From the NCBI GenBank assembly GCA_028819435.1, contig JAPPLK010000031.1, forward strand, positions 1-37,305: DNA of 37,305 bases, in the 5' to 3' direction. The position numbers were made by a program, and so were the translations under genes. Below are positions 1 to 37,305 of this stretch, piece after piece. Origin of the DNA: Nitrospira sp. (GTDB lineage: Bacteria > Nitrospirota > Nitrospiria > Nitrospirales > UBA8639). How positions within the stretch are numbered: position 1 is the stretch's first letter; each line of letters starts with the position of its first letter. The notes under the pieces were generated by a model. The model did not search any database, had not been told where the DNA came from, and worked only from the letters and a program-made list of their open reading frames with translations.

Positions 1-2417
1 GTATACGACGTTTCCAGGTCCACGAGCCACTGCGGACCGGCGTTGACACGGGTATTATCTTTACCGTCTGTCGTAAACTCCGTAAAGCCATTGTACCAGT
101 AGAGCCGGCCCAGGAACCGCCATGGCCCCTGCCTGTGATCGCCCGTCATCGTGAACCGGAACCAGGGCAGGGTTTTTTCCAACTGAGTGATCCGCTTGGA
201 ACTGATGGCAGCCTCATTATTGATGCCGGTGACCTCGCTCCGGTTATAGTTGCCCGCGAACGTCCAGAGGGTGGTCCCTCCGGCGAACTGCATCGGGTAG
301 GTCGCCACGATGTCAACCCCGTTTGTGGTGGTATCGAACGCGTTGGCATAATAGGCTACCCGTAAGACATCTGTGAACCCCAAGGATTGGGCGAAAGCCA
401 GATCAGATGCATCCAAATCAATTTGGTTGCTCCGTGCGATACGGTCCCGTACCGCGACCCGGTAGTAGTCGACGGTCACGTTCAGGTTGCCGACGTCCAA
501 TACCGTGCCCGCGGACAGGTTGAAGGATTTTTCCGGCTTCAGTTGCTGAGCCCCTTTCCGTTGCGCAATCGGATGGTTCGTCGGATAGGTTCCCACGTTA
601 GCGAGTCGCCCATCGACGAACGCCGTGGTCACGTTCTGAATGTTCGCTTGGCCTACGGTCGGGGCGCGGAACCCGGTGCTGACCGAACCGCGAAGCGCCA
701 TGGAGCGCGTCGCTTGCCAACGGGTGTTGAACTTGCCGTTCAACGTATCGCCGAAGGTTTCGAATCTCTCATATCGTCCGGCCACGCCGACGAGCATGTC
801 CTTGTTCAGGTTGGTTTCCAAATCGACGTACGCAGCGTAGCTGCCCCGGTTGTTTGTCCCCGCGATATCGGGGTGGAATCCGGCAAATCCATTGGACCCG
901 ATGCCGAAGCCCTGTGCCGCCAGACCTCCGGGACTGTCGTCAATAAACCAGGAATTCCTCCCTCCGGCCGTAACCTCGAATTGCTCCACTCGATACTCCA
1001 GGCCGAGGCCGACGTTCAGGGGGGAAGGTAACATGGCAGTCTGAAGTGACCTGGAGAGATCGAGGTTGAACACGTGATCCGTCTCCGTATACATGCCCGG
1101 GTTATATTCCGTTGGAATATCGGTTCTCATTGTGGCGAGTTGCGGATTGATGGTGTTCCTCATGAAGAAGTCCGTGCTGTGTTGCCCGAGCACCGCGCTG
1201 AAATCATAGTGCCAGTCAGAGACGTCTCCGCGGATACCCCCGGCAATGCTCCAGTCGGTTACCGTCCCCCCGAAAAACGGGGTGAATCCGCCTGGGAACT
1301 TTTTGTTGAACATGAAGCAGTGATCGGGAAGGTTTGCGATGTCATTGGCATAGTCGGCCGCATCGTTCACCGGCACGACAGGGCAGGCCCCTTGGGTCGG
1401 GTCGAGGTTCGCGACCTTAACTGTAGGATCACCATTGACCTTCTCTCCTTCGAATACCCCGCCTCGTGTATTGGGATTACGGTAGTAAAACCCACCTTCT
1501 ACTTTGCGTTGGGCATAGTTGCCCCAGCCGTAGAGTTCGGCTTTGCTGTTCAGTTTCATCCCGACATTCCCGAAGAGTTTGTAGTCATAGATGACCTCGG
1601 GTGCGCCCCAGACCATGGCATTGGGACTCCGCGTGAACCTGCTGTTCACCACGTGCTTGTTGCCCGCGTCGATCAGGCCCTGCGCATCGTCGCGTTGGAT
1701 GCTGCGGTCGGTCCAGTCGGACGCTCCATATTCGAAGCTGAAGTTGGCAAATCCGGACTGAATGAACGGGAGGGGCAGGGGCACGCCAAAGTTGCCTGCA
1801 ATGCTGCCGGTGTCGCCGTCTCCTGCATAATACCTGCCCCAGCGGGTTTCCACCGTGCCGCTGTCGGGCGCGTCTTTCAACTGGAAATTCATCACACCGG
1901 CTACGGCATCGGACCCGTATTGCGCGGCTGCGCCGTCCCGCAGGACTTCCACGCGCTTGAGGGCTATGGCCGGGATTACGGCCAGATCAGGTGCGTGTGC
2001 CCCGTCCGAAATGCCGCCGCCCAGGAACGTGAGGACGGAGCCCCGGTGCCGTCGTTTGCCGTTGATCAGGATCAGGGTGGAATCCGGGGGCAGGCCGCGC
2101 AGGTTCGCCGGGCGCACCAGCGTGGCCGCGTCGCCGATGGGTTGCTGGTTGACGTTGTAGGACGGCACGGTGGCCCTGAGGAGGGAGTTCATGTCCCTGA
2201 CCCCGTAGTTCCTCATGTCTTTCCCTTCAATCACGTCCACCGGCACCGGGGAATCATGGGCCGAGCGGGTTGGAACACGGGACCCGACCACGATCACTTC
2301 TTCCAGTTTGGTCACGTTTGTGTCCTCGTCCGCGTCTTGCTGCGCAAGGGCCTGCGGAACCGGAATTGCCAACAGGCACAACAGAAGCAGGGATAAAATA
2401 ATTCGGTAATCGTTCAT
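1..2417 (-). CDS. TonB-dependent outer-membrane receptor (partial, 3' end beyond left edge)
   Basis: Outer-membrane gated beta-barrel for energised uptake, probably of an iron chelate or similar ligand; the substrate cannot be told. The reading frame stays open from an ATG at 2417 to the window edge (about 805 codons), so the C-terminal strands are missing. An AGGGAG Shine-Dalgarno lies 7-8 nt upstream of the ATG. Residues 1-25 form a signal peptide ending ALA before QQ. A TonB box, LEEVIVVGSR, sits at about 38-47. A plug domain follows (VDVIEGKDMR, then LRGLPPDSTLILINGKR, then EVLRDGAAAQYGSDAVAGV), and then barrel sequence rich in alternating aromatic residues, including RGSVSTGFRAPTVGQ. It lies 112 bp downstream of a TonB-like gene on the same strand, which fits co-transcription. 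The family assignment is secure; the ligand is not. Confidence 0.93.
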   Translation of the reverse strand, partial: MNDYRIILSLLLLCLLAIPVPQALAQQDADEDTNVTKLEEVIVVGSRVPTRSAHDSPVPVDVIEGKDMRNYGVRDMNSLLRATVPSYNVNQQPIGDAATLVRPANLRGLPPDSTLILINGKRRHRGSVLTFLGGGISDGAHAPDLAVIPAIALKRVEVLRDGAAAQYGSDAVAGVMNFQLKDAPDSGTVETRWGRYYAGDGDTGSIAGNFGVPLPLPFIQSGFANFSFEYGASDWTDRSIQRDDAQGLIDAGNKHVVNSRFTRSPNAMVWGAPEVIYDYKLFGNVGMKLNSKAELYGWGNYAQRKVEGGFYYRNPNTRGGVFEGEKVNGDPTVKVANLDPTQGACPVVPVNDAADYANDIANLPDHCFMFNKKFPGGFTPFFGGTVTDWSIAGGIRGDVSDWHYDFSAVLGQHSTDFFMRNTINPQLATMRTDIPTEYNPGMYTETDHVFNLDLSRSLQTAMLPSPLNVGLGLEYRVEQFEVTAGGRNSWFIDDSPGGLAAQGFGIGSNGFAGFHPDIAGTNNRGSYAAYVDLETNLNKDMLVGVAGRYERFETFGDTLNGKFNTRWQATRSMALRGSVSTGFRAPTVGQANIQNVTTAFVDGRLANVGTYPTNHPIAQRKGAQQLKPEKSFNLSAGTVLDVGNLNVTVDYYRVAVRDRIARSNQIDLDASDLAFAQSLGFTDVLRVAYYANAFDTTTNGVDIVATYPMQFAGGTTLWTFAGNYNRSEVTGINNEAAISSKRITQLEKTLPWFRFTMTGDHRQGPWRFLGRLYWYNGFTEFTTDGKDNTRVNAGPQWLVDLETSY

Positions 2418-2446
2418 GGAACAATCTCCCTTGTTAGGCCATTTTT

Positions 2447-2482
2447 GTATGTGTTCACTCATTGGTTGACAGAATGGTCAGA
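2447..2482. repeat. Family F repeat, copy 1
   Basis: A short element of the form TGTTCA-N2-ATT-N-GTTGACA-N2-ATG, found here in the gap between the TonB-like gene and the receptor gene. Similar copies occur at 7015-7050, 7562-7593, 9942-9974 and 22206-22240, with a truncated one near 25920. Its function is unknown. It contains a TTGACA-like hexamer but no consistent -10 partner. Confidence 0.55.
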
Positions 2483-2529
2483 TTGCACAGGGGTCCGTAT
2501 TCTTTCCCTCCCCTTTACAAATTTCCTTT

Positions 2530-3660
2530 TTAGTTAGCCTCTTCTTTATATTCCTCAAGGTCGAACCTGACGGGCAGATCGACTGCGGAGGAAATGGGAT
2601 CGTCTCCAAATGTTGCCGGATCGAATTGCCACGTTTTGACGGACTGTGCGGCACTCTCGTCAAGCTCGGGAAATCCCGAGCTTTCTTGAATGTTCACGTT
2701 TTCCACGTCTCCGCCGGCCCCGACGGTGATTCGTAGGACGACCGTGCCTTCCTGGCCTTGCTGTCGCGCCTCTTTCGGATACGGGGGCCGTTCGGATTTG
2801 ACCAGCCTGGCGGGCTTCTTCACCTTTACGGGTTCAGGCTCAGGCTCGGGTTCAGGTTCGGGCTCCCGCGGGGCTTGGATTCCATACTCGTCAAGGTTGA
2901 ACCTGATGGGCAGATCTACCACGCTGGCAACGGGAAACTCGCCGTCTTTCGCCGGATCGAATCGCCATCTTTTGACGGACTCCGTGGCGCTCTCGTCAAG
3001 GGCGTCAAAGCCCGTGCTTTTTTGCGTGGCGACGGTTCCCACGTTCCCGCCCTGATCGATGTTTATGCGTAACACGACCGTGCCTTCCCAGCCTTGTTGC
3101 CGGGCCACTTGGGGATACGGCGGGCGTTCGGATTTAATGAGTCTGACGGTTTTCCGAAGTGCTTTACGGTCGGCAATGGAATCCCGGGGGAGTTCGGGTT
3201 GCGGTCTGTCCCACGGGACAACGGATGTTTTGGCAATCATGGCGACCCGGGGGGCGTCGAACGGCGTGGTCGCGGTCATATCGAGGGCGGCCAGGCTGAC
3301 GCGGCGCTCGGCTACCCGTGGCTGCGGAGCGATGGTTTGCCACAATCCCTTGCGGTCGGCAATGGTGTCGCGGGGGAGTTGGGGTTTCGGCCTGCCTTGC
3401 GGGACAAAGGACGTTCTGGAGATGGAGATCTCGCCGGCCATAGGGTCATTGACCGGCGCCGGCGTCGTGGTGTCGGGTTTGGCTATGGTGATGTTGATTT
3501 TCCGCTCTTCCTCCGCGGCCAGCGTGTCGGCAATTTCGACGGCATCCAGAAATTCGACTGATTGGTCAGAAAAGTCCTGTGACCAAGAGGTAGGACAGAC
3601 GAAACATCCCAGCAAAGGTACAAGAATGGCCACTTTGGCCTTTGCTGATACAGAAGACAT
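2530..3660 (-). CDS. TonB-like energy-transducing protein with two tandem TonB C-terminal domains
   Basis: Probable periplasmic partner for the adjacent receptor. An ATG at 3660 is preferred (376 aa) over the TTG at 3672, because AGGG abuts the TTG but sits 12 nt from the ATG. The N-terminus has a hydrophobic stretch (VAILVPLLGCFVCPTSWS) that could be a signal peptide, a lipoprotein signal (LLGC) or a membrane anchor. Two TonB_C domains follow at roughly residues 170-255 and 285-375, each opening with R-L-(I/V)-K-S-E-R-P-P-Y-P and ending W-(R/Q)-F-D-P-A. They are joined by an EP-repeat linker with VKVKKP, as in the proline-rich TonB spacer. The N-terminal half also repeats a block containing RP-x-P-x-LPRD-x-IADRK twice. 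Ordinary TonB has one C-terminal domain, so the doubling is unusual. Confidence 0.82.
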   Translation of the reverse strand: MSSVSAKAKVAILVPLLGCFVCPTSWSQDFSDQSVEFLDAVEIADTLAAEEERKINITIAKPDTTTPAPVNDPMAGEISISRTSFVPQGRPKPQLPRDTIADRKGLWQTIAPQPRVAERRVSLAALDMTATTPFDAPRVAMIAKTSVVPWDRPQPELPRDSIADRKALRKTVRLIKSERPPYPQVARQQGWEGTVVLRINIDQGGNVGTVATQKSTGFDALDESATESVKRWRFDPAKDGEFPVASVVDLPIRFNLDEYGIQAPREPEPEPEPEPEPVKVKKPARLVKSERPPYPKEARQQGQEGTVVLRITVGAGGDVENVNIQESSGFPELDESAAQSVKTWQFDPATFGDDPISSAVDLPVRFDLEEYKEEAN

Positions 3661-3694
3661 TTTGTGTGGCAACCCTGCACTTTAGGGCAGTCGG

Positions 3695-3713
3695 GATAAT
3701 GCAACTGATACTA
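3695..3713. promoter_or_regulatory. Possible Fur-box-like operator upstream of the TonB-like gene
   Basis: Reads GATAAT-GCAACT-GATACT, three hexamer-like units resembling the Fur consensus; my alignment gives 12 of 19 positions. It lies 35-53 bp before the ATG of the TonB-like gene, where iron control of a receptor operon would be expected. Visual match only, no statistics. Confidence 0.28.
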
Positions 3714-3744
3714 CAAAGCTAGATTAAGTGTCGTTTTTTACCAT

Positions 3745-3792
3745 ATATGCTTATTTGCTTCAAGCCAAATATGCTTATTTGCTTCAAGCCAA
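3745..3792. repeat. Perfect 24-bp tandem repeat, two units
   Basis: Two identical 24-bp units lie head to tail (3745-3768 and 3769-3792), each starting ATATGCTTATTTGCTT. They are in the divergent spacer between the TonB-like gene and secA. They could be a duplicated regulatory site or a slippage product. Confidence 0.85.
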
Positions 3793-3795
3793 ATT

Positions 3796-3817
3796 CCGGG
3801 TAGCCGAGGCTACCCGG
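3796..3817. repeat. 10-bp-stem hairpin
   Basis: CCGGGTAGCC and GGCTACCCGG are perfectly complementary and separated by only GA. On the plus strand the stem is followed by CTGGCGGTCTTCTTTT, which is T-rich but not a clean terminator tail. No plus-strand gene precedes it, so a terminator role would only make sense for transcription entering from outside. Confidence 0.55.
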
Positions 3818-3843
3818 CTGGCGGTCTTCTTTTAATCAGGGGT

Positions 3844-3871
3844 TCGATTCACGACCGTATTCAGGTATACT
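3844..3871 (+). promoter_or_regulatory. Candidate secA promoter
   Basis: TATACT at 3866-3871 is a good -10 hexamer. TTCGAT, 17 bp upstream, is a poor -35. It lies about 360 bp before secA and upstream of repeat families A, B and C and the MITE. No better candidate was found in the spacer. Confidence 0.25.
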
Positions 3872-3929
3872 GGCTAAAAATGCATTGTGAGTGTGTCTGT
3901 GTTCAGTTGTTTGATGGCGGTTACCCCCC

Positions 3930-4040
3930 CTCACCCCGGCCCTCTCCCTCCAGGGGAGAGGGGGCTCTTGGTTCCCCTCCTTTGTAAGGAGGGGCGAGGG
4001 GAGGTAGAGGGTGGGCGACCCCGGCCGGTCGCCCCTACAC
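3930..4040. repeat. Cluster of family A, B and C palindromic repeats
   Basis: Family A occupies 3930-3964 (CCCTCTCCC against GGGAGAGGG type). A family B arm is at 3971-4010 (CCCCTCCTTTGTAAGGAGGGG then GGGGAGGTAGAG). Family C is at 4011-4040 with the stem GGGCGACC / GGTCGCCC. All three recur through the nuo region. The remaining non-coding sequence between 3661 and 4227 shows no ORF I would support. Confidence 0.8.
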
Positions 4041-4079
4041 CCCGTTCAGGCTGACCATTTTTCAGAGGTATTGATCCCA

Positions 4080-4229
4080 TTATGGAACCTCTGATTTATT
4101 GGGATAGCGGGATGCAGGGCAAGGCGTCCCGCAACGAAACCCGAAGCTTATCATGGAGATAGGTGAGGGTTGAGCGAGGACACAACGCAGCCATGCGCCC
4201 GATAGTGCAGTAAATCAGAGGTTCCTTAT
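4080..4229. mobile_element. MITE-like element with TTAT target duplications, ending at the secA start codon
   Basis: The element body is 4084-4225 (142 bp). It has a perfect 15-bp terminal inverted repeat, GGAACCTCTGATTTA, with weaker similarity continuing inward (GGATAGCGGG against CACTATCGGG). It is flanked by 4-bp direct repeats TTAT at 4080-4083 and 4226-4229. It has no transposase, so it would need one in trans; the terminus and short target duplication recall IS5-type elements. The right target duplication contains the AT of the secA ATG. The terminal repeat contributes CAGAGG, 6 nt before that ATG, as the present Shine-Dalgarno. Confidence 0.72.
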
Positions 4230-6951
4230 GTTTGTGAGACTGCTCAATCTGTTGTTTGGAAGCAAAAACGATCGTGAGTTGAAGGCGCTGCACCCTCTCG
4301 TCGCGCGAATCAATGAATTGGAACCCGGGTTGCAGTCGCTTTCCGACGAGGCGCTGGCGGATCAGACCCAGCTTTTCAAAAAACGCCTCGACGCGGGAGA
4401 AACGTTGGATGCGTTGCTGCCCGAAGCCTTTGCCGTGTGCCGCGAGGCCTCCCAGCGACAAATCGGCCTGCGCCATTTCGACGTCCAGCTCGTGGGCGGC
4501 ATGGTGTTGCACGGGGGGAAAATTTCGGAAATGAAGACCGGTGAAGGGAAGACGCTGGTCGCAACCCTGCCCACGTACTTGAACGCGCTGGCGGGAAAAG
4601 GCGTGCACCTGGTCACGGTCAATGATTACCTGGCCAAACGGGACACGCAATGGATGGGACCCGTGTATCACGCGCTGGGCTGCACCATCGGCGTGATCCA
4701 GCATGAATCCTCGTTCCTGTTCGATCCCGAATACGAGGCGGCGGATAAACGGTTGAATTATCTTCGTCCCTGTACCAGGCCAGAAGCCTACCGCGCCGAT
4801 ATCACCTACGGCACCAATAACGAGTTCGGGTTCGATTACCTGCGGGATAACCTGGTCATCAACGACCTGAGCCAGCGCGTTCAACGGGAGTTGTCGTACG
4901 CGATCGTGGACGAGGTGGACAGTATCCTGATCGATGAAGCGCGTACGCCGCTTATCATCTCCGGCCCGGCCGAACAGAGCACGGAACTCTACAACCGGAT
5001 CGACCGGCTCATTCCCAGGCTCAACGCCGAACGGGACTATACCATCGAGGAAAAATCACGAACGGTGGCCCTGACGGAAGAAGGCAACGCCCGCGTGGAA
5101 AAATTGCTGGCCGCGGAAGGCCTGTTGGTGGGCGACAACCTGTATGACCCGAAGAATCTCGACGTGGTACACCACGTCATCAAGGCCTTGCAGGCCCACG
5201 CCATTTATAAACGCGACGTGGATTACGTGGTCAAGGAAGGGGAAGTGCAGATTGTCGACGAGTTTACCGGCCGGCTGATGCCGGGCCGGCGGTGGAGCGA
5301 CGGGTTGCACCAGGCGGTCGAAGCCAAAGAGGGCGTGAAGATCGCCAATGAAAATCAGACCCTGGCGTCCATCACGTTCCAGAACTATTTTCGCATGTAT
5401 GAAAAATTGGCGGGGATGACCGGAACCGCGGATACGGAAGCCGCGGAGTTCGCCAAGATCTACAACCTGGACGTCAACGTGATTCCGACGAACCGCGCGA
5501 TGGTGCGCCAGGATCATTCGGACGTGGTGTATCGCACGGAGAAGGAAAAATTTGAGGCGATCGCCCAGGAAGTCATGGAGTACCACGAGCGGGGTCAACC
5601 CGTGCTAGTGGGGACGATTTCCATTGAAAAGTCCGAGCGGCTCGCCAAAATTCTCAAGCAGCGCGGCGTGAAACATCACGTCCTGAACGCCAAGTTTCAT
5701 GAAAAGGAGGCGGAGATCATTTCTCAAGCCGGCGGCAAGGGCGCGGTGACGTTGGCCACCAACATGGCCGGCCGCGGCACGGACATCATCCTGGGGGGCA
5801 ACCCGGACGCGCTCTACAAGCAGCAGGTGGTGTACCGGGGTGAAGATTTGACCGACGAACAGAAGCGCGCGGCGCTTGAACGGATTCAACAACAATGCGG
5901 AACGGAAAAGGCGGAAGTCCTGGAGTTGGGGGGCTTGCACATCGTCGGCACCGAGCGCCATGAAAGCCGCCGGATCGACAACCAGTTGCGAGGCCGTTCC
6001 GGTCGCCAGGGCGATCCGGGGTCGTCCCGCTTCTTTTTGTCCCTGGAAGACGACCTGATGCGCATCTTTGCTTCGGAACGGGTCTCCAACCTGATGTTGA
6101 AACTGGGGATGGAAGAAGGCGTGCCCATCGAACACCGGATGGTCAGCAAGTCCATTGAAAACGCCCAGAAGAAAGTCGAGGGGCATAACTTCGACATCCG
6201 CAAGCATATCCTTGAGTACGACGACGTCATGAACAAACAGCGGGAAATCATCTATGCCCATCGAGCCGGCGTCCTCGGGGGCAGTTCCATTCAGGATGAC
6301 GCGGAGGAGTGGCTCGTGGACGTGGTGGATGCCATGATCAATACCTATTGTCCGGAAGAAGCCTATGCCGAGGCCTGGGACCTGGCGGGGTTGCATGAAG
6401 CCGTGCTCGCGCAATTCGGCACGGACGTCATGGCGAACGAGGACGCGTCGGACATGGGACGCGACGGCCTGCGGGACGAAGTGCTGGAACGTGTCCAGGC
6501 GCTGTTCCGGCAACGGCAGCAGGAACGCGAAGAACAAATCGGCCCCGAGCTTCGCTCGCAGCTCGAACGGAGCCTGGCGTTACAGGTCATCGACCATCAT
6601 TGGAAAGAACATCTTCTCGGCATGGATCAGCTCCGGGACGGCATCGGGCTCAGGGGCTATGGGCAAAAAGATCCGCTGGCGGAGTACAAACGGGAAGGGT
6701 TCGACATGTTTGCCGCCATGATGGACCGCATCAAGTCCGATTCCCTGGAGCGATTGTTCAAGGTCCAAGTGGTCAAAGGCGAACGTCCGGCCATTGAAGA
6801 CGATCTGCCCCCGCCTCCCCCCATGATCTTCAACCGCGGCGGCGACGGCTCCCCGTCACGACCGGTCCAACGCTCCGCGGCCAAAGTCGGCCGCAACGAA
6901 CCCTGCCCCTGCGGCAGCGGCAAAAAATACAAAAAATGCTGCGGGGCGTGA
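4228..6951 (+). CDS. secA: Preprotein translocase ATPase SecA
   Basis: Motor of the general secretion pathway: it binds SecYEG and preproteins at the inner membrane and couples ATP hydrolysis to export. It is 907 aa, full length (E. coli SecA is 901). The Walker A motif MKTGEGKT is at about 102-109, the DEAD-like Walker B DEVD at 228-231 followed by [11 protein letters not shown], and the helicase motif NMAGRGTDI with [15 protein letters not shown] lies in nucleotide-binding domain 2. The C-terminus carries the zinc/SecB-binding [13 protein letters not shown]. The ATG is fixed by the conserved N-terminus ([17 protein letters not shown]). The only plausible ribosome-binding site, AGAGG, comes from the terminal repeat of the MITE just upstream. 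Confidence 0.98.
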
Positions 6952-7177
6952 GTGCCGAAACATCTCTTGATTCCCTCTCCCTGAGGGAGAGGCCTAGTGC
7001 CTTTCTGTCATCCTTGTATGTGTTCAGTCATTCGTTGACAATTTCATTGTCTCCTTCTGTCATCCTTGACATCTTTAATCGAGGATCCAGTGTCTTTGCT
7101 TTTTTTGTCCCTCTCCCCTGGTGGGAGAGGATTGAGGTGAGGGGGAAGACAATCAGGACGACCTGGAGCAGTGGCTT
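6952..7177. repeat. Spacer with family A and F repeats
   Basis: Contains a family A half-element at 6971-6992, a family F copy at 7015-7050, and a full family A element at 7109-7146. The last ends about 30 bp before the next gene fragment. No convincing terminator with a T run was seen after secA, although the family A hairpins could attenuate transcription. Confidence 0.65.
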
Positions 7178-7554
7178 GTGAAAAAGTTGGCACGTACCGA
7201 TGAACTGACAAAAGTCGCTTCCCGGGTTCTTTGGTTCGAACCTCCGGAAAAGGCCTTATCCGATCCGGTTCGGTTTTTAACGTATGCCATGACCTACGGG
7301 ACCCATGAAGATATGAAAATCATTCGGCAGTACGTCTCCGATGAGGAATTGCTGGAAGCTTTGGACCAAGCCCCCCAGGAATTTTCGATGCCCGGTCCTG
7401 GGCCTATTGGAACGTCATCCTCGGACGGTATCCCACCCCACCATTGCCCGAACGGGAGATCGTCGCCAAGGCGCGGGCGCGGGCGCGCTTGGACCCCGAG
7501 CAGGCAATGGCCCTGGCGGTCAAGAAAACGCGGCGTTTCCGTAAGGGGCGATAG
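7178..7554 (+). pseudogene. Small conserved protein, frameshifted (resembles AbiEii-associated proteins)
   Basis: From the GTG at 7178 the frame reads KKLARTDELTKVASRVLWF and continues to EALDQAP. It then loses sense after a run of six C at about 7369-7374. Restoring one C gives PGIFDARSWAYWNVILGRYP and then a basic tail to the TAG at 7552-7554, about 125 aa in total. The restored sequence resembles small uncharacterised proteins (W-F-x-PPE..., RSWAYW..., PPLPER) that I recall next to AbiEii-type nucleotidyltransferases. No such partner follows here. Either the gene is dead or the homopolymer was miscounted in sequencing. The family label is tentative; the frameshift is directly visible. Confidence 0.6.
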
Positions 7555-8280
7555 CGGCGGCTGTATGTGTTCAGCAGTTCGTTGACAAAATGAAAGGCCG
7601 ATCACACGCAGAATTGTCATTCTGAGCGTAGCGAAGAATCTCTGCTGTCATCCCCGAGGGTGCCTCGTTATGGGCGACCGGCTTCTTCTTGAAAATCCAC
7701 CCTCCAACGTCTCTGTGATTTCTCCACGTTCTTTTGTCGATATTTTCCTGCCCACGAAATAGCGCCTGGATTTACACCGGACCTTTCCTTGACTAACGGT
7801 TGAGGGATAGCTACTTTATAGATCTTTTGGCCCATGGTTGGGATGGGTCCTATGGGTTTGGTGTGCAAGTGTAGGGGCCCGGCCGGTCGCCCCTACCAGA
7901 GAAACCTTCTACCTCCCCGCACCCCTCCTTACAAAGGAGGGGAATACAGAAAGTCCCTCCCCTTTGTAAGGGGAGGCTAGGTGGGGTAGAGTTGCATGCA
8001 CAGAAGGGCACCAGCACCGACCGTCACACGCGGTCTGCCCACTTCGGCTTAGGCTCTACCTCCCTCACCCCAACCCTCTCTCTCAAGGGGAGAGGGAGTT
8101 TGGAGGGGGAATTGTCAACGCCTGTCCTGACCCTTCCACTTCAGGCGCGGGGCGCCTTACGGTCAGAACGAACGGGAGGGGGAAGTCGAAGGGCGCTCAG
8201 GATGCACGGATTATCCCCACCCGTTCATCCTGAGCGTAGCGCGAAGTCGAAGGAAGCGTAGTGAAACGGAGTCGAAGGGA
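7555..8280. repeat. Repeat-filled spacer upstream of midA/nuo
   Basis: No gene is supported in 726 bp. In order it holds: a family F copy (7562-7593), a family D fragment (GAGCGTAGCGAAGAATC, about 7621-7642), a candidate promoter (7789-7817), family C (7871-7896), an inverted family B arm (7908-7943), a direct family B arm (7953-7993), a core shared with 22300-22365, family A (8061-8099), and family D sequence to 8280. The family D tail (GTCGAAGGGA) directly abuts the midA ATG. Short ORFs at 7668-7868 (minus) and 7672-7764 (plus) have no recognisable features. Confidence 0.7.
7789..7817 (+). promoter_or_regulatory. Candidate sigma70 promoter upstream of midA-nuo
   Basis: TTGACT (7789-7794), 17-bp spacer, TACTTT (7812-7817). 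It is about 460 bp from midA and is the best-spaced candidate seen upstream of the complex I locus. Repeats lie between it and the gene, so the long leader is a caveat. Confidence 0.3.
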
Positions 8281-9483
8281 ATGAATGAACACACGCAAGG
8301 CATGGAACCGACGGATTCACCTTTGATGCGGTGCATCACCGCGCTTATTCGGGAGACGGGTCCATTGACGTTTGCGCGTTTTATGGAACTCGCCCTGTAT
8401 GATGAGGAGCATGGGTACTATATGACGGGTGGTGGAAGGGCGAACTCCGCGACTTCTCCCATTGGTCGGGAGGGAGGTGATTTCTTCACCGCTCCGAGTC
8501 TTTCTCCCATCCTGGCCAAGTGTCTGGTGCGTCAACTCGAGGAGATTGACGAACGGCTTGGGCATCCCCCGGTGTTTCATCTCGTGGAAATGGGGCCGGG
8601 CGACGGGACGTTACTCAGGGATCTGTTGCAGGAATGTCAAGAGCAGCAGGCCTCGCTCTTCCCCCGTTTGGCGTGCATCCTGGTCGAACGCAGTCCCGCC
8701 TTTCGCCGGCGACAACGGGACGTGCTGGCTGCTTGGCAGGAGCAGGGAGTCGGGATGCAATGGGTTGACGATCTTCAGTCGATACCGGACGGTAGTCTGA
8801 CCGGCACGTTGCTCTCGAATGAACTGGTGGATGCGCTTCCGGTCCACAGGGTTCGCATGGAGGAGGATGGTCTCCGGGAATTGTACGTGACCAACTGCGA
8901 CCATGTGTTGCAGGAACGATGGGGCGAGCCGTCTACGCCTGAATTGGCATCGTTCCTGTCCGGCCTGGACGTGGAGTTGCCCGTCGGTTTTACCACGGAA
9001 ATCAACCTGGAAGCCGTAAAGTGGATCAAACGGGTTGCCGGGTTGCTCGATCGCGGGGTCGTCATCACGATTGATTACGGTCACACCGCGCAGGACTATT
9101 ATGCGCCCGAACGAAAGAATGGAACCCTGATGGGATATTACCGGCATACGGTTTCGACGAATCCCTATGTGCGAGTCGGAGAGCAGGATTTGACGGCGCA
9201 CGTGAATTTTTCGAGCCTGGCCCGAACCGGCGAGCAGGTTGGGTTGACCACGACGGGGTTTACGAACCTTCAGCATTTCTTGATGGGCTTGGGAATCGAA
9301 GAATTGGTCAAGGGCTGTGAGCAGGAATCGGACGCGGTCCGGGCGGCGGCCCAGTTGTTGCGGCCGCACGGCATGGGCACCACGTTTAAAGTCTTGATGC
9401 AACACAAGGGGATTGTCGTCCCGGCGCTTCGTGGCTTGCGCCACCGGGCGTTTTTTGAGTCGGTGTTGGAGATGGTCCATTGA
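8281..9483 (+). CDS. MidA/NDUFAF7-family SAM-dependent methyltransferase
   Basis: Class I SAM-dependent methyltransferase of the family containing mitochondrial NDUFAF7 (MidA), which dimethylates an arginine of complex I subunit NDUFS2. It is 400 aa from the ATG at 8281; internal Met8 and Met16 are alternative starts, since the Shine-Dalgarno is poorly placed. Family signatures are visible: TFARFMELALYDEEHGYY near the N-terminus, GGDFFTAPSLSPILA, the SAM loop VEMGPGDGTLLRDLL, LLSNELVDALPVHRV, and ITIDYGH followed by QDLTAHVNFSSLA. It ends 36 bp before nuoA on the same strand, so co-transcription with the complex I genes is likely. A role in modifying NuoCD is inferred from the eukaryotic homologue and from position, not shown. 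Confidence 0.9.
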   Translation: MNEHTQGMEPTDSPLMRCITALIRETGPLTFARFMELALYDEEHGYYMTGGGRANSATSPIGREGGDFFTAPSLSPILAKCLVRQLEEIDERLGHPPVFHLVEMGPGDGTLLRDLLQECQEQQASLFPRLACILVERSPAFRRRQRDVLAAWQEQGVGMQWVDDLQSIPDGSLTGTLLSNELVDALPVHRVRMEEDGLRELYVTNCDHVLQERWGEPSTPELASFLSGLDVELPVGFTTEINLEAVKWIKRVAGLLDRGVVITIDYGHTAQDYYAPERKNGTLMGYYRHTVSTNPYVRVGEQDLTAHVNFSSLARTGEQVGLTTTGFTNLQHFLMGLGIEELVKGCEQESDAVRAAAQLLRPHGMGTTFKVLMQHKGIVVPALRGLRHRAFFESVLEMVH

Positions 9484-9519
9484 ACGTCAACGATGGGATG
9501 ATGGGGGTGATGATCTGAG

Positions 9520-9891
9520 ATGGGCGGCGAATCGGTTCCTTTGAATTATATCCCCATCGCCATCTTTGCCGTGATCGCGCTGGGCTTCGGCGTGGTATCG
9601 CTGGTGGCGGGATGGATCGTGCGGCCCAGCCGGCCCTATCGCGCGAAACTGCTTCCCTACGAGAGCGGGAGCCCGCTCTTCATGGACGCCCGCGTGCAAT
9701 TCCCGATGCGGTATTACATCATCGCGATGTTGTTCGTGGTGTTCGATATCGAAATCGTTTTCATGTTCCCGTGGGCCGTGGTGTTTCACAAGTTGGGCCT
9801 GTTGGGCCTCATCGAAATGGGCGTTTTCATCGCCATCCTGGTGGTCGGGTTCTGGTACGTCTGGAAAAAAGGCGCCCTGGAATGGGACTAA
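9520..9891 (+). CDS. nuoA: NADH-quinone oxidoreductase subunit A
   Basis: Small membrane subunit of complex I (NADH:quinone oxidoreductase), located at the junction of the peripheral and membrane arms. It is 123 aa with three predicted membrane helices: about residues 5-28 (IPIAIFAVIALGFGVVSLVA), 65-88 and 93-114. The conserved loop YESGSPLFMDARVQFPMRYY is intact, followed by VVFDIEIVFMFPWAV with the family's membrane acidic residues. The ATG lies 36 bp after the midA-like stop; GGGGGTGATGATCTGAG precedes it. It is the first gene of the nuo series. A 261-bp repeat-laden gap separates it from nuoB. Confidence 0.97.
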   Translation: MGGESVPLNYIPIAIFAVIALGFGVVSLVAGWIVRPSRPYRAKLLPYESGSPLFMDARVQFPMRYYIIAMLFVVFDIEIVFMFPWAVVFHKLGLLGLIEMGVFIAILVVGFWYVWKKGALEWD

Positions 9892-10152
9892 ATGACTCCC
9901 TCTCCCACTGGGAGAGGGTTGGGGTGAGGGGAACGGAGCGGTAAATGTTCGCTCATTTGTTGATATAGAATGAGAATCTGCGCTTCTGCTTCCCCTCCTT
10001 TGTAAGGAGGGGCAAGGGGAGGTAGAGTTTCGGGTGCGAAGTGGGAGATGGTCAAGGCCTCCAGTCCTATGTTCATATGACTCTACCCCACCTAACCTCC
10101 CCTTACAAAGGGGAGGGAAAGAGAAAATGTCAATTTCAGCAGGGTGACAACC
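9892..10152. repeat. nuoA-nuoB spacer with family A, F and paired family B repeats
   Basis: Family A at 9898-9931, family F at 9942-9974, a direct family B arm at 9988-10028, and an inverted family B arm at 10080-10122. The B pair faces itself (GTAGAGT ... ACTCTAC), so the transcript could fold into a long branched hairpin of about 135 nt between two cotranscribed genes. Confidence 0.75.
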
Positions 10153-10632
10153 ATGAGCATGCTTGAACGGCAGTTTGACTCCAATATCATTACCACCAAT
10201 TTGGATTATCTGGTGAGTTGGTGCCGGAAGTCGGCGTTATGGCCGATGACGTTCGGGCTGGCCTGTTGCGCTATCGAGATGATCGCGTCGGTGTCATCAC
10301 GGTACGACATCGACCGGTTCGGGGCCGGGGTCTTCCGGGCTTCCCCCCGGCAATCCGACGTCATGATCGTGGCCGGAACCGTGTGTCGAAAAATGGCGCC
10401 CGTGATCCGGCGGATCTACGACCAAATGGCCGAACCACGATACGTGATCTCCATGGGGTCATGCGCGACCTCCGGCAACCATTACAACAGCTACAGCGTG
10501 GTGCAGGGGGTGGATCAGATCGTGCCCGTGGACGTCTACGTAGCAGGCTGCCCCCCCCGTCCGGAAGCGCTGTTGGATGCCCTGATCAAATTGCAGGAGA
10601 AGATTCAGAAGGAAAAGGTATTCGTGAAGTAA
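10153..10632 (+). CDS. nuoB: NADH-quinone oxidoreductase subunit B
   Basis: Carries the terminal [4Fe-4S] cluster N2 that passes electrons to quinone. It is 159 aa from the ATG at 10153, chosen because AGGGTG sits 6-8 nt upstream; a GTG at 10144 in the same frame lacks a Shine-Dalgarno. All four N2 cysteines are present: the tandem pair in [10 protein letters not shown] (C38, C39), C104 in MGSCATSGN, and C133 in [12 protein letters not shown]. The length is normal for bacterial NuoB. It is followed by a 68-bp gap containing a family E repeat and then nuoCD. Confidence 0.97.
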
Positions 10633-10648
10633 CGTTGCCTGCTTTTTT

Positions 10649-10671
10649 GTAGCTGCGCCATCTTATGGCGC
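10649..10671. repeat. Family E repeat between nuoB and nuoCD
   Basis: GTAGCTGCGCCATCTTATGGCGC, preceded by a T run. The inner part GCGCCAT-CTT-ATGGCGC is a perfect hairpin. A double, longer version is at 27095-27149 and a degenerate one near 25716-25742. Confidence 0.6.
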
Positions 10672-10700
10672 TTGTATGAGCAATTCCTAATTCCTTGACT

Positions 10701-12452
10701 ATGCATCGAGTTCTTGAAACCTTGCACGAGCGTTTTCCCGAGGCCGTGCTGTCCGTGCGCGAAGACCCGAAACGGGGGGATTTGTCAGCCCAGGTGCGGG
10801 CGCAGGATCTCGTGGAGGTGGCGCGGTTCCTCCACGATGATCCCGGGATGGCCTTCGATCATATTACCGACATCTGCTCGGCCGACTATCCCGACGACCT
10901 GGAACGCTTTGAGGTCATCTACCACTTTCTCTCCCTTCCGCATCACGCCAGGATTCGCTTGAAGGCCCGGTTGCCGGAAGACAATCCCGCCATCGGGTCG
11001 GTGACGTCCATTTGGAAAGGCGCGAATTTTCTGGAGCGCGAGGTTTACGATCTGATGGGGATCAGGTTTGACGGCCACCCGGACCTGCGCCGTATTTTGC
11101 TGCCCGAGGACTACGAGGAGGGGCATCCGCTCCGGAAGGATTTTCCCACCGAAGGCAAGGGGTGGAGAAGTACCTTTGATTTTATTCCCCGTTTGGATGA
11201 GCCGGAGAGCGAATGGACCGAACGCGAAATTCCGCAGGATCAGCGGCACGTCTTTCTGGCCGGTGATAAGCCTGAATCCGCCAAGCGCACGACCGAACTG
11301 TTGCTGAACATGGGACCGCAGCATCCCAGCACGCACGGCGTGTTGCGCGTGGTGTTGGAACTGGACGGCGAGCGAGTCGCCAAGGCCATTCCCGACATGG
11401 GGTATTTGCATCGCGGCGTGGAGAAGCTCGCAGAAGGGCTCCATTACATGCAGGTCGTTCCGCATACGGATCGTCTGGATTACGTGTGCGCCATGACGAA
11501 CAACTACGCCTACGTGCGTGCCGTTGAAAAACTGGTGGGCGTCACGATCCCGGAGCGGGCCGAATACATCCGGACGATCGTGGCCGAGGTCCAGCGGATT
11601 GTCGGCCATCTCTTCTGGTTGGGTACGCAGGCCCTGGATATTGGGGCCATGACGGCGTTCTTCTGGACGTTCCGCGAACGGGAAGTCCTGCTCGACTTTT
11701 TCGAACAACTCTGCGGCGCGCGCCTGACGCTGAATTATTTTCGCATCGGGGGAGTGGACGGCGATCTCACGCCGGCGTTGATCGACCGCCTGCGCGAATT
11801 TTTGAAGACGTTTCCCGAACACGTGCAGGAATATGACACGCTACTGCAACGGAACCGGATCTGGGTGGCCCGGACCAAAAACGTGGCGGTCATTTCCGCG
11901 GAAGACGCGATCAACTTCGGGCTGACCGGGCCGACGTTGCGCGGGTCGGGCGTGGCCTATGACGTCCGCAAACTGGAGCCGTACGGCGTGTACGACCGGG
12001 TGGAATGGGACGTGCCGGTCGGCAAGGGCGGGGACACCTATGACCGGTATTGGATTCGCGTCGAGGAAATGAAGCAAAGCGCGCGTATCATTGAGCAATG
12101 CCTGGACCAGTTGCCGGAAGGCCCCATCATGGCGGATATGCCCCAGGTGATTCCCCCGGCCAAACCCAACGTCATGCGGGACATGGAAAGCCTGATCCAT
12201 CACTTCATCATCTTTACGCAGGGGTTCAAACCGCCAAAAGGGGAAACGTATTGCGCCACCGAGGTGCCGAAGGGTGAACTGGGATTCTTCCTGGTCAGCG
12301 ACGGGAGCCCGCGGCCGTATCGGATGAAAATCCGCTCGCCCTCGTTTGTACACATGGGCGCGTTTGATTTTATGGCCCGCGGCTATCTCATTTCTGATAT
12401 TATCACCATCTTCGGCACCTATGACATCGTCATGGGCGAGTGCGATCGGTGA
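10701..12452 (+). CDS. nuoCD: Fused NADH-quinone oxidoreductase subunit C/D
   Basis: A single 583-aa polypeptide joining the NuoC (30-kDa) and NuoD (49-kDa) subunits, an arrangement also known in E. coli. The ATG at 10701 is preferred over the TTG at 10695. The NuoC part spans about 1-150, with the signature EREVYDLMGIRFDGHPDLRR at 112-131 and HPLRKDFP. A linker of about 50 residues follows. The NuoD part starts near 195: MGPQHPSTHGVLR at 204-216 (quinone-site histidine loop), YLHRGVEKL with Arg238, then DRLDYV, and ends GTYDIVMGECDR. Arg238 aligns with human NDUFS2 Arg118 (mature Arg85), the NDUFAF7 target, and a MidA-family gene lies upstream. No strong Shine-Dalgarno was seen. Confidence 0.97.
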   Translation: MHRVLETLHERFPEAVLSVREDPKRGDLSAQVRAQDLVEVARFLHDDPGMAFDHITDICSADYPDDLERFEVIYHFLSLPHHARIRLKARLPEDNPAIGSVTSIWKGANFLEREVYDLMGIRFDGHPDLRRILLPEDYEEGHPLRKDFPTEGKGWRSTFDFIPRLDEPESEWTEREIPQDQRHVFLAGDKPESAKRTTELLLNMGPQHPSTHGVLRVVLELDGERVAKAIPDMGYLHRGVEKLAEGLHYMQVVPHTDRLDYVCAMTNNYAYVRAVEKLVGVTIPERAEYIRTIVAEVQRIVGHLFWLGTQALDIGAMTAFFWTFREREVLLDFFEQLCGARLTLNYFRIGGVDGDLTPALIDRLREFLKTFPEHVQEYDTLLQRNRIWVARTKNVAVISAEDAINFGLTGPTLRGSGVAYDVRKLEPYGVYDRVEWDVPVGKGGDTYDRYWIRVEEMKQSARIIEQCLDQLPEGPIMADMPQVIPPAKPNVMRDMESLIHHFIIFTQGFKPPKGETYCATEVPKGELGFFLVSDGSPRPYRMKIRSPSFVHMGAFDFMARGYLISDIITIFGTYDIVMGECDR

Positions 12453-12472
12453 AGAGGAAATTGTGGATTGCC

Positions 12473-12591
12473 GTAGGGGACGGCCCCTGTGCCGTCTCGA
12501 ATGATTCAGGTCGGAGGACAACCACAGGGGGTTGTCCCTACAAGAGGAAGGCATCATGAAAATCGTAGGGGACGGCCCCTGTGCCGTCCTA
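12473..12591. repeat. Three family C palindromes between nuoCD and nuoE
   Basis: Copies at 12473-12497 (stem GACGG/CCGTC), 12516-12541 (stem GGACAAC/GTTGTCC, opposite orientation) and 12565-12591 (stem GACGG/CCGTC). The middle copy is identical to 25671-25696. The stems differ but each is self-complementary. Confidence 0.8.
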
Positions 12592-12631
12592 GGTTGAGGA
12601 AAGCGATGAGGTTGTCTCACGAAGGACGTTC

Positions 12632-13168
12632 ATGATCTTCGATAAGCATCAAGACACCGTGAATGACATCCTGGGTCGGTATCCGGTGAAGCGCTCGGCA
12701 ATGCTGCCGTTGTTGAACCTGGCGCAGAAGGAAGAAGGGTACGTGAGCCAGGCTGCGATCAGGGAGATTGCCGGGATCCTGGACCTCACTCCGCCCCAGG
12801 TGTTCGAAACGGCGACGTTTTATACCATGCTCAACCTCAAGCCCATCGGGAAGTTCCACGTCCAGGTGTGCCGGTCGTTGATGTGCGCGCTGGTCGGGGC
12901 CGACCCCCTGATCGAATGGTTGCGCAAACACTTGGGTCTCGGCCTGGGCCAGACCACCGGGGACAAGCTGTTTACCCTCAGCACGGTGGAATGTCTGGGG
13001 TCGTGCGGAACCGGACCGATGATGCAAATCAACGACGACTATTACGAGCGGCTCACGGAAGAAAAAGTCGGGCAGATTCTCAAGGACTTGCGGGGAACCG
13101 GCGACTGTTCATTGAAAAGCGGTCCCTTTCTGGTGCCCGAACGGGGCGAGAAAGTCGTGTCGCCGTGA
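12632..13168 (+). CDS. nuoE: NADH-quinone oxidoreductase subunit E
   Basis: 24-kDa-type subunit of the NADH dehydrogenase module, carrying the [2Fe-2S] cluster N1a in a thioredoxin-like fold. It is 178 aa. The four ligands are C80 and C85 (VCRSLMC) and C121 and C125 (ECLGSCGTGP). The N-terminal helical part contains MLPLLNLAQKEEGYVS, then a FETATFYTML motif typical of the family. The ATG is preceded by AAGGA at 6 nt. The stop overlaps the nuoF start by 4 nt (GTGA), implying translational coupling within the NADH-binding module. Confidence 0.97.
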   Translation: MIFDKHQDTVNDILGRYPVKRSAMLPLLNLAQKEEGYVSQAAIREIAGILDLTPPQVFETATFYTMLNLKPIGKFHVQVCRSLMCALVGADPLIEWLRKHLGLGLGQTTGDKLFTLSTVECLGSCGTGPMMQINDDYYERLTEEKVGQILKDLRGTGDCSLKSGPFLVPERGEKVVSP

Positions 13169-14475
13169 AGACCTTTGTGAAGATTCTCCTGAGCAACATG
13201 GAACGACCCGGCTATACCGGGTCCCTGGCCGACTATGAAGGGGCCGGCGGGTACAAGGCATTGAAAACCGTCCTGGGGAAGACGCCGCCCAATGACCTTA
13301 TCGAGATGGTGAAAAAGTCCGGCCTGCGGGGCCGGGGCGGGGCAGGGTTCCCGACCGGCGTGAAATGGGGGTTCATTCCCAAGGACCATCCCGGTCCCAG
13401 ATACCTGTGTTGTAACGCCGACGAGAGCGAGCCCGGCACGTTCAAGGACCGTCAATTGATGGAGCGGGACCCCCACCAGGTCCTCGAAGGCATTGCCATC
13501 TCCTGTTACGCTATTGGCGCGCAAACCGCCTACATTTATATAAGAGGCGAATTCCGGCTGGCGGCGAAGATCCTGGAGCAGGCCATTGCCGATGCCTACC
13601 GGGCCGGGCACCTGGGTTCCGACGTTTACGGCAGCGGGATCACCGTGAACGTCTCCGTGCACGCGGGGGCAGGCGCCTATATCTGTGGCGAGGAAACCGC
13701 GCTGCTCGAATCGCTGGAAGGCAAGCGGGGGAAACCCCGGACCAAGCCGCCGTTTCCGGCCACGCACGGTCTCTACCAGAAACCCACGGTCGTCAATAAC
13801 GTGGAGACGCTGGCGAACGTCCCGCACATCGTGAATCGGGGAGCCGAATGGTTTGCCTCCATCGGCGTCCCGCCCAAGAGTACCGGAACCAGGGTGTTCT
13901 GTTTGAGCGGCCACGTCAAACGCCCGGGGAATTATGAATTGCCCGTGAACGCGACGTTCAGGGATTTAATTTTTGAACTGGGTGGGGGTATGCGGTCGGA
14001 CAAGCCGCTCAAGGCGTTCATTCCGGGCGGAGCCTCGGCGCCGTTTTTGACCCCGGACCACGTGGACGTGCAAATGGATTTCGAATCGGTGGCTATGGCC
14101 GGTTCGATGTCCGGGTCCGGCGGGATCACCGTGATGGAAGAAGGCACGAGCATGGTGTGGGCGGCCCTTCGCCTGATGGAATTTTTCTATCACGAGTCAT
14201 GCGGGAAATGTACGCCTTGCCGGGAAGGCAGTTCGTGGATCGTCCAGATCCTTCAACGGATCATGAACAAACAGGGGCGCCCGGAAGATTTACGGACGCT
14301 CACGGAAATTTGCGAGAACATCGGCGGCAGAACGGTCTGTGCGTTCGGCGACGCGGAAATCGCCCCGGTGCAGAGCACGTTGAAATATTGGCGGAATGAA
14401 TATGAAGCCCTGATCGCGGAGGCTGAGGCACTCAAAGGGAGCCGGAAAGAAATCCCGGTCCTGAGTTTGGCGTAG
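13165..14475 (+). CDS. nuoF: NADH-quinone oxidoreductase subunit F
   Basis: 51-kDa-type subunit that binds NADH and FMN and holds the [4Fe-4S] cluster N3, the electron entry point of complex I. It is 436 aa from the GTG at 13165, which overlaps the nuoE stop; a GTG at 13177 and an ATG at 13198 are alternatives, but the family normally keeps the KILLSNMERPGYTGS-type N-terminus. The FMN/NADH glycine-rich segment GLRGRGGAGFPTGVKWGF is at about 53-70, then NADESEPGTFKDR, and GAGAYICGEETALLESLEGK. The N3 cysteines are C346, C349 and C352 (CGKCTPC) plus C392. The open frame extends further upstream, but that part is out of register with the family. Confidence 0.96.
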   Translation: MKTFVKILLSNMERPGYTGSLADYEGAGGYKALKTVLGKTPPNDLIEMVKKSGLRGRGGAGFPTGVKWGFIPKDHPGPRYLCCNADESEPGTFKDRQLMERDPHQVLEGIAISCYAIGAQTAYIYIRGEFRLAAKILEQAIADAYRAGHLGSDVYGSGITVNVSVHAGAGAYICGEETALLESLEGKRGKPRTKPPFPATHGLYQKPTVVNNVETLANVPHIVNRGAEWFASIGVPPKSTGTRVFCLSGHVKRPGNYELPVNATFRDLIFELGGGMRSDKPLKAFIPGGASAPFLTPDHVDVQMDFESVAMAGSMSGSGGITVMEEGTSMVWAALRLMEFFYHESCGKCTPCREGSSWIVQILQRIMNKQGRPEDLRTLTEICENIGGRTVCAFGDAEIAPVQSTLKYWRNEYEALIAEAEALKGSRKEIPVLSLA

Positions 14476-14518
14476 ACGCGCGAAGTCGAAGGAAGTTTGG
14501 CGTAGGTGCAAATGCTCG

Positions 14519-14646
14519 TTCTACCTCCCCTAGGACAGGCACGGGGGCCTGTCCCTACACCAAAGGAGGGGAACCAAGAAGCACCTCTCTCGAGGGGGAC
14601 CAAGAAGCTCCCTCTCCACTGGGTGGGAGAGGGTTGGGGTGAGGGG
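14519..14646. repeat. Chimeric B/C repeat and family A repeat before nuoG
   Basis: At 14519-14574 a family B arm (CTACCTCCCCT ... CAAAGGAGGGGAA) has its middle replaced by a family C palindrome (14532-14558, stem GGACAGGC/GCCTGTCC). A family A element follows at 14610-14646. The spacer between nuoF and nuoG (207 bp) contains no gene. Confidence 0.7.
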
Positions 14647-14682
14647 GAATTATCAACGGAGTACTGAGCGCATAAATTAACC

Positions 14683-17346
14683 ATGTCGAACGCACCAAAC
14701 ATGCTGACGATTACGATCGACGGAATCCGCACGCAGGTGCCGGAAGGGACGCTCGTGATCGAGGCGGCCCGGCAGGTGGGCATCATGGTCCCCCACTTTT
14801 GTTATCATCCGAAGTTGGCGCCGGACGCGAACTGCCGGATGTGCTTGGTGGAAATCGAAAAAATTCCGAAACTCCAAACCTCGTGCAGCACGCGCGTGGC
14901 CGAAGGCATGGTCGTGCGATCGTCGGTGCCGCACGTCGAGTCCGCGCGGAAATCGGTGTTGGAGTTGTTGTTGGGCAATCACCCGCTGGATTGTCCTGTG
15001 TGCGACCAGGGCGGCCGTTGCGACTTGCAGGATTTTTCGCACGAGTACACGCCCACCGTCAGCCGGTTCAAGGAACTGAAGCGGGTCTTCCCGAAACAAT
15101 ACCTCGGCCCGGTCATCGAAACGCAGATGAATCGTTGCGTGTCCTGCATGCGGTGCGTGCGGTATTGCGACGAAGTCATGGACGCCCAGGCGCTGGCGGC
15201 GGAAGGCCGTGGCACGCTCACGCAGATCACGCATTGGTCCGGCAATGAACTCGAATGCGACATGTGCGGCGGGTGCATCCAGATCTGCCCGGTCGGGGCC
15301 ATTACCAGCCGGTTGTCGATGTACGACTATCGTCCGTGGATGCTCAAACGGGCGGAGACCATTTGTTCCTATTGCGGGGACGGATGCCAGGTGACGGTTC
15401 AGCGCAAGGACGATCAATTGATCGAAGTCAATTCGGCTTTGGGCGCCGGCCGGAACAACGGAGACCTGTGCGTCCGTGGCTATTTCGGGTACCACGCCGC
15501 GGTGCATCCCGATCGTGTGCAACGTCCGCTCGTGCGCCAGGCCGACGGTTCCTTTGCCGAAGTGACGTGGGAAGAAGCGTTGGAACGTGTGGCCCGTCAG
15601 TTCACGACGATCAAGGCTACGCATGGGGCCGATGCGATCGGCGGTCTCATCACGACGCGCTGCACCAACGAAGACCTGTACCTGTTCCAGAAATTCATGC
15701 GCGCGGTCATCGGGACGAACCAGATCGACAGCAGCGCACGGTACGGGCATATCAACGGCGTGCGGGCGCTCCGGCGGGTCCAGGGCACGCATCGCTGGAC
15801 GATTCGCTACGAAGACGTGGGTCAGGCAGGCGTGATCATGCTGGTGGGGACCAACGTCAACGAGTCCAATCCCATTACGGCCTTGCACGTGAAACAGGCC
15901 GTGAAGCGCGGAGGCGCGCAACTGATCACGCTTGAATCACTGCTTCCGGTCCGCTCGACCGTGAGTAATATTGCAACGCAGTCCCGGCATCACTTGGAGG
16001 TGCGGAGCGGGCAGTTCAGCGCGGCCATCCTGGGGCTGTTGAAGGCCGTGGCCGAGTCGAACCTCGTGCATGAAGATGTTACCCGTGAGGCGCCTGAGTT
16101 CGTGCAAACGATCCGGACCCACGTGGCCAAGGTTTCCTGGGATGCGATTCGGGAGCAGTCCGGTCTTCCGCAAGCGGATCTTGAGGCCGTGGCCAGGACG
16201 TACGCGCAGGCCGAACGCGCCGTGGTGCTGGTTGGCCGCGAAGTGCTTCGTTCGCTCGGCGGCGAAGGGCTGGTGACCAACCTCATGGATCTTCAGATCC
16301 TGACGGGGCATCTCCGGAGGCAAGGCTCGGGCTTGGGGTGCCTGGCCGAAGGGAACAACGACCAGGGCGCCGTGGAAATGGGCGCCGTGGCCGAATATTT
16401 CCCGGGTCCCGCGGACCTTCACGACGAAGAGAGCCAAAAGACCTTGGCGCGGACCTGGGGGCAGGCGGTACCGGCCGGCGCGCCGGCCACGTTGCCGGAG
16501 TTGTTGAACCGGGCCAGGACCGGCGACGTGAAATCGTTATTCATCGTGGGAGACAACCCGGTCGAATCGTTGCCGGGGGACGCCGGCGTGACCGGGGCGC
16601 TGGATGCGTTGGAATTCCTGGTGTGCCAGGACCTGTTTTTGACGGAAACCGCAAAGCGGGCGCACGTGGTGTTTCCCGCGTGTTCGGCCATGGAAAAGGA
16701 CGGCACGTTCACCAATACGGAAGGTCACGTCCAGCCCGTTCGCCAAGCGATTGAGCCTCTGGGAGAGAGCCGGCCCGATTGGGAAATGTTTTCGGCCCTG
16801 TCGGTGTTGATGGAACAGCCCATCGAGTACGGTGAAGTCAAGGAAATCTTCAAGGAAATACGAGGCGTGATTCCGGGATATGGCCTGCTGGGGCCGGCTT
16901 CGACGCCACCGAAAGTCGACGAGAATACGGTCGCGCAATACGTGATGAGCGGATTCAAGGACGACGTGGGTCAACGGTACGCGCTGGATGAGTCGCCCGC
17001 CGCGCCGGAAGGGACGATGACGCTACGGTTGGTCCAGTCCCTGTATCATTCCGGAAAGTACAGTACGCGCGCCAAGGGTTTGATGGAAATTGAAGGCGAA
17101 GGAGTGCTGCAAATCAATTCCCGCGAGGCCCGGCGATTAGGGGTTGACGAAGGCCAGCCCGTCCGGCTCGCAAACGATGGCGGGCAAGCCACCGTGTCCG
17201 TGAAACTGAACGACCGCGTCCCCGATGCCGTGGCATGGTTCCCCGAGCATTTCGACCAGTCCGTGCGGGTGTTGTTCTCGTTGAACATTGATCCGCAGAC
17301 CCACGTGCCCGTGTGGAAGACCACTCGCGTCATGATTACAAAATGA
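14683..17346 (+). CDS. nuoG: NADH-quinone oxidoreductase subunit G
   Basis: 75-kDa-type subunit of the NADH module, 887 aa, with the longest iron-sulfur chain. [2Fe-2S] N1b ligands are C40, C51, C54 and C68. The His-coordinated cluster N5 has H100, C104, C107 and C113. Ferredoxin-type cysteines follow at C152, C155, C158 and C162, and at C192, C195, C198 and C202. A further set, C228, C231, C235 and C263 (CSYCGDGC ... LCVRG), supplies the off-pathway cluster N7 that many lineages have lost. The rest is a molybdopterin-oxidoreductase-like domain, degenerate in complex I, with a C-terminal molydopterin-dinucleotide-binding-type region (GLMEIEGEGVLQINSREA). The start is taken as the ATG at 14683; the Shine-Dalgarno is weak. 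Confidence 0.97.
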   Translation: MSNAPNMLTITIDGIRTQVPEGTLVIEAARQVGIMVPHFCYHPKLAPDANCRMCLVEIEKIPKLQTSCSTRVAEGMVVRSSVPHVESARKSVLELLLGNHPLDCPVCDQGGRCDLQDFSHEYTPTVSRFKELKRVFPKQYLGPVIETQMNRCVSCMRCVRYCDEVMDAQALAAEGRGTLTQITHWSGNELECDMCGGCIQICPVGAITSRLSMYDYRPWMLKRAETICSYCGDGCQVTVQRKDDQLIEVNSALGAGRNNGDLCVRGYFGYHAAVHPDRVQRPLVRQADGSFAEVTWEEALERVARQFTTIKATHGADAIGGLITTRCTNEDLYLFQKFMRAVIGTNQIDSSARYGHINGVRALRRVQGTHRWTIRYEDVGQAGVIMLVGTNVNESNPITALHVKQAVKRGGAQLITLESLLPVRSTVSNIATQSRHHLEVRSGQFSAAILGLLKAVAESNLVHEDVTREAPEFVQTIRTHVAKVSWDAIREQSGLPQADLEAVARTYAQAERAVVLVGREVLRSLGGEGLVTNLMDLQILTGHLRRQGSGLGCLAEGNNDQGAVEMGAVAEYFPGPADLHDEESQKTLARTWGQAVPAGAPATLPELLNRARTGDVKSLFIVGDNPVESLPGDAGVTGALDALEFLVCQDLFLTETAKRAHVVFPACSAMEKDGTFTNTEGHVQPVRQAIEPLGESRPDWEMFSALSVLMEQPIEYGEVKEIFKEIRGVIPGYGLLGPASTPPKVDENTVAQYVMSGFKDDVGQRYALDESPAAPEGTMTLRLVQSLYHSGKYSTRAKGLMEIEGEGVLQINSREARRLGVDEGQPVRLANDGGQATVSVKLNDRVPDAVAWFPEHFDQSVRVLFSLNIDPQTHVPVWKTTRVMITK

Positions 17347-17802
17347 TGAGATCACGATTCGGAGCAAGACATGAATCCGTAGGGGCGGACCCCCGTGTCC
17401 GCCCTGATGAAATAGAAGAAGATTGGTTGATTGAAGTACGTCGTCGAGCCAGGGAACTCGACGAAGGTATCGTGCAGCCAATCCCGGCAGAGGAGGTCAG
17501 AGAAAAGGCGCGGGCCTTGCTCAGATGACCTATGGCTTTCGTGCAGGAATGCCAAAGCCGAGGTCGCTTGCGCGAGGCCCTGTTCTCTTTTCCTCCCCTT
17601 TGTAAGGGGAGGATAGGTGGGGTAGAGTTGAATGCCCATAAACTCAGGAGGTTTCGCCATCCTAGCCGCAGGGTCTCTACCTCCCCTCGCCCCTCCTTAC
17701 AAAGGAGGGGAACAGGAGAGGCGGCTTGGGCGAGGGCATTTTCATACCAGGAAGCGAAGACGTGCCAAAAGATTATTATCGGATCAATAGAGGAGCGTTC
17801 CC
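17347..17802. repeat. nuoG-nuoH spacer: family C, antitoxin relic, paired family B
   Basis: Contains family C at 17379-17405 (stem GCGGAC/GTCCGC), a truncated antitoxin gene (see 17413-17528), a direct family B arm at 17593-17629 and an inverted arm at 17678-17713. This is the longest interruption of the nuo series (456 bp). An excellent Shine-Dalgarno for nuoH closes it. Confidence 0.75.
17413..17528 (+). pseudogene. 3' fragment of an addiction-module antitoxin (PF09720-like)
   Basis: The frame from about 17413 reads IEEDWLIEVRRRARELDEGI followed by VQPIPAEEVREKARALLR and a TGA. This closely matches the C-terminal half of the small addiction-module antitoxins of the PF09720 type, where W-x2-E-x3-R(R/A), G-x-V-x2-IPAEEV and a basic end are characteristic. 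The N-terminal half and start codon are absent; a family C repeat lies immediately upstream, at the break. No ParE-like toxin gene follows. The fragment is embedded between two complex I genes, so it is a remnant of an insertion that was mostly removed. Confidence 0.65.
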
Positions 17803-18864
17803 GTGTTTGATACCAGCATTAAATTGGCGTTGACCTTATCGCAAATCGGGGCCGTGATGGGCGTGGTCCTGCTGACCGTGGCGATACTCACCCTGTTGGA
17901 GCGGAAAGTGCTCAGTTGGATGCAGGACCGGATGGGCCCGATGGAAGTCGGCCCCTATGGAGTCTTGCAACCGGTGGCCGACGGGCTGAAGTTATTCTTC
18001 AAGGAAGACATCATCCCGGCCGGCGCAAACAAGATCATGTTCAGTCTCGCTCCCATTCTTGTGCTGGTGCCGGCCCTGATCGGGTTTGCGGTCATCCCGT
18101 TCGGGCCGAACTGGACGATCGACGTCATGGGAGTGGAATTCAAGCCCTTCGTGATCAGCGATATCAACATCGGCGTGCTGTACATCCTGGCGTTCGCGTC
18201 CATCGGGGCCTACGGGGTCATTCTCGGCGGGTGGGCCTCCAACAGCAAATACTCGTTGTTGGGCGGCCTGAGGTCCGCGGCCCAGTTGATCAGCTATGAA
18301 CTCAACGTAGGGCTGGCGATCGTCGGGGTGTTGTTGTTGGCGGGGAGTTTGAGCTTGGTGGAAATCACCGAAGCCCAGGCCGGCGGGTTCTGGAACTGGT
18401 TTGCCTTTGACCCCGTGCCCTTTCCGCAGTTCATCGCCTTTGTGATTTTCCTGATCGCCTCCGTGGCCGAAACCAACCGGCTGCCTTTTGACTTGCCGGA
18501 AGCGGAAAGCGAACTGGTCGCGGGTTTCTTCACTGAATACAGCGGCATGCGGTTCGCGTTTTTCTTCATGGCGGAATATTCGAACATGATCCTGGTGTCG
18601 TGCATGTCCACCGTCCTGTTCTTCGGAGGCTGGCACGCGCCCCTGCCGTTCTTGCAGGCCCCGGGGACGTTCGCCTGGGTGACGGGGATTTTCTGGTTTA
18701 CGGCGAAGGTCTATTTTTTCCTGTTCCTGTTTTTCTGGATACGGGCGACGCTGCCGCGGTTACGGTATGACCAGTTGATGCGGTTCGGGTGGAAGGTGTT
18801 GTTGCCCATTGCCCTGGGGAACATCGTGGTGACGTCACTGCTTGCCTACATCTTCCCCAATTAG
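17803..18864 (+). CDS. nuoH: NADH-quinone oxidoreductase subunit H
   Basis: Membrane subunit that docks the peripheral arm and forms much of the quinone chamber and entry of the proton path. It is 353 aa from a GTG at 17803, with GAGGAG 7 nt upstream. Eight or so membrane helices are evident. Conserved loops are present: LLERKVLSWMQDRMGPMEVGPYG, the GVILGGWASNSKYSLLGGLR cytoplasmic loop, and AETNRLPFDLPEAESELVAG with its cluster of acidic residues, then GMRFAFFFMAEYSNM. The length is normal. A 47-bp gap leads to nuoI. Confidence 0.97.
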   Translation: MFDTSIKLALTLSQIGAVMGVVLLTVAILTLLERKVLSWMQDRMGPMEVGPYGVLQPVADGLKLFFKEDIIPAGANKIMFSLAPILVLVPALIGFAVIPFGPNWTIDVMGVEFKPFVISDINIGVLYILAFASIGAYGVILGGWASNSKYSLLGGLRSAAQLISYELNVGLAIVGVLLLAGSLSLVEITEAQAGGFWNWFAFDPVPFPQFIAFVIFLIASVAETNRLPFDLPEAESELVAGFFTEYSGMRFAFFFMAEYSNMILVSCMSTVLFFGGWHAPLPFLQAPGTFAWVTGIFWFTAKVYFFLFLFFWIRATLPRLRYDQLMRFGWKVLLPIALGNIVVTSLLAYIFPN

Positions 18865-18911
18865 ATGAGATCCCCGATCTAGCCGGGGACAAGGACCGAG
18901 GAGCCGGGTCG

Positions 18912-19451
18912 ATGAAACTCAAAAAGTGGATTCAGTCGCTGATCTTTTATGAAATCCTCCTGGGCATGAAAGAGACGCTCAAGCATTTCCTGAAGTATCG
19001 TCCCATCACCCTGGAATATCCGCACGTCAAGAAACCGCTGCCCGAGAATTACCGGGGCATGTTGGGGTTGCTGCGATACGACGACGATACGGAGAAGTGC
19101 GTGGGGTGCGACCTGTGCGAGGCGGCCTGTCCCTCTCGCGTGATCCGCGTGGTCAGCGCCGAGGTGCCCGGGGAACCCACCAAGCGGTTTGCCAAGGAAT
19201 ATTACATGGACATGACGCGCTGCCTGTTCTGCGGGTTATGCGTCGACGCCTGTCCGGTGGACGCCTTGGGCATGTCGCAGGAATTCGAGTGGGCCGTATA
19301 CGACAAACGCCATTTGCATTTGAATAAAGAACAACTATTGGCAATCGGAGATCGAGCGTTTCCGGAACGGGAAAAACGGTTGGAGTTTCAGCATCCCAAC
19401 GTGGCCTATTTCAACGTCTCCTTCAAGGACATTCCGGAAAAGGAATTTTGA
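18912..19451 (+). CDS. nuoI: NADH-quinone oxidoreductase subunit I
   Basis: Ferredoxin-like subunit with clusters N6a and N6b that bridge NuoG to NuoB. It is 179 aa. There are two classical CxxCxxCxxxCP motifs: C63, C66, C69, C73 (CVGCDLCEAACP) and C104, C107, C110, C114 (CLFCGLCVDACP). The N-terminal amphipathic/hydrophobic segment (WIQSLIFYEILLGM) is typical. The ATG at 18912 has GAGGAG 8 nt upstream; the frame is open further upstream, but only as a shadow of the nuoH end. A 40-bp gap to nuoJ. Confidence 0.97.
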   Translation: MKLKKWIQSLIFYEILLGMKETLKHFLKYRPITLEYPHVKKPLPENYRGMLGLLRYDDDTEKCVGCDLCEAACPSRVIRVVSAEVPGEPTKRFAKEYYMDMTRCLFCGLCVDACPVDALGMSQEFEWAVYDKRHLHLNKEQLLAIGDRAFPEREKRLEFQHPNVAYFNVSFKDIPEKEF

Positions 19452-19491
19452 TTTGACGCGCAGGCGTTGTTAACGGGAGTTACGTGTAACG

Positions 19492-19998
19492 GTGGCCACA
19501 TTCGTCTTCCTGTATTTTGCCGCAGTCATCGTGATGGCCGCGTTGCTCGTCGTGGTGGTTCGTAATCCCATCTACAGCGCACTGTCCCTGCTCGTCATGT
19601 TCTTTCACGTGGCCGGGCTTTACGTCACCCTGCACGCCGAGTTCCTGGCCGCCATTCAGATCATCGTGTACGCCGGGGCGATCCTGGTGCTCTACCTGTT
19701 CGTCGTGATGCTCCTGAACGTGAAACGGGAAGAGCAGTTCAATCGGCAGGGGCCCGTGGCGTTGTTCCTCGGGGTGGTGTTGCTGACCGAGGCCGTGTTG
19801 CTCACGGTCAGCCGGGGCTTCACCGTCGGGACGCCGTCTCCCGGACGCGAAGGGCCGGCCGTGGGGAACACGGAATCCATCGGGGAACTCCTGTATTCCA
19901 CCTACCTGTTCCCGTTTGAAATCGCCTCGCTCATCCTGCTGGTGGCCATGATCGGCGCGGTCATTTTATCCAAGAAAGGCATCATGGAATCGCAATGA
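19492..19998 (+). CDS. nuoJ: NADH-quinone oxidoreductase subunit J
   Basis: Membrane subunit near the quinone site. It is 168 aa with five predicted helices, including [20 protein letters not shown] and [20 protein letters not shown], the latter containing the family's pi-bulge segment. The start is a GTG at 19492; GGGAG lies 12 nt upstream, a longish spacing, and no better in-frame start with a Shine-Dalgarno exists. The final helix [20 protein letters not shown] is intact. The stop overlaps the nuoK ATG by 4 nt (ATGA). Confidence 0.96.
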
Positions 19999-20300
19999 GC
20001 GTGCCCGTGGAATTCTACATGGTGTTGAGCGGGCTGGTGTTCATCATCGGGCTCGTCGGCGTCCTGGTCCGGAAGAACCTCATTATCATCCTGCTGTCCA
20101 TCGAATTGATGCTCAATGCCACGAACATCAATTTCGTGGCCTTTTCCTCCCATTTCGGCAACCTGTCCGGGCAGGTCTTTGTCTTTTTCGCCCTGACCGT
20201 GGCTGCCGCCGAAGTGGCGGTAGGCCTCGCAATCATCATTGCTCTCTACCGTCATCACGCCAGTATCAACGTCGATGATTTCCGCCTGTTGAAGTGGTAG
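19995..20300 (+). CDS. nuoK: NADH-quinone oxidoreductase subunit K
   Basis: Small antiporter-like membrane subunit (101 aa, standard length) with three helices. The two buried glutamates that carry the central proton path are visible: one in [18 protein letters not shown] and one in [20 protein letters not shown]. The ATG overlaps the nuoJ stop, and nuoL starts 4 nt after the stop, so J, K and L are probably translationally coupled. Confidence 0.97.
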
Positions 20301-20304
20301 CGCC

Positions 20305-22200
20305 ATGCTGTATGCCCTGATCCCGCTCCTGCCGCTCCTGGCCTTCGTCGTGCTCAGTTTCGCCGGGCACGTCCTGAAGGAGCGCGCGCACCTGATCGCC
20401 GTGCCCGCGGTCTGGTTGTCATTCCTGCTGTCGGTCCTGGCCTTTTCCGAAGTCGCGGCCGGACGCGTGCTGGAAATTCCCCTGTACACCTGGGCGGCTT
20501 CCGGCGATCTCACCATCAGGCTCGGGCTCTACGTGGATCAGTTGACCGCGGCCATGTTGCTGCTGGTGACCATTGTCAGCGGATTGGTACACGTCTACAC
20601 CATCGGGTATATGCACGGCGAGCCGGGCTACGCACGGTTTTTCGCGAATATTGCGTTGTTCACGTTCTCGATGTTGATGCTGGTCATGTCCGATAACTTC
20701 GTTCAACTGTTCGTGTTCTGGGAAGCCGTCGGCCTGTGTTCCTACCTGCTGATCGGGCACTGGTATGAACGCCATTCGGCACGGGCCGCGGCGACCAAGG
20801 CGTTCATCGTCAACCGGGTCGGGGACTTCGGGTTCCTGCTCGGCATCCTCTTGGTCTTCGTGGTCTTCGGAACCTTGCAATACCAACCGGTATTCGCCGA
20901 AGCCGCGAACCAGGCCGGTGTCGTGGTTGACCTGCTGGGCGCATTCGGCGGCGGATGGGAAGTCTCCGCGATGACCCTGATCTGCTTGCTGCTGTTCGTG
21001 GGCGCCGTGGGCAAGTCCGCGCAAGTCCCGTTGCACGTGTGGCTGCCGGATGCCATGGAAGGCCCCACGCCCATTTCCGCCCTGATTCACGCCGCGACCA
21101 TGGTGACCGCGGGCGTGTTCATGGTGGCACGGCTGGCCCCCCTGTACAATCTGTCTCCCGCGGCCATGACCGTCGTGGCCATCGTGGGCGGCTTGACCAT
21201 GATCGTGGGCGCCACCATCGCTTTGACGCAGAACGACATCAAGCGCGTAGTCGCCTATTCGACCTTGAGCCAACTCGGGTACATGATGATGGCCTGCGGG
21301 TTGGGAGGATACGTGGCCGGGATCTATCACCTGCTGACGCACGGTGCCTTCAAAGCGTTGCTCTTCCTGGGATGCGGGTCCGTCATTCTTGCCGTACATC
21401 ACGAGCAGGACATGCAACGCATGGGCGGGCTGAAGGACAAAATGCCCATCACGTATTGGACGTTCATCATCGGATCGTTGGCGCTGGCCGGGTTTCCGCT
21501 GACCGCGGGATTCTTCAGCAAGGACGAATTGTTATTGTCCGCCTGGAACGCGGGCATGCTGGGACAGGTCCTGGCCGTGGCGGGGATCCTCACCGCCGGG
21601 TTGACGGCGTTCTACAGTTTCCGGTTGGTGTTCGTGGCCTTTTGGGGCGAGTCCCGCGTGGACCCGCACCATGCCGACCACGTGCATGAACAACCTTCGG
21701 TCGTGACCGTTCCCTTGTTGGTGCTGGCCGTGCTCAGCATTGCCACGGGGTACCTGGGCATTCCGGAGTTCCTGCAACCGGCTTTCCCCGGCAGTGAAGG
21801 CGGAGGGCACCACGGCGCGGCGGCTACGGGCATCATGCTGGCGGCCACGTTGGCGGGCGTCCTCGGCATTGCCATGGCCTACGTCTTGTACGTGAAGTCG
21901 CCGGCCTTGCCCGAACGCCTGATGAATCAATGGCACGCGTTGTATCGCGGCTCACTCAACAAGTGGTACGTAGATGAAGCCTATGACAAGGCGTTCGTAA
22001 ATCCCACGTTCACACTGGCGGACCGGATGTGGAAAAAAGTGGACGTGGCCATTATCGATAACGCGGTGAACGGCGTGGCCCGCGGGTTTGCCTGGTGGGG
22101 ATGGATGGCCCGCCTGATTCAAACCGGCGAAACGCAAAATTACGCGCTCAGCATGGCCATGGGCGCGGCCATCATCCTGACCGCGTATTTGCTGTTTTAG
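20305..22200 (+). CDS. nuoL: NADH-quinone oxidoreductase subunit L
   Basis: Distal antiporter-like proton-pumping subunit of the membrane arm, 631 aa. The core Proton_antipo_M region is evident: FVFWEAVGLCSYLLIG with its conserved glutamate, SAQVPLHVWLPDAMEGPTP, SALIHAATMVTAGVF, and NDIKRVVAYSTLSQLGYM, whose lysine is functional. The C-terminal stretch includes the long lateral-helix region and ends SMAMGAAIILTAYLLF. The ATG is 4 nt after nuoK. A family F repeat begins 5 nt after the stop. Confidence 0.97.
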   Translation: MLYALIPLLPLLAFVVLSFAGHVLKERAHLIAVPAVWLSFLLSVLAFSEVAAGRVLEIPLYTWAASGDLTIRLGLYVDQLTAAMLLLVTIVSGLVHVYTIGYMHGEPGYARFFANIALFTFSMLMLVMSDNFVQLFVFWEAVGLCSYLLIGHWYERHSARAAATKAFIVNRVGDFGFLLGILLVFVVFGTLQYQPVFAEAANQAGVVVDLLGAFGGGWEVSAMTLICLLLFVGAVGKSAQVPLHVWLPDAMEGPTPISALIHAATMVTAGVFMVARLAPLYNLSPAAMTVVAIVGGLTMIVGATIALTQNDIKRVVAYSTLSQLGYMMMACGLGGYVAGIYHLLTHGAFKALLFLGCGSVILAVHHEQDMQRMGGLKDKMPITYWTFIIGSLALAGFPLTAGFFSKDELLLSAWNAGMLGQVLAVAGILTAGLTAFYSFRLVFVAFWGESRVDPHHADHVHEQPSVVTVPLLVLAVLSIATGYLGIPEFLQPAFPGSEGGGHHGAAATGIMLAATLAGVLGIAMAYVLYVKSPALPERLMNQWHALYRGSLNKWYVDEAYDKAFVNPTFTLADRMWKKVDVAIIDNAVNGVARGFAWWGWMARLIQTGETQNYALSMAMGAAIILTAYLLF

Positions 22201-22205
22201 GGATT

Positions 22206-22440
22206 GTAAATGTTCAGCAATTTGTTGCCAGGATGGTCAGTGTAGGGGCGACCGGCCGGGTTCTTTTCCTCCCCTTTGTAAGGGGAGGTTAGGTGGGGTA
22301 GAGTCGGAGACCCAAAGGTATCAGCACTGACGACCACCGGCGTTCTGCCTACGCCGGTTCGGACTCTACCTCCCCTGACCCCTCCTTACAAAGGAGGGGA
22401 AGGAAAAAGCGGACGTAGGGGACGGCCCCTGTGCCGTCCC
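22206..22440. repeat. nuoL-nuoM spacer: family F, C and paired family B repeats
   Basis: Family F (22206-22240), a truncated family C (22242-22260, cut off where the B arm begins), a direct B arm (22267-22303), a core of about 58 bp, an inverted B arm (22362-22401), then a complete family C (22415-22440). The core between the B arms is recognisably similar to 7993-8058, so the B pair plus core behaves as one composite element. The final family C abuts the nuoM ribosome-binding site. Confidence 0.75.
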
Positions 22441-22463
22441 GAAATGAAAGGATTTTGATCGAC

Positions 22464-24053
22464 GTGTCTTCCGGCGGATTTCCATGGCTGACCCTGGTCG
22501 TCTTCCTGCCCTTGTTGGGCGTGGCCGCAATCCTGGCGGTCGAGGAAGCCTTGGCCAAGTGGGTGGCCTTGGGCGTTTCGTCGTTGGTGTTCCTGGTCTC
22601 GCTGCCGCTGTGGATCCTGTTTGAAGAATCCATGCCGGCCATGCAGTTCGTGGAATCGCACCAATGGATCGCGGCACCCTCCATCAACTACACGGTGGGC
22701 GTGGACGGGATCAGCCTGCCCCTGGTCATCCTGACCACGTTGCTGACGCCGCTCTGCGTCCTGATCTCCTGGACCGCGATCGAGACGCGCGTCAGGGAGT
22801 TCATGATCAGCCTGCTCGTGATGGAAACGGCCACGGTCGGCGTGTTTGTCGCGTTGGACTTCGTGCTGTTCTACGTGTTCTGGGAAACCATGCTGATCCC
22901 CATGTACCTGTTGATCGGGATTTGGGGCGGTCCCAACCGCGTGTACGCGGCCATCAAGTTTTTCCTGTATACCCTGGCCGGCAGCGTCCTGCTGCTCGTG
23001 GCAATTATCGTGCTCTATTTTTACGCCGGGAAAGACTCGTTCGATATCCTCACACTGAGCAACGCCGAGTACCCGGCTTGGCTGCAAGCCTGGTTGTTCT
23101 GGGCCTTCTTCGCCGCGTTTGCCGTGAAAGTGCCGATGTTCCCGTTCCATACGTGGTTGCCGGACGCGCACGTGGAAGCCCCGACCGCGGGCAGCGTGAT
23201 GCTGGCGAGCGTGTTGCTGAAACTGGGGGCTTACGGGTTCCTGCGCTTCTCCTTGCCCATGTTGCCCCACGCGACGCAGCGGTTCACCTCGGTGGTGCTG
23301 TTCCTGTCGGTGGTGGCCATCATTTACGGCGCCTACATGGCCTTTGCCCAGGCCGATCTCAAAAAACTCATCGCGTATTCCAGCGTGAGCCACATGGGAT
23401 TCGTTACGCTGGGAATTTTCGTGTTGAACGCCCAGGGGATCGAAGGCGCGATTTTGCAAATGGTCAACCACGGCATCACCACCGGCGCGCTCTTCCTGTG
23501 CGTGGGTATCGTGTACGAACGGACGCACAGCCGGGAGATTTCCGACAATTCAGGCCTCGCCGCGTCCATGCCGGTCTACGCCGCGTTCCTCGTGATCTTT
23601 GCCTTGTCCTCCGTAGGGCTGCCCGGCATGAACAGCTTCGTGGGCGAATTCTTCGTGTTGCTCGGGGCTTTCCTGTGGAGCAAGGCGGTTGCCACCGCCG
23701 CGGCCTTGGGGGTCATTCTTGCGGCAGCCTATATTCTCTGGATGTTGCAACGTGTGATATACGGCACCCCGGCGCAACATATGACCTCGAAACTCCATGA
23801 TATGAACTGGCGGGAAATCGGCACGCTGGCGCCCCTGGCGTTCTTCGTGTTCTGGATCGGGCTCTATCCCAAACCCCTGCTGGACGTGATGCACGCCAGT
23901 GTCGATCATCTCGTGCAAAAACAGTCGAAAGTCATGGTGGTGGGCAAAGTATCCCCTCTCCCTCGATGGGAGAAGGCCGAGGTGAAGGTGAAACCCATGA
24001 CGTCAGATAAGGTATCCCTTCTCTCTCAATGGGAGAGGGCCGAGAGGAGGTAG
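22464..24053 (+). CDS. nuoM: NADH-quinone oxidoreductase subunit M with a repeat-derived C-terminal tail
   Basis: Central antiporter-like proton-pumping subunit. The GTG at 22464 is chosen (529 aa), with AAAGGA 11 nt upstream; a TTG at 22455 and a GTG at 22431 are also in frame. Family motifs include FYVFWETMLIPMYLLIGIWG, KVPMFPFHTWLPDAHVEAP and ADLKKLIAYSSVSHMGFV, all with the expected charged residues. The normal end is near VDHLVQKQSK. About 35 extra residues (VSPLPRWEKAEVKVKP..., VSLLSQWERAERR) are translated from two family A palindromes (23955-23984 and 24019-24050), so repeat insertion has removed the original stop and lengthened the protein. Confidence 0.95.
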   Translation: MSSGGFPWLTLVVFLPLLGVAAILAVEEALAKWVALGVSSLVFLVSLPLWILFEESMPAMQFVESHQWIAAPSINYTVGVDGISLPLVILTTLLTPLCVLISWTAIETRVREFMISLLVMETATVGVFVALDFVLFYVFWETMLIPMYLLIGIWGGPNRVYAAIKFFLYTLAGSVLLLVAIIVLYFYAGKDSFDILTLSNAEYPAWLQAWLFWAFFAAFAVKVPMFPFHTWLPDAHVEAPTAGSVMLASVLLKLGAYGFLRFSLPMLPHATQRFTSVVLFLSVVAIIYGAYMAFAQADLKKLIAYSSVSHMGFVTLGIFVLNAQGIEGAILQMVNHGITTGALFLCVGIVYERTHSREISDNSGLAASMPVYAAFLVIFALSSVGLPGMNSFVGEFFVLLGAFLWSKAVATAAALGVILAAAYILWMLQRVIYGTPAQHMTSKLHDMNWREIGTLAPLAFFVFWIGLYPKPLLDVMHASVDHLVQKQSKVMVVGKVSPLPRWEKAEVKVKPMTSDKVSLLSQWERAERR

Positions 24054-24108
24054 AGATGTGCGTCTTTTCTCCCTCTCCCTCGATGGGAGAGGGCTGGGGT
24101 GAGGGTGC
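24019..24108. repeat. Family A repeats at the nuoM 3' end and nuoM-nuoN spacer
   Basis: The copy at 24019-24050 lies inside nuoM and finishes it; another at 24070-24108 fills the short spacer before nuoN. Together with 23955-23984 this makes three tandemly spaced copies within about 155 bp, all in one orientation. Confidence 0.75.
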
Positions 24109-24129
24109 AATTATGGAGTCTAACACGCG

Positions 24130-25605
24130 ATGATGATTCCTCTCGCAGACCTGGTCACGATCCTGCCGGAACTGATTGTCGTGTCCGTGGCCTGTCTTTT
24201 GCTGGTCCTGGACCCGATCACCCCGTCGAACAAAAAAGACCTGCTGGCCTGGATGAGCGTCGCCGCACTTGCGGTGTGTTTCGTCGTGACGGCCGTGAGC
24301 ATGGGCGACCGGGTCTTTGCGTTCAGCGACCTCGTGGTGGTGGACGGGTATGCCTCGTTCTGGAAACTGTTGCTCTACGTGGTGAGCGGAATGACCATCC
24401 TGCTTTCCATCGGATACCTCAAGGAAGAACGGATCGACCTGGCCGAATTCTACGGGTTCGTGCTGCTCTCCCTGACGGGCATGATGATCATGGTGTCCGG
24501 TGCCGACCTGCTGGTCATCTACCTGGGCATCGAGTTGATGTCGATCTCGCTTTATATTATGGCGGGCTTCAAGCGGTTTGAAGCCAGGTCCATCGAATCA
24601 TCGGCGAAGTATTTTATCCTGGGCGCGTTCTCGTCCGGCCTCCTGCTCTACGGCATTTCGCTTATCTTCGGCGTAGCGGGCAGCACGCGCCTCGTTGAAA
24701 TCGCCGCTGCCGTCGATGCGCGGGGCCTGGACGACTCGATGATCCTCATCGCCCTGATGCTCGTGATCGTGGGGTTTGGCTTCAAGGTCGCGGCCGTACC
24801 GTTCCACATGTGGACCCCTGACGTATATCAGGGCGCGCCGACCTCGGTCACTGCGTTCATGGCCGTGGCGTCGAAAGCCGCGAGCTTCGGGGCGTTTCTC
24901 CGGGTCATGCTCGAAGGTTTCGGCGGCATGAAACCGAACTGGAGCGGACTCATCCTGGGCGTGTGCATCCTGACCCTGATCCTGGGGAACCTGGTGGCCA
25001 TTGTGCAAACCAACGTGAAGCGCATGTTGGCGTATTCGAGTATCGCGCACGCCGGTTACGCGTTGATCGGGTTGGTCGTGGCGGGATGGATCGGAACCGG
25101 AGCCGGAGTCTCGGCCAAAGGCGTGTCCAGCATGATGTTGTACCTGGCCGTCTATTCGTTCATGACCTTGGGCGCCTTCTCCATCGTGGCGATCCTTCGA
25201 CGAGGTGGGGAAGAAGGCGAAGACCTGGACGACTTCACCGGGTTGGCCAAACGCCACAAGGGCGCGGCGTTTCTGATGCTGCTCTTCATGGTCTCGCTCG
25301 CGGGCATCCCGCCGACCGCCGGATTCATCGGCAAGTTCTATTTGTTCATGGCCGCGGTCAATGCCGGCCTGACCTGGCTGGCCGTGGTCGGCCTGATCTT
25401 CGCCGCGGTGTCCGCCTTCTACTACCTGCGCGTTGTCATGGTCATGTACATGCGCGAGCCTTCGCCGGACCAGGAAGGCGAAACGCGCTTGGCCCTGTCG
25501 CCCACCGCCATCGTGGTCCTGGCCCTCGCCGCCGCCGGCGTCGTGCTCTTCGGCCTCTACCCCTGGCCCCTTGTCTCCCTCACCGCCACCGCCGCGCTGC
25601 CCTGA
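24130..25605 (+). CDS. nuoN: NADH-quinone oxidoreductase subunit N
   Basis: Third antiporter-like proton-pumping subunit, 491 aa. Motifs include YLGIELMSISLYIMAGF with the conserved glutamate, FKVAAVPFHMWTPDVYQGAP, TNVKRMLAYSSIAHAGY with its lysine, and SLAGIPPTAGFIGKFYLF. About fourteen helices are evident; the C-terminus LVSLTATAALP is typical. It starts with ATGATG at 24130; GGAG is 11 nt upstream. It is the last gene of the complex I series and is followed by family C, A and D repeats rather than a clean terminator. Confidence 0.97.
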   Translation: MMIPLADLVTILPELIVVSVACLLLVLDPITPSNKKDLLAWMSVAALAVCFVVTAVSMGDRVFAFSDLVVVDGYASFWKLLLYVVSGMTILLSIGYLKEERIDLAEFYGFVLLSLTGMMIMVSGADLLVIYLGIELMSISLYIMAGFKRFEARSIESSAKYFILGAFSSGLLLYGISLIFGVAGSTRLVEIAAAVDARGLDDSMILIALMLVIVGFGFKVAAVPFHMWTPDVYQGAPTSVTAFMAVASKAASFGAFLRVMLEGFGGMKPNWSGLILGVCILTLILGNLVAIVQTNVKRMLAYSSIAHAGYALIGLVVAGWIGTGAGVSAKGVSSMMLYLAVYSFMTLGAFSIVAILRRGGEEGEDLDDFTGLAKRHKGAAFLMLLFMVSLAGIPPTAGFIGKFYLFMAAVNAGLTWLAVVGLIFAAVSAFYYLRVVMVMYMREPSPDQEGETRLALSPTAIVVLALAAAGVVLFGLYPWPLVSLTATAALP

Positions 25606-26095
25606 CAATGAGGACCCTTTTTCTTCGTAGGGGCAGGCCCCTGTGCCTGCCCTCCACATCACCGGATAAAGGACAACCACAGGGGGTTGTCCCTACATGC
25701 GGGAATCCAGTCTTTTTGTGGCCGCGCCATCTCATGGCACCTGCTGCATTCTCCCTCTCCCCTTCTGTGGGAGAGGGCCGGGGTGAGGGGGCATCGTTAC
25801 CGAATGCGTTAATACATACAAGGACGACAACCCATAGGTCAGCCCGAGATGCGAGCCGATCCGTAAAGTGCCTCTGAGTTCTTCAGGAATTTTTGACCGA
25901 AATGGACTGACAGGCTACAAAATGTTCAGTAATGCCCTTCGACTTCGCTTCGCTCAGGATGAACGGGGGGTGGGGGGGGATAATCCGTGCACCTGAGCGT
26001 AGGGCGAGCCACGCCCGGAGTCGAAGGGTCGGGACAGGCGTAGTATAGTAATCCGGCAACTCCACTATTACCTCAAACTGAACGTGACAATGTCC
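25606..26095. repeat. Repeat-rich spacer after nuoN
   Basis: No gene is supported. It contains family C at 25627-25653 (stem GCAGG/CCTGC) and 25671-25696 (stem GGACAAC/GTTGTCC), a degenerate family E near 25716-25742, family A at 25751-25789, a truncated family F near 25920, and family D sequence (CCTTCGACTTCGCTTCGCTC ... GGAGTCGAAGGGTC) at about 25937-26055. The family C hairpins are the best candidates for ending or attenuating the nuo transcript. Confidence 0.65.
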
Positions 26096-26428
26096 TCACG
26101 GATGTGCTGGTGCTTCCTCAGCGGTCGCGCGTGGATGAACATCGATCTGTACGTCTACGTGCTGGCCGAGCTTGTTGAGCACGGTCATCAGTCGGTCAAT
26201 GGTGAAGCGGTCAAGCTGCATATTGCGAATGCGGGTAAAGTCCGCATGACTGACACTGGTGCGGTCCTCGGCCTTACGTGTCGAAAGCCCCTCATCGTCA
26301 AGAATGCCAATGATGCGGGCGGCCAAAAGCGCCTTGGTCTGCTGCACGTCGGCGTCAGCACGGCCGAAGTCACGAAAGACATTGCCGCTACCGTACACCA
26401 ACTCAAAGTTATCGTCTGTTTTGCTCAT
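26096..26428 (-). CDS. higA: HigA-like XRE-family antitoxin
   Basis: Antitoxin and presumed autorepressor of the adjacent HigB-like toxin, 110 aa. The central part is a helix-turn-helix of the HTH_37/XRE type found in HigA2-like antitoxins: ALLAARIIGILDDEGLSTRK, then SVSHADFTRIRNMQLDRFTI, then DRLMTVLNKLGQHVDVQIDV. The ATG overlaps the toxin stop by 4 nt (ATGA), so the toxin is translated first, the usual order for higBA. The C-terminal tail (HPRATAEEAPAHP) is likely disordered. Confidence 0.85.
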   Translation of the reverse strand: MSKTDDNFELVYGSGNVFRDFGRADADVQQTKALLAARIIGILDDEGLSTRKAEDRTSVSHADFTRIRNMQLDRFTIDRLMTVLNKLGQHVDVQIDVHPRATAEEAPAHP

Positions 26429-26778
26429 TGTTGCAACTCCTTCTTCAACCGTTTAAGACGTTCGCGGATCAGATCGATATCCTTCTTCGGGGTCTTGATG
26501 CCATGCTTCGCCTTCTTTTGGAAGGCGTGCAAGACCCAAAGCTGCTCTCCGAGATGTAGAGCGTAGACCGTCCGATACGCATCGGTGTGGTACTTGAGCG
26601 CTACCTCAAATACACCGGAGCCAAACCCCTTCAGCGGCTTGGCGATGTCGGTCTTACGGCCTTCGGCCGCGACCGTGAGTGCCCGCATGATCTCATCCTG
26701 CGCCCCTTTGGGAAAGACGTCGAAAGCGTTGCGCGCCGCCTTGATCCACGAGATGGGCCGGGTATCTCTGCTTCTCAT
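26425..26778 (-). CDS. higB: HigB/RelE-family toxin (phage Gp49-like)
   Basis: Probable ribosome-dependent mRNA interferase or related toxin of the PF05973 group. An ATG at 26778 gives 117 aa; a non-AUG start at 26805 would add nine residues through a possible operator, so it is disfavoured. Family features: a short N-terminal helix (ISWIKAARNAFDVFP), AKPLKGFGSGVFEVALKY, YRTVYALHLGEQLWVLHAFQKKAKHGIKTP, and a lysine-rich C-terminal helix (DLIRERLKRLKKEL). It forms a two-gene operon with the antitoxin downstream. No frame damage was seen. Confidence 0.88.
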   Translation of the reverse strand: MRSRDTRPISWIKAARNAFDVFPKGAQDEIMRALTVAAEGRKTDIAKPLKGFGSGVFEVALKYHTDAYRTVYALHLGEQLWVLHAFQKKAKHGIKTPKKDIDLIRERLKRLKKELQQ

Positions 26779-26784
26779 AGTGCA

Positions 26785-26804
26785 TGGTGGCAAATATATC
26801 ACCA
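26785..26804. promoter_or_regulatory. Possible HigA operator
   Basis: TGGTG (26785-26789) and CACCA (26800-26804) form a perfect 5-bp inverted repeat with a 10-bp AT-rich centre, immediately upstream of the toxin ATG. Position and symmetry suit an autoregulatory site; the arms are short, so chance is possible. Confidence 0.3.
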
Positions 26805-26864
26805 ATCGTCAAGAGGAACAAACTTTCTCGTTTCGGGTGGTGATCCCAATCAGCCTGAAGCAGT

Positions 26865-27086
26865 CGTCGGTCGGATTAGCCCTTCGACTACGATTCCTTC
26901 GACTACGCTTCGCTACGCTCAGGACGAACGGAAGGGGAACCGTCGGTTCTGAGCGTGCCCGTATAGGGGCGGAGTCGAAGAACGCTCAGGACGAACGGGG
27001 GGGGGATAATCCGTGCATCCTGAGCGTAGGGCGAGCCACATCCGGAGTCGAAGGGTTAGGACAGGCGTAGCGTAATCCGACCGACG
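26865..27086. repeat. 222-bp family D element bounded by 14-bp perfect inverted repeats
   Basis: CGTCGGTCGGATTA (26865-26878) is the exact reverse complement of 27073-27086. Inside lie two smaller mirrored blocks built from CCTTCGACTACG and GGAGTCGAAGGG units. No ORF and no obvious target duplication. A related but shorter block is at about 25937-26055. Confidence 0.65.
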
Positions 27087-27094
27087 TGTTTTTT

Positions 27095-27149
27095 GTAGCG
27101 GCCGCATCTTATGCGGCCAAGGAGAAGCGCCATAAGATGGCGCGGCTAC
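27095..27149. repeat. Family E double palindrome
   Basis: GTAGC-GGCCGCATCTTATGCGGCC, a short loop, then GCGCCATAAGATGGCGC-GGCTAC. Each half is itself a hairpin and the outer ends also pair. It lies in the spacer before the phd/vapC-like module. Confidence 0.65.
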
Positions 27150-27244
27150 AATAAGGAGAGGGCGTCAAATTAAATACATAATTCCCCAATAAATCCGCAA
27201 AAGACCACGAGGTCTGACGTTTGACCATGCCGTATTAACCAAGA

Positions 27245-27273
27245 TTGACTTTATTGCACAAACTGGTTATATG
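27245..27273 (+). promoter_or_regulatory. Promoter of the phd/vapC-like operon
   Basis: TTGACT (27245-27250), 17-bp spacer, TATATG (27268-27273). It is 37 bp before the antitoxin ATG, in a locally AT-rich stretch. Confidence 0.6.
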
Positions 27274-27274
27274 T

Positions 27275-27288
27275 CTAGTCAGAACTAG
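27275..27288. promoter_or_regulatory. Candidate antitoxin operator
   Basis: CTAGT-CAGA-ACTAG, a perfect 5-bp inverted repeat just downstream of the -10 hexamer, where a Phd/VapB dimer could block transcription. Confidence 0.4.
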
Positions 27289-27309
27289 CGTTCAATATCC
27301 GGAGGATGT

Positions 27310-27570
27310 ATGAGCAAAACGTGGCAGGTACAAGAAGCCAAGGCACGGTTTAGTGAATTCCTTGAGACCAGCCTTGCAGAAGGTCCTCAAATCGTGACGA
27401 AACGGGGCGTAGAGGCCGCGGTATTGGTTCCCATCAATCAATGGCGACGATTGGAGCAAATGGCAAAACCCACCTTGAAGCAATTGCTCCTCGCGTCCAA
27501 ACCGCAAGCCGACATCCCGGTACCACCCCGCACCAGACAACCCCATCAGCCGGTGACGGGTTTCGATTGA
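27310..27570 (+). CDS. Phd/YefM-family antitoxin
   Basis: Antitoxin for the PIN-domain gene that follows. It is 86 aa, with GGAGG 4 nt upstream of the ATG. The N-terminal Phd fold is clear: W-x-V-x-EAKARFSEFLETSL, then GPQIVTKRGVEAAVLVPINQW. The C-terminal part (LKQLLLASKPQADIPVPPRT) is the flexible toxin-neutralising segment. The stop lies 4 nt before the toxin ATG. DNA-binding autoregulation is expected for the family; a palindrome at 27275-27288 is a candidate site. Confidence 0.92.
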   Translation: MSKTWQVQEAKARFSEFLETSLAEGPQIVTKRGVEAAVLVPINQWRRLEQMAKPTLKQLLLASKPQADIPVPPRTRQPHQPVTGFD

Positions 27571-27574
27571 ACAG

Positions 27575-27976
27575 ATGTATCTCCTCGACACCAATGTCAT
27601 CTCGGAAACGCGTCGCCCTCGTCCCGATCGTGGTGTCCTGAACTGGCTTACCGGTGTGCCCGACGAAGAACTGCACGTCTCCGCGGTCACGATTGGGGAA
27701 CTCCAGGCCGGTATCGAGATCACCCGTGAGCAGGACTCCGCCAAGGCGGAAGAACTGGAAGCCTGGCTCGGCAAGATCCTCGCTTCCTACAACGTCTTGT
27801 CCGCGGATGCGGCTGTCTTTCGAGTGTGGGCCAAGCTCAAACACCGGCAGTCAAACACCTTAATGGAGAATGCCCTGATCGCGGCCACCGCCTTGGTCCA
27901 CAGACTCACGGTCGTCACCCGTAACACCGGTGACTTTGCCCAACTCGGTGTGGAGACGCTGAACCCGTTCGAGTAA
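27575..27976 (+). CDS. VapC/FitB-like PIN-domain toxin, possible active-site substitution
   Basis: PIN-fold ribonuclease toxin of 133 aa. The first catalytic aspartate is D5 (YLLDTNVISE), the conserved glutamate is E42 (VTIGELQAGIE), and the C-terminal motif TRNTGDFAQLG retains N117 and D120. The third acidic position, usually Asp in the D-A-L-I-A-A-T-A motif, is Asn99 here (MENALIAATA), one base from GAT; Glu98 precedes it and might substitute. The protein is otherwise complete and tightly linked to its antitoxin. It may therefore be catalytically weakened. Confidence 0.9.
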   Translation: MYLLDTNVISETRRPRPDRGVLNWLTGVPDEELHVSAVTIGELQAGIEITREQDSAKAEELEAWLGKILASYNVLSADAAVFRVWAKLKHRQSNTLMENALIAATALVHRLTVVTRNTGDFAQLGVETLNPFE

Positions 27977-28011
27977 AGACCTCCCTCAAGATAAGCCGAT
28001 GAGAACCTGAC

Positions 28012-31000
28012 GTGCCCGGCCAATTATTCACCCACTACTTCCTCACCGACGGTATCAAGGCAACAGCCGAATGGAAGGCCTCAGTTGCCCGGCGGGAGGA
28101 ATTTGCTGCGTTCAGGGACGGCGTGCGTCAGAAGTACGAGACCCTGAGCCATGCCGCAGCCCCCAACGAAGCCGTCACCGAACAGGACTTGATCCGGCCC
28201 GTCTTGGATCTGCTCGGATGGGCCGACTGCCTGCCCCAGCAAGGCGCGGCTGGTCACGAAGACATTCCCGATCCCTGCTTTTTGCCGACGCCGGTGCCAA
28301 ACAGCGTGCTGCTACAAAAAAGAAGCCTGGCGGTCGCTACCGGGACGCGTTGGTGGTGCAGGAAAGCAAACGCTTCGGCCTCGCTTTGGATGCCCAGGAC
28401 GACAAGATCACGTCCGGCACGCCGCATGGTCAGATCCTCAGGTATCTCTCGACCGCCGAGACCGCTTCGGATGGCCGCATTCGCTGGGGCATCCTGACGA
28501 ACGGCGGCGTGTGGCGTCTCTATGACTACCGCTCTAGGCCTCGCGCCAGCAGCTACTTTGAAGCCGACTTGGCGGAACTGCTCGAACCCGGCAACGAAGA
28601 CGCCCTCCGGGTTTTTCACCTGCTGTTTCAGCGTGATTCCTTCACTCCTCAGCAGGGTGCTACGACGACGTTCCTCGAAGCCGCTTTGGCAGCGGGCCGC
28701 CGATACGAGGAGCGTGTCGCGCAGGATCTTTCAGGTGTGGTGTTCGAGCGTGTCTTCCCCAACCTGGTGCAAGCGGTTGCGGATGCTACGGATAAGAGTC
28801 TCGCGGAGGTCCGGGAGGCCGCCCTGATTTTCCTGTACCGGCTGCTCTTCGTGCTCTACGCCGAAGACAGGGGACTCTTGCCGGTCAACGACTCACGGTA
28901 CGACGACTACGGTCTGCGAAAGCGCGTGCGTGACGACGTTGCATGCAGGATGGCCGACGGAGATACCTTCTCCGCCCACGCCACCAGCTATTACGATCAC
29001 CTGATGACGCTCTTCAGGCTTATCGACAAGGGTGACACGTCCATCGGTCTGCCCCCATATAATGGGGGACTGTTTGCGTCTGAAACCGCGACGTTGCTGG
29101 AAGAAGCCCGTCTGCCGGACAACGCAATCGCTCCCATCATCTACGACCTGAGCCACACCACATCCGGCGAGCGACGCTTCGTCAACTACCGCGACATGTC
29201 GGTGCAGCAACTCGGCTCGATCTACGAACGCCTCCTCGAGCGTGAACCGGTCCTCGAAGAAGGAAAGATCGTTATCCGTCCGAATCCTTACGCCCGCAAG
29301 GACAGCGGCAGTTTCTTTACACCCCAGGAACTCGTCGATCTGATCGTCGAGCAGACGTTGAAGCCGCTGGCCGAGGAGCGTCTCAAGGCGTTTGAAGACA
29401 AAGCCGCTGAACTCAAGAGCCAACGCCGGCCAAAGGCTCACCGCAAAACCGAATTGCTCGAGCTGGACCCGGCCGAGGCGGTCCTGAACCTGAAGATCCT
29501 GGATCCCGGCCATGGGAAGCGGCCATTTCCTGGTCACCGCGGTAGATTTTTTGTCTGACTACGTCGCCGAACTGATTGAATACGTTCCGGCTGTACCGCA
29601 GTGGCGCGACGCCGGATATGCTTCGCCACTGGTGAAGCGCGTGGCGTCAATTCGCAAGGAGATCCTTGAACGGGCAAAAGAAGCCGACTGGGTCATAGAC
29701 GAATCCCAGCTTACCGACCAAGCCATCATTCGTCGCATGGTGCTCAAACGCTGCATCTACGGTGTTGATAAGAACCCCTGACCGTCGAATTGGCCAAGGT
29801 GTCGCTGTGGTTGCACAGCTTCACCGTGGGTGCGCCGTTGTCCTTTCTCGATCACCACCTGCGCTGTGGTGACTCGCTGATCGGGTTGCGCGTGTCCGAA
29901 GCAACCGAGGATCTACGGAAATGGGCATCCCTGTTTCTTAGCAGCGCCATAGCGGGAGCGGAAGCCGCTACGGAAGGCATGCAGAGCATCGAGGAAATGT
30001 CGGATGCGGACGTGGCCGAAGTGCAGGAGTCGGCAGCGTTGTTTCATGGAGTGGAGGAGACGACAGCGGAACTCCGCGGGATCCTGAACTCCCTCTGCGG
30101 GCTGCGTTGGTTCACCGCGGGGATGAAGCAGAAAAAGCGTGCTGAATTTGAGAGGCCGCTGGTCCGGATGCTTGCCCTGGAACCTGAGGACGCCTATAAG
30201 CGACTGGCCCGAGGGCCGGAGCATGAGGACGACGTTCCACTCGATTGTGATGGTCTTGCGTGGTCGGAGTTTGTCGAATTGTGGCGGAAAACCATATCCA
30301 TCGCCGGCAGAGAAGGTTTCCTGCACTGGGAAGTGGTTTTTCCAGGGGTGTGGCGCGATTGGCAAAGCACCAGCCCGCAAGGCGGTTTTGACGCCGTGAT
30401 CGGCAACCCGCCGTGGGACCGTATCAAGCTGCAAGAAGTGGAATGGTTCGCAACCCGCGATCCCGAACTTGCTTTCGCTCCGACGGCAGCGGCGCGGGGC
30501 AAAGGCATTCAACGGCTACGCAAACAGGGATCGCCCCTTGCAGCCGAGTTCGACAACGCCAAGCATCGAGCGGACAGGCTCGGAGAGGTCATTCGGGCTT
30601 CCGGCGACTACCCTTTGCTCAGCGGTGGCGACATCAACTTGTACTCGCTGTTCGTCGAGCGGGCCCTGGGCTTGATCAAGTCCAACGGGTTCGTGGGCCT
30701 GCTCACGCCATCGGGTATTTATGCCGACAAGACTGCGGCCCGCTTCTTCCAGTCCGTTTCCACGAACGGTCGGGTGGGCGGCCTGTTCGACTTCGAGAAC
30801 AAGAAGATATTTTTCAAGGACGTTCATGCATCCTTCAAATTCTGCGCCCTCATCTTCGGCGGGGAAGAACGCCGGTTCAAAGAGACGCGCTGTGCCTTTT
30901 TCCTACACGACACCGCGGAGATTGACGACGTAGACCGCTGCTTCCCGCTGGCACCGTCGGATTTCGCCCGCGTCAACCCCAATACCGGCACCGCGCCCGT

Positions 31001-32033
31001 GTTCCGCTTCCGGCGCGATGCGGACATTACCCGCCGCATCTACGAACGGCATCCGGTTCTGGTGGACCGCTCAGGTGCCCACGAGCGCAAGGTGTGGCCA
31101 GTTCGTTATCGGCAGGGACTGTTTCACTCACAGAACGATTCAGGTCTCTTCCGAACGGTGGCGCAGCTTGAAACCGAAGGCTTCTATCCCGTCGAAAGCA
31201 ACCGCTGGAAGAAGGGAAAGGATCTGTATTTACCACTGTATGAGGGAAAGACGGTGCAGGCCTTCGATCATCGCGCCGCCAGCATCACCAACCGTGAAGA
31301 TAACTTGTTTCGACCGGGGCAGCAGGACAAAACCCTTGACGAAGAATACCGTGACCCGAATTTCTCACCCCGTCCTCGATATTGGATTGGTCAACAAGCG
31401 AGCGCTGTTACGCAGAGTTTGCACTACTTCTTAGCTTTCAAAGAAATTACAGCGTCAACCAATGTTCGTACCATGATTTCCGCTATCGTTCCACAGGTAG
31501 GGTGCCTCGACACATTACCCGTTCTTCTGCCACTCAACGACCGATTTGACGCTCTTAGCGTGACGTGCGTCCTAGCCAACCTTAACAGTTTTTGTTTCGA
31601 CTATGTTGCCCGTCAAAAGGTGCCAAGCACTCACATCAAACTGTACATCCTTGAGCAACTCCCCGTCATCGTACCAGACGACTACGATCGTACATTCGGC
31701 ACGACGACAGCCCGAGCCCTCGTCCGAGACCATGTGCTCCGCCTTACCTATACAGCCCACGATATGGCCTCCTTTGCCCACGATCTCGGCTACGACGGCC
31801 AGCCCTTCGTCTGGAACGAAGAAGAACGCCGCCACCTGCGCGCCCGTCTCGACGCGCTCTACTTCCACCTTTACGGCCTGACCAAAGAAGACGCGGAGTA
31901 CGTGCTGAACACCTTCCCCATAGTCCGCCGGGAAGACGAAGCCGCCTTCGGCCGCTACCGCACCCGCGACCTCATCCTCGCCTACATGAACGCCCTCTCC
32001 GCCGGCGATATGGAAACGGTGGTAGCGCCATAA
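28012..32033 (+). pseudogene. Type IIG-like (Eco57I-type) restriction endonuclease-methyltransferase, three frameshifts
   Basis: Repairing three 1-nt indels gives one protein of about 1340 aa. It has an N-terminal PD-(D/E)xK-like region (DIPD ... LLFADAG ... LVVQESKRFG), a helical region, methyltransferase motif I (DPAMGSGHFLV), and the adenine-methyltransferase motif IV NPPW at 30405-30416. Target-recognition sequence follows to the TAA/TGA-terminated end at 32033. Breaks: one base missing near 28270-28276, between the PD and ESK halves; one extra G at 29508, inside motif I; one C missing in the CCCC run at 29775-29778. As read, the longest intact piece is the C-terminal 29790-32033 segment. 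Such enzymes cut and methylate with one polypeptide. The start is taken as the GTG at 28012. Sequencing error is the main alternative. Confidence 0.85.
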
Positions 32034-32073
32034 TCATGGCTGTGGTTGATTTTTTATAGGGAGGTTTTGCCGA

Positions 32074-32205
32074 ATGAACGCTTTCCCTAGCTCTGCGGAG
32101 ATCATTGACGCTATCAAGCGATCCGGCTATTTAATGGAACAGGAGCCGTTCATCCCTCTCAACGCATTATCCACAGGCGATTCATTTCCACTTGGCAAGT
32201 CCTAA
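32074..32205 (+). pseudogene. Truncated ORF with strong Shine-Dalgarno
   Basis: A 43-aa frame starting MNAFPSSAEIIDAIKRSGYL with AGGGAGG 9 nt upstream, 40 bp after the restriction gene. The first 24 residues look like the N-terminus of a larger protein, and I recall similar N-termini on nuclease-like hypothetical proteins. After about residue 24 (MEQE) the sequence becomes unlike that and stops. Most likely a 5' gene fragment left by a deletion. Confidence 0.4.
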
Positions 32206-32330
32206 GGCTCGTGCCATGACGGAGGGATGCAGTTCCCATCCAAGACATTGCCCGCTGGGTTGGAACCTTTGTCTTCGCGGCAGGCAGCCTCTTTTCCGTG
32301 GCAAGCTGGGTTCGCGGTAAGGGGGTTCTG

Positions 32331-32606
32331 ATGTGGGAGTACATAGGCTGGCCTGAATACATTACTGCCATTTTCCTATGCACTGCCGGTTTAGTGGGAG
32401 TCAATTGGATGTGGATTGATAGGCTCCGACCCTCGACACGTTTTAGAGAGTTGGAGCCACTGCTGGATACTCTTGATAAATGTAAATCTGAGTGGACTTA
32501 CGAAGACAAGAACTTGGGAGTCGATATGGCACGAATGCTTGAACTGAATGCCAGATTGGACGATCTGAAAATTAAGCATCCCAGCCCTCTAAATATAGAT
32601 GGTTAG
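32331..32606 (+). CDS. Hypothetical single-pass membrane protein
   Basis: Not recognised. It is 91 aa from the ATG at 32331, with AGGGGG 5 nt upstream. A membrane helix spans about residues 10-28 (YITAIFLCTAGLVGVNWMWI), followed by a charged, probably helical cytoplasmic part (ELEPLLDTLDKCKSEW, LNARLDDLKIKH). The same frame stays open upstream to 32220 and encodes a second hydrophobic stretch (WVGTFVFAAGSLFSVASWV), with a GTG at 32298 as another possible start, so the annotated protein may be a truncated form of a two-helix protein. Confidence 0.5.
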   Translation: MWEYIGWPEYITAIFLCTAGLVGVNWMWIDRLRPSTRFRELEPLLDTLDKCKSEWTYEDKNLGVDMARMLELNARLDDLKIKHPSPLNIDG

Positions 32607-32615
32607 AATTACTTT

Positions 32616-32747
32616 ATGCCAATTCTATTGGCGCATAGTCGGCAAAATAAGCTAAAGAAGATTCGAACTCTGTGGCCCGATCTTGAGAAGGCACTGTACG
32701 AAGACAGTGAAGATAAGCACAATCCCTTGGAAGGGTCTTCAAAATAA
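32616..32747 (+). CDS. Possible small protein (43 aa)
   Basis: The frame reads MPILLAHSRQNKLKKIRTLW and then an acidic tail, ending TAA at 32745-32747. It is 9 bp downstream of the preceding ORF on the same strand. There is no clear Shine-Dalgarno and no recognised family. Weakly supported. Confidence 0.22.
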   Translation: MPILLAHSRQNKLKKIRTLWPDLEKALYEDSEDKHNPLEGSSK

Positions 32748-32864
32748 GTCACTTCCCGGTCGCGGGCAATGTTTGTTAAGCGAGTGATACAATTATCGAC
32801 GTTTTCAATCTCGACGCCCACCAAGACTGCAGGTGTGGGGCGTGTCATCGACGCCGAATACTAG

Positions 32865-33269
32865 ATGTCCGCCTTGAGTATCGCAGGTTTTATCGGTGTC
32901 GCTATATTCTTCATAACAGTCGATCTTCCTGACGGTTGGCAGGCGATCTACCATAGTGCCATCCGTGTCTCAATCCTCACGGCAATAGGCACCACAGCAG
33001 CTTTCTGTTTGAAAATACTTCGAGCCCAGTTGCACATGCGCGAAAAGAACAGACACCGTCAACGTGTCGCAAATAGTATGGAAGCCTTTGTGGCGTCAGC
33101 AGTGACACCCGAGCAAAGAGATTTGACACTGAGTCAGCTTGTAGAGTCTGTTGTACAATTCGGCAATTCCGGCTTGGTGCAGCGAGAAGACGAACACGTT
33201 TATCGGCCGAGGATGACCATAGATTCGATTAACAGAACACTTCCGACGAATCCTCAGAAGGATGTGTAG
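32865..33269 (+). CDS. Hypothetical protein with two membrane helices
   Basis: Not recognised. It is 134 aa from the ATG at 32865, immediately after an in-frame TAG. Two hydrophobic helices are at about residues 5-21 (SIAGFIGVAIFFITVDL) and 34-53 (VSILTAIGTTAAFCLKILRA), followed by a soluble C-terminal domain of about 80 residues (RQRVANSMEAFVASA, LSQLVESVVQFG). The Shine-Dalgarno is weak. It lies in the defence-type region, convergent with the ATPase/DUF3226 operon; any link to it is speculative. Confidence 0.55.
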   Translation: MSALSIAGFIGVAIFFITVDLPDGWQAIYHSAIRVSILTAIGTTAAFCLKILRAQLHMREKNRHRQRVANSMEAFVASAVTPEQRDLTLSQLVESVVQFGNSGLVQREDEHVYRPRMTIDSINRTLPTNPQKDV

Positions 33270-33278
33270 CCCCATGTC

Positions 33279-33300
33279 GGATTACGCTACGTTAATCCGG
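33279..33300. repeat. Inverted repeat between convergent genes
   Basis: CGGATTA and TAATCCG, 8-nt spacer. The motif also appears at the ends of the family D element (26865-27086). The rest of 33270-33425 holds a short orphan frame ending at 33421 (EKIVAFNRKSMEGKIRTALD), probably a gene relic. Confidence 0.45.
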
Positions 33301-33425
33301 CCTACAGTGCTGACGCCGCTGATGGTACAGAAAAAATCGTTGCCTTCAACCGGAAGAGCATGGAGGGGAAGATTCGGACGGCTTTAGACGGGTATGGGAG
33401 GACAGCGGTCAGGTGGAGGTAGGCT

Positions 33426-34046
33426 CTAAGCGAACAGTCTCTTAAGCCAAGCAATAAGATCCTGACAAAGAGTGCCGCTAATGTTCAAATCACACACACC
33501 AATAGCTAAACCCATTTTCCTAGGGTCCTCCCTAGTCGCTAGCCAAGCATGAAGTTGAGCTCGCTGTGTCTTACCCTGTGAAAACTTCCTGTCTGCTTCC
33601 GGAATACTGTCTATGTAGCGTTGGGACTGCGGCCATATCGGGTCACCATCGGGAATCATGTGTATGACGAAATTTTCAAGTTCGCCTGGCATAGAGTTGT
33701 CCGGCATCAGCCAAATACCGATACGAGGCTGGCACTCTATGATTGTCCCGGTTGGGTCGGGGGACGACGGTGCTTGGATGTTCGCCTTCCGAAGCCGATC
33801 CGTTATAGCCTTCCAACGTGCCTTTAAATCGTCGTTTGCATCCACGAGAACGCCAACGGCCAGCCGTCCAGGAGTTTTGATTTCGGGGTTAATCGAGTCG
33901 AGCACTTTGTCGATGTTTCCCTTATCCGAAATGGAAAAAGTCGGGTTCAATTGGTGACGATCACGGAGGTGCCGAATTACGTGTTTGTCGTCCGGTCCTT
34001 CGACTAAAAGAACGCGATCCGATGGCGGTGATGGTGGGGTAGCCAT
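33426..34046 (-). CDS. DUF3226-type TOPRIM-like protein, partner of the AAA ATPase
   Basis: It is 206 aa from the ATG at 34046, 3 nt after the ATPase stop. The N-terminus reads RVLLVEGPDDKHVIRHL, a TOPRIM-like glutamate motif with E16. VGVLVDANDDLKARW carries D69, D72 and D73 in the position of the TOPRIM DxD. IGIWLMPDNSMPGELENFV is characteristic of DUF3226. TOPRIM folds bind divalent metal and act as nucleases or primases; in the OLD and PARIS phage-defence systems a TOPRIM domain is the effector controlled by an ABC-type ATPase. Such a role is inferred from the neighbour and fold motifs, not proven. Confidence 0.8.
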   Translation of the reverse strand: MATPPSPPSDRVLLVEGPDDKHVIRHLRDRHQLNPTFSISDKGNIDKVLDSINPEIKTPGRLAVGVLVDANDDLKARWKAITDRLRKANIQAPSSPDPTGTIIECQPRIGIWLMPDNSMPGELENFVIHMIPDGDPIWPQSQRYIDSIPEADRKFSQGKTQRAQLHAWLATREDPRKMGLAIGVCDLNISGTLCQDLIAWLKRLFA

Positions 34047-34049
34047 CAA

Positions 34050-35183
34050 CTATCTAACTTCAATACCTTGCTCGGCTACGACTCGGAGCTCTTCTTCAGA
34101 ATATTCCACCGATCGAATTCCATCACCGTTGGTCTCAAGGCGAACGAGAGCGCCTTCCACTTCTTCTGATTCCGTTACTGCTTGCGCAAAACCTGCCACG
34201 CAATCCCATCCGTGCGTCGTTGCGAAAACCTGGACATTGTTTTCGTGTGCTGTTTTGATAACCATCTTCCAGAAATCTCGTTGCACCGAATGGTGGATGC
34301 CGTTTTCCGCTTCATCGATAACCAGAAATCCATCTGGGCTGTTGGCAAGGGCCAAAGCGACACCAAATAGGCGCACGGCCCCGTCGCCAAGGCTTTTCAG
34401 AGGAACAGGGTGAACCTGTCCCTCGATTTTCGCTACGACTCGTCGGCCATAAGGTGCTCGACGTGATCTTTCGGCACCGATCATCGCAACACGGTCAACT
34501 TTACTGCCGAAGATCAGATTCAGTGCATCCACTGCCCGGATTTCATCATCTGTAAGTGCTACCTTGTCCCAGAACCGCGCCATGTCCCAATTGCTTAGCA
34601 AACTTGGGCCTAGAGACTCGCATCGAATTTCAGGTGGAAGGTCGGATTCTTCACTGAAATATCTGCGATACCTGACATCAGCTCTACTTGCAAGCAAAAG
34701 CAAGGGGATTTCTTGTTTCATGCCTTGGAATTCGATACTGAGCAACTGACCATCATCCTCTGAGGAATACGATGAAAAGAGCCTTTTCCATCGATTAGTT
34801 TCTTTTGCACTACTAAGCGAAGTGGTCTTGATGCTGAGAAGCTGGTTTTTGTTCACTGCGCCTATTGAAATGTGAGCATTTGATGAAGTTTTCCAACCAT
34901 GGAAAAGAGCCTCCCAATCGGGTGTAAGCGTTTCCTCGCCGTCTTCATCAACACCTTCAGCAAGCTCTTCCCTGCTCTGCAATATGCTCGTCAGGACAGA
35001 ATAGCGACCACGCGCGGCATAGAGCCGGACGGCGTCAAGCAGGGTTGTTTTTCCGACTCCGTTTTTTCCTGCGAACAGTGTCACGCGGCCTAACCGAGAA
35101 ATCGAAAGGTTCTCGATTCCGCGAAATCCTCTGACCGAGAGGCTGGGAAGGTGAAGCTTTGCCTTGGATGCTTTTGCGGACAT
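34050..35183 (-). CDS. OLD/PARIS-like AAA (ABC-type) ATPase
   Basis: It is 377 aa. N-terminal strand motif LSVRGFRGIENLSI, Walker A GKNGVGKT at 39-46, an ABC-like signature LKSLGDGAVRL at 262-272, Walker B FLVIDEAENG at 286-295, and a switch histidine in ATTHGWD at 321-327. The inserted middle region (about 75-240) is variable, as in AAA_15/AAA_21 proteins. The gene is first in a two-gene minus-strand operon with the DUF3226 protein. A good promoter lies just upstream. The family fits ATPases that sense infection and release or activate a nuclease partner; the trigger here is unknown. The base composition is visibly more AT-rich than the nuo genes, consistent with acquisition. Confidence 0.88.
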   Translation of the reverse strand: MSAKASKAKLHLPSLSVRGFRGIENLSISRLGRVTLFAGKNGVGKTTLLDAVRLYAARGRYSVLTSILQSREELAEGVDEDGEETLTPDWEALFHGWKTSSNAHISIGAVNKNQLLSIKTTSLSSAKETNRWKRLFSSYSSEDDGQLLSIEFQGMKQEIPLLLLASRADVRYRRYFSEESDLPPEIRCESLGPSLLSNWDMARFWDKVALTDDEIRAVDALNLIFGSKVDRVAMIGAERSRRAPYGRRVVAKIEGQVHPVPLKSLGDGAVRLFGVALALANSPDGFLVIDEAENGIHHSVQRDFWKMVIKTAHENNVQVFATTHGWDCVAGFAQAVTESEEVEGALVRLETNGDGIRSVEYSEEELRVVAEQGIEVR

Positions 35184-35205
35184 AATAGACTCTCTTATTT
35201 TGACG

Positions 35206-35234
35206 ATTGTAATTGCATCTTAAGTGCATCTCAA
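35206..35234 (-). promoter_or_regulatory. Promoter of the ATPase/DUF3226 operon
   Basis: On the minus strand, TTGAGA (35229-35234), 17-bp spacer, TACAAT (35206-35211), 22 bp before the ATPase ATG. The spacer contains two direct GATGCA copies 11 bp apart (one helical turn), a possible regulator site. Confidence 0.6.
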
Positions 35235-35365
35235 GGCAACTCGCAACCGGCACCTATCCAAACAGTACTCCGACCTGCAACGCTCGTGAAATTTGCCCTG
35301 TAAACGGTATCGCAGTATGATCGTTGTCGTGAAGCATTCGGAGGCACACCCGCAAGGAGATCCAA

Positions 35366-35564
35366 ATGAAGTACAAGATTGCCCTTCACCACTCTGACGA
35401 AGGTTACAGCGTGTCGGTGTCTGGCTTGCCCGGGTGTTGGTCCCAGGGAAAAACAGAAGCAGAAGCCCTCCGCGAATATCGAAGCCGCCATCCGAGAATA
35501 TTTCAGCGTTGTCGATGACCTGTTGGGGGACGCCGAAGTCCGAGAAATCGAACTTGCCGTCTAA
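35366..35564 (+). pseudogene. hicB: hicB antitoxin, frameshifted
   Basis: An ideal AAGGAG Shine-Dalgarno precedes the ATG at 35366. The start is a normal HicB N-terminus (KYKIALHHSDEGYSVSVSGL, PGCWSQGKTEAEAL). After GCCCTC the frame is wrong. Removing one C at about 35469-35473 restores the expected ANIEAAIREYFSVVDDLL and ends in a TAA at 35562-35564. HicB is a partial-RNase-H-fold antitoxin for HicA. As read, the product would be about 48 residues and unable to fold. Confidence 0.75.
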
Positions 35565-35566
35565 CC

Positions 35567-35813
35567 AGGCCCAGGCTTCCGGGTGTCAACCATCTGGATG
35601 CAGTGTGCGCGTTGGAGAAAGCGGGTTTTCGCATTGCCCGTCAAGGCAAGCACATTGTCATGACCGATGGGTCGCGTATTTTGACGATTCCACGAAATAA
35701 TCCTGTGAATGCCTTTACGATGGGAGGAATTGTCCGGGACGCAGGAAATTGTCCGGGACGCAGGATTATCTGTTGAAGGATTCCGCAAGCTTTTGTCAGA
35801 AGTGGTTCTTTAG
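35567..35813 (+). pseudogene. hicA: hicA toxin relic: lost start codon and 19-bp duplication
   Basis: The frame reads (R)PRLPGVNHLDAVCALEKAG, then FRIARQGKHIVMTDGSRILT with the catalytic-type histidine of the HicA dsRBD-like fold, then IPRNNPVNAFTMGGIVRDAG. The codon where the HicA ATG belongs (35567-35569) is AGG. Near the 3' end an 18-mer (ATTGTCCGGGACGCAGGA) occurs twice with period 19 (35729-35746 and 35748-35765), shifting the frame. Removing one copy gives LSVEGFRKLLSEVVL and the TAG at 35811-35813. Together with the hicB frameshift the whole module is inactive. Confidence 0.72.
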
Positions 35814-35904
35814 TTCTTTCATCTAAATTTCGTGAATAAAAGTTGTTTTTCATGTAAATTCCCCAATATTTTTCGTTTTTAAGTGAATTTAATACGCTAC
35901 AGGC

Positions 35905-36789
35905 ATGGCAACATCGAAACCGATGAAAAAGCGAATCCAGGCATTAAAGGAAGAATATGACGCATTGAAGCCGGGAAAGGAAGCACTGTTGTCGATGATC
36001 GACGAGGTGGAAATCCCGGAAAACGTCTACAATTCCAATGCCATCGAAAACTCGACGCTCACTCTTGAGGAAACAGAGAAAATTTTGTTGGAGCAGAAGC
36101 TGTCCCGGAACGTCTCGTTGCGGGAGGTGTTCGAAGCGAAAAATCTGGCAAGGGTTATAGACTATAAGCGCAAGAAAGTGAAGGAGAGTGAACTGAGTAA
36201 GGACTTGATCGTACTGTTCCATCAGATGCTGATCGGCGGCATCGATGATGCGATTGCGGGCCGCTTTCGCGGCAAGGGTGAGTACGTGAGAGTGGGCGCG
36301 TATATCGCCCCGGCGCCCGAGCACGTCGAGCGCATGATCGAGACCGCCCTGCTGGGATATTCCAGTGATCTCGGCACATATTTTTTGGACAGGATTGCCA
36401 AGTTTCATCTGGATTTCGAGACCATCCATCCGTTTTGCGACGGCAATGGTCGCATAGGTCGTGTCATCATCAATTTTCAATTGCTCCAACTTGGCCTGCC
36501 GCGCATTATCATCCGCAATAAGGAAAAGAACGTCTACTATCAGGCGTTCAGCGATTATGGGGCGAAGAAAACGACGAAAACGATGGAGGGCATCTTGTCG
36601 TTGGCTCTCGTCGAGTCGCTGCACAAGCGGCTGAGTTATTTGAGAGGAGAGCGAATCATCAAGCTGTCAGAGTATATTAAGCAGCAAGGACTTTCGGCGC
36701 CGGCCATAACCAACGCCGCCCGCCGTCAGGCCATTCCCGCCTTCCGCGAAAAGGGCGTGTGGAAGATCGGGGGGAAATTCGTCCCATGA
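35905..36789 (+). CDS. Fic-domain AMP-transferase (class II, self-inhibited)
   Basis: It is 294 aa. The Fic core motif HPFCDGNGRIGR at 175-186 matches HxFx(D/E)GNGRxxR, so AMPylation activity is plausible; the target is unknown. An N-terminal inhibitory motif (S/T)xxxE(G/N) is present as SNAIEN at 44-49, marking a class II Fic protein whose inhibitory glutamate is in the same chain. The flap (EYVRVGAYIAPAPEHVERM) is intact. The C-terminus (RIIKLSEYIKQQGLSAPAIT to GVWKIGGKFVP) looks like a winged-helix domain. The start is taken as the ATG at 35905 with a weak AGG; M7 at 35923 is an alternative. It is preceded by an AT-rich spacer of about 90 bp. Confidence 0.9.
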   Translation: MATSKPMKKRIQALKEEYDALKPGKEALLSMIDEVEIPENVYNSNAIENSTLTLEETEKILLEQKLSRNVSLREVFEAKNLARVIDYKRKKVKESELSKDLIVLFHQMLIGGIDDAIAGRFRGKGEYVRVGAYIAPAPEHVERMIETALLGYSSDLGTYFLDRIAKFHLDFETIHPFCDGNGRIGRVIINFQLLQLGLPRIIIRNKEKNVYYQAFSDYGAKKTTKTMEGILSLALVESLHKRLSYLRGERIIKLSEYIKQQGLSAPAITNAARRQAIPAFREKGVWKIGGKFVP

Positions 36790-37254
36790 GTAGCAGCAAG
36801 AAAGTGAGGGTAGAACCCCGTAGTTCGGATTATCCGAAGGCGTAATTCGATATCCGCCTGTTTCGTCTTTCAATACAATACGGAGAAAAGCGTGGTAGAA
36901 GTGAAGCGTGAGGAAAGGTTGCCAGAATTTAGCCAAACAAGCCTTGGTCGCCGCCAATCGAGAGTCAGTGAAGAGGATATTTGACAGACATCCATTGGCA
37001 CCCGGCCCGGCATGCTTGTTGCCGCTTCGATGAAAATAGTGACTTTGTAAGCTTCTCCTGATTTGCGTCTCGGTGAATCGGCTTCGTCTCATGGGCGTCT
37101 CCTTACAAAGTGATTCTGCTAGAGAACTCCACTTATCACATGTCGCAAATCAGGGGAAACTTACGCCCAAGCAATGAAAATGGGACTAGCCAAGGGCAGA
37201 AAGAGGATATAGAGTAACCATGCAGATTTCACCGTTGAAAGATAGGAGATCATG
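36790..37254. other. Spacer after fic: IS3-like remnant and unassigned sequence
   Basis: The first 270 bp show no gene I recognise; there are scattered short frames on both strands. An IS3-type transposase start lies on the minus strand near 37060-37092. The last 60 bp lead into a hicB-like gene. Confidence 0.4.
37060..37140 (-). mobile_element. Possible IS3-family orfA 5' remnant
   Basis: The minus-strand ATG at 37092 opens MRRSRFTETQI, the usual start of IS3-family OrfA transposases, with AAGGAG upstream. The expected continuation (helix-turn-helix, DLCRxHGIS) is absent; the sequence diverges directly after QI. The upstream stretch (GTGATAAGTGGAGTTCTCTA on that strand) may be the IS end. 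Short match, so tentative. Confidence 0.35.
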
Positions 37255-37305
37255 ATGAACAGACAGTTGACGGCAATTATCGAACGCGAAGGCGATGGTT
37301 ACGTT
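37255..37305 (+). CDS. HicB-family antitoxin, N-terminal fragment at window edge
   Basis: Seventeen codons, MNRQLTAIIEREGDGYV, then the window ends. GGAG is 6 nt upstream; an ATG one codon earlier (37252) is also possible. The sequence matches the opening beta-strand and turn of HicB antitoxins (x-AIIEREGDGYVA...). No hicA is visible immediately upstream, so a partner would lie beyond the window. Confidence 0.65.
   Translation, partial: MNRQLTAIIEREGDGYV

Follow-up and report, generated by a model that had tools for sequence, protein, structure and literature searches.

Type IIG restriction-methylases such as BpuSI and DrdV consist of one chain with an N-terminal PD-(D/E)xK nuclease, a helical spacer, an adenine methylase, and a C-terminal part. 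An intact enzyme of this type would cut unmodified DNA and methylate that of its host, and motif I of the methylase serves in cofactor binding. The window analysed here is a stretch of 37,305 bases, which is the whole of contig C36 in a 2.62 Mb Nitrospira draft genome of 114 contigs. It contains a gene (28012-32033) that resembles BpuSI and DrdV in domain order. Unlike these enzymes, however, the window's copy has three frame changes, and it is most probably a recent pseudogene of a type IIG restriction-methylase that arose through three one-base frame changes.

The assignment to type IIG, proposed from the letters alone in a sequence-only reading of the window, is borne out by PADLOC and Pfam models, by nuclease motifs, and by the fold of an intact homologue, L047 (1349 aa). 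Among PADLOC models, L047 matches DrmMI best (6.4e-88) and REase_MTase_IIG as well (1.5e-72), and its Pfam matches are Eco57I and also N6_Mtase. Among 41 homologues, P89, D90, and E121 are invariant and K123 is conserved in at least 90%. Intact homologues carry the PD-(D/E)xK nuclease in the same chain, whereas the PD and ExK halves lie in different frames in the window. Similarly, adenine methylase motifs I and IV (DPxMGSG and GNPPW) occur in the same chain and are conserved in the aligned proteins, while motif I of the window is split. A fold model of the first 444 residues of L047, built from the 41 homologues, has a mean pLDDT of 85.6. In VIA-align comparisons, residues 36-229 of the model match BpuSI (Z 8.6, 146 residues, 3.9 A), residues 51-235 match a type I HsdR fragment (Z 10.2, 126 residues, 4.9 A), and residues about 240-430 match modification subunits (Z 8.0-9.4), but unrelated mitoribosomal chains score up to Z 8.0 in the same comparison, and thus the nuclease fold assignment rests on fold and motifs jointly. 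The match to DrdV is looser (Z 9.4, 245 residues, rmsd 16.9 A). Foldseek with the L047 model gives no match at E 0.001 or better, with BpuSI as the top row at E 0.029, and PDB sequence searches return nothing for the last segment of the gene and no chain below E 0.17 for intact L047. Residues 1051-1200 are more variable among homologues (42-85% identity), as a specificity region would be, and residues 676-750 are likewise variable against more distant homologues. No specificity-domain model in Pfam matches the type IIG protein; the last segment probably contains the specificity region. Judged from these sequence features, the broken gene appears to have once encoded a single-chain type IIG restriction-methylase, which was presumably active.

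The score of DrmMI, the DISARM methylase, as the best PADLOC model for L047 is a point of likeness to DISARM. In contrast to DISARM class 1, in which drmA, drmB, and drmC are neighbours, no DrmA-sized frame (DrmA is about 1000 aa) adjoins the type IIG gene. None is present in the window, whose contig ends 5.3 kb downstream, or in the examined stretches of G009, G010, and G011, where PADLOC covered some of the neighbours. Since no DrmA-sized neighbour is seen, type IIG is the fitting class.

Relative to L047, the gene comprises four segments in alternating frames on the forward strand. The tblastn matches lie in frame 1 (28003-28272), frame 3 (28275-29528), frame 1 (29506-29778), and frame 3 (29775-32027), with identities of 76-93%. 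Segment 1 (28012-28272) corresponds to L047 residues 1-90 and runs from the N-terminus through the nuclease PD, which is invariant in the 41 homologues. Directly after PD, and before ExK, the first frame change (28272-28275) occurs beside short C and T runs. Segment 2 (28275-29507; 91% identical to L047) contains the ExK half of the nuclease and the helical region up to motif I, and is supported by the PADLOC models DrmMI and REase_MTase_IIG and by the fold. The second frame change (29506-29512) falls inside methyltransferase motif I (DPxMGSG), and segment 3 (29512-29778; 93%, also matched by PADLOC models) extends from the second half of this motif to GVDKNP. There, in a C run, lies the third frame change (29775-29781), at which the old frame meets an immediate stop. 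Segment 4 (29781-32033; 84%, Pfam Eco57I 8.5e-15) comprises the remaining methylase with its GNPPW motif, the probable specificity region, and the C-terminal tail. Tail searches show that this tail, the last 80 codons (31791-32030), is the sole surviving relic in several relatives.

All three sites are located by tblastn, by an alignment with seven homologues, and by a codon-model scan that uses no homologue and switches state at 28274, 29511, and 29781. The codon model is trained on long open frames of a genome sample that includes the type IIG gene itself. Its strict frame-shift call is passed by two of the three sites, the third having a stop at the junction, and one of the three is kept after retraining on more sequence. 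The three 1-nt indels that the sequence-only reading had noticed are thus confirmed by the four-frame match to the intact L047, the nearest-homologue comparison that it had asked for, and its placing of two of them, between PD and ExK and inside motif I, agrees with the alignment. The third does follow motif I, but 'just after' is loose, as the change lies about 90 codons later. The rest of the gene is intact, as had been stated, with no in-frame stop in the 1337 codons read (87+411+89+750). The fragment 28071-29558, which had been taken as a frame of the gene, belongs to it from about 28275 onward, while its first 68 codons are in the wrong frame.

Eighty homologues, fetched by match to segment 4, were compared for damage. 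In 66 of them, a single open frame spans nearly the entire gene (65 by script count, plus L022, which was flagged solely for a separate tail relic and is counted as open). Six have one frame change each (L043, L057, L068, L070, L090, L093), three have one in-frame stop (L050, L061, L097), and four are cut by the locus end. L060 is without the first 739 residues and is thus a C-terminal piece, though counted as a main gene. The gene is therefore damaged in 10 of the 76 homologues that are not cut by the locus end. None of the 80 shows two or more frame changes, and none is shifted at the window's three places. The disruption in the window is unshared, and the notion that homologues might be naturally split at these places finds no case, the six frame changes all lying elsewhere.

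Two further observations concern the homologues themselves. Four Chloroflexi proteins (L056, L061, L086, L093) contain extra in-frame stretches of roughly 300-400 bases, located at family residue about 740-758 in L056, L061, and L093 and at two other places in L086. L023, from Latescibacterota, is 78% identical to segment 4, compared to 71-72% for the same-genus G010 copy (L028), which suggests transfer among phyla.

With L022 as outgroup, the window branch has dN 0.049, dS 0.274, and dN/dS 0.18 (L028 as outgroup gives similar values), and the L047 branch has dN 0.029, dS 0.194, and dN/dS 0.15. The lineage-specific nonsynonymous and synonymous changes are 87/96 in the window and 46/65 in L047 (Fisher p 0.33). 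If the neutral ratio is 1, the point estimate for the neutral share of the window branch is about 3%, which is compatible with zero. Of 713 residues that do not vary among six other homologues, 20 are changed in the window, counting gaps at the left-out junction codons, and 10 in L047; these counts fit the longer branch of the window, and a slight relaxation is possible. The absence of clear relaxation on the window branch makes the loss look recent. A long decay is supported neither by dN/dS nor by the changes at invariant residues; the recent decay suggested by the sequence-only reading is supported, with purifying selection along the branch.

The first frame change alone would end translation within the nuclease, so that cutting and methylation would be lost together, and the remaining long open frames would be remains that have not had time for further decay. 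The gene presumably has no active product now, and the three changes probably arose independently; the data give no order among them. It had been argued that the nuclease must fail before or together with the methylase. This argument does not carry, because the enzyme is a single polypeptide and the first change removes both activities. Moreover, once deprived of the methylase and the specificity part, a type IIG nuclease would not be expected to show specific cleavage, and a methylase-first order would leave the nuclease without the specificity part.

The alternative that survives best, although improbable, is a consensus error, in which a locally weak stretch would have produced three false shifts in a gene that is really intact. 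Short runs lie at or beside each of the three sites, the substitutions look selected as expected of an intact gene, and the genome is a draft of 114 contigs. This alternative was tested by a frame-shift scan with a three-periodic codon model, covering 558,854 bases of the same genome including the window (about a fifth of the genome), of which 434,280 are called coding. The scan makes four calls outside the type IIG gene, all ordinary gene junctions by eye; of 60 planted single-base shifts it recovers 25 and misses more than half. Zero other shifts correspond to a 95% upper rate of about 1.7 per 100 kb, or about 0.07 expected in 4 kb, and at this rate, under uniform error, three shifts in 4 kb have a probability of about 5e-5. 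The three shifts are thus far above the genome background. In the control genome G011, three calls occur in 323,623 coding bases, two being plain gene junctions and the third lying at L123:13809. Because no other true frame change is found in the sampled genome, an assembly error is unlikely, and the earlier suggestion of a mis-sequenced gene is disfavoured; damage among homologues (10 of 76) is not rare either, and genomes of the genus have commonly lost the gene. The shifts may still stem from a poor local consensus or from a mixture of strains at the gene itself.

It is far less probable that the fragments act as a split enzyme or an orphan methylase. The 747-codon frame at 29790-32033 does retain GNPPW and the C-terminal region, but motif I itself is broken and is parted from GNPPW by a further frame change, and no natural split of such a kind exists among the 80 homologues. 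A phase-variable or programmed-frameshift gene that yields full-length enzyme part of the time, which the sequence-only reading had also entertained on its long open fragments and which the well-kept residues would suit, is the least credible of all, as runs at the three sites reach at most 5, 3, and 4 bases with no long repeat tract, all three sites must switch or be bypassed together, and none of the 80 homologues is split at these places.

A recent pseudogene also fits into a wider pattern of loss in the genus, for which 14 genomes, G000 (the window's own) to G013, were compared. The genus appears to be GTDB genus 'bin75', which is described as predominantly sponge-associated and whose member is reported to show signs of vertical transmission (PMC11812461). 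Upstream of the slot, the window contains complex I genes (Pfam NADHdh and three Proton_antipo_M). We take these to be the nuo operon, and the last one, of 491 aa, to be nuoN. Between them and a PIN-domain gene lies a HigB/HigA-like toxin-antitoxin pair (26096-26805, reverse strand; Gp49-like and HTH_37 domains). A Phd-type antitoxin and the PIN-domain (VapC-like) toxin follow (27310-27976, forward strand; PF02604, PF01850), and the gene for the PIN toxin adjoins the slot in several genus genomes. Downstream, the variable part of the slot has an AAA ATPase (PDC-M38A / AbiLi-like) and a DUF3226 (PDC-M38B) gene as a pair on the reverse strand (33426-35183), identified with PADLOC models and Pfam, and a Fic-domain gene (35905-36789, forward strand; PF02661) serves as a landmark that is also present in G007, G009, G011, and G013. 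The models that match the ATPase/DUF3226 pair are those of PDC-M38A/B, a candidate defence pair, and of AbiLi. The 491-aa complex I gene, whole or cut, is present in the fetched stretches of G001, G004-G007, G009, G010, G012, and G013, and is absent from the 20 kb around the type IIG gene of G011. The same PIN-domain gene precedes the slot in G004-G007 and G009, and the genes behind it vary, some of them being defence-like.

The slot near the nuo operon constitutes a loss series, in which the gene is open, has one break or three breaks, is replaced, or is reduced to its tail. The type IIG gene is open in G009, G010, and G011, with frames of 1343-1364 aa. G006 (L175/L070) has a single frame change near residue 306-327, apart from the window's three places, and G000 has its three. 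The G013 gene runs off the end of its contig. G001, G004, G005, G007, and G012 have no gene body and keep the tail (last 60-80 codons), and G002, G003, and G008 give no match to head, middle, or tail queries. In G004 and G005, inspection by eye suggests deletions between short sequences in common, of about 5-6 and about 10 bases. G007 and G012 carry another one-chain restriction-methylase in the same slot, a type IIG gene with a Type ISP C-terminal domain (L166:5326-8535 in G007; L167 in G012), which belongs to a different family from the window's gene. The G007 copy matches PDLC03610 (5.5e-256) and shares 84% identity with the G012 copy. In both genomes, 18-20 codons of the old head precede the Type ISP gene, and the old tail follows it. 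The idea that the tail is a travelling 3' border of unrelated defence genes was rejected: among 13 examined Type ISP loci, only those of G007 and G012 have tail and head beside them, the other 11 being without (L249 is short), and the tail in G007 and G012 thus looks like a local remnant.

Tail relics are more frequent than relics of other gene parts. Within the genus, 12 of the 17 tail matches lie apart from a gene body, including a weak match elsewhere in the window's genome (G000:C104:8397-8585; 48% identity, in a frame of 94 aa). Besides genes, the genus head query yields two short pieces (G007, G012), and the 411-residue middle query yields none. The relics occupy the slot of seven same-genus genomes (L166-L171, L141); in G011 the relic lies beside an intact copy, and in G013 on another contig than the gene. 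Nine genus relics start within 64 bases (31781-31844 in window coordinates), and two others start at 31937 and 31947. Their upstream junctions are of at least six different kinds: one is common to G007 and G012, a second to one relic of G007, one of G001, and that of G013, and the other G001 copy, G011, G004, and G005 have one each of their own.

Other lineages were searched in 41 genomes, the source of 44 loci among the 80; the remainder comprises the more distant loci, L063, and the four same-genus loci. The 80-residue tail query has 66 matches there, 21 of them in frames under 300 aa, compared to 47 matches and none in such short frames for an 80-residue mid-protein control query. Three of the 21 belong to broken main genes (G093, G096, G097), which leaves 18 pieces without gene body in 12 genomes; several are short and weak, and that of G063:C41 lies 445 bases into its contig and may represent the end of a truncated gene. 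In-frame stops are present in four of the 18. A scan with the full-length protein over 88 loci gives 25 'relic' matches, of which 21 are kept, 19 at the tail and two at one head place, after L056, L061, L086 (q845-1349), and L093 are dropped as parts of main genes. Among these 19, a match in G012 (q1238-1349) has just 33% identity, and the scan is biased because the stretches of G001, G004, G005, G007, G012, and one of G013 were fetched for their tails. In the 76 loci fetched by gene body, eight tail relics are found (two each in L033 and L058, one each in L036, L038, L086, and L097) and none from elsewhere in the gene. The dN/dS between relics is 0.21, versus 0.29 between main-gene tails, but it is not decisive on a selected peptide because much of the divergence may predate the losses.

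Restriction genes are well known to decay, and a broken type IIG gene is an ordinary kind of event. The value of the locus lies in the series; the tail pieces are the one oddity that merits further attention. The interpretation in the sequence-only reading holds for the type IIG identity, the central frame changes, and the recent decay; phase variation and mis-sequencing are disfavoured, and the order of loss is not supported. Among literature titles on restriction-modification decay and Nitrospira symbionts, no description of the locus or of tail relics was found. Tentatively, the 3' end of the gene could be a special seam, where the tail is kept or used, as a free peptide or as a homology pad for re-acquiring restriction genes, or where deletions and replacements repeatedly end. 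If so, restriction genes would be exchanged at the slot, and the relics would be the scars of that exchange. In this symbiont group, described as vertically inherited (PMC11812461), the series in one slot allows the tempo and the endpoints of restriction-gene loss to be measured.
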